A DNA stretch of 42,269 nt from Rubricoccaceae bacterium (GTDB taxonomy: Bacteria > Bacteroidota > Rhodothermia > Rhodothermales > Rubricoccaceae), in NCBI GenBank assembly GCA_024639085.1, contig JAHEJB010000003.1, positions 6,779-49,047 on the forward strand. Direction: 5' to 3'. Made by a program: the position numbers and the translations under genes. The notes beneath the pieces are model-generated. The model was not told where the DNA came from and made no database searches. It worked only from the letters and a program-made list of their open reading frames with translations. Positions 1-42,269 of the stretch are shown one piece after another; within the stretch, counting starts at the first letter, position 1, and each line of letters opens with the position of its first letter.

Positions 1-155
1 GGCGTTCTCTGGTTCTATCGGAACAGTTCCTTCCAAATTGACAGGGCTAGGCAAGGGGTATCGGCAGACGCGTTCGCAGCTTCATTCTGAAACCCGCCAA
101 CGGGACAGCGGATTCCTGCGCTGAAACGCCGTTCAAGTCAACAAGTTGATAGAAC

Positions 156-1694
156 CTACCTATTTCGGCCGAATTTTTCGTGGCTGGAAACCCAGTCGTT
201 GGAGGAGATAGCACTAGCAAGACTGATTTCGCCAGCCAGAACCACGCCAGCAACGATCTCCGCGAACTTCTTCACGCCGTCGCGGCCAGCACAACCAAGC
301 ATCCGTAAACACTCGTTCTGCGTCGCGAGGCCTGTCCCGCCACCGTGCGTGGCGACAATAAGACTTGGGATCGTGATCGACATATACAGGTCGCCCGTAG
401 GAGTGAGATCACAGTAAAGAAGGGCTGCACTTGATTCGGAGACATTAGCAACATCCTGCCCTGTCGCGATAAACATGGCCGCAATGCCATTTGGCGAATG
501 GAGGCCATTATTGTTGACGCCCGCGAGAGTGGAGCCAATCTGCGCGATTCCGTAGTGGTAGAACAGGTCCCGCGGCTCAACGCGCATATAGTGCCGGAGG
601 TTGTCTGCCGTGATCGTGCATTCGGCTGTGACGCGCTTACCCCGCGTGTGCATGATGTTCACCATGCTCGCTTTCTTGTCGGTCGCGAAATTGCTCTCGA
701 GGAAAAAACGGCGGATGTCGTCGTTGTTCTCGAGAATCCACGAACACGCGGCAAAGGTGGCGCGACCAACCATGTTTTGTCCTGCAGCGTCGCCTGTTGT
801 GAAGTTGAATCGACAAAACGCAAACCGATTGGAGAGATACGTGTCGATGTATTGAAGCTTGCCGACGCTTGTCGTGGACTCACCCGCCTTCCGGATCGAG
901 TCCATATTGTCTGCGAGCCACTGCTTGAAATCCCGCGCTTCGCGAGCCGTTTGAAATACGAAGACAGGAGCACGTTGCATCGCGTCGTCTACCACGGTGC
1001 ATGTAACGCCTCCAGATAGGTTCAGCAATTTCATTCCACGATTGTAGCTAGCAACGAGAGTGCCCTCCGTCGTAGCCATGGGAATGAGATAATCGCCCTT
1101 CGCATGCTCGCCTTTGACGGTCAACGGCCCCGCAAAACCAATCGGAACCTGCGCGACGCCGGTGAATGCTTCAATGTTACCAGAGAGCTTAGTCGGGTCG
1201 AACGAGTAGTTCCATACATGCTCGAACTGTTCGCCCGTAAACTTTTCCACGAACTGCTGGCGGTCCTTTATTGCCGCGTCATCGTAATCAGCATCATGGC
1301 GCGGCACACGGATACGATCGGGCTCGTTTTCAACCACCGAGTCCTTGACCTTGAAACCAATCTTGCCCATTCCTTCGATCTCAAACTCCAGGGCGATCTT
1401 GTGCACACCTTCTCCAACCTTGATCCCCGGCGCATATATCTGGACCACTTTCCGCAAAGGGAAATCCACTGGATGCGACGAAGAAATGTCCGTTCCAGAT
1501 AACGTGGCACCGTCTTCCAGCGTCATCGTTAGTTGGTCTGCCGCGACGGGAGTACCATTTACAGTCACTTTGTGCAACGCCGTCAGCTTTGCGTCCACCA
1601 AACGGTTTTTGAGGCTGAAGCTTACGCCGCCATTCAAGGGCGTGAGGCTACCGTTTGTATAAAGCTGTCGGAGAACGAGGGAAGGGATTTTCAT
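156..1694 (-). CDS. Hydroxymethylglutaryl-CoA reductase, class I type, with extra N-terminal domain
   Basis: This 512-residue protein is predicted to reduce HMG-CoA to mevalonate with NAD(P)H, the committed step of the mevalonate route to isoprenoids. The catalytic part (about 145-512) carries the family signatures: ATTEG with the catalytic Glu near 210, GDAAGQNM near 301-308, TDKK with the catalytic Lys near 340, GQD with Asp near 414, and a C-terminal SSH with His near 505. The pattern is class I. Unusually, about 120 residues precede the catalytic part, rich in beta-strand-like segments and without membrane segments. They resemble, by eye, DUF6379/C-glycoside-deglycosidase beta-subunit-like domains. 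The glycine-rich cofactor loop reads ATHGGGTGL where GTVGGGT is usual. The ATG at 1692-1694 is the first good start. The gene diverges from the two-component system at 1835. Confidence 0.93.
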   Translation of the reverse strand: MKIPSLVLRQLYTNGSLTPLNGGVSFSLKNRLVDAKLTALHKVTVNGTPVAADQLTMTLEDGATLSGTDISSSHPVDFPLRKVVQIYAPGIKVGEGVHKIALEFEIEGMGKIGFKVKDSVVENEPDRIRVPRHDADYDDAAIKDRQQFVEKFTGEQFEHVWNYSFDPTKLSGNIEAFTGVAQVPIGFAGPLTVKGEHAKGDYLIPMATTEGTLVASYNRGMKLLNLSGGVTCTVVDDAMQRAPVFVFQTAREARDFKQWLADNMDSIRKAGESTTSVGKLQYIDTYLSNRFAFCRFNFTTGDAAGQNMVGRATFAACSWILENNDDIRRFFLESNFATDKKASMVNIMHTRGKRVTAECTITADNLRHYMRVEPRDLFYHYGIAQIGSTLAGVNNNGLHSPNGIAAMFIATGQDVANVSESSAALLYCDLTPTGDLYMSITIPSLIVATHGGGTGLATQNECLRMLGCAGRDGVKKFAEIVAGVVLAGEISLASAISSNDWVSSHEKFGRNR

Positions 1695-1834
1695 AGCCGA
1701 ACGCGGAATTTGGTCTGCAAATTATACAGTAAGCTTGAAAGAAGCAGAAATACGTAGGTCCCTCAATCTACGGTTTTGTGAGAGTCTTCAGGGGCCTTCG
1801 CGCGTAGACTGCACCAAACACACGGGACACCGAC

Positions 1835-2572
1835 ATGGCATCCGCAGCTGCAATTCTCATTGTTGAAGACGATCCTGACATCGCGGATCTACTCGAACTC
1901 CATCTCAGCGACATGGGCTACCGCGTCGATGTTGAGGGCGATGGCCGAGATGGTCTCGAACGAGCCCGCGTTGGTGATTATGCGCTCATCATTCTGGATC
2001 GTATGCTTCCAAGCATGGACGGAATGGATGTGTGCACGACGCTGCGGAACGATGGGATCCCGACACCTATTCTCATGCTCACAGCGAAAAGCGAGGAGAT
2101 GGACAAGGTTCTCGGGCTTGATGTGGGCGCGGATGACTACGTGACGAAGCCGTTCTCCGTGCACGAGCTTCTCGCTCGCGTCAAGGCGCTCATTCGTCGT
2201 CGCAGATTAGATGGTACAGAAAACGAAGGCGATGCTCGCCGCGATATTGAAGTGGGGCCGCTCGCTCTTTCGCCGAATAAACGGACGGTTGAGCTTTACA
2301 ACAAGCCCGTTGATCTGACGGCCAAGGAATTCGATTTACTTGCCCTGTTTGCGCGGCATCCTGGTCGAGCTTTCTCCCGGCAGGAGTTGCTGGATCTCGT
2401 GTGGGGTTACCAGTATGCTGGCTACAGCCACACGGTGAACTCTCACATTAACCGATTACGCGCCAAGATCGAGCCTGAGCCCGAACAGCCCACATTCATT
2501 CGCACCGTTTGGGGCGTCGGATATAGATTCGCCGAGGAGGAAGAGCTTGCCACAGACGAGCAACACGCCTGA
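1835..2572 (+). CDS. OmpR/PhoB-family response regulator
   Basis: This 245-residue DNA-binding response regulator has an N-terminal receiver domain (about 6-120) with the acidic pair Asp12/Asp13, phospho-acceptor Asp55 (LIILDRMLP), Thr83 and Lys105 (TKPF). The C-terminal winged-helix domain (about 138-235) contains the family's LTAKEFDLL and a run ending IRTVWGVGYRF. It should be phosphorylated by the histidine kinase whose start lies inside its last codons (26-bp overlap), so the two are translationally coupled. The input signal cannot be read from the sequence. The ATG at 1835 fits the expected receiver N-terminus. Confidence 0.95.
   Translation: MASAAAILIVEDDPDIADLLELHLSDMGYRVDVEGDGRDGLERARVGDYALIILDRMLPSMDGMDVCTTLRNDGIPTPILMLTAKSEEMDKVLGLDVGADDYVTKPFSVHELLARVKALIRRRRLDGTENEGDARRDIEVGPLALSPNKRTVELYNKPVDLTAKEFDLLALFARHPGRAFSRQELLDLVWGYQYAGYSHTVNSHINRLRAKIEPEPEQPTFIRTVWGVGYRFAEEEELATDEQHA
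2535..2540 (+). promoter_or_regulatory. Strong Shine-Dalgarno supporting the TTG start of the kinase
   Basis: AGGAGG lies six bases before the TTG at 2547, inside the response-regulator gene. The next in-frame ATG would fall inside the first membrane segment, so this ribosome binding site decides the kinase start and couples its translation to the upstream gene. Confidence 0.7.
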
Positions 2573-4049
2573 GCAATTACACTGGTGGCAGCGATTTTAC
2601 GTTCGGCTGGCAGCGCTTTTCCTTGTGCTCCTGCTCGGGCTGGGCATTCTGCTGGCGATGTTCTCGGTCGGTGCGACCGAGGAGGTCACGATTGCGGCCG
2701 ATCAGGAATTACACCGCGATCTAGCGCGAGAACTTGCTCCAAGATTCGAGCCGCATCTAGCGGAGGGCGTAGACGAAGGGGCCATCAATGGCATCATCGC
2801 GGGGCTAACGCAGATCAACCGCCGCATCGATGTCTACCTCCTGGAGGCGGATGGTGAGATCAAGGGGTGGTTCATGGATGGAAGGGCGGAGCCGGTGCTG
2901 ACGCACGTAACTCTAGGCCCGATCATGCGCTTTCTTTACGGTGATCCGCCTCCCATCCTTGGCGACGATCCAACTAGCGAAGGCGTCACCAAACCCTTCA
3001 GCGTTTCACCGATCTCTGTAATGGGACAGGAAGGTTGCTATCTGTACATTATTCTGCAGGGCGAAGACTACGATCACGTCTTTGAAATGCTGAGATCGGG
3101 ACTGATGAAACAGCTCGTGCTTCGGGCTGCATTGCTTGCGTTCATCATCACTGCGCTGGTCGGGCTGCTCCTCTTCTGGTGGGTCTCACGGCGTTTGAGT
3201 AAGCTGCAAAGTGTAGTCACCGATTTCGAGAGTGGTCAGCTTGATCGTCGCTTTGATGTAAAGTCCAAAGATGAGATCGGACGGCTCGGTTCGACGTTTA
3301 ACGTGATGGCCAATCGAATTGAAACGCAGGTGGAGGAACTACAGAACACAGATCGATTGCGGCGAGAGTTGGTTGCCAATGTGTCGCACGATCTGCGGAG
3401 TCCGCTGGCGTCGATTCAGGGTTACCTGGAGACGCTTCAACTCAAGGAAGGCACGCTCGATTCTGAAAAGCGACGGGGCTACATCGACGTAGCACTCGGG
3501 CAAACAAAGCGGCTTTCCAACCTGGTAGCACAGCTTTTTGAACTATCCAAGCTAGACGCGAAGCAAATCCAACCCCACTTCGAGTCGTTCCCGATTGCGG
3601 AACTCGTTCAGGATGTCGTGATGCACTACACCCCGGAAGCGGAGAAACGTGGCGTGAACCTCAGGGCTGTCTTGCCGGAAGAGGGACTCCCGCTCGTTCG
3701 TGCGGACGTTGGTTTGATGGAGCGCGTATTGACGAACCTGCTCGACAACGCACTACGACACACGCCTTCCGGCGGCACCGTGGAGGTTCGGCCCGAGTTA
3801 AATAAAAAAGACGTGGTTTGCGTTCACGTCAGCGACACAGGTGAAGGAATAGAGCCTGCGCAGTTGGCGACCGTCTTTGAGCGTTTCTCTCGGGCTGATT
3901 CCAGCCGCTCTCGCGCGGTTGGAAATGGGGCTGGACTTGGCCTCGCAATCGCTCGCAAGATCCTCGACCTTCATGGCGGCGCGATCAAAGCGGAGAGCAC
4001 ACCCGGCAAAGGGACTACGTTTACGTTTGGGCTGCCCGTCGCGATCTGA
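2547..4049 (+). CDS. Membrane sensor histidine kinase (HAMP-HisKA-HATPase)
   Basis: This 500-residue sensor kinase is the partner of the upstream regulator. Order of parts: membrane segment about 17-41; extracytoplasmic sensor region about 42-187 with no recognised ligand domain; second membrane segment about 190-213; HAMP linker about 214-265; HisKA domain with phospho-accepting His281 in NVSHDLRSPL; ATPase domain with N box NLLDNALRHT (Asn401), G1 box SDTGEGI, F box FERFSRAD and G2 box GAGLGLAIARK. Length and architecture are normal for the EnvZ/BaeS-like class. The TTG start overlaps the regulator by 26 bp and is preceded by a good AGGAGG. The gene ends 16 bp before a convergent gene. Confidence 0.95.
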   Translation: MPQTSNTPEQLHWWQRFYVRLAALFLVLLLGLGILLAMFSVGATEEVTIAADQELHRDLARELAPRFEPHLAEGVDEGAINGIIAGLTQINRRIDVYLLEADGEIKGWFMDGRAEPVLTHVTLGPIMRFLYGDPPPILGDDPTSEGVTKPFSVSPISVMGQEGCYLYIILQGEDYDHVFEMLRSGLMKQLVLRAALLAFIITALVGLLLFWWVSRRLSKLQSVVTDFESGQLDRRFDVKSKDEIGRLGSTFNVMANRIETQVEELQNTDRLRRELVANVSHDLRSPLASIQGYLETLQLKEGTLDSEKRRGYIDVALGQTKRLSNLVAQLFELSKLDAKQIQPHFESFPIAELVQDVVMHYTPEAEKRGVNLRAVLPEEGLPLVRADVGLMERVLTNLLDNALRHTPSGGTVEVRPELNKKDVVCVHVSDTGEGIEPAQLATVFERFSRADSSRSRAVGNGAGLGLAIARKILDLHGGAIKAESTPGKGTTFTFGLPVAI

Positions 4050-4065
4050 GAGACGACCGCCGGCG

Positions 4066-4506
4066 TCAGGAAATCACTCCTTTCTGTCTGGCGTCTCGAG
4101 AGAACCAGACCAGGTAGGCTCCCACTCCAACAATGAGCAGGGGCATAATTGCTGCGGTTGCACCTCTTACTTCAAGCAAATCCGTCAAAAAGAGACCGTG
4201 ACCCATCTGTACGAGGAGGGCGATCAGCGAAACTATGAAAAGCGGTACGGCCAAAGCCTTTCGCATCAAGAGCAATGCGCAGGCGAGTGCCCCACCCCAG
4301 ACTGCGATCGCATATGCGGACGTTGCCCAAACGGGGATATCGGTGTATAGCGCACGCTCGGCGTCCGGCATCGCACCGAGGGTTTCAGGGCTAACCATTA
4401 CACTCATCAGATAAGTGCCCACGCCAATCATGTTCCAGAGCAAGGCAACGATGCCGATTACCCAGAATGTGCGGGTGGGTATTGAACGTCCAATGTCGTC
4501 TGGCAT
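4066..4506 (-). CDS. Small four-helix integral membrane protein of unknown function
   Basis: This 146-residue protein has four hydrophobic segments (about 13-36, 60-80, 83-105, 115-136) and short charged loops. The N-terminal helix follows RTFWVIGIVALLWNMIGVGTYL, a pattern I associate with small bacterial membrane proteins often labelled 'sugar transporter' on weak grounds. No catalytic or transport motif is visible, so I assign no function. It lies downstream of the ABC exporter genes on the same strand after a gap of about 106 bp and may or may not share their transcript. It converges on the histidine kinase gene. Confidence 0.75.
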   Translation of the reverse strand: MPDDIGRSIPTRTFWVIGIVALLWNMIGVGTYLMSVMVSPETLGAMPDAERALYTDIPVWATSAYAIAVWGGALACALLLMRKALAVPLFIVSLIALLVQMGHGLFLTDLLEVRGATAAIMPLLIVGVGAYLVWFSRDARQKGVIS

Positions 4507-4612
4507 AGCCTCCTCCGTGTTTGCAACAATATGGTTGAAACCGCGATGTGCAGGTGAATTTCCAAGCCACCGCAGCGTCTATGTTCTCAGAAGTTACCTA
4601 TAAGCAGAGAAT

Positions 4613-5473
4613 CTACGTGCTCAGCTTCTCGGTTCGAGGCTTAGACAGGAAACGAGGTCGAGACCATCCCGCGTCGCCTTCGCCTCCGACGCGGATGTCA
4701 CGCCTCTGAAACAGCCACGCTGCGAGCGCCGCGAAGAGTGCGCTGACAGCCAGCAGTCCAATAAACCAGGCCACGTTAAGGCCATTGATAGCGAAACCGC
4801 CCTGAAAGTATTCGTAGGGCAGCGCTCGCGCGACTGGCTTCAGATCCGCGTTCAGATTAGCAAAGCCCGACAGAAAGAACCCAGCCACCATCACACCGCC
4901 TGCCGAAGCCGCAGCCTTCCGTCGTGAGGACAGTAACATGCTCAACAAAAGCGCAATCATCCCGAAGACTAGCACAACTGCAAACGTCGACAGAAGCGGC
5001 AGCGCCATCTGCCCCCAACTCACGTCCATGGACGAGCCCCTTAGCGGGAGGACAAAGCCAAGCCAGCAAAGAGTCAGAATGGCGAGAGTGGCTGCAACGA
5101 AGGCTGCAAGACGCCCTCCGAAAAGTGACAGGCGGCTCACGGGATGGGCCATGATCAGATCCAAACGGCCACTTTCTTCATCGTCGGCGAGGAGGGCACT
5201 CCCGGCCAGGACGGCAAAAATGCCTAGAATCACCGGCAGCATCGCCAGTTGGCTGTCGAGAAAGCCTGCCGGCGTATTGATCGCGGTCATGCCACCGAAG
5301 AACGCCAGGAATTCAGGCGGATAGTTCTCGATGAACTGGAGCATCTGCTCCTCTTGTGAGACGTACACATCGTAAAACGGCACGACGACTAAGCCGAGGG
5401 CAGCCATCGCGAGGCCCCAGGCGAGGATGCGGCCACGAAAGCGAACCAGCGTATGGAGGAATTCAGCGCCCAT
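4613..5473 (-). CDS. ABC-2 type transporter permease
   Basis: This membrane subunit of an ABC exporter is about 286 residues from the ATG at 5473. It has roughly six hydrophobic segments, starting with GRILAWGLAMAALGLVVVPFY and ending with FIGLLAVSALFAALAAWLF. The cytoplasmic loop after the second helix contains DDEESGRLDLIMAHPVSR, typical of ABC-2 permeases that pair with CcmA-like ATPases. The reading frame stays open upstream to 5596, but the ATG at 5473 follows the ATPase stop codon by one base (TAA G ATG), so the shorter start is preferred. Cargo is unknown; drugs, lipids or peptides are all possible. Confidence 0.88.
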   Translation of the reverse strand: MGAEFLHTLVRFRGRILAWGLAMAALGLVVVPFYDVYVSQEEQMLQFIENYPPEFLAFFGGMTAINTPAGFLDSQLAMLPVILGIFAVLAGSALLADDEESGRLDLIMAHPVSRLSLFGGRLAAFVAATLAILTLCWLGFVLPLRGSSMDVSWGQMALPLLSTFAVVLVFGMIALLLSMLLSSRRKAAASAGGVMVAGFFLSGFANLNADLKPVARALPYEYFQGGFAINGLNVAWFIGLLAVSALFAALAAWLFQRRDIRVGGEGDAGWSRPRFLSKPRTEKLST

Positions 5474-5474
5474 C

Positions 5475-6386
5475 TTATTCTTCCTCCGTAGGGCTTTCGT
5501 CGGTTTGATAGTAGGCGAGGAATACGTCTTCGAGCGAGGCGCGCGTCGTTTCAATACGTGCAACTGGATAGGCGGCAAGCGCTTTGACGAGCCCATCCAT
5601 ATCGCCCTCTACTTGCAGCGTCATGCCGTCGAGATCGTCTTGCGAAAGCACCGCAAGACCAGGAACCCTCTCTAGAACGTCAGTATCGACAGGAGATTGA
5701 AACCGGACCTTCACTCGGTGAACGGCACGGTCTATGAGCGCAGCCGTGTTTGCCACTTCGACAAGTGTGCCTTCCCGAATTATGCCAACGCGCTCGGCAA
5801 TCGCCTCCACCTCGCTCATGACGTGCGAGGAGAAAAAGACGGTTGCGCCTTTCGCCTTTGCTTCGCGGATCAAGCCTTGCACTTCCTGCTGAACGAGTGG
5901 GTCCAGGCCGCTGGTTGGCTCGTCGAGCAGGAGGAGTTCTGGCTGATGCAAGAAAGCTTGGACCAGCCCAATTTTCTGCTTGTTGCCCTTCGAGAGATTC
6001 TTAACTGGCTGATCTAGATCCAGTCGGAGGCGTTCTGCCAGCACATTGACGTTGTCCGATTCCAATTTGCGTCCCCTCAGCGCAGAGAAATAGCGCAGGA
6101 TGCGACGTCCAGTCAGGTTGTCCTCCAGATGGAGCTCGCCGGGTAAGTAGCCAACGCGCGCTCGCACGCCCACTGGATCGGTCTGCGGATCCAGCCCAAG
6201 CACGTTTGCGGTCCCACTATCCGAGCGAATGAGATCAAGTAGACAGCGGATTGTGGTTGTTTTCCCCGCGCCGTTGGGTCCAAGAAATCCAAAGATCTCG
6301 CCGAGGTGCACGTCCAAATCGAGGCCGCGTAGAGCAATGACGCCGCCATACGACTTGGATAGCTTGTTTGTGGTAATAGCAGTCAC
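5475..6386 (-). CDS. ABC transporter ATP-binding protein (ABC-2/CcmA type)
   Basis: This 303-residue ATPase powers the adjacent permease. Walker A GPNGAGKT is at about 36-43, the signature LSKGNKQKIGL near 131, Walker B LLLLDEPTSGLDP at about 151-163, and the switch His in SSHVMSE near 188. The C-terminal 80 residues form the accessory domain common in drug/lipid ABC-2 ATPases. The start is GTG at 6384-6386, immediately before MTAITTNKLSKSYG. It forms a tight two-gene unit with the permease. The VanZ-like gene upstream on the same strand is 105 bp away. Confidence 0.92.
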   Translation of the reverse strand: MTAITTNKLSKSYGGVIALRGLDLDVHLGEIFGFLGPNGAGKTTTIRCLLDLIRSDSGTANVLGLDPQTDPVGVRARVGYLPGELHLEDNLTGRRILRYFSALRGRKLESDNVNVLAERLRLDLDQPVKNLSKGNKQKIGLVQAFLHQPELLLLDEPTSGLDPLVQQEVQGLIREAKAKGATVFFSSHVMSEVEAIAERVGIIREGTLVEVANTAALIDRAVHRVKVRFQSPVDTDVLERVPGLAVLSQDDLDGMTLQVEGDMDGLVKALAAYPVARIETTRASLEDVFLAYYQTDESPTEEE

Positions 6387-6491
6387 AGGCGACCAACTTA
6401 CCGATCAAGCTGGGGAGTGGGGTCCCAATGAGGCTCTATGATCTGTGGACGAGCTTCCTCAAGAACTAGCAAGTCGTGGGAGAGTGAGTCA

Positions 6492-7064
6492 TCACGGCAG
6501 AGGTTGCTTTCGAAACCGTTTGGTGATGCGTCCCTTCACCCACGCTATAACGACACTGGCCAATACCCCCATAAATGCGGCGAGAGCATTGAACCCGATA
6601 TCTACGATATCGAATATGCGGTTAGGCAGCAACGCCTGAATGCATTCATCAAGCGCTCCAATCGGTACCGTCGCTACAAGGGCGATCAATGCAGGTCTGG
6701 AAACGTTGCCGCCATTGTCCGCTCGCTCTTTCAACGCCTCGTGAATGAAAAGGGCCAATACGCTGTACTCGAAGAGGTGTGTACGCTCGGCGATTCCCGT
6801 GCGGGCGAACACCATGAGATAGACGGCCGCGATTCCCAACAAGGCTCCGATCTCAACGCCACGCAGCTTCGCCCTGAAACCCTGAAACAGAATGGCAACG
6901 TAGATCAGAAAAAAGCCGATGATGAAGGCCTGAATGAATACGCTATCGTCAACCACCCATTCGGCCAGGGTGGACGTCAGGGCGAGGGTCGAGTAAATCG
7001 CCACCACCACGAGGAGCGTCCATAGCCAAAGGCGACGTTCTCGATCTGATGTGAATGGGGTCAT
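6492..7064 (-). CDS. VanZ-like membrane protein
   Basis: This protein is about 190 residues from the ATG at 7064, with five or six membrane segments. The C-terminal half carries the VanZ-family pattern: HEALKERAD, then a membrane helix, then GALDECIQALLPNRIFDIVDIGFNA, where acidic residues and the D-x-x-x-N spacing are conserved. VanZ was named from a teicoplanin-resistance gene, but the biochemical role of most family members is unknown, and the same holds here. A GTG at 7127 would extend the protein by 21 polar residues and overlap the upstream GNAT gene. I prefer the ATG, which sits just before TSDRERRLWLWT. Confidence 0.82.
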   Translation of the reverse strand: MTPFTSDRERRLWLWTLLVVVAIYSTLALTSTLAEWVVDDSVFIQAFIIGFFLIYVAILFQGFRAKLRGVEIGALLGIAAVYLMVFARTGIAERTHLFEYSVLALFIHEALKERADNGGNVSRPALIALVATVPIGALDECIQALLPNRIFDIVDIGFNALAAFMGVLASVVIAWVKGRITKRFRKQPLP

Positions 7065-7111
7065 GATCGTGGTACCGCCTAGCTCTGGGGCTGATCCAAG
7101 GCAGCCCGAAG

Positions 7112-7558
7112 CTAGATCATCTTCCACATGACGTAGTGCGCCCCGATCCCTTCGATATCAAACTCGGGGCCGATTGTCTGTAAGCCAAGGCGTTTGTAAA
7201 AGTCCAGCGCGCCGATGCGGGCGTTGCACCACAGGAGGTCGGAATCGTGGACCTGGACGTGTTGGAAGCACAATTTCAGCAACTGCCGCCCGTAGCCTAA
7301 CCCACGAGTTTCAGGAGTTGTTGCCATCCCACGCAAACGGAACGATCCTTTGTTGGCCAAATGGTTGATGTACGCCTCAGGCGGATCCTCAGGGTAGATC
7401 GTCGCGATGCCAACTAGCTTGTTCTCGTGAAATGCTCCGGCGTGTAGGACATCCGAATGGTCGTCTCCGGGATAGACGAGGCGCTCAGGCGGTTCTCCCG
7501 GACGCAGAATCTGCGCGCGTAACGGGCGGGTTTCAGCGGCGGTGATAGGGCGGACCAT
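7112..7558 (-). CDS. GNAT-family N-acetyltransferase
   Basis: This 148-residue acetyltransferase transfers acetyl from acetyl-CoA to an unknown amine. The acetyl-CoA-binding motif A is seen as RGMATTPETRGLGYGRQLL (about 74-92), with the Q/R-x-x-G-x-G/A core as RGLGYG. Motif B follows as ARIGALDFYKRLGL. The length matches a single GNAT domain. The substrate cannot be inferred. It sits upstream of the VanZ-like gene with a 47-bp gap from the preferred VanZ start. Confidence 0.87.
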   Translation of the reverse strand: MVRPITAAETRPLRAQILRPGEPPERLVYPGDDHSDVLHAGAFHENKLVGIATIYPEDPPEAYINHLANKGSFRLRGMATTPETRGLGYGRQLLKLCFQHVQVHDSDLLWCNARIGALDFYKRLGLQTIGPEFDIEGIGAHYVMWKMI

Positions 7559-7580
7559 TCGTGGATCGTCGTGTGAGGCG

Positions 7581-7916
7581 CTAGGCGCACGAAAGGAAGA
7601 AAACTAAAAACAGGAGAACGTAGCCGATGAGGAATACGGCGAACGAACCAATGCATGCCAGAACGGCGACGCGCGTGGTCCGCTTCCACAGATACAATCC
7701 TGTTGAAACCAATCCGCAGATCACACTCAGCCCTGTCCACACACCAAGCGTGAGATAGAGTCCGTCGTCACTTTGGCAGGCGGCGGCTGTGAGGTAGAGC
7801 AGCATCCGACCGGCCTGGTGCAGCACGCCAAATACAATCCCCGATCCGATCAGGATGCCCGCTGCAGAAAGAAAAAGTTTGAGCGTGATTGATTTGGGTG
7901 GAAGGTCACTAGCCAC
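7581..7916 (-). CDS. Small membrane protein, last gene of the SPFH/zinc-ribbon cluster
   Basis: This hydrophobic protein is about 111 residues and has three predicted membrane segments: LFLSAAGILIGSGIVFGVL, LTLGVWTGLSVICGLVSTGLYL and VLACIGSFAVFLIGYVLLFLVFF. I do not recognise a family. The frame is open up to a TTG at 7958, which would give 125 residues. A GTG at 7916 overlaps the stop codon of the upstream gene by eight bases, and I prefer it because it gives a tight translational junction. The protein ends in SCA. Loop residues such as CQSDDG resemble nothing diagnostic. A role with its upstream neighbours is inferred from the unbroken gene spacing only. Confidence 0.65.
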   Translation of the reverse strand: MASDLPPKSITLKLFLSAAGILIGSGIVFGVLHQAGRMLLYLTAAACQSDDGLYLTLGVWTGLSVICGLVSTGLYLWKRTTRVAVLACIGSFAVFLIGYVLLFLVFFLSCA

Positions 7917-8235
7917 AAGCCACAACGAGAAGCCCGAACGAGAGTAGAAGCGCAACAATATTTAGCCCAACCAGCAGCGCGAACGTAGCAAGCGTCGTGC
8001 GCTTGGACTTCTGGCGAACAAACGTAATGGCCGTGTAAACCCCAATACCAAGGCACAGTGCCAGCCAAGTGTATATCGCCATGTTGACGCCGCTCACGTT
8101 CCGACAGCCCAGCGTCGAGAAGCCGAGCATCAAGAGTCCCACGAGGCCAACGGCGAACGTCACAAGAAGTGTTGCCGCTACGAGACCAGCATTCTGATTG
8201 GAAGAACGTGGTGGGTTAGGATTTGGCGTTTCCAT
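7909..8235 (-). CDS. Small three-helix membrane protein next to the zinc-ribbon gene
   Basis: This 108-residue protein has a polar, Pro/Asn-rich N-terminus (METPNPNPPRSSNQNAG) followed by three membrane segments: LVAATLLVTFAVGLVGLLML, MAIYTWLALCLGIGVYTAI and LATFALLVGLNIVALLLSFGLL. There is no recognised domain. Its ATG shares one base with the stop codon of the upstream zinc-ribbon gene (TAATG), so the two are translationally coupled. It resembles the following small membrane protein in size and helix layout, which suggests two related subunits or an old duplication, but residue identity is too low to claim this. Confidence 0.72.
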   Translation of the reverse strand: METPNPNPPRSSNQNAGLVAATLLVTFAVGLVGLLMLGFSTLGCRNVSGVNMAIYTWLALCLGIGVYTAITFVRQKSKRTTLATFALLVGLNIVALLLSFGLLVVACG

Positions 8236-9320
8236 TAGCCCCCGCTGTTTGCGAGGAATACGATCAGGACAATCATAAGGATGATAGCGAGGACCGCCAT
8301 CGCGATCTTGATGGCGCTGTAGGGCCGCTCACCCTGTACGCCGCCAGTTTCCGCATCCACGGTGAAACGGTATGTCTTGGCACCGTACTGGTACGAGCTG
8401 ATCCAGATGGGCAGGAGGATATGCTTGTATGTGACGTCGTAGTAACGCGTGTTTCGCGTCATGATGCGTTGTTCGTCTCCGCCTATGTCGTTTCGGATGG
8501 CCTGATCGATGCGCGGAGCCATGATCGTGGTTGCCGCTTGAAAGCCGTCCTCCAATCCAACGGTGTAGTGCTCAGTCCGGAAGCCCGCGAGGTACGCGTC
8601 GGCGTAGGGAACGAGCCTTTGCAACGCATCGGCTGGCACGCTCGGGCGGTGGATTTTGGGCAAAGAGTTCGTGGCCTCCACAAGCACGTCATCAAAGTCA
8701 ACGTACACACGACCGAACGCGGGACTCCAGGATGTCTTCCTGACCTGTCGTGTTCGCATTTGCGACCGACCGTTCACCATCTGTGTGTACGTTTCCGTCG
8801 TGTAGTAGTACGTGCCGCGCTGGCCCGTGTAGTTCGTGATCGTCCGGGCATCGTACGTCCAATGAGGGATGTACATGCCGTTCAGGCCGCGTGCCGTTCC
8901 GGAATGCTGCTTGAGCTTGCCTGGCGCGAACCAGCGCCCCTTAAGCCACTCACGAAAGGCCTTCTGCGCATCCGGTTCCGTGATCTTGAACGGGAGGAGG
9001 CTTTGGGGCTTGATGGACCTCGTTGACGCGCCTTCAAGGACAACCGGCGATCCACAAAACGCGCACACTGCGCTCGTCTCATCATTCGGCAAGATCGTTT
9101 CAGCCGCACAGTTTTTGCACTTCGCTGTGATGGTTTCAACGGTGTCAACCTGGCCTTTCAGAGCCTGTACAGCCGCATTGAAGTCCATTTCACCCGCAGC
9201 AGGCTCCTGCCCGCTGATGCGGTTTTCTACACCGCAATACGGGCACACCAACGATTCCGTGCCTGGCCCGAACTCAAGGTCGGCACCACAGTTCGTGCAG
9301 GCGAACTGGCGTAATTCCAT
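8235..9320 (-). CDS. Zinc-ribbon protein with C-terminal membrane anchor (YdjG-like)
   Basis: This 361-residue protein begins with two double-CxxC zinc ribbons: Cys8/Cys11 with Cys26/Cys29, and Cys68/Cys71 with Cys86/Cys89. A Tyr/Thr-rich central region follows (about 100-330), then one membrane helix (about 336-357). Proteins of this type are often mislabelled 'primosomal protein N' / helicase', but no helicase motif is present. Zinc ribbon plus C-terminal anchor plus an SPFH neighbour matches Bacillus subtilis YdjG, part of the pspA-ydjGHI envelope-stress operon in which YdjG helps recruit the SPFH protein YdjI to the membrane. The same role here is an inference. It follows the SPFH gene by 95 bp. 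Confidence 0.8.
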   Translation of the reverse strand: MELRQFACTNCGADLEFGPGTESLVCPYCGVENRISGQEPAAGEMDFNAAVQALKGQVDTVETITAKCKNCAAETILPNDETSAVCAFCGSPVVLEGASTRSIKPQSLLPFKITEPDAQKAFREWLKGRWFAPGKLKQHSGTARGLNGMYIPHWTYDARTITNYTGQRGTYYYTTETYTQMVNGRSQMRTRQVRKTSWSPAFGRVYVDFDDVLVEATNSLPKIHRPSVPADALQRLVPYADAYLAGFRTEHYTVGLEDGFQAATTIMAPRIDQAIRNDIGGDEQRIMTRNTRYYDVTYKHILLPIWISSYQYGAKTYRFTVDAETGGVQGERPYSAIKIAMAVLAIILMIVLIVFLANSGG

Positions 9321-9415
9321 TCTCGAAGGTCTGAGAGGGTGATAGGGTGAGGGGAAGAGGGAGGAGCGTCGATGATGGTCCTCTCAAACCCTCACTCCCT
9401 CAAACATCCAGACGT

Positions 9416-10537
9416 CTACGCTGTCGGCTCGTCCGACGGCGGAGGTGGGGCAGCAGGCGCTGGTGGAGGAACAGCAGCGAACAATTCGCCAAGAGCTTCG
9501 ACCTGTCCTGCCGGTTGCCAGTCTTCCATGCCCTGAATCCAGACCATGCTGTCCTTCGTGAGTGAGCCACTCTGGGCCTGACTCCGAAGCGTCGTCATGT
9601 CGTACGGGCCGCGCGTTTCGCCATCGACGGCAACGTGAAACTGGATGGCGGCTGGAGCGGGTGGAGGTGTGCCAGTAGAAGGCTGCCCCATCGTCTGGCC
9701 CATCTGGTTGGCCATCGCGAAGCCCATTCCCATCCCCATACCTTGACCGGCACCACTTCCGGGAGTCTCCGCTGCTTTTTCCATCGCCTGAGCGGCCTGG
9801 AACTGCGTGTAGGCTCCGAGATCTCCCACGATGCCCATGCTTGTACGCTTGTCCAGCATTTCCTCGACAGCGGGAGGGAGGGAGATATTCTCAACGAGCA
9901 AAGAAGTGATGTCGATGCCGTAGCCGTTGAATTCCTCTTCGATCTTGGCTCTGACAAATTCGCCGAGTTCGCTGTAGTTCGCGGCGAGGTCAAGCGCGGC
10001 CAGTTTGCTCTCCGCGAGTACGTCCGTGAAGCGAGAAACGATCAGATTGCGAAGTTGATCGGACAGATCATCAGTCTGAAAGTGGCCATCTGTGCCCACG
10101 ATTTCGCGGATCAGCGTAGCCGGGTCGCCTGCCTTGAAGGCATACGTGCCGAAGGCTCTCAGCCGAATCGGGCCGAACTCAGGATCGCGGAGCATAATCG
10201 GGTTCTTGGTCCCCCACTTTTGGTCCGTAAACTGCCTTGTAGAGACGTAATAGACCTCTGCCTTAAATGGACTTTCAAAGCCATGCTTCCATCCTTGAAG
10301 CGTAGAAAGTAGGGGGATGTTTGCGGTCTCCAACGTGTAGGTGCCCGGCGGGAAGACATCCGCCAACTGCCCTTCGTCTACAAAAACAGCTTCCTGGCCT
10401 TCGCGGACGATGAGCTTCGCGCCGTACTTGATTTCGTTGTTATAGCGTTCAAAACGGCGTACGAGCGTATCGTCTGAGTCGTCGGTCCATTCGATGATGT
10501 CGATGAACTCACCGCGGATCTTGTCAAAAATGCCCAT
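9416..10537 (-). CDS. SPFH-domain protein with C-terminal GYF_2 domain (YdjI-like)
   Basis: This 373-residue protein has an SPFH/band-7 fold over about 1-250, without an N-terminal membrane segment, starting MGIFDKIRGEFIDIIEW. A Gly/Met/Gln-rich linker follows (about 262-295; GMGMGMGFAMANQMGQTMGQ). A GYF_2-type domain comes next (about 300-352), seen as the GETRGPYDM and WIQGMEDWQPA motifs, and the protein ends in a proline-rich tail. SPFH proteins oligomerise and organise membrane regions. This soluble SPFH-GYF class is the type called 'virion core protein/YdjI' and travels with zinc-ribbon membrane proteins, as here. It is the first gene of the minus-strand cluster and diverges from the patatin gene. 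No PspA gene is adjacent. Confidence 0.88.
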   Translation of the reverse strand: MGIFDKIRGEFIDIIEWTDDSDDTLVRRFERYNNEIKYGAKLIVREGQEAVFVDEGQLADVFPPGTYTLETANIPLLSTLQGWKHGFESPFKAEVYYVSTRQFTDQKWGTKNPIMLRDPEFGPIRLRAFGTYAFKAGDPATLIREIVGTDGHFQTDDLSDQLRNLIVSRFTDVLAESKLAALDLAANYSELGEFVRAKIEEEFNGYGIDITSLLVENISLPPAVEEMLDKRTSMGIVGDLGAYTQFQAAQAMEKAAETPGSGAGQGMGMGMGFAMANQMGQTMGQPSTGTPPPAPAAIQFHVAVDGETRGPYDMTTLRSQAQSGSLTKDSMVWIQGMEDWQPAGQVEALGELFAAVPPPAPAAPPPPSDEPTA

Positions 10538-10701
10538 TTGTCTGTCGAGGTTCGGGAAAGAGGGGCTGCACGATACGGATGCGCGGTGATGCCTCGCAAT
10601 AGAAGGATGCGTGCGAAAGCAATAGAAATGAATGGCGCGAATGAGGCGAACCTGGCCGCTAGTTCATCGTACTTTCCGCACTGCGGCATTTACATCCATC
10701 C

Positions 10702-11937
10702 ATGTCCCCCATGCAAGTCATCGATCACGAACGAACTGGCGCTGTTGGCCTAGCGCTGGCGGGCGGCGGCCCGGAAGGCGCTGTCTATGAAATTGGAGCT
10801 CTACGAGCACTAGATGACGCAATGAGCGGCATCAACTTCTCGGAGGTCCCAATCATCGTCGGCGTTTCCGCTGGGGCATTCGTCGGTTCCTGTCTCGCGA
10901 ATGGAATCTCCACAGCTCACTTAGTTCGCTCCGTGATTCACGAGGAGCCCGGCGAGCATCCGTTCCGCCCCGAACTCTTCATGACGCCCGCGGTGCGTGA
11001 ATTCGTCAAGCGCGGGATTTCGATTCCGAAGCTGATTTTTGAGTCGATCGGGCATTCGCTGAAGGAAGGCGAGCCGCCGGGCGACTTCATCACGTCGATG
11101 GTCAATAGGCTTGGGCGGGCACTGCCGGTCGGCATGTTTGATAACAGACCGCTTCGCAAGTACCTCGAATCCGTTTTCTCCGCTACGGGACGCACGAACA
11201 ACTTCCGCGAGTTATCCACGCAGCTCTACGTCGTTGCTGCCGACCTAGACGCAGGTGAGGCCATTCGCTTCGGTGACGAAGGGTTTCAGGACATCCCAAT
11301 TTCACTGGCCGTGCAGGCGTCCACAGCACTCCCAGGACTCTATCCACCTGTTGAGATCAACGGCCGCTTTTACGTAGATGGCGTCCTTTTGAAGACACTA
11401 CACGCCTCCGTGGCGCTGGATAAAGGTGCTGAGTTAGTCATTTGTGTTAATCCGCTAGTGCCCGTTGATACGGACGGAGCGGTGGAGCAGGGGGTGATGA
11501 AGCGGGGCAATCTGCTTGATCGCGGTATGCCAACGGTGCTCTCGCAGACCTTCCGAACGCTCATCTATTCGAGGCTGGGAACCGGACTGGCGGCTTATCA
11601 GGATCGCTACGAGGGGGCGGATGTCGTTCTGTTCGAGCCTAGACGCGACGACTACACGATGTTCTTTCGCAACGTGTTTTCGTTTTCAGCGCGGCAGGAA
11701 GTCTGTGAACACGCATACCAGTCGACCATGGAAATCCTGTCGGACCGTCGCGAGGAACTCGCACCGATCCTTGCGCGCCACGGCATCACGCTACGGGAAG
11801 ACATGCTGGACCGTCCGACTCACGATTTGTGGGAAAGCGTCGGGTTAGGTGATCCTTCCGACCGAATCATGCCCTCCACCGTCACCACCCGCGATCTCCG
11901 CGACGCGCTGGATGAGTTGGATGAGATGCTGGGGTAA
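10702..11937 (+). CDS. Patatin-like phospholipase
   Basis: This 411-residue protein is predicted to be a serine acyl hydrolase acting on lipids. The nucleophile elbow is GVSAG with Ser56, and the dyad Asp is in YVDGVLLK (about 226). The glycine-rich oxyanion segment reads GGGPEG (about 21-26), where most family members have an Arg at the fifth position; here it is Glu. No signal peptide or membrane segment is seen, so a cytosolic or peripheral location is likely. The C-terminal 150 residues have no recognised domain. Start choices are ATG at 10702 or 10711. The gene is divergent from the SPFH gene (164-bp gap) and converges on the PP2C gene with a 6-bp gap. Confidence 0.87.
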   Translation: MSPMQVIDHERTGAVGLALAGGGPEGAVYEIGALRALDDAMSGINFSEVPIIVGVSAGAFVGSCLANGISTAHLVRSVIHEEPGEHPFRPELFMTPAVREFVKRGISIPKLIFESIGHSLKEGEPPGDFITSMVNRLGRALPVGMFDNRPLRKYLESVFSATGRTNNFRELSTQLYVVAADLDAGEAIRFGDEGFQDIPISLAVQASTALPGLYPPVEINGRFYVDGVLLKTLHASVALDKGAELVICVNPLVPVDTDGAVEQGVMKRGNLLDRGMPTVLSQTFRTLIYSRLGTGLAAYQDRYEGADVVLFEPRRDDYTMFFRNVFSFSARQEVCEHAYQSTMEILSDRREELAPILARHGITLREDMLDRPTHDLWESVGLGDPSDRIMPSTVTTRDLRDALDELDEMLG

Positions 11938-11943
11938 TAGAGT

Positions 11944-12672
11944 TTACACAACCCAAACTCCCAGCGCCGAGTAGTTGTCATTGTTTGGCGGCACACGCTG
12001 GAGGAGTCGCTGCTCCATTCGTTCAATCCACGAATCGGGGTTGTCGGCAACCTGCAGATCACTTTCCATCTCGGGCTCAAGCACGTACTCCCAGAATCCA
12101 TCTGAGCATAGCAGGAAGGCGTCGCCGGGGCCGACGTGGAGCGGCTCACCAACATCCGGCATAGGCTCGCCGGTTCGTCCGAGGGCGCGAAGCAGCCGGT
12201 TTCGGTCGGGGTGCTCGCGGATGTCTTTCGTTTTAATCTCTCCGGCCTCAACGAGCGCCTGAGGAATGCTGTGGTCGTTCGTTTGGTCAATGACTTGGCC
12301 TTCGCGAAAAACGTAGAGGCGGGAGTCTCCCACGTGGACCCACCGCGCAAAACCATCGGAGGCTACCAAGACCGTAATGGTGGTTTTCATTGGCGATGCG
12401 TCCGCCCGCATTTGTTGTTGCTCATGGACGGCGCGTTGCGCCTCGTTGATATAGTGCCGCAGTGCGCCCTCGGAGCGCCCGAGCGTGTCATTGAACGCGC
12501 TGATAGCCGCGTCCACTGCGGCGCGCGAGGCCACTTCTCCCGCCGCATGTCCGCCGAGGCCATCCGCCAGTGCCCAGCATCCCATACCGTTCGCTTCGAC
12601 GAAGGCAGTTACGTCCTGGTTGTTTGGTCGGCCGCCGGGTCTGGAAAGTGGGCGACTTGTTAGAAATGGCAT
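11944..12672 (-). CDS. PP2C-family serine/threonine protein phosphatase
   Basis: This 242-residue metal-dependent protein phosphatase is of the bacterial Stp/PrpC type. Diagnostic motifs are PNNQD near the N-terminus, WALADGLGGHAAGEVAS with the metal-binding Asp-Gly, VHVGDSRLYVF, TNDHSIPQ, and DAFLLCSDGFWEYV with a metal-binding Asp. It is predicted to remove phosphate from Ser/Thr of proteins in the cytosol, opposing Hanks-type kinases; none is encoded in this window. The open frame extends to 12723, but the ATG at 12672 gives the family's usual N-terminus. It converges on the patatin gene and diverges from the carboxypeptidase gene. Confidence 0.9.
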   Translation of the reverse strand: MPFLTSRPLSRPGGRPNNQDVTAFVEANGMGCWALADGLGGHAAGEVASRAAVDAAISAFNDTLGRSEGALRHYINEAQRAVHEQQQMRADASPMKTTITVLVASDGFARWVHVGDSRLYVFREGQVIDQTNDHSIPQALVEAGEIKTKDIREHPDRNRLLRALGRTGEPMPDVGEPLHVGPGDAFLLCSDGFWEYVLEPEMESDLQVADNPDSWIERMEQRLLQRVPPNNDNYSALGVWVV

Positions 12673-12787
12673 GACGCCTGTGTAAGCGTGGTTTGTCAGT
12701 GTACGGTGCCGCGTGCATGCCAAACAATGGGGAGAGAGGCTCCGGCTGTGCGTTCGGCAGGCAAACGGGCACTCACAACTACAAACG

Positions 12788-12806
12788 CTTTTTGGAGGCC
12801 AAAAAG
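12788..12806. promoter_or_regulatory. Perfect 8-bp dyad, candidate operator
   Basis: CTTTTTGG-AGG-CCAAAAAG is an exact inverted repeat with a three-base centre in the 273-bp divergent region between the PP2C and carboxypeptidase genes. It could be an operator or a small hairpin. It lies just 5' of a second perfect dyad. Confidence 0.4.
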
Positions 12807-12808
12807 GT

Positions 12809-12829
12809 CATACTGCTGAAATCAGTATG
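12809..12829. promoter_or_regulatory. Perfect 7-bp inverted repeat with 7-base centre, candidate operator
   Basis: CATACTG-CTGAAAT-CAGTATG is an exact inverted repeat about 117 bp upstream of the carboxypeptidase start and 137 bp from the PP2C start. The half-site spacing suits a dimeric regulator. The binding protein is unknown. Confidence 0.4.
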
Positions 12830-12945
12830 GTTAAGCCAGATATATGTTCAGCGCAAAGGCCTTTCCTGGAAGTTCTTCCTTCAACCGTTCGTTTACGCAC
12901 CATTGTCGAATAGCGAACGAGGTTGGCTGGTCCTACCTTTTCAAC

Positions 12946-14046
12946 ATGCATCTATCTGAACTTGATCTTTCTGGACTTCACTTTCGATCATCGGCGGAGG
13001 TTTTCAACGAATTAAAATCAGCCTGCGACACCAATCCAGACCTTGCTCAGTTCAAGGTGATCGGGCAAAGTGAGCAGGGACGACCGATTGCAGGAGTCAC
13101 GCTTGGGTACGGGCCCCGACTCGTAACGCTGATCGCCGGAGCGCATGCGGACGAACCTGTTGGTCCGGAGACGCTGCGAACATTTGTTTTGGAAGGCTTG
13201 GCTGCCCGGGACTGGCTGGCCGAGGGGGAAGGGCTCCACGCGTTATTCGAGCAGTTCACGTTCAGGATCATTCCGCACATCAACCCGGATGGCGAGGCAC
13301 GCAACCTGCTGTGGATTGAACAGTGGCCCGACCCCGGAGCAGGTCCGGTGCAGGTCTTGGCAGCCTATCTGGCTCATCGAGTGCGCGAATTGCCGGGCGA
13401 CGACATTGAGTTTGGCTACCCGGAGATGCGAGCTGAGAATCAGGCCGCGAGTCAGTTTCTGTTTGATGGTGAGCCGATCTCGCTGCACATGAGCCTGCAC
13501 GGGATGGGATTCTCGGAAGGAGCCCTCTTGCTAATTGAGAAGCACTGGGGAGGTGAAGCTGCGGAACTCAAGGCGAGCTTTGAGAAAGCCGCTTCAGAAG
13601 CAGGCCTTCGTTTACACGACCACGACAGGAGCGGCGTTAAGGGCTTTCGTTATTACGGCCCTGGATTTTGGTCGACGCCGGAGGGAAGAGCGATGCGGGC
13701 GCACTTCGAGGACATCAATGACGACGAGACGGCCGCCAAGTTCTTTCTTTCCTCCATGGAAATGGCGGTGCAGACGGGGCCTGACCCGAAGACAGGCCGG
13801 ACGCCGTTGAGCCTCGTAACCGAGTTGCCATTGTTCGTCTTGGATGCTGAATACGACCACGAGCCGGGCGTGCCTGGACTCCTCAACCAGTTCAAGGAAA
13901 AACTGCCGGAACTGACGCTCGCGGCAAAGAACGGCAAGGGCATGGCCGAACACGCGAAGCCTTACGGTCTGCGCCCACTGGGTCTGGAAACAGCCGTACG
14001 GCTCCAGTTGCAGACGATCGAAATGGGGTTGGAGGCTACGAGGTAG
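12946..14046 (+). CDS. M14-family zinc carboxypeptidase-like protein
   Basis: This protein is about 366 residues and is a predicted zinc metallopeptidase of the M14 (carboxypeptidase/succinylglutamate-desuccinylase) superfamily. Zinc ligands H-x-x-E are seen as GAHADEPVG (His67, Glu70), followed by PHINPDGEARN, the usual family sequence after the substrate pocket. The third zinc ligand is likely in SLHMSLHGMG (His181 or 185), and the catalytic Glu is probably in VTELPLF. No signal peptide is seen, so it may act in the cytosol. The frame is open from 12844, but the ATG at 12946 (MHLSELDLSGLHF) gives a sensible start. Its true substrate is not readable from sequence. Confidence 0.83.
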   Translation: MHLSELDLSGLHFRSSAEVFNELKSACDTNPDLAQFKVIGQSEQGRPIAGVTLGYGPRLVTLIAGAHADEPVGPETLRTFVLEGLAARDWLAEGEGLHALFEQFTFRIIPHINPDGEARNLLWIEQWPDPGAGPVQVLAAYLAHRVRELPGDDIEFGYPEMRAENQAASQFLFDGEPISLHMSLHGMGFSEGALLLIEKHWGGEAAELKASFEKAASEAGLRLHDHDRSGVKGFRYYGPGFWSTPEGRAMRAHFEDINDDETAAKFFLSSMEMAVQTGPDPKTGRTPLSLVTELPLFVLDAEYDHEPGVPGLLNQFKEKLPELTLAAKNGKGMAEHAKPYGLRPLGLETAVRLQLQTIEMGLEATR

Positions 14047-14047
14047 G

Positions 14048-14066
14048 GCGCGTTCGCCGAACGCGC
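14048..14066. terminator. GC-rich hairpin, 3' of the carboxypeptidase gene
   Basis: GCGCGTTC-GCC-GAACGCGC is a perfect 8-bp stem beginning two bases after the stop codon. It has no T tract, so it may be half of a bidirectional terminator or a dispersed palindromic repeat. Confidence 0.4.
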
Positions 14067-14094
14067 TACCATTCGGTTGCTACACAATCTAGGC

Positions 14095-14115
14095 GGACGG
14101 CTCGGCGAGCCGTCC
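14095..14115. terminator. Second GC-rich hairpin between convergent genes
   Basis: GGACGGCTC-GGC-GAGCCGTCC is a perfect 9-bp stem ten bases beyond the end of spmB, between it and the carboxypeptidase gene. It is a likely bidirectional transcription stop, although no strong T run follows on either strand. Confidence 0.5.
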
Positions 14116-14125
14116 CTAACTACCA

Positions 14126-14668
14126 TCACCCAAACAGCAACCTGACAACCCACACCGCGATAAGCATCGCGGAGAAGTCGGCGATAAGGCCTGCTGGCAC
14201 AGCATGACGTGTTTTCTTGATGTTCACGGCGCCGAAGTACACGGCAACCACATAGAATGTTGTTTCCGTGGAGCCAAACATTGTAGCTGCCATCTTGACG
14301 AAGATGGAGTCCTCACCAAACTGGTTGATCATATCCACAACAATTCCGGCAGAACCCGAGCCTGTGAGCGGTCGCACGATGGCCATCGGAAGTACCTCTG
14401 AGGGAAAGCCGACCAGCGCCAGAACAGGGCGCAGGACATCGGCCATGAAATCCATTGCCCCAGATGCACGGAACATCCCGATCGCAAATAGGATGGCCAC
14501 GAGGTAGGGAATGATTTTCACCGCAACGGAGAAACCATCTTTGGCACCTTCTACGAAGGCCTCAAAAACCGGCACCTTCTTGATCAACCCGTATAGCGGG
14601 AAGCCGACAATGATTGCCGGGAGAATGAAGTAGGAGAGGAGTCCGAGAATCTGGCGAATCGTTTCCAT
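14126..14668 (-). CDS. spmB: Spore maturation protein B-like (SpmB, nucleoside-recognition/Gate domain)
   Basis: This 180-residue integral membrane protein matches the SpmB half of the SpmA/SpmB pair. It carries the family sequences LPAIIVGFPLYGLIKKVPVFEAFVEGAKDG at the N-terminus (continuous in the protein, shown here in part only as motif landmarks LPAIIVGFPLYG and VFEAFVEGAKDG), RPLTGSGSAG, and MFGSTETTFYVVAVYFG. In Bacillus, SpmA/SpmB affect spore core dehydration. In non-sporulating bacteria the pair is widespread and its substrate is unknown, with transport of a small molecule often proposed. The ATG follows the spmA stop codon by one base. Confidence 0.88.
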   Translation of the reverse strand: METIRQILGLLSYFILPAIIVGFPLYGLIKKVPVFEAFVEGAKDGFSVAVKIIPYLVAILFAIGMFRASGAMDFMADVLRPVLALVGFPSEVLPMAIVRPLTGSGSAGIVVDMINQFGEDSIFVKMAATMFGSTETTFYVVAVYFGAVNIKKTRHAVPAGLIADFSAMLIAVWVVRLLFG

Positions 14669-14669
14669 T

Positions 14670-15659
14670 TTAGGCCTCCTCGGTTGTATCGGTGGAGGAG
14701 AAAACGAGAGCAGGATCCGTTCGTCGGAACGCTTTCAGTTTGCCCAGCAACTTGGCTGATGTAATTGCAATGACCAACGAGAGGAACGTCGTGATGATGA
14801 TCGCGAAGATGAGTTGGTTGATTTGCAAACCCATTAGCGCGAGCAGCAGGACAGGCGGCACAAGTTGCACGCTGGCCGTGTTCACGGCGAGGAGCATGAC
14901 CATCGAATTCGTGGCCGTGTCCTCGGTGGAATTGAGCGTTTGCAGCTCCTCCATCGCTTTGATGCCAAATGGCGTGGCCGCGTTGCCTAACCCGAAGATG
15001 TTGGCCGCGAGGTTGAGCGCGATCATTCCGAGTGCAGGATGGTCGTCGGGGATCTCCGGGAAGAGTGGCTTCAGGATTGGTCGAACCAGTTTGACCAGCG
15101 CGTAGATGACGCCGGCTTCCTCGGCGATCTTCAGCAACCCAAGGAACAGCGCAAGTACACCTATCAAACTCAACGCAATTTCCGCCGCCGTTTCTGCAAA
15201 GCTGAGTGCAGCTCCCGAGATGGCGTTCATCTTTACGAAACGGACAGGCTCGAAGGCGAGCAGTATTGCTCCGCCCACTGGGCTGAGCGCTCCGACTACT
15301 TCCCCTTGTAGCTGTTCTTCGCGTGAGTTTGTGACGTCGCGGATGGTTGCAAGCGGTTCTGGAAGGTTGGCTTCCGCATCAAAGCGAATCTGAGTACCCT
15401 CAGCCGTACCGATCAGCGTTGCGGTGTAGACTGAATCCGGGCGAGCGTCTGTGCTGTAGAATTGGCCATACGTGTCTGCATCAATTCTAACCTCCGCTAG
15501 CTGTCTTCGCGCCTCTACGTTGAAACCGTCTGGAAAAGAGACCACGACCTGTAGTGGTTCCCCATTCCGATACGTATCGCGCGAGAAGTCGCCGATGTCG
15601 GAGATCAGCGCGAAAACGAGACTGAAGATGATCAGCCCGGCCCATATATAATTCAGCAT
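14670..15659 (-). CDS. spmA: Spore maturation protein A-like (SpmA) with extracytoplasmic insert
   Basis: This 329-residue membrane protein partners SpmB. SpmA proteins are usually about 190-200 residues. The extra length lies between the first helix (NYIWAGLIIFSLVFALI, about 3-19) and the family sequence FAETAAEIALSLIGVLALFLGLLKIAEEAG (about 155 on; landmarks SLIGVLALFLGLLKI). The inserted stretch of roughly 100 residues is polar, with strand-like segments such as LQVVVSFPDGFNVEARRQL, and should be outside the cytoplasm. Downstream are the conserved LNLAANIFGLGNAATPFGI and MLLAVNTASVQLVPP segments. The gene is directly upstream of spmB (one-base gap). Confidence 0.88.
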   Translation of the reverse strand: MLNYIWAGLIIFSLVFALISDIGDFSRDTYRNGEPLQVVVSFPDGFNVEARRQLAEVRIDADTYGQFYSTDARPDSVYTATLIGTAEGTQIRFDAEANLPEPLATIRDVTNSREEQLQGEVVGALSPVGGAILLAFEPVRFVKMNAISGAALSFAETAAEIALSLIGVLALFLGLLKIAEEAGVIYALVKLVRPILKPLFPEIPDDHPALGMIALNLAANIFGLGNAATPFGIKAMEELQTLNSTEDTATNSMVMLLAVNTASVQLVPPVLLLALMGLQINQLIFAIIITTFLSLVIAITSAKLLGKLKAFRRTDPALVFSSTDTTEEA

Positions 15660-15711
15660 GCGAGGCGGTTGCTAGCTATGTCGCAAGATGCAGACGGAGG
15701 GGCCAAAAAGA

Positions 15712-15742
15712 AAGGGCGGCCCCGCAATGCGGAACCGCCCTT
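15712..15742 (-). terminator. Intrinsic terminator of the small exported-protein gene
   Basis: Read on the minus strand, an AAGGGCGG/CCGCCCTT stem with an inner GCGG/CCGC stem and short loop is followed by TTCTTTTT. This is a classic intrinsic terminator 3' of the gene ending at 15799, and it separates that gene from spmA. Confidence 0.78.
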
Positions 15743-15798
15743 CAGACCCCAGGAACCACCCGGGCACTCATGTCAGCAGCAAGTTGACAGAGATTGAT

Positions 15799-16029
15799 TT
15801 AGTCGCCTTGCGTAGACTTGCAGGCAGCGACATCGGCTTCTCCTTCGATTCGCCAGTGCGCTTCGCCGAGCTGAGATAGCTCGTAGCAATGGCCGTCTGA
15901 GAAGACGAGAAACTGGTTGTCATCCTCAGCGGCGTCGGCCTTCGTTGGAAAGAGTCCGATGGCAAACGGGGCTGCAATAGCGCAAACGGCGTCAAGGACG
16001 AAGGCGGCTATGAGGATTTTGCTTTTCAC
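15799..16029 (-). CDS. Small exported or membrane-anchored protein of unknown function
   Basis: This protein is about 76 residues from a GTG at 16029. It starts VKSKILIAAFVLDAVCAI with a hydrophobic stretch (about 5-28), followed by PTKADAAEDD and a short mature region with two cysteines (GHCYEL and VAACKST) that could form a disulfide. The Ala-rich KADAAEDD could be a signal-peptidase site. The frame is open further upstream into uvrC, and an ATG at 16092 would give 97 residues. I prefer the shorter form because it begins at the signal-like segment. No family is recognised. A terminator follows at 15712-15742, which supports expression. Confidence 0.55.
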   Translation of the reverse strand: MKSKILIAAFVLDAVCAIAAPFAIGLFPTKADAAEDDNQFLVFSDGHCYELSQLGEAHWRIEGEADVAACKSTQGD

Positions 16030-16141
16030 GGTGGGGAGCGTTGAATTCTGATCTCTCCAATGGAAAGACCACTCCCGAGCGTGCCACAACATCTTCTCTG
16101 GGCGGAAACGGCAAAAAAATGCTCCTACCGGCCGACGGCCT

Positions 16142-18034
16142 TCATAAATCGCTGTTGATTGTCTCCGTTTGCGACGAGTCCGTGGCATTTTGATTTTTCG
16201 CGATATCAAAATGAGCACGCAGCTTCTGCGCCTTGGAAGCGCCCATTGACTGGGCAAGCTTGGATTCACTCGCCTCTCGAACCCCTTTCACACTTCCAAA
16301 TGTCGTGAGGAGCTTCTTGACGCTCTTGGCGCCTATGCCCGGGATGTCCATCAACTCGGAGTGCAATGTGGACTTCTTCCGTTGTTTCCTTTGCGCGGTG
16401 ATGGCAAAGCGATGTGCCTCGTCGCGGATACGCTGGATGAGCCTAAGAGATGAGGAGGTACGGGGAATCAACGTGGATTCGCTATCACCCGGCTTGAAGA
16501 CTTCTTCCAATCGTTTGGCAAGACCAACGACAGGAAACCTCCCGAAGACATCTACAGCCTGAAGGCTTTCGACCGCACTCGATAGCTGGCCTTTGCCACC
16601 ATCAATTATGACGAGATCGGGCCAAGGCCCGTTTTCTTCAAGCAAACGCGCATAGCGCCGTTCAACGACTTCCCGCATTGACTGAAAGTCATCGGGTTTG
16701 CCCGACTCGACCGTGCGAATGTTGTAGGTCCGATAATCAGACTTCCGAGGCTTTCCATCCATAAACACAACGCACGAAGCCACTGTGCCCGTTCCACCCA
16801 GATGGCTAATGTCGAAGCACTCGATGCGGCGAGGTGGTTTCTTAAGTTGCAAATCTTGCTGCAACGACTGAACGGCGTGGGGCAGACGATCCTCATCGTG
16901 CTTGGTTTTTTGAATCTTCCACTCGGACACGAGAAGCTTCGCGTTCGACTGAACCATGCGTAGCAACTCGGCCTTTTCTCCTCGTTCAGGGACTTTCAGA
17001 ACAACTTTCTTTCCACGGCCATCGCGAAGGATGTCTTCAAGCAGTGGAGGCTCGGAAACTGGAGCCGCCAGATACGTTTCGTCCGGGAAGAACGTGGCTT
17101 CCGTGTAGTAATCGACCACGAAGCGCTGCATCAGGTCTTCGTCCTTTACTTCATCTAGCCGACGGAGGTATTTGTGTTGGCGCCCGATGATCTTGCCTTC
17201 ACGAACCTTAAAAAGCACACCCACCGCAACATTCGCATCCCGATCAATTTCGAGCGCAAACAGATCACGATCAGACTCTGTATCCGTGACAATTTTTTGG
17301 CGCCGACTGTACTTCTCTAACGCCTGGATGCGATCACGGTAGTCAGCAGCCTCCTCAAACTTTTTCTCTGCGGCCAGGTCATCCATCTCGTCCTTTAGCA
17401 GACTGATGAGCGTCTTGGTCTTCCCGTTGAGCAGCTTTTTGATTTGCTCAATCGTCTGATTGTAATGTTCCTCCGTCTGATAGCCCACGCACGGTCCCGC
17501 GCAGCGTTGGATGTGGTAATCCAGGCAGGTATCGTACTTGCCTGCGTCGATTGCGGCTTCGTTTAGGTGAAGCGAACATGACCTCAGCTTAAAGATGTCG
17601 CGGATGGTCTTGAGCATGAGACGCATCGCTTTGGCATCGATATATGGGCCGAAGTACAACGAGCCGTCCTTGCGAATTCGACGCGTAGGAAAGACGCGCG
17701 GAAAGCGCTCCTTCTTGATGCAGATGAACGGATAGCTCTTGTCGTCGCGGAGAGTGACGTTGTAGCGTGGCCTAAGCTGCTTGATCAGGTTGTTTTCGAG
17801 GATGAGCGCTTCGGCCTCCGTATCGGTCACGATCACTTCCACGTCCTCTATTTTGGCAATCATGATCGCCAATCGCCCATCGTGTGTCCGCGATTCGTGG
17901 AAGTAGCTCCGGACGCGATTGCGGAGGTTTTTCGCCTTGCCGACGTACAAAACCTTGGCGTCAACATCTTTGTGCTGATACACCCCAGGTTTCTTTGGTA
18001 GGTGTTTGAGCTTTTCGGCGAGTGCGTCGTTCAT
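16142..18034 (-). CDS. uvrC: Excinuclease ABC subunit C (UvrC)
   Basis: This 630-residue nuclease of nucleotide excision repair makes both incisions around UvrB-bound DNA lesions. The parts are all present. The GIY-YIG 3'-nuclease is at about 14-95 (GVY at 17-19, YVG at 30-32, TEAEALILENNLI). A cysteine-rich region contains DYHIQRCAGPCVGY. The UVR motif for UvrB contact is near 205-240 (EKKFEEAADYRDRI). The RNase H-like 5'-nuclease starts at CFDISHLGGTGTVAS. Helix-hairpin-helix repeats lie near the C-terminus (DIPGIGAKSVKKLL). Length is normal. The downstream small gene is 112 bp away from its stop when the shorter start is used. Confidence 0.97.
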   Translation of the reverse strand: MNDALAEKLKHLPKKPGVYQHKDVDAKVLYVGKAKNLRNRVRSYFHESRTHDGRLAIMIAKIEDVEVIVTDTEAEALILENNLIKQLRPRYNVTLRDDKSYPFICIKKERFPRVFPTRRIRKDGSLYFGPYIDAKAMRLMLKTIRDIFKLRSCSLHLNEAAIDAGKYDTCLDYHIQRCAGPCVGYQTEEHYNQTIEQIKKLLNGKTKTLISLLKDEMDDLAAEKKFEEAADYRDRIQALEKYSRRQKIVTDTESDRDLFALEIDRDANVAVGVLFKVREGKIIGRQHKYLRRLDEVKDEDLMQRFVVDYYTEATFFPDETYLAAPVSEPPLLEDILRDGRGKKVVLKVPERGEKAELLRMVQSNAKLLVSEWKIQKTKHDEDRLPHAVQSLQQDLQLKKPPRRIECFDISHLGGTGTVASCVVFMDGKPRKSDYRTYNIRTVESGKPDDFQSMREVVERRYARLLEENGPWPDLVIIDGGKGQLSSAVESLQAVDVFGRFPVVGLAKRLEEVFKPGDSESTLIPRTSSSLRLIQRIRDEAHRFAITAQRKQRKKSTLHSELMDIPGIGAKSVKKLLTTFGSVKGVREASESKLAQSMGASKAQKLRAHFDIAKNQNATDSSQTETINSDL

Positions 18035-18092
18035 GGATAGGAGCTGTCCGCGCTATTTACGCGCAACGGTTCCACGCGTTCTGCTTGATTCA

Positions 18093-19274
18093 CTAGCCAA
18101 GTAGATACTTTGTAACCATTTTAGTGAATGATTCAGGTGTCACTGTCTGGATCGTGTGTCCCGAACCTGGAACAACGGCGAGGCTCGCATTCGGAAGAGC
18201 GGCATGAAGCATTAACGAATGGCCAAGGCCGAAAAAATGGTCACGGTCTCCGGTACTCACAAGTGTTGGATGCTCGATTGTCTCTAACTCCTCTACGGCG
18301 AATCTCTTCTTTGGAAGAGCCGTCGTGAATGCAATCATCCGTTCTACTAGGTCCCGCCAATGAGCAGCGCCATGGGTCTGAGAAAGTCGCTTTGACCAGA
18401 ACGACATTGGGTCGTCAAGCGCCGATTGCATGGTGCCTACCATCGTGTCTCTCTCAAGCTCACTCCATTGAACGTTGTGGGCGTGGATGGAAAGGCGGTC
18501 AAACCGATCAGGATAAGTGTAGGCGGCATTGAGAGCTACGCTTCCGCCCATAGAAAACCCGAAGAGATGCGCCTTGGGAATATCCTGACTATCTAGCAAT
18601 GTGATCACGTTCTCGGCAAACCGCTCCAGAGACAGTTCCTGACTTGGGAAGGGGTCGGAATCTCCGTGGGCCATGAAATCGAGCGCGTACACCCGAAAGT
18701 CCTTCTCCCAGAGCCGTGTCAAGCGACGCATCTCCATCTCTGTTGAGCCAAGAGCTGCGTGGAGAACCACAAGAGGCGGAGCGTCCTCCGGCCCACTCAC
18801 GAACGTTGCCAGTTCGCCGGAATTGAAGGGAACAGAGATCTTTTGGGGAGGCTGCTCAACCGACTGACACAATTCAACCAGAACCCCGCCTGTGCTCTTG
18901 GGGTGGAGGAAGACAATCGATTTGTCGTCAGCGCCGGGCTTAGGTTCATCCGACAATAACTGAAAACCAAGCGATGCGAGTCGTGCCATTTCGGCCTTGA
19001 TGTCGGCTACTTCGAACGCAACGTGATGCAAGCCCGGTCCTCTTTTCTCAATGAACCGAGCTATTGGCGACTCATCGTTCAGCGCTTCAAGAAGCTCCAG
19101 CTTGGGGGCAGCACCAACTTCGGCGCCGTCGCCAAGGAAGTATGTCCTGACACCTTCGCGTTCGACGATCTCAACTTTGTAAGGCTTCGCACCAAGCAGC
19201 TTCTCGAAAAGCGCAATGGCCTCGGCCGCGTCCGAAACGGCTATTCCGAGATGCTCTAGTGTAAATCCGGGCAA
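18093..19274 (-). CDS. Fusion of methylmalonyl-CoA epimerase and alpha/beta hydrolase
   Basis: This is a two-domain protein of 393 residues. Residues 1-138 match methylmalonyl-CoA epimerase of the vicinal-oxygen-chelate family, with likely metal ligands His8 (LEHLGIAV), Glu60, His84 (GLHHVAFEV) and Glu134 (GGVLVEL). Residues about 145-393 form an alpha/beta hydrolase with nucleophile Ser241 in GFSMGG, catalytic Asp near 343 (STGDRDHFF) and His373 (GSGHTIQ). The oxyanion segment reads LHAALGS. The epimerase interconverts R and S methylmalonyl-CoA in propionyl-CoA metabolism. The hydrolase substrate is unknown; a CoA thioester is a tempting but unproved guess. The frame is continuous with no sign of a sequencing join. 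It is divergent from the CDF gene. Confidence 0.87.
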   Translation of the reverse strand: MPGFTLEHLGIAVSDAAEAIALFEKLLGAKPYKVEIVEREGVRTYFLGDGAEVGAAPKLELLEALNDESPIARFIEKRGPGLHHVAFEVADIKAEMARLASLGFQLLSDEPKPGADDKSIVFLHPKSTGGVLVELCQSVEQPPQKISVPFNSGELATFVSGPEDAPPLVVLHAALGSTEMEMRRLTRLWEKDFRVYALDFMAHGDSDPFPSQELSLERFAENVITLLDSQDIPKAHLFGFSMGGSVALNAAYTYPDRFDRLSIHAHNVQWSELERDTMVGTMQSALDDPMSFWSKRLSQTHGAAHWRDLVERMIAFTTALPKKRFAVEELETIEHPTLVSTGDRDHFFGLGHSLMLHAALPNASLAVVPGSGHTIQTVTPESFTKMVTKYLLG

Positions 19275-19300
19275 AGCTTCAGTGATGAGGATGTTGCGGA

Positions 19301-20329
19301 GTGAATCCTGCGTTGATCGAAACTACCGATTCGGATCGTAGTCTGAGGCCCATGCTCATGCACGTTCATCGTAATCATCCTCCCAAACTGAGCAGCGAGC
19401 AGAACGGGCAAGCGCAGCGCCGGGCCATGCGCGCCAGTATGGTCGTGGCTGTCCTGATGTTGGTTGGAAAGCTGTGGGCGTATTTCATTACAGGATCGAC
19501 GGCGATCCTTTCGGATGCCCTGGAATCAGTTGTTCATCTCGGCGCAACAGCGATGGCGGGGTTCAGCCTCTGGTATGCCGCCCGGCCGCCTGACAAGCAG
19601 CATCCGTATGGGCACGGAAAAATTGCGTACTTCTCGTCGGGGTTCGAGGGGGCGATGATTCTCCTGGCCGCTGTCTTCATCCTCATAGAGGGAGCACGAG
19701 CGCTCATCGTTGGACCTGAGCTGCAACAGCTTGGCACGGGTTTGCTGATCACGGCAGGGCTTGGGCTGATTAATCTTTTCCTCGGACTATACCTCGTCAG
19801 AGTTGGGAAAAGCACGAATGCGCTGGTTCTCGTGGCCAACGGGCATCATGTCCTAACGGACATGTGGACGAGCCTTGGCGTTCTTGTTGGAGTCGGGCTT
19901 GTTTACATAACAAATCTCGTATGGCTCGATCCGGTCGTCGCGATTCTGCTCGGCCTGAATATTATGTGGACGGCATTTGGGCTCATACGCACGGCATATC
20001 GCGGGCTGATGGAAAGCGTGAATCCCAACGAAACGGAAAAAGTGCTAGACGCTCTCGATCTGGCGAAAGAAGAAGGCAGCATTGATGGGTACCATCAACT
20101 CCGCCACCGCCGGGTGAATGACCAAGTCTGGATCGAAGCCCATTTCATCATGCCGGACAACCTTTCTCTCGAAGAGGCCCATCGCCGGGCAACGCTCGTA
20201 GAATCGGTCCTGGACGACCTATTTGAAGACGATATCGTTCAGGTCACGTCTCACTTGGAGCCCGCCACTCACGATCATCCGGAAGAACACACCCACGCAT
20301 TGATAGATTCACTAACAGGAGAACGCTGA
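19301..20329 (+). CDS. Cation diffusion facilitator (CDF) family metal transporter
   Basis: This protein of up to 342 residues is a proton-coupled divalent-metal exporter of the CDF family. Six membrane helices are visible. The helix-II metal site is SDALESVVHLG, the helix-V site is HHVLTDMWTSLGV, and the loop carries HPYGHGKIAYFSSGFEG. A C-terminal cytoplasmic domain of about 90 residues ends in a His-rich stretch (THDHPEEHTH), suggesting Zn or a similar ion. Two starts are possible: GTG at 19301 or ATG at 19352, which would give 325 residues; neither has a strong ribosome binding site. The last base of its TGA is the first base of the next gene's ATG, so translation is coupled. Confidence 0.92.
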   Translation: MNPALIETTDSDRSLRPMLMHVHRNHPPKLSSEQNGQAQRRAMRASMVVAVLMLVGKLWAYFITGSTAILSDALESVVHLGATAMAGFSLWYAARPPDKQHPYGHGKIAYFSSGFEGAMILLAAVFILIEGARALIVGPELQQLGTGLLITAGLGLINLFLGLYLVRVGKSTNALVLVANGHHVLTDMWTSLGVLVGVGLVYITNLVWLDPVVAILLGLNIMWTAFGLIRTAYRGLMESVNPNETEKVLDALDLAKEEGSIDGYHQLRHRRVNDQVWIEAHFIMPDNLSLEEAHRRATLVESVLDDLFEDDIVQVTSHLEPATHDHPEEHTHALIDSLTGER

Positions 20330-21711
20330 TGCGCCTTGCAGTCATCGGTGGATTGGCCTCCGGGCCGGCAGCCGCGGCAGAAGCCGTGCGAGCAAATCCT
20401 GAAGCGGAAGTGATACTATACGAGCAGGGGCCCTATATCAGCGTCGGGTCGTGCGAGATTCCGTACTTCGTAGCGGATCAGATTCAGGACGCCTCCACTC
20501 TTGAGGTGCTGACGCCCGAGCAGTTTGAAGAGACCCGCGGAGCAAAAGTGCGCGTCCAGCACAGAGTCGAATCCATCGAGCCCGATAAAAGCAGGCTTTT
20601 TGTGGAGTCGCTGGTTCATGGAAGTCGCCACGAAGAGTATTTCGATCGCTTTATCCTTGCAACAGGAGCACGTGCCCGGAAGCTCGGCATTGAGGGCGAG
20701 GATATAAAGGGTGTGTTTTCTGTTCGTGGGCTAGAAGATGCCGTAGCTATCAAGAGCTGGTTGGAGCCGGAAGCTGTTCGACACGTTGTTGTAATTGGCG
20801 GGGGATTTATTGGCGTTGAAATGGCCGACGCGATTCGGCGTAGAAACCTTCGCGTGACCATCCTCGATCCGCAAGGCCGATTGATGCGAGGCGTTCTCTC
20901 AGAGAATATGTCTACGCCATTGATAGACGCGGTTCAGGCGAGCGGTGTTGCGGTCCGCGCTGAGCGAGCAACGAGTGTTGAGGCTGACGAAATGGGCCGC
21001 GTTGCCTCCGTTCGGACAGACAAGGGAGAAATCATTGGCTGCCAGTCCGTAATCGTAGGCATTGGAATTGAGCCACGGACCGAGCTGGCTAAAGCCGCGC
21101 ACATCAAGATTGGAATGACAGGCGGTATTTCAGTGGATGATCAGATGCGTACGAGTCAGCGTCACGTCTGGGCTTGTGGTGACGGGATTGAAGTGCCTCG
21201 CATGGTGGATGGCAAGAAGATCCTCTGGCCACTGTCACCCATTGCGCGGAGAACGGCGCGCGTAGCTGCTCGAAATGCCGCAGGCGTCAAACCAGCAGAT
21301 CGATTTACAAGCGTAACGCCCTCTGTTGCCGTCAAAGCGTTCGGAATCGAAGTGGGTTCCGTTGGGATATCGGGGGAAGAAGCGAAAGACGCCGGATTCG
21401 ATGTGGAAGTCGTCCAGATCAAACATTGGTCGCGTGTTAGCTCAATGCCAGGGGCAAAGCGACTCCACGTGAGCTACGTAGTGGAGCGGGGGACTGGTCG
21501 CCTACTTGGCGGATCGCTCGTAGGAGAGGAAGGTGCTGCCCTACGGGCCGATGTGCTAGTTCCTTGGATCCGCGGAGGTACAACAGTAAAAGAGATCGCC
21601 GAGGAAATGGACCTGGTTTACAACCCGCCAATTGCTCCAGCGATGGATCCACTCCGTGTTGCTGCGGCCAAAGCCATACGAGCAATCAGCGAATCAAAGG
21701 CCAAGCGATGA
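20329..21711 (+). CDS. CoA-disulfide reductase-like FAD/NAD(P)-dependent oxidoreductase
   Basis: This 460-residue flavoprotein belongs to the single-cysteine disulfide reductase group. The FAD-binding GGLASG is near 7-12, and the redox cysteine is Cys42 in SVGSCEIPYFV, aligned with the SFANCGLPY of CoA-disulfide reductase and NADH oxidase. The NAD(P)-binding VVIGGGFIGVEMAD is near 155, the FAD motif is HVWACGD, and a dimerisation domain starts near 325. Likely substrates are CoA disulfide, polysulfide or another small disulfide; sequence alone cannot choose. It sits in a coupled unit with the metal exporter upstream (TGATG) and rsmB downstream (ATGA), suggesting co-transcription, although a shared function is not evident. 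Confidence 0.87.
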   Translation: MRLAVIGGLASGPAAAAEAVRANPEAEVILYEQGPYISVGSCEIPYFVADQIQDASTLEVLTPEQFEETRGAKVRVQHRVESIEPDKSRLFVESLVHGSRHEEYFDRFILATGARARKLGIEGEDIKGVFSVRGLEDAVAIKSWLEPEAVRHVVVIGGGFIGVEMADAIRRRNLRVTILDPQGRLMRGVLSENMSTPLIDAVQASGVAVRAERATSVEADEMGRVASVRTDKGEIIGCQSVIVGIGIEPRTELAKAAHIKIGMTGGISVDDQMRTSQRHVWACGDGIEVPRMVDGKKILWPLSPIARRTARVAARNAAGVKPADRFTSVTPSVAVKAFGIEVGSVGISGEEAKDAGFDVEVVQIKHWSRVSSMPGAKRLHVSYVVERGTGRLLGGSLVGEEGAALRADVLVPWIRGGTTVKEIAEEMDLVYNPPIAPAMDPLRVAAAKAIRAISESKAKR

Positions 21712-23054
21712 AGGAAGGCGAAGCGCGTACACGTACTGCACGTTCAGAGGCAGTACGCCAACTTATTCGAGTTGAACGGGATGCCGCACATGTCGCTCGT
21801 TTAAACACAGACTTGGAGGATGTTCGAGACGTTCGGTTTGTTTCGGATCTCGTTGCTGGCGTCACGCGCCTCAAACGCTGGCTGGACTTTCTAATCGCCC
21901 AGTTCTACCACGGGGACATCAACACACTCGATGATTCTGTTAGGCAAATTCTTCGGATAGGCTTGTACGAGCTGTTGGAACGTGGGACACCTCAACACGC
22001 AGCAGTATCTGAGGCAGTTGATACGGCGAAGGCGCTTCGAGGCAAAGGGGCCTCAGGGCTTGTAAATGCGGTACTGCGTGCCGCGCTCCGTTGTATCGAC
22101 GCGGACGAATTGCCCGTGCCGAAGACAGGTAAGGCAGCTCGCGATCTGGCTGTCCGCTACTCGCATCCAACCTGGATCGTTCGACGTTGGCTCAAACGCT
22201 TTGGGGAGGAACAAACCACAGCTCTTCTAAAGAAAAACAACGAGCGACCCGCCTACAGTCTGCGCGTCAATACGCTCAAGACCACGCGAGAAGACCTTGG
22301 AGAACGATTGGATGAGTTGGGTGTTGGCTGGCGTCCTTCGAATTATCTGGAGGACTTCGTCGTAGTCGAGCAGCTGCAGCCTATCATCCGTGCAGGCTTG
22401 CTGACGGAAGGTCTATGTGCCGTTCAGGACGAGGCAGCCGGACTTGTTGTGCGAGTTCTCGATCCGCAACCCGGAGAATCAATCCTGGATGGAGCGGCTG
22501 CTCCGGGAGGGAAAGCTCTCTACGCGGCCCAGCTCATGAACAATTCTGGTGAAGTTGTGGCTATCGATTTGCATGAATCGAGAACCAAACTCGTTTTGAG
22601 TGCCGCCGAGGCAAGCGAGATCACGATTATCAATGCGCGATCGGCCGATCTAAAATCTGCCTCGTTCGATCGACAGTTCGACCGAGTCATTCTTGACGCG
22701 CCGTGCTCTGGTCTTGGAGTTCTCGCCAAGCGTTCAGACCTTCGCTGGCAGGCAAGTCCGGAAAAGATTGCAGAACTGGTTGACCTTCAGACTGAACTGA
22801 TGGAGGCAGCATCAGGGCACGTGCGAGCGGGAGGCACTCTCGTGTACTCAACGTGCACGACTGAGCCTGAAGAGAATGCTGACATTGTACAAGCCTTTAT
22901 TGAGCGTCATCCCGAGTTCACCGTCGAGCCAATTCCGTTATTTCTCCCGGAATCGATGCGAACGGAGGAGGGCTTTTTTCTGTCTCTTCCGCATTTACAG
23001 GGAACGGATGGAGCGTTTGCGGCTCGACTTCGCAAAGCACTTGAAGTGAAGTAG
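21708..23054 (+). CDS. rsmB: 16S rRNA (cytosine-967-C5)-methyltransferase RsmB
   Basis: This protein is 448 residues from the ATG at 21708, which overlaps the upstream TGA by four bases (ATGA). The N-terminal NusB-like RNA-binding domain (about 10-140) is followed by a SAM-dependent m5C methyltransferase domain. SAM motif I is DGAAAPGGKALYAAQLM. Motif IV is LDAPCSGLGVLAKRSDLRW with a conserved Cys, and motif VI is YSTCTTEPEEN with the catalytic Cys. It methylates C967 of 16S rRNA (E. coli numbering). Length and order are normal. The frame remains open upstream to 21564, but that extension lies inside the flavoprotein gene and is not used. Confidence 0.93.
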   Translation: MKEGEARTRTARSEAVRQLIRVERDAAHVARLNTDLEDVRDVRFVSDLVAGVTRLKRWLDFLIAQFYHGDINTLDDSVRQILRIGLYELLERGTPQHAAVSEAVDTAKALRGKGASGLVNAVLRAALRCIDADELPVPKTGKAARDLAVRYSHPTWIVRRWLKRFGEEQTTALLKKNNERPAYSLRVNTLKTTREDLGERLDELGVGWRPSNYLEDFVVVEQLQPIIRAGLLTEGLCAVQDEAAGLVVRVLDPQPGESILDGAAAPGGKALYAAQLMNNSGEVVAIDLHESRTKLVLSAAEASEITIINARSADLKSASFDRQFDRVILDAPCSGLGVLAKRSDLRWQASPEKIAELVDLQTELMEAASGHVRAGGTLVYSTCTTEPEENADIVQAFIERHPEFTVEPIPLFLPESMRTEEGFFLSLPHLQGTDGAFAARLRKALEVK

Positions 23055-23083
23055 CTTACTTCACACCAAATCTATAAGTGTAC

Positions 23084-23662
23084 ATGTCTTCAATCCCACA
23101 CTCGGCAGCAGCCTACGCAGAGACGTTCCAATCCGCGCTTGATCAGGCTCAGGCATTTGCGGACAGCATGACGAAGGAGCAGTTCAACTGGAGTCCGGAG
23201 CCAGAGAAATGGTCGGTCGCACAATGCATCCAGCACCTGGTCATCGTCAACAGCGACTATCTCGACGCCTTCAACACCGCGCTCGGCAAGGGTGGCCCAA
23301 AAGGCACGCCGCCGTTCAACTATGGATTCCTTGGCAGGTGGTTTATTGGCATGATTAGTCCGGAGATGAAACGCACGATGAAGACGCCGGCGGTCATGAA
23401 TCCAATCGTGCTGACGCCTGAAGGCGGATTTGAACAGGAAGCAGTGATGAGCGATTTTCGCGCTGCCTGTGAGGGTATAATCGCGGTATGTCAGAGAGCT
23501 GAAGGACTCGACCTGACAAAGATTCGTGTGGCATCTCCATTCATGAAAATGCTGAAGTTGCAGATTGGCGCCTTCCTAGAAGGCAACGCAGGTCACTGTT
23601 TGCGGCATCTCAACCAGGCGCAACGCGTTATTGAACATCCGAATTTTCCTGCTGGAAACTAG
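23084..23662 (+). CDS. DinB-like (DinB_2 / YfiT-type) domain protein
   Basis: This protein of about 192 residues has the DinB four-helix-bundle pattern: a first helix AAYAETFQSALDQAQAFADS, then FNWSPEPEKWSVAQCIQHLVIVNSDY (split landmarks WSPEPEKWSVAQ and CIQHLV). The His in IQHLV is a likely metal ligand, and late LRHLNQAQRVIEH supplies the closing His residues (GHCLRHLNQ). Family members include thiol-dependent S-transferases and many proteins of unknown role. A GTG at 23078 or ATG at 23084 can serve as the start. It follows rsmB by 29 bp and is probably in the same transcript. Confidence 0.8.
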   Translation: MSSIPHSAAAYAETFQSALDQAQAFADSMTKEQFNWSPEPEKWSVAQCIQHLVIVNSDYLDAFNTALGKGGPKGTPPFNYGFLGRWFIGMISPEMKRTMKTPAVMNPIVLTPEGGFEQEAVMSDFRAACEGIIAVCQRAEGLDLTKIRVASPFMKMLKLQIGAFLEGNAGHCLRHLNQAQRVIEHPNFPAGN

Positions 23663-23777
23663 AATTGGCTTGCTCTGGAGCCTGCTTTTCCCGATGTTTG
23701 CAACCTCATCGTTAAACGAAAAACATTTATCGGCGCTGGCTACCCCACGTTCGTCCCTTAATTACTCAGCACGAACC

Positions 23778-24905
23778 ATGTTGCCGATCAAGATTGTCTA
23801 CCGCAGCCGTATCATTGCTGCAGCCATCGTTTCGCTTGCCCTTTTTAATCCTCAGACGCAAGCACAGGATGTTGTAAAGTACGGGGCCGACTTTCTTGCT
23901 GGCGGCGTAGGTGCGCGTGCGCTGGGTATGGGCGGTGCCTTTGTAGGCCACGCTAATGATGTGACCTCAGGGTACTGGAATGTCGCCGGATTGCAAGCTC
24001 TCGATTATCCGCAGGCAGCGTATATGCACGCCGAGCGTTTTGGAGGCATCGTTTCATTTGATTACGGCGCAGCGGCCTTCCCGCTAACCGCACGATCAAC
24101 GGTTGGAATTTCGTTCTTTAGAAGTGGCGTGGATGACATCGCCAACACATTGGCGGCGTTCAACCCGGATACAGGGCTTCCCCGTCCAAACCCGGAGAAT
24201 TACATCACATACTTCTCTGCAGCGGATTACGCGTTCTTCCTTTCGTATGCACGCCGGCTGCGCGAAAACCTATCCGTTGGCGTGACGGGCAAGGTTATTC
24301 GGCGTTCTATTGGCGATTTCGCAAGCGCCTGGGGGTATTCGTTCGACGTAGCCGCCCAATACAAGATTGGCCGTGTTCAGTTGGGACTGAACATTCAGGA
24401 TGCGACCAGCATGATTCAATCCTGGTCGGTTAATCAGGGCCAGTTCGCCGAGTTCGAGGAAACGTTTGGCGAGACGGCCCCGCAAGGCGGATCTGAAATG
24501 GTTCTTCCCGTTGCACGACTTGGTGCAGCTACGAACCTGCCACTCACGGATGACATTGGTTTTACCGTTGGAGCCGACCTAGACCTGGCTTTTGACGGCC
24601 AAAAGACCTACGCTTTCAACACAGGCGACATCTCGTTCCACCCGAGACTGGGCACGGAAGTGACCTACAAAGGAATCGTTGCACTTCGAGGCGGCATTTC
24701 CAATGTGACTTCATCCGACCGGTATGGAACGCAGATCACGCCGACCATCGGAGCCGGACTGAACATCAGCCAGGTTTCCGTCGACTACGGTTTTGGCGAT
24801 TTTGGAGGCCTCCAGAGTGAGCTTGGTTACTCGCATCGCATTTCTCTGCAACTCACATTGGCGCAGCCGCGCTTCTTGAGAGACGAGGAGCAGCCGCGCA
24901 ACTAG
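23778..24905 (+). CDS. PorV/PorQ-like outer-membrane beta-barrel protein (UPF0164 type)
   Basis: This protein is about 375 residues from the ATG at 23778. A signal peptide (MLPIKIVYRSRIIAAAIVSL..., cleavage likely after TQAQ) is followed by the family opening DFLAGGVGARALGMGGAFVG and DVTSGYWNVAGLQAL. The rest alternates short hydrophobic and polar strands expected of an outer-membrane barrel, ending VDYGFGDFGGLQSELGYSHRISLQLTL. PorV is the type IX secretion shuttle that delivers cargo to the sortase PorU. Related FadL-like barrels also exist, so the exact role is uncertain. T9SS cargo genes elsewhere in the window fit with a PorV-type role. Upstream in-frame codons back to 23631 overlap the previous gene and are not counted. 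Confidence 0.8.
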   Translation: MLPIKIVYRSRIIAAAIVSLALFNPQTQAQDVVKYGADFLAGGVGARALGMGGAFVGHANDVTSGYWNVAGLQALDYPQAAYMHAERFGGIVSFDYGAAAFPLTARSTVGISFFRSGVDDIANTLAAFNPDTGLPRPNPENYITYFSAADYAFFLSYARRLRENLSVGVTGKVIRRSIGDFASAWGYSFDVAAQYKIGRVQLGLNIQDATSMIQSWSVNQGQFAEFEETFGETAPQGGSEMVLPVARLGAATNLPLTDDIGFTVGADLDLAFDGQKTYAFNTGDISFHPRLGTEVTYKGIVALRGGISNVTSSDRYGTQITPTIGAGLNISQVSVDYGFGDFGGLQSELGYSHRISLQLTLAQPRFLRDEEQPRN

Positions 24906-25008
24906 GCAACCTTTCTGTCCTTTTCGGGTCGTAGCAGTGTATTTTGATGAGGCAGGGCACGAATAAGTGCCTAGGAGCCGTTCCGTTTCCCCCCACGGAG
25001 AACATCTC

Positions 25009-25737
25009 ATGTCAACTCGAATCCCTGGCGACGACATCAAAGGGCTGGGTACAAGTTTGGGCTTGCATCTCGTATTGTTGCTGATTAGCGGCGCACTGAT
25101 TATTGGAAGCAAGAATCCCGAGAAGCCTGCACACCTGATAGAGATTGAGTTTGGGGATCTTGCATCAGAAGCCCGGCCTTCGGCTCCATCGCCTACGCCA
25201 GATCCACGTCCGCCACAGCCAGAGACGAGGCCAGAACCACCGAGGGCGCAGCCTCCAGCGCCAACTCCAATTCGGACGCCTCAGACTCGTGCGCCCGCAC
25301 AAGGACAGGAAACCATCGCGCGCCCACAGCAACAGACGAACACACCGCCTCAACCACCAAGCCCCCCGACGCCCGAGCGGACAACAGACGGCGGTGGCGG
25401 CTCACCGACTGGCGAACAAGGCAACGACTCGAATCCTGAAAGCAATTCAGGAGCAGGGAATACGGGGTCCTCTGGTGTAGCCATCGAAGGCCTTGGGAAC
25501 CGGCGGGCGTCCTGTCCTCGCCCACGGTATCCAGGCGTGAGTGGGGTGGTTAGCTACTTTGTGACGTTTACGCCGGATGGTCGGTACGTAAGCTCTCGTC
25601 CTCAGCGACGTGGTGGAGATGGGCGGCTCGATCAGGCTGCACAAACTGTCTTGGCTGCCTGTCGCGCGCAGGAGTTGCCGTCCAACGCCGATCAAGTTAA
25701 CCAGCAAGGCGTGGTCACTTTCCGCTTCACGAACTAG
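25009..25737 (+). CDS. TonB-like periplasm-spanning energy-transducer protein
   Basis: This protein is about 242 residues from the ATG at 25009, with GGAG about nine bases upstream. One N-terminal membrane helix (SLGLHLVLLLISGALIIG) is followed by a Pro/Thr/Gln-rich spacer of about 120 residues (for example PSPTPDPRPPQPETRPEPP) and then a Gly/Asn/Ser-rich stretch. A C-terminal domain follows with CPRPRYPGVSGVVSYFVTF and QGVVTFRF, similar to TonB C-terminal domains. It probably transmits the proton-motive force to outer-membrane receptors. No ExbB/ExbD is in this window. Its 3' end overlaps the convergent DUF2156 gene by 11 bp. Confidence 0.78.
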   Translation: MSTRIPGDDIKGLGTSLGLHLVLLLISGALIIGSKNPEKPAHLIEIEFGDLASEARPSAPSPTPDPRPPQPETRPEPPRAQPPAPTPIRTPQTRAPAQGQETIARPQQQTNTPPQPPSPPTPERTTDGGGGSPTGEQGNDSNPESNSGAGNTGSSGVAIEGLGNRRASCPRPRYPGVSGVVSYFVTFTPDGRYVSSRPQRRGGDGRLDQAAQTVLAACRAQELPSNADQVNQQGVVTFRFTN

Positions 25738-26869
25738 GAAATCGGAAACCAACTAGCTTTTGCTTCAGGGTTCTTACCTCGTCAGCGGCAGCGTCTTTCA
25801 GCGCAATGCTGATTAGTCGTTCTGGAGAAAGGTCGCCGCTAAAAGCATCCGCGATTGCGTGAAGCGTCCCAAGTGACGGTTTGGGTTCATTGGTGATAGC
25901 TACGATAGGATCCCACCTATCTGGGACGAATTTGGCTTTGAAAGCCTCGAGCCCTTGGAAATTGTAGAAGCGCGTTCCGTGCACGCGTAGCCATCCCAGG
26001 AGGAATCGCATCCAAACAGGGTTGGGGTTCGATTTTGGGGCGCGAAACGATAGAGGTGAAAGTCCGAGAGTGATGTAGCTCGATCCTGCATGCGCGGATT
26101 CCTTCATCGCTGCATCTAGGAGGAGGGAGCCAGTACCGTTCGGGGCGGTGTCCCCCTGAATGATCTGCTCAACCAGCCACCCGTTCCGCGCGGACACAGG
26201 TGAAAGAATCAGAAATCCCACGGGTCCGGTATGATCAAGAGCGACGAAGACCTGTCGATCCTCGAGATGGTGAAGTGTTTGTGGCTCGACGAGAAAATGA
26301 AGCGGAGGAAGGCCGCGTGTCTTTAGCCATTCATCCAGGCATTGTTGCAGCGCCGGATGTCCCTCTGCTTCCTGCTCGCACCATTTCTCTACTCGAAGCC
26401 CCTTGTTCTTTGCTCGACTGAGTTGGGCGCGTATCGAACTCTTCTCTGCTACGACATCAGCCCATCGTTTGGGATCCCAGATTGGCTGCGCACCAAGAAC
26501 CACGGCGGTATACCCACCTCTATCGTCAAGAGCATCTTGCAAACGCGAATCTGCTCCAAACCAGCAGACACGACACCGTTTGTCGGCAGCTGCAGATTCG
26601 AATTCGGCCACAGTGCTCCCAACGTCTTCTTCAGCGCAGACGGGTTCTCCGGCAGCAACCCACACGTTTGGCCTAGTGACCGGTCGTTGTCTGGATTCCA
26701 CAAAGCCTACAAGACCCTCCGCACTATCTGAAAACCAATGCTTTATGCCCGGGTTCAGAATCTGGTAGGCCGTGGCGTTCCAACCGTGCGTCAGGATAAG
26801 ATTGCGGGCCTGTGCGCTCGAAAATTTCTGGGGTAGATCGGCGATAGTAGAATCAGCGCGTAGATGCAT
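25727..26869 (-). CDS. DUF2156 / phosphatidylglycerol-lysyltransferase-like protein
   Basis: This 380-residue protein resembles the soluble C-terminal GNAT-like domain of MprF. Motif landmarks are ILTHGWNATAYQILNPGI at the N-terminus, RAQLSRAKNKGLRVEKW, GPVGFLILSPVSARNGWLVEQI, and FYNFQGLEAFKAKFVPDRWDP. In MprF this domain transfers an amino acid from aminoacyl-tRNA to phosphatidylglycerol. Here the flippase membrane domain is missing, so it may modify another acceptor or need a separate flippase. The ATG at 26869 is a clear start. It diverges from the glycosylphosphotransferase gene by a 144-bp gap. Confidence 0.85.
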   Translation of the reverse strand: MHLRADSTIADLPQKFSSAQARNLILTHGWNATAYQILNPGIKHWFSDSAEGLVGFVESRQRPVTRPNVWVAAGEPVCAEEDVGSTVAEFESAAADKRCRVCWFGADSRLQDALDDRGGYTAVVLGAQPIWDPKRWADVVAEKSSIRAQLSRAKNKGLRVEKWCEQEAEGHPALQQCLDEWLKTRGLPPLHFLVEPQTLHHLEDRQVFVALDHTGPVGFLILSPVSARNGWLVEQIIQGDTAPNGTGSLLLDAAMKESAHAGSSYITLGLSPLSFRAPKSNPNPVWMRFLLGWLRVHGTRFYNFQGLEAFKAKFVPDRWDPIVAITNEPKPSLGTLHAIADAFSGDLSPERLISIALKDAAADEVRTLKQKLVGFRFPSS

Positions 26870-26919
26870 TTTCTGAAGCTACGTGGTTGTCTTCGCGTGT
26901 AAGCTGGCAATCACCTTGC

Positions 26920-26932
26920 CGTACGACGTACG
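26920..26932. promoter_or_regulatory. Paired CGTACG palindromes, candidate operator
   Basis: Two copies of the self-complementary hexamer CGTACG are separated by one A in the divergent region between the DUF2156 and glycosylphosphotransferase genes. This is a short symmetrical site that could bind a regulator, but chance is not excluded. Confidence 0.25.
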
Positions 26933-27013
26933 AATCAATACCTTGTGCTCACATCGCCAACTGTTGCTACTATAGCGATTCGATACAGCCTTTCACTGAT
27001 CTAGCACGCATTC

Positions 27014-28510
27014 GTGTCTCGTCGAGCCGAACTGCTGGCATTGCTTGTAAGCGATGCAGTTGCGCTAATCCTAGCCTATACGGCTTTTGTCCTGGCGTGT
27101 CAACGCTGGGGGTGGTTTGATCACAGCGTAATCGCACAGGGTTCGACGCTGATTACGGCAATTGCTCTGTGCCTTGGCTGGCTGGTCTTGTTTCTCTTCG
27201 CGGGGATGTATCAAGAGCGTTTCGCAGGAAGCCGCTTTGACGAGTTTGTCACATTCCTGAAAGTCGTGTCTGTAGGAGCGCTGCTGTTGTTCTTCAGTGT
27301 GTTCATTGATCGGATGGAAACGGGCTCCGCGCGTCTCGGCATAGCATTTTACTGGGGTGCGCTCGTCGTGGCCGTTTCCACCGGGAGATTGTGCGTACGC
27401 GCGTTCCAAAAGGCACTAATCCTACGTGGCAAAGGTTTGCACAAGGCCGTTGTGGTTGGCTGGAGCGAACGTGTTGAAGAGCTGTACAAAGAAGTCGCGA
27501 GGTACCCGGCGGCTGGACTCCAGATTGTAGGTGCCGTGCGGCTCCAGCACACACAGCCTGTTCAAGTTGGTGTACACGCCGGGCTACAGGGTGATGAGCT
27601 TCTTGAGCGTCCGGTATTTCCTGAAGGCGATGCACTCCCACAGGAAGGAGTTGAAATAGCCTTGAATGGTGATTTTGGCGGGCAGGCTGCACACAGCATC
27701 GCCGAGTTGCCTGGATTGATTGACCGACTGAACGTCCAGGACGTGCTCATCGCTTTGGGACCTGGCGATCATACCTACCTTGATGAAGTCCTCCGCGTTT
27801 GCGATGGACGCTCGGTATCGCTGAAGCTGGTGCCAGATTTCTACACTGCGATTGGTGGAATGGCCCGCACGGAGCACATGTATGGCCTGCCGCTTATCGA
27901 AGTCTTCCCGGAGCCTATTCCCGCTTGGGAGAAGAGCTCCAAGCGGCTTATTGATGTATTTGCGAGTCTTACCGTACTCATCATTGGGCTGCCACTTGGG
28001 CTCTTAGTGGGAGCTTTTGTGCGTCTGACCTCGCCCGGCTCGGCCATCTATCGGCAGACACGCGTAGGCCAGTATGGCGAGCACTTCACGATGTACAAAT
28101 TCCGAACAATGTATGAGAATGCCGAGAGAGACACGGGACCCGTGTGGGCGCGGAAAGATGATGCGCGAGTAACACCACTTGGCCGCATCCTTCGCCGCGT
28201 GCGCCTTGACGAGATGCCGCAGCTCTGGAATGTGCTGAAAGGAGAGATGAGCCTCGTAGGCCCCCGCCCTGAACGCCCGTTCTTTGTAGAGCAGCACGTA
28301 GGGGCAATCCCACTGTACAGTAGGCGGCATCGTGTGAAACCGGGTGTCACAGGATTAGCGCAGGTTAAGTGGCGGTACGACAATGATCTCGACGATGTCC
28401 GACAGAAGCTCAAATACGATCTGTTCTACATTGAGAACATGAGTCTGCGCATGGATGCGAAGATCTTACTGCAGACAACCAGGACGGCGGTAGGAGGCGG
28501 CGGGCAATAG
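27014..28510 (+). CDS. Exopolysaccharide polyprenyl glycosylphosphotransferase (WbaP/EpsL-like)
   Basis: This 498-residue membrane enzyme starts a glycan by moving a sugar-1-phosphate from a nucleotide sugar to undecaprenyl phosphate. Four N-terminal helices (about 8-130) precede a Rossmann-like middle region (about 140-300). A fifth helix (RLIDVFASLTVLIIGLPLGL) comes next, followed by the catalytic bacterial sugar transferase domain with KFRTMYENAE, RVTPLGRILRRVRLDEMPQL, GEMSLVGPRPERP, and HRVKPGVTGLAQV. The start is GTG at 27014; there is no better ATG. No glycosyltransferases or Wzx/Wzy genes follow, so this gene is isolated from a typical polysaccharide cluster, and which sugar it uses is unknown. 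Confidence 0.93.
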   Translation: MSRRAELLALLVSDAVALILAYTAFVLACQRWGWFDHSVIAQGSTLITAIALCLGWLVLFLFAGMYQERFAGSRFDEFVTFLKVVSVGALLLFFSVFIDRMETGSARLGIAFYWGALVVAVSTGRLCVRAFQKALILRGKGLHKAVVVGWSERVEELYKEVARYPAAGLQIVGAVRLQHTQPVQVGVHAGLQGDELLERPVFPEGDALPQEGVEIALNGDFGGQAAHSIAELPGLIDRLNVQDVLIALGPGDHTYLDEVLRVCDGRSVSLKLVPDFYTAIGGMARTEHMYGLPLIEVFPEPIPAWEKSSKRLIDVFASLTVLIIGLPLGLLVGAFVRLTSPGSAIYRQTRVGQYGEHFTMYKFRTMYENAERDTGPVWARKDDARVTPLGRILRRVRLDEMPQLWNVLKGEMSLVGPRPERPFFVEQHVGAIPLYSRRHRVKPGVTGLAQVKWRYDNDLDDVRQKLKYDLFYIENMSLRMDAKILLQTTRTAVGGGGQ

Positions 28511-28556
28511 GTCACAAGGAAAGGGTACCTTTCGGCGGTTATACGTCCCCCCCTGA

Positions 28557-30566
28557 ATGGAACTGAATACCGACTCCTCGCTCGAGTCAATCGTAACAAG
28601 CGAATCAACGCTCCTCGATCTTTACCGCGTGCTTCGACTTCCTCGTACGATCGAGGACAAGATGCTGCGGCTTATCCGCCAGAACCGGCTGGCGAAGTGG
28701 TTCAGCGGGCAGGGGCAGGAGGCCATCGCCGTGGGTTGTGCATGGGCGCTAGAAGACACGGATTGGCTTCTCCCCATGCACCGCAACCTCGGTGTTTGGA
28801 CGACCCGCAACGTTCCGCTGCGACCTCTTTTCTGCCAGTTGATGGGCAGGCAGGGTGGATATACAAATGGTCGGGACAGATCCTTCCATTTTGGATTGCT
28901 CGAGCATCACATTGTTGGAATGATTTCACACCTCGGCGCGATGTTGCCGGTAGCTGATGGCCTTGCCCTGGCCGCGAAGATGAAGGGTACCGATGCCGTG
29001 GCCTGTGCTTTTACAGGGGAGGGCTCGACGCGAGAGGGTGACTTTCATGAAGCCCTCAGCCTGGCGTCGATTTGGAAATTGCCGGTGATCTTTGTCGTCG
29101 AGAACAATGGCTATGGATTATCGACGCCGTCGGCAGAGGCGATTCCCATCGAGCACATTGCCGATGCCGCCTCGGGGTACGGAATGGCCGGGGAGGTCGT
29201 TGACGGAAACAACGTCGTGGAAGTGATTGGGGCTGTTAGTAGGGCAGCCTCAAGAGCGCGTAGCGGTCAAGGCCCTACTCTGCTTGAGATGAAGACATTC
29301 CGAATGCGGGGGCATGAGGAGGCCAGCGGAACGAAATACGTCCCGCAAGAACTACTCGAGAACTGGGCGACCAAGGACCCGGTCGTCAATTTCCGACGCC
29401 ACCTAGTCGAGAAAGGTGGTGTCGATGAAAGTGCACTCGCGAGCATTGATGCGAAGTTGACTGCTGAAGTTGAGGAAGTGGCCGAATGGGCCATAACGCA
29501 ACCAGCCGTGAAGAGTAATCGAGAAAAGGAGGTCAGCGCGGTGTTTGCACCGGTTGTTCTTGGAGACGTGGACGCTTTGGATGATGGGCCCCAATCGGAG
29601 CTGCGCTTCATCGACGCATTGTCGGATGGATTGCGGGATGCAATGCAAGCCGATAACTCCGTCCTCATTATGGGTCAGGATATTGCCGAGTACGAGGGCG
29701 TCTTCAAGGTGACGAAGGGATTCCTGAAGCAGTTCGGTTCGGAGCGTGTTCGAAATACGCCCATAATCGAAAGTGGCGTAATAGGATGCGCGATGGGTCT
29801 GGCATTGGAGGGATTCAAACCCATCGTTGAGATGCAGTATGCGGACTTTATCACGTGCGGCTTCAATCAAATTGTGAACAATCTCGCTACCACTCACTAC
29901 CGCTGGGGGAGTTCTCTTAATGTGACTATTCGGGCGCCGTTTGGTGGCGGAATTGGTGCCGGACCGTTTCACTCACAGAGCCCGGAGGCCTGGTTTTGCC
30001 ACGTACCAGGGCTGAAAGTTGTCGTTCCCGCATCACCGGAGGATGCCAAGGGTCTGATTCGAGCAGCTATCCAGGACCCCAACCCCGTGCTTTTCTTCGA
30101 GCACAAGTATCTCTATCGCGGAGAGAAAGGAATGGTGCCCGAAGGCACCTACACGACTCCGCTGGGGAAGGCGCGTATTGCGAGAGCGGGGAACGATTTA
30201 ACGATTATCACCTGGGGAGTTGGGGTCCGCTGGGCGTTGGACGAGGCAGAGAAACAGGCGGCCGAGGGCGTCGATATTGAAGTGATCGATCTGCGCACCA
30301 TTGTTCCTTGGGATCACGAGAGCGCGTTGGCATCTATCCGCAAAACAAACAGACTGATCGTCTTGCATGAAGCGGCCCGCACCGCAGGATTTGGAGCGGA
30401 AATCGCCGCCGAGGTCACCGAAGTTGTGTGGGAGCATCTGGATGCGCCGCCAATAAGGGTCGCGGCCGAAACCATCCCGGTACCGTTTTCCCAGTCGCTG
30501 GAAAACGAAATCTATTCTGCAAAAGGTCGCTTGCCAGAGGCAATCCGACGCGTGCTGGCTTACTAG
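28557..30566 (+). CDS. 2-oxoacid dehydrogenase E1, alpha and beta subunits fused
   Basis: This single chain of 669 residues combines E1 alpha (about 1-320) and E1 beta (about 345-669) of a branched-chain or pyruvate dehydrogenase complex. The thiamine-diphosphate motif GEGSTREGDFHEAL starts near 154 and ends in VENNGYG. The beta part has LIMGQDIAEYEGVFKVTKG, TPIIESGVIGCAMGLALEG, PFGGGIGAGPFHSQSPEAW and HEAARTAGFGAEIAAE. The enzyme decarboxylates a 2-oxoacid and hands the acyl group to E2 lipoate. Fused E1 chains are common in Bacteroidota and relatives, often called 2-oxoisovalerate dehydrogenase; the substrate cannot be fixed from sequence. E2 and E3 genes are not in this window. It converges on the spondin gene with a 5-bp gap. 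Confidence 0.94.
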   Translation: MELNTDSSLESIVTSESTLLDLYRVLRLPRTIEDKMLRLIRQNRLAKWFSGQGQEAIAVGCAWALEDTDWLLPMHRNLGVWTTRNVPLRPLFCQLMGRQGGYTNGRDRSFHFGLLEHHIVGMISHLGAMLPVADGLALAAKMKGTDAVACAFTGEGSTREGDFHEALSLASIWKLPVIFVVENNGYGLSTPSAEAIPIEHIADAASGYGMAGEVVDGNNVVEVIGAVSRAASRARSGQGPTLLEMKTFRMRGHEEASGTKYVPQELLENWATKDPVVNFRRHLVEKGGVDESALASIDAKLTAEVEEVAEWAITQPAVKSNREKEVSAVFAPVVLGDVDALDDGPQSELRFIDALSDGLRDAMQADNSVLIMGQDIAEYEGVFKVTKGFLKQFGSERVRNTPIIESGVIGCAMGLALEGFKPIVEMQYADFITCGFNQIVNNLATTHYRWGSSLNVTIRAPFGGGIGAGPFHSQSPEAWFCHVPGLKVVVPASPEDAKGLIRAAIQDPNPVLFFEHKYLYRGEKGMVPEGTYTTPLGKARIARAGNDLTIITWGVGVRWALDEAEKQAAEGVDIEVIDLRTIVPWDHESALASIRKTNRLIVLHEAARTAGFGAEIAAEVTEVVWEHLDAPPIRVAAETIPVPFSQSLENEIYSAKGRLPEAIRRVLAY

Positions 30567-30571
30567 CTTGG

Positions 30572-31510
30572 CTACCGCACCACGAGGCGTTGCGAAGCGC
30601 TTGCCTGGTCGCCAGCCATCCGGACAACGTAGACGCCCGGCTGTAAAGCATGTGTTGCCACCGCAACACGATGCTGCCCACTTGTCATCACTCCATTGAA
30701 CGCAGTGTAGACGCGTCGTCCCAGCATGTCGAAGACATCCACACGAACGGTCTGATGTGCGTCCACATAAATATTGACGCTGCTCATTCCCAAAGAAGGA
30801 TTCGGATATGGACGAGATATTCTAAGGTCAGAAACGGTAGGCGTCTCTGCCTCATTGGCCACCACATTGTCAAGGGTGAATTCAAACGTGCCCACTTCAA
30901 CGATATCGCCGTCGTAGAAGAATGGATAGCCATCGATCAGTGCAATAGGCTCGGCGGGCTGTGTGTCCGCATCGGGCGAAGTGTACATCGTGCCACTGTC
31001 AGTGCCCGAATCGTACGTGAACAGCGTGATCTCTTCCAAAGGCGACCAATCGGCACCGTCAAAAAGCGCCAAGCTATTTACGCCCACAAACCAGTCAGGA
31101 CTTGGGGCAAGCATACTCACGAGAGATACCAGCGGATAATCTGTGTTGAGATCGAACGTAAGCGCAACACTGCCGGGCGAGGTTCCAATTCCACCTCCGG
31201 ACAGCACTGCGAAGGCGCTTCCTGCCAAAATCAGGTCGTTGACCTCGCTTTCCAAGAGGGCCTTGCTACCGGTCTCCGCCATGCTTTCGATGCCTGGCGA
31301 CGCTAATTCACCCGGTTCCCACAGCGTTGTGGTCGCGTCATGCGCTGCGCCAATCAACCCGGAGAAATGTGGGTCTGGAGGGAAGTCGTCTGGATGCGTA
31401 CCAATGCTCCATGTGCTCTCAAAAGTCACGGTATACGTGGCTGTCGAAAACTGTGCAAACGCAGCTACCGGACACAGTAGAATAGCAAGTAGATGGGCGC
31501 GCATGATCAT
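30572..31510 (-). CDS. Spondin-domain secreted protein with T9SS sorting domain
   Basis: This 312-residue exported protein has a signal peptide about 3-19 (MRAHLLAILLCPVAAFAQ). A Spondin_N-type domain over about 24-210 shows YTVTFESTWSIGTHPDDFP, HFSGLIGAAHDATTTLWEPG, ASPGIESMAETGSKALLESE. A type A type-IX-secretion C-terminal domain covers about 235-312: PYPNPSLGMSSVNIYV, VRVDVFDMLGRRVYT, LQPGVYVVRM. It is predicted to be secreted to the cell surface. Spondin domains in animals mediate extracellular adhesion; bacterial roles are not established. Start ATG is at 31510, with another ATG two codons on. It lies 99 bp downstream of the lipoprotein gene on the same strand. Confidence 0.88.
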   Translation of the reverse strand: MIMRAHLLAILLCPVAAFAQFSTATYTVTFESTWSIGTHPDDFPPDPHFSGLIGAAHDATTTLWEPGELASPGIESMAETGSKALLESEVNDLILAGSAFAVLSGGGIGTSPGSVALTFDLNTDYPLVSLVSMLAPSPDWFVGVNSLALFDGADWSPLEEITLFTYDSGTDSGTMYTSPDADTQPAEPIALIDGYPFFYDGDIVEVGTFEFTLDNVVANEAETPTVSDLRISRPYPNPSLGMSSVNIYVDAHQTVRVDVFDMLGRRVYTAFNGVMTSGQHRVAVATHALQPGVYVVRMAGDQASASQRLVVR

Positions 31511-31609
31511 TCGATGGCGAGATTCGGATGGACTGAGTATCCGACAATCCTAACCCTGAACCATCACAAAAGAAAGGCGGATTGAAGTGTTAGCAAGGGT
31601 CTGTCTCGC

Positions 31610-32206
31610 TCAGGGAATCAACTCCATCGCCGCCTCAATAGCCGCATTTTCAGAAGGATGTGTCGCGACAGGCTCATCCTCCCCAAAGAACGGAATGTCG
31701 ATGTCCTGTTGGGAAAGTGCTGCTGCTACAACCGCGTTCAGATTGCCAGAAATCTTGGCCAGAACCAACTCTTCGTCATCCATAACAACCGCGAGAAGAT
31801 CGACTACCCTGCCGTTGTCCTCCTTGTACACAACCCAGACGGCTTCAGAATCTTCCCGAATGGATGCGAGGTGGAACCAGTCGTCTTTTTCCAGATAATC
31901 GCGCAGTCGGCCCGGCATGGAAAGCGTTGTCGCGTCGAACGCGCCATTTACCTCATATCTCCCAAACTGCACGCGGCGAACCTCCGAAAGCACGGCCCGT
32001 GCAATCTCGGTATCCGGGTCATCGTCTAATCCGGACAACCAGCGAGCCAGCCCGATTGAAATGCGTCCAAACGACATCGCGTAGCCATCGCCAATTTCTA
32101 CTCCAGGGGCTTGTCGGGCAAGGTCGTTGCGAACCCGTGTGAGCTCAAAAGAAGTACAGCCTGAAGACGCAAAGCCTATGACAAGCAGAAATAGAATACT
32201 TCGCAT
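31610..32206 (-). CDS. DUF4252-like lipoprotein
   Basis: This protein of about 198 residues has a lipoprotein signal (MRSILFLLVIGFASSGC, lipobox ASSGC). The mature part has the same layout as the upstream DUF4252 protein: ARAVLSEVRRVQFGRYEV in the first half and WVVYKEDNGRVVDLLAVVMDDEELVLAKISG in the second (continuous in the protein; landmarks WVVYKEDNGR and LAVVMDDEELVLAKISG). Its function is unknown. ECF-sigma-linked DUF4252 pairs are common in Bacteroidota. An ATG at 32206 sits five bases after the upstream stop; a TTG at 32215 is the alternative. Confidence 0.78.
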   Translation of the reverse strand: MRSILFLLVIGFASSGCTSFELTRVRNDLARQAPGVEIGDGYAMSFGRISIGLARWLSGLDDDPDTEIARAVLSEVRRVQFGRYEVNGAFDATTLSMPGRLRDYLEKDDWFHLASIREDSEAVWVVYKEDNGRVVDLLAVVMDDEELVLAKISGNLNAVVAAALSQQDIDIPFFGEDEPVATHPSENAAIEAAMELIP

Positions 32207-32211
32207 GGCGA

Positions 32212-32748
32212 TCAACCGTCGTTGTAGTCTTCCAATTCGGGGACGTTGAATCGACTGCCCAGACGCCCAATTTGTGCAGGGTCGATGCGTCCGTCGATAG
32301 TTACGAATGTGGCTTCGTCCTCACTTTGATCCAGACTCATTACAATGAGCCCGTTGATCACATCGCCTGCCGTATCTAGATAGATGAACACGTCCTCGTC
32401 GTCTTCGCGGACGCGAACGAGCGTTTCCCATCCCTCGCGCTCGAAAGACCGAGCCAGCTCGCGGATCTGACCAGCGGCTCCTGAGTGTGCTGAGCTAAGG
32501 GTGTACTGCCGAACGTAGATGCCCCTTAGGTCGTCAATCATCGAGGCGAACTCTGGTTCGTCGTTTCTACTGGCTTCAGCAACCAGACGGAGGATTGCGC
32601 CCCGAAGATTGACTTCAACGCGCGCCTCCTGGTTGAAAAGAGCATCCAAGTTGGAGGAGCTCAACGCGTTTGGTTGAGCGATTCCAGTTGGCGCAAAGAG
32701 CGTCACAAAGAGGCCACAAAAGGCTAGTATTCGAAGGGATGAAAGCAT
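32212..32748 (-). CDS. DUF4252-domain exported protein
   Basis: This 178-residue protein has a signal peptide (about 1-24, cleavage after GIAQ) and a DUF4252-like body: EVNLRGAILRLVAEASR, MIDDLRGIYVRQYTL, WETLVRVREDDEDVFIYL, and INGLIVMSLDQSEDEATFVTIDG (landmarks INGLIVMSL and EATFVTIDG). No biochemical function is known for the family. It lies 11 bp after the anti-sigma gene and just before the related lipoprotein, so these four genes (sigma, anti-sigma and two DUF4252-type proteins) are very likely one operon. In such clusters the envelope proteins are thought to be regulon members or signal inputs. Confidence 0.82.
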   Translation of the reverse strand: MLSSLRILAFCGLFVTLFAPTGIAQPNALSSSNLDALFNQEARVEVNLRGAILRLVAEASRNDEPEFASMIDDLRGIYVRQYTLSSAHSGAAGQIRELARSFEREGWETLVRVREDDEDVFIYLDTAGDVINGLIVMSLDQSEDEATFVTIDGRIDPAQIGRLGSRFNVPELEDYNDG

Positions 32749-32759
32749 CGTTATGGAGG

Positions 32760-33302
32760 CTATTGGGTTTGACCAAAAGATTGTTGGATTGGTTTGACAA
32801 CCTCTTCGTTGAGGACATCGTTTTGCAGAAATACGCCGGTCTCTCGCCCCGCGTCACTGACCAGTCGAAGGGCCAGTTCTACTTCCTGCCGGGCCTGGGC
32901 TATCTCTTCGGCGGAGAAGTCGTCCGAGGGATTTAAGAGGAACGTGAGAGAGCCGAGCCATAAAAGCAGCAGAACGGTGGCGGCGATGGCGAGAGGTCGC
33001 CATCGACGAATACGCGGCTGTCTCAGCGGATTAACGACTGCGTGGGTGGTCCGTCCATTTTGAGAAGCTTCCGTAGCTGCAATCGCCTTTTGGAAAACAT
33101 CGTCAGGGCATTGCTCCATAACCATCTCATCGAAGGCTTCGCGCATGCGCTGCGCAAGCGCGAGTTCGGCGCGGCAGGCTTCACAGCTTTCAAGATGTTC
33201 CGAAAACCGAGCGGACGTAGTCTCGTCGAGCGTGCTATCGAGGTAGGAATCGAAACGATCCAGTATCTCATGGCACTCCGTTGTAGAAGGGGATGCGCTC
33301 AT
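32760..33302 (-). CDS. Transmembrane anti-sigma factor with zinc-finger (zf-HC2) domain
   Basis: This 180-residue protein has an N-terminal zinc-binding anti-sigma motif: Cys10 and His36-x3-Cys40-x2-Cys43 (HLESCEAC). A cytoplasmic linker of about 50 residues follows, then one membrane helix near 100-122 (PLAIAATVLLLLWLGSLTFLL) and a C-terminal extracytoplasmic region of about 58 residues (ARQEVELALRLVSDAGRE). It should hold the ECF sigma factor inactive until an envelope signal releases it. The ATG overlaps the sigma gene's TGA by four bases (ATGA), as is usual for sigma/anti-sigma pairs. Confidence 0.9.
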   Translation of the reverse strand: MSASPSTTECHEILDRFDSYLDSTLDETTSARFSEHLESCEACRAELALAQRMREAFDEMVMEQCPDDVFQKAIAATEASQNGRTTHAVVNPLRQPRIRRWRPLAIAATVLLLLWLGSLTFLLNPSDDFSAEEIAQARQEVELALRLVSDAGRETGVFLQNDVLNEEVVKPIQQSFGQTQ

Positions 33303-33817
33303 GGCATTAATTCCTCGGTGGGAACGGCTTGTTGAAGTGCGGAGCGAAGTTGTTTCCGTGCGCGGTGGAGATACACTTTGGTGGTTGAGAGAGGCAGGTC
33401 AAGCGTTTCAGCCATCTCGGCGTATGAGAGTCCGTGGATCTCACGGAGAAGGACAAGACTCTTGTAGGGTTCGTCAAGTCCATTGAAGGCGTGTTCGAGG
33501 TGATTGCGGAAATCCGCTGATTCGGTAAGTCGATCAGGACTAAACGTTGTCGAAGCAAAGTCTTCGATGGAACTGGAAGTTGGCGTGTAAGCCTCGCGTG
33601 TTTTCTTTCTGCGAAGCAGATCTAGACAAGCATTGCGGGTTACACGCATCACCCAGGCAACGCGACGCTCGGATTCGATATGCTCGCCCTGTTGCCAGAA
33701 GCGAATGAGCACATCCTGTGTTACATCGGCAGCGTCTTCGCGGCATCCGATAAAACGAACGGCGAAGTCGTAAACGCGATGACGATGTGCGGCGAGGACC
33801 GAAGAATCGAGCGGCAT
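33299..33817 (-). CDS. ECF-type RNA polymerase sigma factor
   Basis: This sigma-70 family ECF factor is about 172 residues from the ATG at 33817. Region 2 is visible as DFAVRFIGCREDAADVTQDVLIRFWQ and VAWVMRVTRNACLDLLRRKKTR (core landmarks DAADVTQDVLIRFW and NACLDLLRRKK). Region 4 is LDEPYKSLVLLREIHGLSYAEMAETL with the helix-turn-helix followed by TKVYLHRARKQLR. A TTG at 33856 would add 13 residues; the ATG is preferred. It is the first gene of the sigma/anti-sigma/DUF4252 operon and probably directs that operon and other envelope genes. Confidence 0.92.
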   Translation of the reverse strand: MPLDSSVLAAHRHRVYDFAVRFIGCREDAADVTQDVLIRFWQQGEHIESERRVAWVMRVTRNACLDLLRRKKTREAYTPTSSSIEDFASTTFSPDRLTESADFRNHLEHAFNGLDEPYKSLVLLREIHGLSYAEMAETLDLPLSTTKVYLHRARKQLRSALQQAVPTEELMP

Positions 33818-33920
33818 GAATAACCGGGGTTCATCGGAAAGACGCGCCGCATCCAAAAAAGGTTACAGGGTCATCCCGTCAACCAATTCTAACCGCCTTA
33901 CCAGTTTCGGCGATTGACCA

Positions 33921-34922
33921 CTAGGCGCTGTTCCCACCCAGCAACTGACTTCCCTTGAACGCCTTGGCTTCGTCGATAAACAACTGGAGATGCGGGAAGG
34001 GGATTTCGATGCCAGCAGCCTTGAGGGCGTCAAACACCCTTTCTTGATACTCTGCACGAATTGGCATCTCGCTCTTTGGGTTTTTGAGAAAAATGCGAAG
34101 CTCCATATTGACTGACGAGTCGTCGAGCTCCATTACCACTACTTCCGGCTCGTGATCAGGATGTAACCTTTCATCACCTTGGACAACGGCCAGCACAGCT
34201 GCTCTTGCCTGTGCGGGTGACTCTTTGTACGCGATGCCAAAAGGGATGCGAAGGCGGAGAGTCTTCATCCGCGTGTGGTTGATGATGCGCTCGGTGATCA
34301 CGATTGAATTCGGGAGGATCGCGATTTCGTTGTTCTGCGTGCGGATTCGCGTGGAACGCAGGGCGATCTCAACAACAGTCCCGAACGTGTCCTGGATTTC
34401 GATATTGTCGCCGATTCGGAATGGCCTGTCCAACAATATGGTGACGCCGGCGATGAAATTCTCCAGCGTGTCTTTGGCGGCGAAGCCAATAGCAATGCCT
34501 GCAACGCCGAGGCCTGCGACTAGCGCCGTGACGTTGATGCCGAGCTGGCCCAGAACCGTGATGGTTGCGAAAGAGAAGATGACAATCCGCAACGCACGAC
34601 GGACCAGTTGCTGGACTCCTGCATCAACTTTCTTAGCGCGTCCCAACATTCGGCCCAGCAAACCGTTGAGAACGCGGTAGACCAGGTAAAATGCAACGGC
34701 GACGACAAGCGCCGGAACGATGTGTGAGATCGTGAAATCGAGGAGAGCACCGCCAAATGTTCCGACGGCATCATCCAGTCGTCCCTCCGTAAGTAGCGCT
34801 CCTGCCTCGCCAACAGACTCGTTGAGCGCGCCGATCCCGCTCGAATCGATTGCGACCGTCGAGTCGAGAGTTTGCAATGCTGAATCGTTTGCGGTCGCCA
34901 GCGTGTCAGATATGTTCTGCAT
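33921..34922 (-). CDS. Small-conductance mechanosensitive channel (MscS family)
   Basis: This 333-residue channel probably opens under membrane tension to release solutes on hypo-osmotic shock. A polar N-terminal extracytoplasmic segment (about 1-55) precedes three helices. The pore helix and its flank read VAGLGVAGIAIGFAAKDTLENFIAG. This is followed by the MscS beta domain, with LDRPFRIGDNIEIQDTFGTVVEI and TRIRTQNNEIAILPNS (landmarks RPFRIGDNIEI and TRIRTQNNEIAILPNS). Its ATG shares a base with the folD stop codon (TGATG), so it is translated together with folD. Confidence 0.93.
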   Translation of the reverse strand: MQNISDTLATANDSALQTLDSTVAIDSSGIGALNESVGEAGALLTEGRLDDAVGTFGGALLDFTISHIVPALVVAVAFYLVYRVLNGLLGRMLGRAKKVDAGVQQLVRRALRIVIFSFATITVLGQLGINVTALVAGLGVAGIAIGFAAKDTLENFIAGVTILLDRPFRIGDNIEIQDTFGTVVEIALRSTRIRTQNNEIAILPNSIVITERIINHTRMKTLRLRIPFGIAYKESPAQARAAVLAVVQGDERLHPDHEPEVVVMELDDSSVNMELRIFLKNPKSEMPIRAEYQERVFDALKAAGIEIPFPHLQLFIDEAKAFKGSQLLGGNSA

Positions 34923-35812
34923 CAGGTGTCTCGGCGGTTAGCAGCGTGCAATGTGTTCTGGAGGAGCATGGCGATGGTCATTGGGCCAACGCCACCCGGC
35001 ACAGGCGTGATCCAGCCTACTTTCTCGCTCACATCCTTGAAATCGACATCGCCGACCAATCGATAGCCCCTCTCGCGCGTGGCGTCGTCAATGCGGTTGA
35101 TACCGACATCGATGACAGCCGCACCTTCCTTCACCATACTCGCCGTGATGAAGTTGGCTCTTCCAATCGCGGCGATCAGAATGTCTGCCTGCCGCGTGAT
35201 GGAAGGGAGATCCTTTGTGCGGCTATGGCATACCGTCACGGTACAATCCAGCCCACGTCGAAGCAGCAGGGTAGCCATCGGTTTGCCCACAATATTAGAT
35301 CGACCAACGATCACAGCGTGGGCGCCGCTGGTTTCGACGCCGCTTCGTTTTAGCAATTCGACAATCCCTGCTGGTGTGCACGGCTCGAATCCAGCCTGCC
35401 CCAAAACAAGACGTCCAACACTTACAGGATGGAAGCCGTCAACATCCTTGTCGGGGTCGATGGCGAGAATCACCTTGTCCTCGTCAATGTGATCGGGGAG
35501 AGGAAGTTGCACAAGGATGCCGTCCACGTCCGGGTCATTGTTGAGCTGCTCGATCAGATTCAGTAGATCCGCTTCCGGCATATCTTCGGGGTGGAGAAGC
35601 GTTTCCGCGATAATCCCCACTTCCTCGGACGCGCGCTTCTTACCACGCACGTACGACTGCGAAGCAGGATTCTCACCAACGAGAACTACGCGAAGACCGG
35701 GAGGGCGCTTCCCCAGTAGAATGCGGGCATCTACACCTTGCTTGACTTCTGAACGTATATCGGAAGCGATTTGCTTGCCGTCGATAATATGTGCGATTGC
35801 TGGGCTAGTCAC
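34922..35812 (-). CDS. folD: Bifunctional methylenetetrahydrofolate dehydrogenase/cyclohydrolase FolD
   Basis: This enzyme is about 296 residues from a GTG at 35812 (VTSPAIAHIIDGKQIA). It interconverts methylene-, methenyl- and 10-formyl-tetrahydrofolate in one-carbon metabolism. The family sequences are GENPASQSYVRGKKRASEEVGI with the catalytic Lys (landmark SYVRGKKRASEEVGI), DGILVQLPLPDHI, DKDVDGFHPVSVGRL, VIVGRSNIVGKP, and PGGVGPMTIAMLLQNT at the C-terminus. A TTG at 35848 would add 12 residues. It is divergent from asd and coupled to the MscS gene. Confidence 0.95.
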   Translation of the reverse strand: MTSPAIAHIIDGKQIASDIRSEVKQGVDARILLGKRPPGLRVVLVGENPASQSYVRGKKRASEEVGIIAETLLHPEDMPEADLLNLIEQLNNDPDVDGILVQLPLPDHIDEDKVILAIDPDKDVDGFHPVSVGRLVLGQAGFEPCTPAGIVELLKRSGVETSGAHAVIVGRSNIVGKPMATLLLRRGLDCTVTVCHSRTKDLPSITRQADILIAAIGRANFITASMVKEGAAVIDVGINRIDDATRERGYRLVGDVDFKDVSEKVGWITPVPGGVGPMTIAMLLQNTLHAANRRDT

Positions 35813-35936
35813 GGGAGAACGGATAGGAGGGAAGGGCGTTGCGTGCAAGCACGAAGTTACCGAGGTTCAGGCCCAGACTTGGGCGCGGAAGTAACTTCTC
35901 AGCAACAGTTCGCAATTCATCTACAACAAAACAAGC

Positions 35937-37007
35937 ATGTCGTTTCGAGTAGGCATTCTCGGAGCCACCGGAGCGGTCGGCCAGACGTTCGTCGAGTTGC
36001 TCGATGGGCATCCACTCTTTGAGATCACAGCGCTGGCAGCGTCCGAGCGATCCGCCGGAAAACCGTACCGCGAAGCCGCGAACTGGATTGGCGGGATCGA
36101 GATGCCGGAGAACGTGGGAGACATGATCGTCCAAGCCTGCGAAACAAATTTGAAGTGCGACTTCGTTTTCTCGGGATTAGATGCGGGTGTTGCCGGTGAA
36201 ATCGAAGGAGCATTCGCCCGGGCTGGATACCCGGTAATTTCAAACGCGCGAAATTACAGGATGGAGCCGGATGTACCGCTCCTCATCCCAGAAGTCAACC
36301 CGGGTCACTCGGCGCTTATTGACAGGCAAGATTGGGGAGGAAGCGGTGGTTTCATCGTTACCAATCCGAACTGCTCCACTGTAGGACTGGTGATGGCGCT
36401 AAAACCACTCCATGACGCTTTTGGCATTGATGCCGTGCACGTAGTAACCATGCAGGCGCTCTCCGGAGCAGGTTATCCTGGCGTGCCGTCGCTGGATTCG
36501 CTCGCGAACGTAGTGCCGCACATCGGCGGCGAGGAAGCCAAGATGGCCGCTGAGACCGGCAAGCTGTTAGGTGCCTTGACGGACGATGGTATTGAAATGG
36601 CGGACGCGACAATTTCCGCGCAATGCAACCGTGTTCCAGTTCTGGACGGACACATGGAGTGCGTCTCGGTTCGTTTGAAGAAGCCCGCCACCGCGGAAGA
36701 AGTTGCAAGAGTCATGGATTCTTTTGAAGGCCCGCTTGCAGGGATGGGCCTTCCAACGGCTCCTTCACAACCTGTGCGCGTGTTTACAGATGAGCGTTTT
36801 CCGCAACCACGACGTCATGCACGCGCAGCTGGAGGGATGCAGGTGTCTGTTGGAAAAGTGCAGGACTGTCCAGTCCTAGGCGTCAAGTTCGTTGTGCTTT
36901 CCCACAATACGATTCGAGGAGCAGCGGGAGGTGCAATACTCAACGCAGAGTTGCTGAACGCTCAGGGGCGGCTCGTACATCGCACTGAAGCGGTCGTAGC
37001 GGCATGA
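35937..37007 (+). CDS. asd: Aspartate-semialdehyde dehydrogenase
   Basis: This 356-residue enzyme reduces aspartyl-phosphate to aspartate semialdehyde for lysine, threonine, methionine and peptidoglycan precursor synthesis. The NADP-binding GATGAVGQTF is near 9-18, and the active-site Cys146 is in TNPNCSTVG. Further landmarks are QALSGAGYPGVPSLD, HIGGEEAKM, and DGHMECVSVRL with the likely acid-base His. This pattern is the archaeal/fungal-like subgroup rather than the E. coli type. The ATG at 35937 follows an 88-bp or longer divergent gap with folD. Its TGA overlaps the ATG of the downstream GNAT gene by four bases. Confidence 0.95.
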   Translation: MSFRVGILGATGAVGQTFVELLDGHPLFEITALAASERSAGKPYREAANWIGGIEMPENVGDMIVQACETNLKCDFVFSGLDAGVAGEIEGAFARAGYPVISNARNYRMEPDVPLLIPEVNPGHSALIDRQDWGGSGGFIVTNPNCSTVGLVMALKPLHDAFGIDAVHVVTMQALSGAGYPGVPSLDSLANVVPHIGGEEAKMAAETGKLLGALTDDGIEMADATISAQCNRVPVLDGHMECVSVRLKKPATAEEVARVMDSFEGPLAGMGLPTAPSQPVRVFTDERFPQPRRHARAAGGMQVSVGKVQDCPVLGVKFVVLSHNTIRGAAGGAILNAELLNAQGRLVHRTEAVVAA

Positions 37008-37492
37008 ACGTCGACATCAGACGTGCTGAAGTGAATGACCTGGAGCAGGCCGTCCAGTTGTGGTCGATGTTGCACAAGATGCACGAAGTGCTCGATCCAC
37101 GCTACAAGCTCGCGACTGATGCTGCACTGCGCTGGTCGAACGACTTTCGCGAGTTGCTTCACAGCGACAGGCACAGGTACTACGTGGCCGAGGCCGAAGC
37201 CGGGAAGCTCGTCGGCTTGCTCGTCGCTCAGGCCGCGCTACCTATTCCGGTCTACGAGCCTGAGACCTATGTCCATGTTGACGAACTCATCGTCGCGCAC
37301 GACTATCGGGGGCAGGGAATAGGCGAACGCCTAGTCCGGGAGGCGTTCGCTTGGGCCGACGTGATTGAGGCCGTTGATATACGTGTTGGCGTCTTGGCCG
37401 TGAACCACGAAAGCAAAACCTTCTGGAAACGCCTTGGCGGTGAGGACTATTCCGTTCAAATCGTCATCAAACTCGACGAGCGCAGCGCGTAG
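37004..37492 (+). CDS. GNAT-family N-acetyltransferase
   Basis: This 162-residue acetyltransferase has motif A seen as VDELIVAHDYRGQGIGERLV with the acetyl-CoA-binding RGQGIG, and then VLAVNHESKTFWKRLGGEDY. The N-terminal half (VNDLEQAVQLWSMLHKMHEVLDP) matches the many short GNATs that act on unknown amines. It is translationally coupled to asd through an ATGA overlap. Its 3' end overlaps the convergent aroB gene by 37 bp. Confidence 0.88.
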   Translation: MNVDIRRAEVNDLEQAVQLWSMLHKMHEVLDPRYKLATDAALRWSNDFRELLHSDRHRYYVAEAEAGKLVGLLVAQAALPIPVYEPETYVHVDELIVAHDYRGQGIGERLVREAFAWADVIEAVDIRVGVLAVNHESKTFWKRLGGEDYSVQIVIKLDERSA

Positions 37493-38598
37493 ATCCAGGC
37501 AGCTTCGATTGATCCAGCTGGTATAGTGGTGGTAACCCGCGCCTGGCCGACCGCGTCGAGAACGACGAACTGAAGATCCTTGGCGTCTCTCTTTTTGTCG
37601 GCCTGCATGAATAACATGAGGGCGGGTACGGAGAGCATCTCTACCGAACCGGAGATTGGAATACGCGAAACGAGTGCCTCGGCACGACTGAACTCTGGAT
37701 GGACGGAATCCATTGAAAATGAGGTGCCGTGTAGAGCTGAACTCGACAGATGCAGTGCTGCGCGCATGCCCAGCGCCACTGCCTCGCCGTGTGTAAACGT
37801 TCCGAAACCGCTCGCACGCTCGATGGCATGCCCGAATGTATGGCCGAAGTTGAGAAGCATCCGTCGCCCACTTTCCATTTCATCGCTTGCAACTACTGTA
37901 GCCTTAATAGATGCAGCCAGGCGGATCATCTTATGAACTACATCCCCTTTTCTGAGAAGGATCTCGCTCCAATGAGCCTCCAGCCAATTGAAGAAGCTGG
38001 CATCTGCTATCAACGCGTGTTTAACTACTTCCGCTAGACCGCTGGTGAAATCGCGTTTGGGCAGCGTGGATAGGGAAGAAGAATCGGAAATAACCAGACG
38101 CGGCTGATAGAATGCGCCAATCAGGTTCTTCCCGGCAAGATGATTGATGCCAGTCTTGCCACCGATTGAGCTGTCGGCTTGGGCAATCAGGGAAGTTGGG
38201 ATTTGTACGAGCGGAAGTCCGCGTAATAGCGTAGCGGCCATATAACCCGCGAGATCGCCAACAACGCCACCGCCCAATGCAACGACGGGCGTTTGTCGAT
38301 CAATCGGGTCTTTAAGCGCCCAATTGTAAAGCTGAGATAATGTGTCGGCTGATTTGGAAGCCTCCCCGGATTGGATGATGTGTGCTCGCGTCCTCCAGCC
38401 ATTGGCCTCCATGCTATCCATCAGTCGCTCGAGATAATGCTCGGCAACATTTTCGTCCGATACGACCAATATTTGTCCAGATCTCAGACCAACGTTCTCC
38501 AGAAGTAGAGGAGCTGCATCAAGCGAGTCGAAATAGATTGGGTAGGCTCGACCCTTGGGCAGATCGACTGTGATGGAATTCTGTCTGGCCGTGGTCAT
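37456..38598 (-). CDS. aroB: 3-dehydroquinate synthase (AroB)
   Basis: This enzyme is about 380 residues from the ATG at 38598. It converts DAHP to 3-dehydroquinate in the shikimate pathway using NAD and a divalent metal. The NAD-binding glycine motif is GGGVVGDLAGY, followed by RGLPLVQIPTSLIAQADSSIGGKTGIN (landmarks QIPTSLIAQADSSIGGKTG). The metal ligands are near LAEVVKHALI, LNFGHTFGHAIE and FTHGEAVALGM. The C-terminus runs 37 bp into the convergent GNAT gene. The open frame reaches 38658, but the extra 20 codons are unlike the family. Confidence 0.95.
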   Translation of the reverse strand: MTTARQNSITVDLPKGRAYPIYFDSLDAAPLLLENVGLRSGQILVVSDENVAEHYLERLMDSMEANGWRTRAHIIQSGEASKSADTLSQLYNWALKDPIDRQTPVVALGGGVVGDLAGYMAATLLRGLPLVQIPTSLIAQADSSIGGKTGINHLAGKNLIGAFYQPRLVISDSSSLSTLPKRDFTSGLAEVVKHALIADASFFNWLEAHWSEILLRKGDVVHKMIRLAASIKATVVASDEMESGRRMLLNFGHTFGHAIERASGFGTFTHGEAVALGMRAALHLSSSALHGTSFSMDSVHPEFSRAEALVSRIPISGSVEMLSVPALMLFMQADKKRDAKDLQFVVLDAVGQARVTTTIPAGSIEAAWIYALRSSSLMTI

Positions 38599-38754
38599 GA
38601 TGGAAGCTAGGCTGCACGACGGCGCAATGCATGAATACGATCTCTGACTTACGTTCACACGTTGGTAATACGGATCACCTATATTTCTATGCAGCCTCCG
38701 CAGTCAATGGAGGCACGTCATCCTTCCCTTCAGACCAACTTAGAGGTACACCTC

Positions 38755-39195
38755 ATGGGCCTTCTTGATTTTATTCGCGACACGGGTCGCGATCTTTTCG
38801 GTGGCAACAAAGGCAGCGAAGCCGAGCAAATTAAAGCTGAGATCGAAAAAGAACTGGGCGGAAACGTCTCAAACCTCGGCGTGATGTTTAATGAGGGCAA
38901 AGTTTCCCTTCAGGGCGAAGCGAAAAGCTTAGCCGCAAAGGAAAAGGCAGCTCTCATAGCCGGCAACGTCAAAGGTGTTGAGTCGGTAAACGACGACCGT
39001 CTTAATGTGGCTGGCGCAGCTGCCCCTGCATCTACCACGCGGTATTACAAGATTCAGTCGGGCGATTCGCTCTCCAAGATCGCGAAGGAGTTCTACGGCG
39101 ATGCCAATCGTTACAACGAAATCTTTGAGGCTAATAAGGAGGTCATCAAGGACCCTGACCTCATCTATCCTGGCCAACAAATACGCATTCCGTAG
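38755..39195 (+). CDS. BON-LysM domain protein (Kbp/YgaU-like)
   Basis: This protein is about 146 residues from the ATG at 38755, with AGAGGT eight bases upstream. The N-terminal part starts MGLLDFIRDTGRDLFGG. A BON domain follows (about 25-80: NLGVMFNEGKVSLQGEAKS, VKGVESVNDDRLNV), and then a LysM domain (about 97-146: YKIQSGDSLSKIAKEFYGD, PGQQIRIP). E. coli YgaU/Kbp with the same layout binds potassium. There is no signal peptide, matching that cytosolic family. The gene's 3' half is the source of the relic at 40777-40990. Confidence 0.88.
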   Translation: MGLLDFIRDTGRDLFGGNKGSEAEQIKAEIEKELGGNVSNLGVMFNEGKVSLQGEAKSLAAKEKAALIAGNVKGVESVNDDRLNVAGAAAPASTTRYYKIQSGDSLSKIAKEFYGDANRYNEIFEANKEVIKDPDLIYPGQQIRIP

Positions 39196-39243
39196 GCATT
39201 CGAAGCCTTTTGCGGAACTCCCTTCATACGACGTCAATATTTT

Positions 39244-39277
39244 GCGCCCGGCCCTTGATCGTTCAATGGCTGGGCGC
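39244..39277 (+). terminator. Hairpin 3' of the LysM gene, likely terminator
   Basis: GCGCCCGGCC pairs with GGCTGGGCGC (one G-T pair) around a 14-base loop, 48 bp after the LysM stop, and is followed by TATTCT rather than a full T run. The equivalent region near 41040-41080 in the duplicate is degraded. Confidence 0.5.
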
Positions 39278-39308
39278 TATTCTGATAACAGTCTGGATTC
39301 TGGGGACA

Positions 39309-39373
39309 TATCCTAGGCTTCCGGCTTCTCACACCTCGTATTTCTCTCATCAACTGATAAAGGTGCACCAACT
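39309..39373 (+). promoter_or_regulatory. Leader block of T9SS gene 1
   Basis: TATCCTAGGC lies 65 bases before the ATG, TCACAC..TCGTATTTCTCTCA begins 45 bases before it, and AAGGTGCACCAA comes just before it. The same elements at the same distances stand before the second T9SS gene, while surrounding bases have changed. This suggests a conserved promoter/leader with AAGGTG as ribosome binding site. Confidence 0.5.
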
Positions 39374-40558
39374 ATGAGAGTTTCCTTACTCATGCGAACG
39401 TTTCTTGCAGCAGCGATCGTCGTTGCTGGCAGCAGTATCGCTTTCGCACAACAAGATATCGTCAGCTATGGCGGCGCAGCCGTCGATCTAACTGCCTTTG
39501 ACGATCTATATGACGGCTCGCTCGGCTCAATGGCCTGTGTAGCTGTGGACAATTCAGCTGGTACAGTTGTAGACATTACAGGTGTCACTGTTGACATGGA
39601 AATGTCTCACACATGGATCGGCGACCTTACCATAAAGCTCCAAAGCCCTGCCACAACCGTTACCACGTTGATGTCTCGCACGGGGTTTGCAGAGGCTGCG
39701 GACGATGGCATGGGTTGCTGCGGCGACAGCTCTGACCTTGATGGCGTCGTGATTAACTTCGCAAACGGGAACCCATTTGACGCCGAAACCATGGGCGGGA
39801 CTATCCTTGGAACGGAATTCGTCTGCACGACAGATGGCGAATGTGACTTCTTCCCAAATCCTGACCTAGGCCCAGGTACTGACCTCGCTGATTTCAACAC
39901 CGAGAGTGCTGTGGGCATTTGGAACTTCTGCGTTGGGGATAGCGCCGGCGGAGATAACGGTTTCCTGAACGACGTCACGTTGACCATCGACGGTAATATT
40001 CCTGTTGAATTGGTCGCATTTTCGGCTCAGACGAACGGCACTGCTGTTTCGCTGAACTGGGAGACTGCTTCAGAAACAAACAATGCTGGTTTCGAAGTTC
40101 AGATGCAGAACGGAGAAGACTGGGATGTACTCAGCTTCGTAGAAGGCAACGGTACGACCACCGAGGCTCAGACCTATTCGTACAACGCCGGTGACATGGC
40201 GGTAGGCACACACGCCTTCCGTCTCAAGCAAATCGACTTTGACGGTGCTTTCGAGTACTCTGACGAAGTTGAGGCAACAATTGAGACACCAGGATCACAC
40301 CTGATCTCCAGTGCCTATCCAAACCCGTTCAACCCACAGAGCCAGTTCACGCTCGCGGTTGCACAGGAGCAGCAAGTAACGGCAGAGCTCTTCAACACGC
40401 TAGGACAGCGCGTTGCGGTTCTTTTCCAGGGTACAGTTGAAGCCAACCAGGCGCAGCAGCTCACGATTGACGGCGCAGGCCTTGCCAGTGGCATGTACGT
40501 AGTACGTGTAAACGGCGAGCGCTTCGCAGACGCCTTCAGCGTAACATTGCTCAAATAG
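39374..40558 (+). CDS. Secreted T9SS cargo protein with proprotein-convertase P-like domain, paralogue 1
   Basis: This 394-residue protein has a signal peptide over about 1-25 (cleavage near AFAQQ). A P-domain-like beta sandwich follows (about 40-205), recognised from VDMEMSHTWIGDLTIKLQSP and VGIWNFCVGDSAGGDNGFL. A linker IPVELVAFSAQTNGTAVSLNWETASETNNAGFEV leads to an FN3-like region (landmarks VELVAFSAQTNG and LNWETASETNNAGFEV). The type A T9SS sorting domain covers about 310-394 (AYPNPFNPQSQFTLAV, LFNTLGQRVAVL, GLASGMYVVRVNG). It is predicted to be exported by Sec and then moved across the outer membrane by T9SS. The function of the free P-like domain is unknown; it often helps bind calcium or stabilise secreted enzymes. 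Its C-terminal half is nearly identical to that of the gene at 41168. Confidence 0.9.
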   Translation: MRVSLLMRTFLAAAIVVAGSSIAFAQQDIVSYGGAAVDLTAFDDLYDGSLGSMACVAVDNSAGTVVDITGVTVDMEMSHTWIGDLTIKLQSPATTVTTLMSRTGFAEAADDGMGCCGDSSDLDGVVINFANGNPFDAETMGGTILGTEFVCTTDGECDFFPNPDLGPGTDLADFNTESAVGIWNFCVGDSAGGDNGFLNDVTLTIDGNIPVELVAFSAQTNGTAVSLNWETASETNNAGFEVQMQNGEDWDVLSFVEGNGTTTEAQTYSYNAGDMAVGTHAFRLKQIDFDGAFEYSDEVEATIETPGSHLISSAYPNPFNPQSQFTLAVAQEQQVTAELFNTLGQRVAVLFQGTVEANQAQQLTIDGAGLASGMYVVRVNGERFADAFSVTLLK

Positions 40559-40614
40559 TCTATTTGGGTTCGTTCTGAACACCACATCGTGGAGTGACGA
40601 ACATAAGAGTACTA

Positions 40615-40649
40615 GAAACGGCCCGCTGCCAGGTGTAGCGGGCCGTTTC
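40615..40649 (+). terminator. Strong hairpin 3' of T9SS gene 1
   Basis: GAAACGGCCCGCT and AGCGGGCCGTTTC form a perfect 13-bp stem with a nine-base loop, 57 bp after the stop codon. The following TGTCTTC is only moderately T-rich, but the stem is strong enough to call a terminator. Confidence 0.75.
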
Positions 40650-40776
40650 TGTCTTCGAGCCGCTCAATATTTACGCGAACACATCAAGCCAGTATCAAAG
40701 AATTACGAGATACGTTTCGAGTTCTCTTCCCGCTAATTGTTCTCGTGTAGGCATCGACAGAAGATTTCAGGAAGGC

Positions 40777-40990
40777 GAGTCTGCAAATGATGACTGTCTG
40801 CGGTGGTGGGGGACTCCTGCGCCAACGTTTTCAACGCGCTAGGACAGTATTCAATCTGGCGATTCGCACCCCGAACCAACCAAGGAGTTCTTCGACGACG
40901 GAGACCGCTACGACGATATCGCGAGGCGAACTAAAAGAAAATCAAGACCTCGGACCTGACCTACTCAGGCTAACAAATGCCTATTCCTAG
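40777..40990 (+). pseudogene. Relic of the LysM gene 3' half
   Basis: This stretch aligns from end to end with 38980-39195 of the LysM gene. GAGTC-GCAAATGATGACTGTCT matches GAGTCGGTAAACGACGACCGTCT, with each run below twenty bases conserved by eye. In one frame (40852-40956) it reads QSGDS, then KEFFDDGDRYDDI, matching QSGDS and KEFYGDANRYNEI of the LysM protein. The end, CTAACAAATGCCTATTCCTAG, mirrors CCAACAAATACGCATTCCGTAG. Several frameshifts and in-frame stops (TGA 40957-40959) break it, and no start remains. Similarity may reach back to about 40741. A 67-codon open frame over 40787-40990 is fortuitous. The 40559-41167 interval holds only this relic, the terminator and the leader of the next gene. 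Confidence 0.85.
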
Positions 40991-41102
40991 AATAGTTGGT
41001 GGGCCGAACGGACCCGCATTCACCAAACGCCATTAATTCGGCTCGGCCCTTGATCCTTGTGTGGCTGACCTCTATTCTAGGGAAGTTGTGGGAACTGGGG
41101 TT

Positions 41103-41167
41103 TATCCTAGGCTCCTCGCTTTTCACACTTCGTATTTCTCTCAACAACCAAACAAGGTGCACCAATT
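41103..41167 (+). promoter_or_regulatory. Leader block of T9SS gene 2
   Basis: TATCCTAGGC at -65, TCACAC..TCGTATTTCTCTCA from -45 and AAGGTGCACCAA just before the ATG all match the leader of the first T9SS gene in sequence and spacing, so both genes are probably expressed in the same way. Confidence 0.5.
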
Positions 41168-42241
41168 ATGAGAGTTTCCTTACTTAAACGTGCTGCTCTG
41201 CTTGTGGCAGTGGGCCTCGTAGCGAGCCCGCTTTCTCTTGCACAGAACACGTATTCTTCCACCCCAAATTGCCCGATCATCAGTAATGGCGGTCCCTGTA
41301 TTGATGTGATTACCGTGCCTGGCACGGACACTGGAAGCGCGTCTGATGTGAACGTGGTCCTTTATATCGATCATACGTGGGCAGGCGATCTAGATGTCGT
41401 CTTGACGCATCCATTGGGTCCAACGGCCACGTTGATGGACGACACGTGCACGAGTGACGATGCCTCGTCTGCAAACCCATTGACGTTCGATGACGGTGCC
41501 GGACCAGTAGATTGTTCCGGAACAGGCACTGATCCGATCCCGTCGGCATCATATGACCCGGTAACACCTCTGAACGTATTTAACGCCCCTGCAGTTGGTG
41601 ACTGGACGATTTCGGTAGATGACATAGTTGGCGGAGATGACGGCGTCTTTGTACAATGGGACCTTGTTATCGACGGCATTCTGCCTGTCGAGCTCGTCTC
41701 GTTCACGTCTCAGGTCAATGGAACATCTGTGGCTCTGAATTGGGAGACAGCGTCGGAGACCAACAACGCCGGCTTTGAAGTTCAAATGCTTCGCGGTGAA
41801 GGCTGGGACGTACTTGGCTTCGTAGAAGGCAACGGTACGACCACCGAAGCTCAGACCTATTCGTACAACGCCGGTGACATGGCGGTAGGCACACACACCT
41901 TCCGTCTCAAGCAAATCGACTTTGACGGTGCTTTCGAGTATTCTGACGAAGTTGAGGCAACAATTGAGACACCAGGTTCACACCTGATCTCGAATGCTTA
42001 TCCTAACCCGTTCAACCCACAGAGCCAGTTCACGCTCGCGGTTGCACAGGAGCAGCAGGTAACGGCTGAGCTCTTCAACACGCTAGGACAGCGCGTTGCG
42101 GTGCTTTTCCAGGGTACAGTTGAAGCCAACCAGGCACAGCTCGTAACTATTGATGGCGCAGGCTTGGCCAGCGGCATGTACGTAGTGCGTGTGAATGGTG
42201 AGCGCTTTAGCGACGCCCTAAGCGTAACATTGCTCAAATAA
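41168..42241 (+). CDS. Secreted T9SS cargo protein with P-like domain, paralogue 2
   Basis: This 357-residue paralogue of the protein at 39374 begins with the same MRVSLL and a signal peptide ending near LSLAQ. The P-like domain (about 35-175) has DHTWAGDLDVVLTHPLGP and VGDWTISVDDIVGGDDG. It is about 37 residues shorter overall and strongly diverged from paralogue 1, including different cysteines (SSTPNCP, GGPCID, DDTCTS, DCSGTG). From FVEGNGTTTEAQTYSYNAGD onward the two proteins are almost identical through the T9SS sorting domain ending SVTLLK. The gene is complete, and its 3' flank is cut by the window end. Confidence 0.9.
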   Translation: MRVSLLKRAALLVAVGLVASPLSLAQNTYSSTPNCPIISNGGPCIDVITVPGTDTGSASDVNVVLYIDHTWAGDLDVVLTHPLGPTATLMDDTCTSDDASSANPLTFDDGAGPVDCSGTGTDPIPSASYDPVTPLNVFNAPAVGDWTISVDDIVGGDDGVFVQWDLVIDGILPVELVSFTSQVNGTSVALNWETASETNNAGFEVQMLRGEGWDVLGFVEGNGTTTEAQTYSYNAGDMAVGTHTFRLKQIDFDGAFEYSDEVEATIETPGSHLISNAYPNPFNPQSQFTLAVAQEQQVTAELFNTLGQRVAVLFQGTVEANQAQLVTIDGAGLASGMYVVRVNGERFSDALSVTLLK

Positions 42242-42269
42242 TCTATTTGGGTTCGTTCTGATCGCCACA

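Follow-up and report, generated by a model that had tools for sequence, protein, structure and literature searches.

The window, i.e., the whole 42,269-nucleotide stretch of DNA analyzed here, contains a run of minus-strand genes encoding an SPFH protein with a GYF domain (SPFH-GYF), an anchored zinc-ribbon protein (ZnR), two small proteins predicted to contain three helices each (Smp1 and Smp2), and a GNAT acetyltransferase (Table 1). An earlier note on this DNA had described the first four genes; these are present as open reading frames and look real. For smp1 and smp2, this view is based on codon choice, which is that of the neighboring genes: the observed codon scores were reached by 2/1000 (smp1) and 7/1000 (smp2) random-synonymous versions, and both genes therefore look native. 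The tight coupling described for the small genes was also observed, as the ZnR stop and the smp1 start have one base in common (TAATG) and smp1 and smp2 share an 8-base overlap, provided that smp2 begins at its GTG codon; an alternative TTG start at position 7958 is likewise open. Despite the hairpin-like appearance of the spacer between the SPFH and ZnR genes, its predicted folding was not better than that of shuffled sequences (z of -1.1, with 28 of 200 shuffles equally good). The spacer at locus L035 gave a z of -2.5, and a different sequence occupies the spacer position in the same-genus genome. A scan restricted to sigma-70-type promoters likewise returned nothing better than shuffles.

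Table 1. Features of the gene run, in window coordinates
Feature	Position	Strand	Description
SPFH-GYF gene	9416-10537	minus	ORF, 373 aa
Band_7_1 domain in SPFH-GYF	about 9830-10462	minus	341 bits
GYF_2 domain in SPFH-GYF	about 9491-9637	minus	63 bits
SPFH-ZnR spacer	9321-9415	minus	95 bases, hairpin-like
Zinc-ribbon (ZnR) gene	8235-9320	minus	ORF, 361 aa
ZnR zinc ribbons	about 9234-9299 and 9054-9119	minus	CxxC..CxxC
ZnR C-terminal transmembrane helix	about 8244-8315	minus	hydropathy, sole helix
Small protein 1 (smp1) gene	7909-8235	minus	ORF, 108 aa
Small protein 2 (smp2) gene	7581-7916	minus	ORF, GTG start, 111 aa
GNAT acetyltransferase gene	7112-7558	minus	22 bases downstream of small genes

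SPFH-GYF combines a Band_7_1 (PF13421) and a GYF_2 domain (Pfam) with a proline-rich linker and tail, and hydropathy analysis detected no hydrophobic helix in it. When compared to two Bacillus genomes, the protein gave a single match in each (32% identity, 152-154 bits), and the Bacillus spizizenii match is ydjI by position. The resemblance to YdjI pointed out earlier is thus true homology, and the PF13421 domain together with the ydjI match places SPFH-GYF in the YdjI subfamily as a member without a hydrophobic helix. The C-terminal zinc ribbon of YdjI is absent; GYF_2 is found instead. By alignment, the tail is a GYF domain in 10 of 14 proteins (the window's included), SHOCT-like in those from L033, L034, and L037, and a zinc ribbon in YdjI; a Pfam scan of three of these tails confirmed GYF for the window, SHOCT for L033, and the zinc ribbon for YdjI. 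Within the open-access literature, only one paper (PMC7159879) mentioned SPFH, GYF, and bacteria together, and its available part does not describe the present protein.

For comparison with YdjG, a ydjG primer from a published study (PMC8581546) served as a pattern, which retrieved the pspA-ydjGHI operon of B. spizizenii. ZnR matched Bacillus YdjG over its full length (residues 6-361) with 123 bits, an E value of 1e-36, and 24% identity, so that here, too, the similarity proposed in the earlier note reflects true homology. In the available part of its description (PMC11237479), YdjG comprises a pair of zinc ribbons, a domain related to YpeB, and a helix. ZnR has both CxxC..CxxC zinc ribbons, with all eight cysteines invariant in an alignment of 15 sequences, and the C-terminal helix, which spans residues 336-359 in an AF2 model (mean pLDDT of 78.6); the YpeB-related part is hinted at only by a PepSY/YPEB match below threshold (E of 0.2), and the middle domain is beta-rich. 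Among curated domains, DUF7815 alone exceeded its cutoff (29 versus 25 bits), and weak zinc-ribbon matches were numerous. Given the full-length similarity, the two zinc ribbons, and the C-terminal helix, ZnR is a YdjG homolog with one C-terminal helix. A fold comparison of the ZnR model to the PDB returned beta-barrel pore toxins, matched through their long hairpins; with a best E value of 0.01 and a TM score of 0.12, these matches were not significant and were discarded.

The distribution of the two genes was surveyed in a phylum sample of 395 genomes, with an SPFH threshold of E 1e-20 or better. SPFH was found in 55 and ZnR in 16 of the 395 genomes, and every one of the 16 ZnR genomes also encodes SPFH (Fisher P of 2.4e-15, not corrected for kinship). 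Loci were then read in 16 relatives, namely, the 15 other ZnR genomes and the same-genus genome G002. SPFH and ZnR lie within one gene run in 13 of these relatives, directly adjacent in 12 (including G313, in which the ZnR-like genes are distant, with E about 1e-6) and with one intervening gene in G075; in G021, G042, and G139, SPFH is on a contig other than that of ZnR, and the two are not neighbors. The gene after ZnR varies among relatives and is common only to the pair L029/L030. Since 39 of the 55 SPFH genomes lack a ZnR match in the 395-genome search, the pairing is not obligatory, and two of these 39 (G278 and G188) carry distant ZnR-like genes beside SPFH. Four other members of the family (G003 to G006) have an SPFH gene that adjoins neither ZnR nor small genes.

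Plasmids extend this picture. Four records were examined of 12 matching; by annotation, SPFH and ZnR are side by side in Paracoccus, Comamonas, and Vibrio, and an Enterococcus plasmid has the order SPFH-ZnR-TPM. No pspA is present among the annotated genes of these four stretches, for which the gene table is incomplete. As plasmids of Proteobacteria and Enterococcus also carry the pair, the absence of pspA and ydjH does not set the window apart, and a pair without an adjoining pspA is not rare. The SPFH/YdjG pair is the conserved unit, with the two genes being neighbors across several phyla.

By ORF and domain calls, neither pspA nor a gene for a TPM-domain YdjH is present in the SPFH-ZnR operon. 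The earlier description of the module as PspA-less and devoid of a TPM-domain YdjH is therefore accurate for the operon; it does not extend to the genome (88.7% complete, 235 contigs), which encodes both PspA and TPM proteins elsewhere. The genome-wide search for pspA proposed in the earlier note found one PspA/IM30 protein on another contig, at 54.5 bits versus a cutoff of 33.9; this protein falls far below the cutoff of the classical PspA equivalog (25 versus 243 bits) and gave no match in a PDB sequence search. TPM matches number four, of which three lie on the window's contig, ahead of the window start and on the other strand, and one lies on contig C108; the closest of the three is separated from the small genes by 12.3 kb and from SPFH by 14.2 kb. 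TPM is present in 15/17 genomes tested. A PspA match at 1e-3 was found in 12/17 ZnR-bearing genomes, with 10/17 over the cutoff, and two genomes listed as 100% complete (G053 and G142) carry the pair but gave no match for PspA. By listed positions, no PspA adjoins ZnR, the nearest being 7.3 kb away in G042.

Hydropathy predicts three helices in each small protein, in agreement with the earlier description, and an AF2 model of Smp2, of low confidence (pLDDT of 66.7), also has three helices. Searches of Pfam and NCBIfam gave sub-threshold matches only, with no curated family over its cutoff and no match to TPM (PF04536) listed at E up to 1. Nothing of weight was found in PHROGs or PADLOC, plasmids gave no match, and the open-access literature yielded nothing on such small three-helix proteins, which have no family name to search by. 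A profile of Smp1 and Smp2 run on 114 genomes of the order at E 0.001 retrieved only the genome of the window and a sister-genus genome (G001), which encodes a third member (profile E of 1.4e-9; the start of the contig truncates this protein).

The third member also clarifies the relationship between Smp1 and Smp2, which had been called unrelated. The G001 protein scores 88 against Smp1 and 115 against Smp2, compared to a shuffle mean of 33, and none of 5000 shuffles reached either score. The direct Smp1-Smp2 similarity is weak: its score of 62 was reached by 6/2000 full and 10/2000 class-preserving shuffles, and by 26/5000 shuffles in a repeat. Among 99 three-helix control segments, 5 reached this score with Smp1 and 3 with Smp2, although all eight came from loci fetched for matching a small protein, which biases the control against kinship; control-control pairs reached it in 62/4902 cases, with related control pairs left in. 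As direct similarity alone is weak, the kinship of Smp1 and Smp2 is established through the G001 protein, and since the scores of the latter were unmatched by any shuffle, the three proteins form one family. Judged by their sequences, Smp1 and Smp2 are tandem paralogs of a family absent from the family libraries searched. All three members have a cysteine following helix 1, a tryptophan where helix 2 begins, and another cysteine as the next-to-last residue, the conserved cysteines being Cys44 and Cys107 in Smp1 and Cys47 and Cys110 in Smp2. A Lys/Arg cluster lies between helices 2 and 3 in Smp1 and Smp2, which probably puts this loop on the inner and both cysteines on the outer side of the membrane. 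Hydropathy and charge together suggest that the N terminus is probably inside and the C terminus outside, and that the two outward cysteines could form a disulfide.

Other candidate homologs were not retained. Single-sequence searches of the 395 genomes at E up to 1 gave matches for Smp1 in 138 genomes and for Smp2 in 109 (own genome included), with best non-self E values of 1.8e-4 and 1.3e-3, respectively; many of these matches lie in long or stop-interrupted frames, and of nine loci read, none was kept. Long frames of G000, G003, G004, and G006 gave weak matches to the two-row profile (E of 0.016-0.09). Later profile matches included L132 (in G006), which is NrfD, and L071, an amino-acid permease, neither of which is a family member; weaker later matches were L062, L063, L066, L054, and L078.

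The neighborhoods of the small genes are informative in two genomes. G002, the only same-genus genome compared, has the order SPFH-ZnR-GNAT, in which the called ZnR and GNAT genes are 119 bases apart, and no small gene was found at this locus or elsewhere in the 88% complete assembly. In G001, the order is small gene, glycosyltransferase, GNAT; the contig begins inside the small gene, and neither SPFH nor ZnR gave a match in the assembly, which is 88% complete. Close homologs of the GNAT protein are thus encoded directly after ZnR in G002, where GNAT homologs are repeated, and by the second gene after the small gene in G001. In none of the 16 relatives, G002 included, does ZnR have a small-gene homolog as its neighbor, so that the conservation of the small genes next to SPFH and ZnR that the proposal of the earlier note would require does not hold, with the caveat that the G001 homolog sits at a contig end. 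From these comparisons, GNAT is the only demonstrable conserved neighbor of the small genes, and the genome of the window is the sole source of their link to SPFH-ZnR.

Taken together, the locus holds a module of a known kind, accompanied by a lineage-specific accessory pair. We consider it reasonably probable that a conserved two-gene SPFH/YdjG membrane-scaffold module is joined, at its end, by two small membrane proteins specific to the lineage. By analogy with Bacillus, the SPFH protein would form a cytoplasmic oligomer that the single helix of the YdjG homolog holds at the inner membrane, and this assembly would organize or protect stressed membrane. As GYF domains bind proline-rich peptides, the GYF domain would act as a client adaptor, and the exchangeable adaptor at the C terminus, which is GYF in this protein and SHOCT or a zinc ribbon in others, probably picks up different clients. 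Anchoring by YdjG without YdjH is assumed, since YdjH contacts YdjI in B. subtilis, according to the available part of PMC8581546. The small proteins, probably cotranslated with ZnR, may be extra membrane subunits or neighbors without a role in the module; if they belong to it at all, they would be optional membrane partners rather than an obligatory YdjH substitute.

The earlier note had proposed such a substitution; the small proteins would then stand in for YdjH as the anchor in the membrane or as the sensor of a stress platform that lacks PspA. In support of this proposal, the small genes follow SPFH-ZnR where the Enterococcus plasmid has its TPM gene, smp1 overlaps the ZnR gene, and YdjH is a two-hybrid contact of both YdjI and PspA (PMC8581546, available part). 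We nonetheless regard it as very unlikely: the relatives have no small-gene homolog beside ZnR, the small proteins show no TPM match, and the TPM domain, at 125 positions, would hardly fit into 108-111 aa with three helices. Moreover, nothing clearly needs replacing, since relatives keep the pair without such small proteins and without a TPM gene noticed beside it, and the genome has TPM genes at other sites. More speculative still, and hardly to be expected, is an arrangement in which the small proteins serve as dedicated membrane receptors for SPFH-GYF rings, with PNPPRS and LPPKS, segments with prolines in their cytoplasmic N termini, binding GYF and the outward cysteine pair sensing redox or envelope stress, within a Psp-like platform whose sensor (TPM or small proteins) is swapped by lineage.

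Two further explanations place the connection elsewhere. The small genes might belong to the GNAT side and adjoin the SPFH module merely through local rearrangement, as suggested by the G001 gene order in the absence of detectable SPFH or ZnR, by the 22 bases separating the small genes from GNAT in the window, and by the repetition of GNAT homologs in G002. However, the G001 evidence comes from a truncated gene in an incomplete assembly, G002 has GNAT without small genes, and coupled translation with ZnR is suggested by the overlaps (TAATG and 8 bases); we consider this explanation unlikely, though worth keeping in view. Alternatively, the set could constitute a PspA-linked Psp response like that of pspA-ydjGHI, its PspA coming in trans from a separate locus. 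The PspA/IM30 protein encoded on another contig and the presence of PspA over the cutoff in 10 of 17 ZnR-bearing genomes are consistent with such a response, but the other seven have none over the cutoff, among them G053 and G142 (listed as 100% complete), in which the pair occurs and PspA gave no match, no PspA adjoins ZnR, and the genome's own PspA is far from the classical equivalog; we judge this distinctly unlikely. Under the reading we prefer, i.e., a conserved scaffold module with an accessory pair, the data suggest a stable core made up of SPFH and YdjG, to which pspA and YdjH are optional additions; this bears on how Psp-like systems are interpreted in organisms other than Bacillus. 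The locus also adds a small membrane-protein family, predicted from sequence, to those represented in the libraries searched.

Compared to the pspA-ydjGHI operon of Bacillus, the window has homologs of YdjG (24% identity) and YdjI (32% identity), which form one gene run in both cases. The two differ in that pspA and the TPM gene ydjH are missing here, SPFH comes first here and last there, the SPFH tail is GYF here and a zinc ribbon there, and two additional small membrane genes are present here. As far as the available part of PMC8581546 describes the B. subtilis system, YdjI is likely soluble, its membrane foci need YdjG and YdjH, PspA needs YdjI, and YdjG contacts YdjH in two-hybrid assays. 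The Enterococcus gallinarum plasmid is similar to the window in having SPFH, a YdjG-like gene, and a membrane gene, in this order, and the annotated genes shown do not include pspA; its third gene encodes a TPM-domain protein, whereas small three-helix proteins are encoded here. Finally, the SPFH-SHOCT proteins described in the available part of PMC3581485 share PF13421 with SPFH-GYF and carry an exchangeable C-terminal domain at the same position, this being SHOCT in those proteins and GYF in the window.

In two genomes of one genus, the SPFH gene is followed by two zinc-ribbon-TM genes, a third gene that is cysteine rich by eye, and then a gene whose 96-aa product has three hydrophobic segments; this product gave no match to the profile of the small membrane protein family found downstream of the window's zinc-ribbon gene. 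At a further locus (L124), the genome search with the SPFH protein gave a match confined to the linker and GYF region, and 8 bases after the matching gene lies another small membrane gene at that position; its 115-aa product has four hydrophobic segments.

Coordinates of the features discussed (L, loci in the genomes searched)
Feature	Location	Remark
SPFH to zinc-ribbon spacer, hairpin-capable	window 9321-9415; L035 7616-7696	
SPFH, two zinc-ribbon-TM, cysteine-rich and 96-aa protein genes	L037 2800-7137; L117 564-4846	
Gene matching SPFH query and 115-aa membrane protein gene	L124 3062-4701	
GNAT gene by zinc-ribbon gene and two further GNAT homologues/fragments	L035 8896-9345, 11991-12308, 12897-13104	G002
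Patatin-like gene, divergent from SPFH	window 10702-11937	
Three TPM-domain genes in a run	L103 3-2515	window's contig
PspA gene of the window's genome and next genes	L038 626-2955	

In the same-genus genome G002, phmmer detects two more GNAT homologues or fragments (1e-38 and 3e-17) downstream of the GNAT acetyltransferase gene that adjoins the zinc-ribbon gene, suggesting ongoing duplication of this block. The window and G002 share the divergent arrangement of SPFH and a patatin-like gene, whose CBASS_lipase match in the window was far under the cut-off. The SPFH to zinc-ribbon spacers of both can fold into hairpins; their sequences differ, and only the G002 hairpin beat its shuffles.

The TPM triple run on the window's contig adjoins genes of SUF-like appearance (by eye); G002 has a similar run (L104), and G227 a run of two (L105). 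Downstream of the genome's PspA gene lie a gene for a 164-aa protein resembling, by eye, the C-terminal half of PspA, and one whose product looks long and helical and contains two hydrophobic segments.

Follow-up and report, generated by a model that had tools for sequence, protein, structure and literature searches.

The two neighbouring T9SS cargo genes at the end of the window, genes A and B, are fairly probably patchworks and not simple twins: a tandem duplication would have been followed by replacement of the passenger and by gene conversion in the sorting domain (CTD). The window, i.e. the whole analysed stretch of 42,269 nucleotides, corresponds to contig C2:6779-49047 of a genome of 2.83 Mb in 235 contigs (G000), and the sole other genus member found was a sister genome (G001). 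The locus holds a relic of a LysM gene, a repeated flank, conversion tracts and two different passenger subtypes.

Results

Organization of the LysM-cargo locus

Between 38.7 and 42.27 kb, the window contains a BON-LysM gene, cargo gene A, the LysM relic and cargo gene B, all on the + strand, with the following features:

38755..39195 (+): BON-LysM gene of 146 aa, Kbp/YgaU-like, intact, the relic's parent (Pfam and NCBIfam)
38980..39195 (+): LysM portion present in the duplicate (ends of the local alignment)
39213..39371 (+): 5' flank/leader of cargo gene A, copy 1, repeated at 41009-41165
39244..39277 (+): hairpin directly 3' of the intact LysM gene, gone from the copy 3' of the relic (fold z)
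39374..40558 (+): T9SS cargo gene A, 394 aa, with putative signal peptide, P-domain passenger and type A sorting domain
39452..39997 (+): passenger A, P-domain subtype common to the unlinked C50 gene (protein match, tree, AU test)
40135..40450 (+): A-B gene-conversion tract in the CTD, 316 nt, at 41818-42133 in gene B (permutation test)
40436..40555 (+): second tract in gene A, common to the unlinked C131 cargo gene (permutation test)
40614..40650 (+): terminator-like hairpin 3' of gene A, with perfect 14-nt arms and a fold z of -5.2
40777..40990 (+): remnant of the LysM 3' half, frameshifted and decayed (alignment, indels, stops, codon-position pattern)
41009..41165 (+): 5' flank/leader of cargo gene B, copy 2, repeat of 39213-39371
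41168..42241 (+): T9SS cargo gene B, 357 aa, with putative signal peptide, compact P-domain passenger and type A sorting domain
41246..41680 (+): passenger B, compact P-domain subtype, closest to the sister gene G001:C45 (E 2.5e-8; UFBoot 97)
42242..42269 (+): 3' flank of gene B, repeating 40559-40586, where the contig stops (sequence)

The two copies are spaced by about 1797 nt (38980 to 40777) and the order of the landmarks is collinear in both units: LysM part or relic, flank, CTD and 3' flank. The contig ends at 49047, which is window position 42269, inside the second repeat copy. A search of the same genome with the gene lying downstream of the sister locus, made in order to bridge past this point, gave no match.

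The intact gene matched the Pfam families BON (2e-11) and LysM (5e-11) and reached 156 bits with the NCBIfam model NF008399 (PRK11198, peptidoglycan-binding protein LysM), above its cut-off of 134. We take it to be of the YgaU/Kbp type. Its likeness to the potassium-binding protein Kbp/YgaU (BON + LysM) lies in exceeding this cut-off, but here the gene is the parent of the relic, and nothing links its function to the cargo genes. The genome search gave no further LysM copies besides the intact gene and the relic.

A decayed LysM relic and a repeated flank

The alignment of 40777-40990 with 38980-39195 showed 144 identical columns out of 217, with a score of 130 (z = 35), far above 500 dinucleotide-preserving shuffles (20.6 ± 3.1, best 34). 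The frameshifted relic of the BON-LysM 3' half proposed by the initial annotation thus withstood comparison with shuffled sequence. Compared with its intact parent it carries indels and stops, and none of its frames encodes the LysM protein. The LysM 5' half, sought upstream of the relic, left no trace (z = 0). Taking the sister LysM gene as reference, the changes found only in the relic were distributed 18/15/16 over codon positions 1/2/3, a spread close to neutral, as expected for the decay that had been claimed. As a fraction of the sites common to both species, these changes affected 16/40 third positions versus 33/141 others, and given this mild third-position enrichment the relic may have passed through a short constrained phase.

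A breakpoint inside the LysM gene had also been proposed. The homology does start at 38980, but this end is not necessarily the original breakpoint, since the LysM fragment of the sister species differs from its own LysM gene mainly at third positions (3/1/8 differences at codon positions 1/2/3, mostly silent). This pattern suggests that the sister fragment was a gene until recently and was later cut down, and fits a later 5' deletion; a later loss of the 5' LysM half is possible in the window copy too. The relics are of unequal length, 214 nt in the window and about 98 nt in the sister.

The flank at 39213-39371 was identical to that at 41009-41165 at 114/159 positions (z = 35), and this cargo leader is unique to the LysM locus across both genus genomes. 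After the stop codons, the 3' flank repeat was seen over about 28 nt, which is all that copy 2 has. The repetition in order of the intergenic landmarks and of the 3' flank, as initially described, was therefore confirmed.

For the hairpin that follows the intact LysM gene the fold z was -5.5, against +1.15 for 41035-41095 behind the relic. In the sister, a hairpin (L050:6499-6529) also stands directly behind the intact LysM gene, its stems changed yet pairing in both species, and the hairpins behind the relics are weak or lost in the copies of both. An Rfam Thr_leader match at 40568-40652 was under the gathering score, overlaps the terminator hairpin 3' of gene A and was taken as chance.

Cargo genes A and B carry different passengers

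Both cargo genes matched PF01483 (P-domain) and, above cut-off, the T9SS type A sorting domain (PF18962, TIGR04183), and by eye their N-termini are hydrophobic, ending in A-Q-Q and A-Q-N. The T9SS machinery protein domain SprA_N (PF14349) was found in both genomes, with 287 bits in that of the window, and the products of genes A and B are predicted to be secreted through T9SS.

The A and B passengers are different P-domain subtypes. Passenger A showed 58% amino acid identity with the C50 cargo gene (E 6e-62) and 44% with the second gene of C131, and its match to gene B was confined to the last ~60 residues. An insert is common to passenger A and C50, and gene B is without it. Over ~39460-39997, genes A and B were barely alignable (amino acid identity 0.36-0.37), and a full-length duplicated cargo gene was not seen in the sequence. 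In the P-domain tree, A joins C50 and B joins G001:C45. The three topologies pairing the A and B passengers gave AU p values of 0.069, 0.004 and 0.025, so that the best one was not rejected at 0.05. In codons for identical amino acids, 28/49 passenger third positions differed, near saturation, and a synonymous-site clock, itself saturated, did not distinguish the passenger (28/49) from the relic (35/71).

As a control we used the tandem pair G000:C115 / G001:C70, whose orthologous passengers are kept at 74% and 54% amino acid identity between the species. At the LysM locus the passengers of the two species have no detectable similarity to each other, and the control pair shows that this mismatch is more than ordinary divergence between the species.

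The sorting domains are a mosaic of conversion tracts

The sorting domains of genes A and B are 87% similar, and this similarity is largely that of the conversion tract 40135-40450. Genes A and B differ at 41 positions in the first 150 nt of the CTD and at about 11 over the ~300 nt that follow, after which differences become more frequent again. In a permutation test of polymorphic sites with corrected p values, 9/99 polymorphic third positions differed in the tract versus 50/176 overall (p = 0.001). A separate count gave 6 differences in 180 nt, with 16.8 expected. The excess of identity in the tract, sharply bounded and significant in the permutation test, identifies gene conversion.

The second tract, between gene A and C131, had 7/80 polymorphic sites differing versus 131/352 overall (corrected p = 0.001 for all sites and 0.022 for third positions among six close sequences; 0.119 with twelve sequences). 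The last 36 codons of gene A are 93.5% identical to the C131 gene versus 81.5% to gene B. Because gene B and both sister genes agree there in the alternative sequence state, C131 would be the donor to gene A.

We then compared the window genes (wA, wB) with the sister cargo genes (sA, sB). In the flank, where copy 2 pairs with copy 1 and not with the sister species, the informative sites for pairing within species against the rest were 38:2; the proximal CTD gave 2:12, the tract 37:2 and the distal part 7:5. Upstream of the tract, i.e. in the proximal CTD, where 27/46 third positions diverge, genes A and B thus appear not to be nearest relatives.

Other sorting-domain sequences were seen in these genomes. 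The CTD had ~55 matches in G000 and ~85 in G001, which makes the sorting-tag family large for genomes this small, and a distant T9SS sorting domain lies elsewhere in the window at 30602-30895 on the - strand (G000:C2:37380-37673, E 2.4e-8). An orphan, frame-broken CTD with a terminator (L197 4780-5160, i.e. G000:C131 ~5279-5659, minus strand) stands alone, flanked by two unrelated genes of which that on the downstream side resembles purB; over 348 nt the orphan is 88% identical to the intact cargo gene lying one gene further on. Its terminator also occurs in a third cargo gene, at 87-89% over ~97 nt, with a quite different CTD.

The sister species and other family members

The sister locus (contig C100, L050, JADFQN010000063.1, 'Bacteroidetes bacterium isolate B7T1B5') consists of LysM, cargo, LysM 3' fragment, spacer and second cargo, matching the layout of the window. 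Its cargo pair carries a passenger different from those of the window and alike in type within the pair, with no Pfam family above cut-off but the tail. Part of the sister spacer (7967-8520) consists of a 165-nt repeat with about 40 copies in that genome. This repeat (L050:8191-8356) is MITE-like, ~165 nt long with terminal inverted repeats, its ~40 sister copies being 87-98% identical; the genome of the window has one weak partial match, and the repeat probably expanded recently, after the species split.

In five family members, LysM is beside aroB or a peptidase gene, and no T9SS cargo CTD was found within ~5 kb around LysM, from which the cargo genes probably reached the site within the genus. 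An M2-type dipeptidase-like gene (named by eye) lies between aroB and LysM in the sister (L050:3637-5607) and beside LysM in G002 and G005; in the window, no such gene separates aroB from LysM. The single-copy state, which the initial annotation proposed to look for in related genomes, was not found: the two genus members covered were the window genome and the sister, each with two copies of the LysM-cargo unit.

Discussion

In the history that we consider the most plausible, a block of ~1.8 kb behind aroB and BON-LysM, comprising the LysM 3' part, the hairpin, the leader and the cargo gene, would have been duplicated in tandem. The second LysM part, without a role, would then have decayed along with the hairpin behind it, and one of the cargo genes would have exchanged its P-domain passenger for another through recombination with a further cargo gene. 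The ends of the sorting domains would later have been overwritten, by conversion between the neighbours A and B (40135-40450) and between gene A and an unlinked gene (40436-40555). A single tandem event is thus the best reading for the relic and the flank, as the initial annotation had it, while its view of both cargo genes as simple products of that event is not supported by the passengers, the conversion tract and the 2 versus 12 sites. Its statement that the cargo gene stayed intact finds no support either, since the passenger subtypes differ and the CTDs were overwritten by conversion. Divergence was not uniform over the whole unit including the cargo core (amino acid identity of 0.36-0.37 in the passenger, near identity in the tract); later recombination can explain this unevenness, which counts against the simple tandem form only. 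Replacement of the passenger, rather than extreme divergence, would best fit these data.

The simple form, i.e. one duplication of a whole cargo gene whose B passenger evolved fast while the CTD was conserved, appears unlikely. It accounts for the repetition in order of relic, flank, CTD and 3' flank, the third-position divergences of the proximal CTD (27/46) and of the relic (35/71) overlap, and the best topology pairing the two passengers has an AU p of 0.069; against it, passenger A is far closer to the unlinked C50 gene, with which it has an insert in common that B is without, the boundaries of the CTD tract are sharp, and the proximal CTD has 2 informative sites for the A-B pairing versus 12. 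An assembly artefact, in which variants of a mixed population were joined by the assembler at the CTD, might be suspected from a fragmented assembly whose contig ends inside the repeat. We regard it as highly improbable, because outside the tract at least ~25% of the sequence differs between the copies, and an identical layout occurs in the sister genome, which was assembled separately.

The preferred history, duplication followed by passenger replacement and conversion, could have run as one event near the species split with concerted evolution or as two events, the timing being ambiguous because the relic differs from its own LysM gene at 35/71 third positions (0.49), close to the third-position distance between the LysM genes of the two species (~0.46). 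A pair as old as the genus, duplicated before the species split and homogenised per species by conversion in flanks and CTDs, has in our estimate nearly an even chance. It agrees with the like layout of both genus members, with the absence of cargo behind LysM in five family members and with the conversion active at the locus, but conversion would need to span the flank and the LysM end too, and the passengers differ completely between the species though they are alike in type within each. Independent duplications of the LysM-cargo unit in each genus member, at a site prone to them, are a serious possibility to which we give somewhat less than even chances. Each relic groups with the LysM gene of its own species (12:7 sites, UFBoot 91, in the window; 8:1 sites in the sister), the flanks pair within species 38:2, the relics differ in length (214 versus ~98 nt) and the sister copy was apparently coding until recently; yet two similar events would be required for two identical four-part layouts, concerted evolution, demonstrated in the CTD, could give within-species pairing from one older event, and the distance between relic and LysM is near that between the species.

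Duplication, decay and conversion between paralogues are ordinary, known processes. As is usual when a segment is duplicated in tandem and leaves a truncated pseudogene at its flank, the second copy is preceded by a relic of the upstream gene and the landmarks keep their order; unlike in such a case, the duplicate's coding core is no copy of that of the first gene. What stands out is the overwriting of the export tag, which proceeded separately from the passengers and involved both a neighbour and an unlinked locus. Among the searches made on gene conversion in T9SS tails, only work on Porphyromonas gingivalis was relevant. In that species the gingipain/haemagglutinin family (rgpA, kgp, hagA) undergoes rearrangement of domains as well as gene conversion, reshuffling between strains affects the adhesin and catalytic domains, and the diversity is ascribed to recombination between genes (PMC5266723). 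Unlike in P. gingivalis, here it is the export tag that is converted while the passengers differ, between neighbours and between unlinked loci of one genome.

Since the tails are overwritten by conversion, T9SS tails that are highly similar reveal little about the date at which cargo genes were duplicated, and in Bacteroidota-like genomes trees and reconstructed duplication histories can mislead when they rest on CTDs or on whole cargo genes. It is tempting, although we hold it rather doubtful, to see the T9SS sorting domain as a homology handle in this genus, through which scattered cargo genes swap passengers while conversion keeps the tags alike. If this were true, the secreted surface repertoire would be reshuffled by recombination through the tag, the LysM locus being one visible site, and if such tag-guided exchange of passengers were general, it would help to explain how one secretion system serves many unrelated surface proteins.
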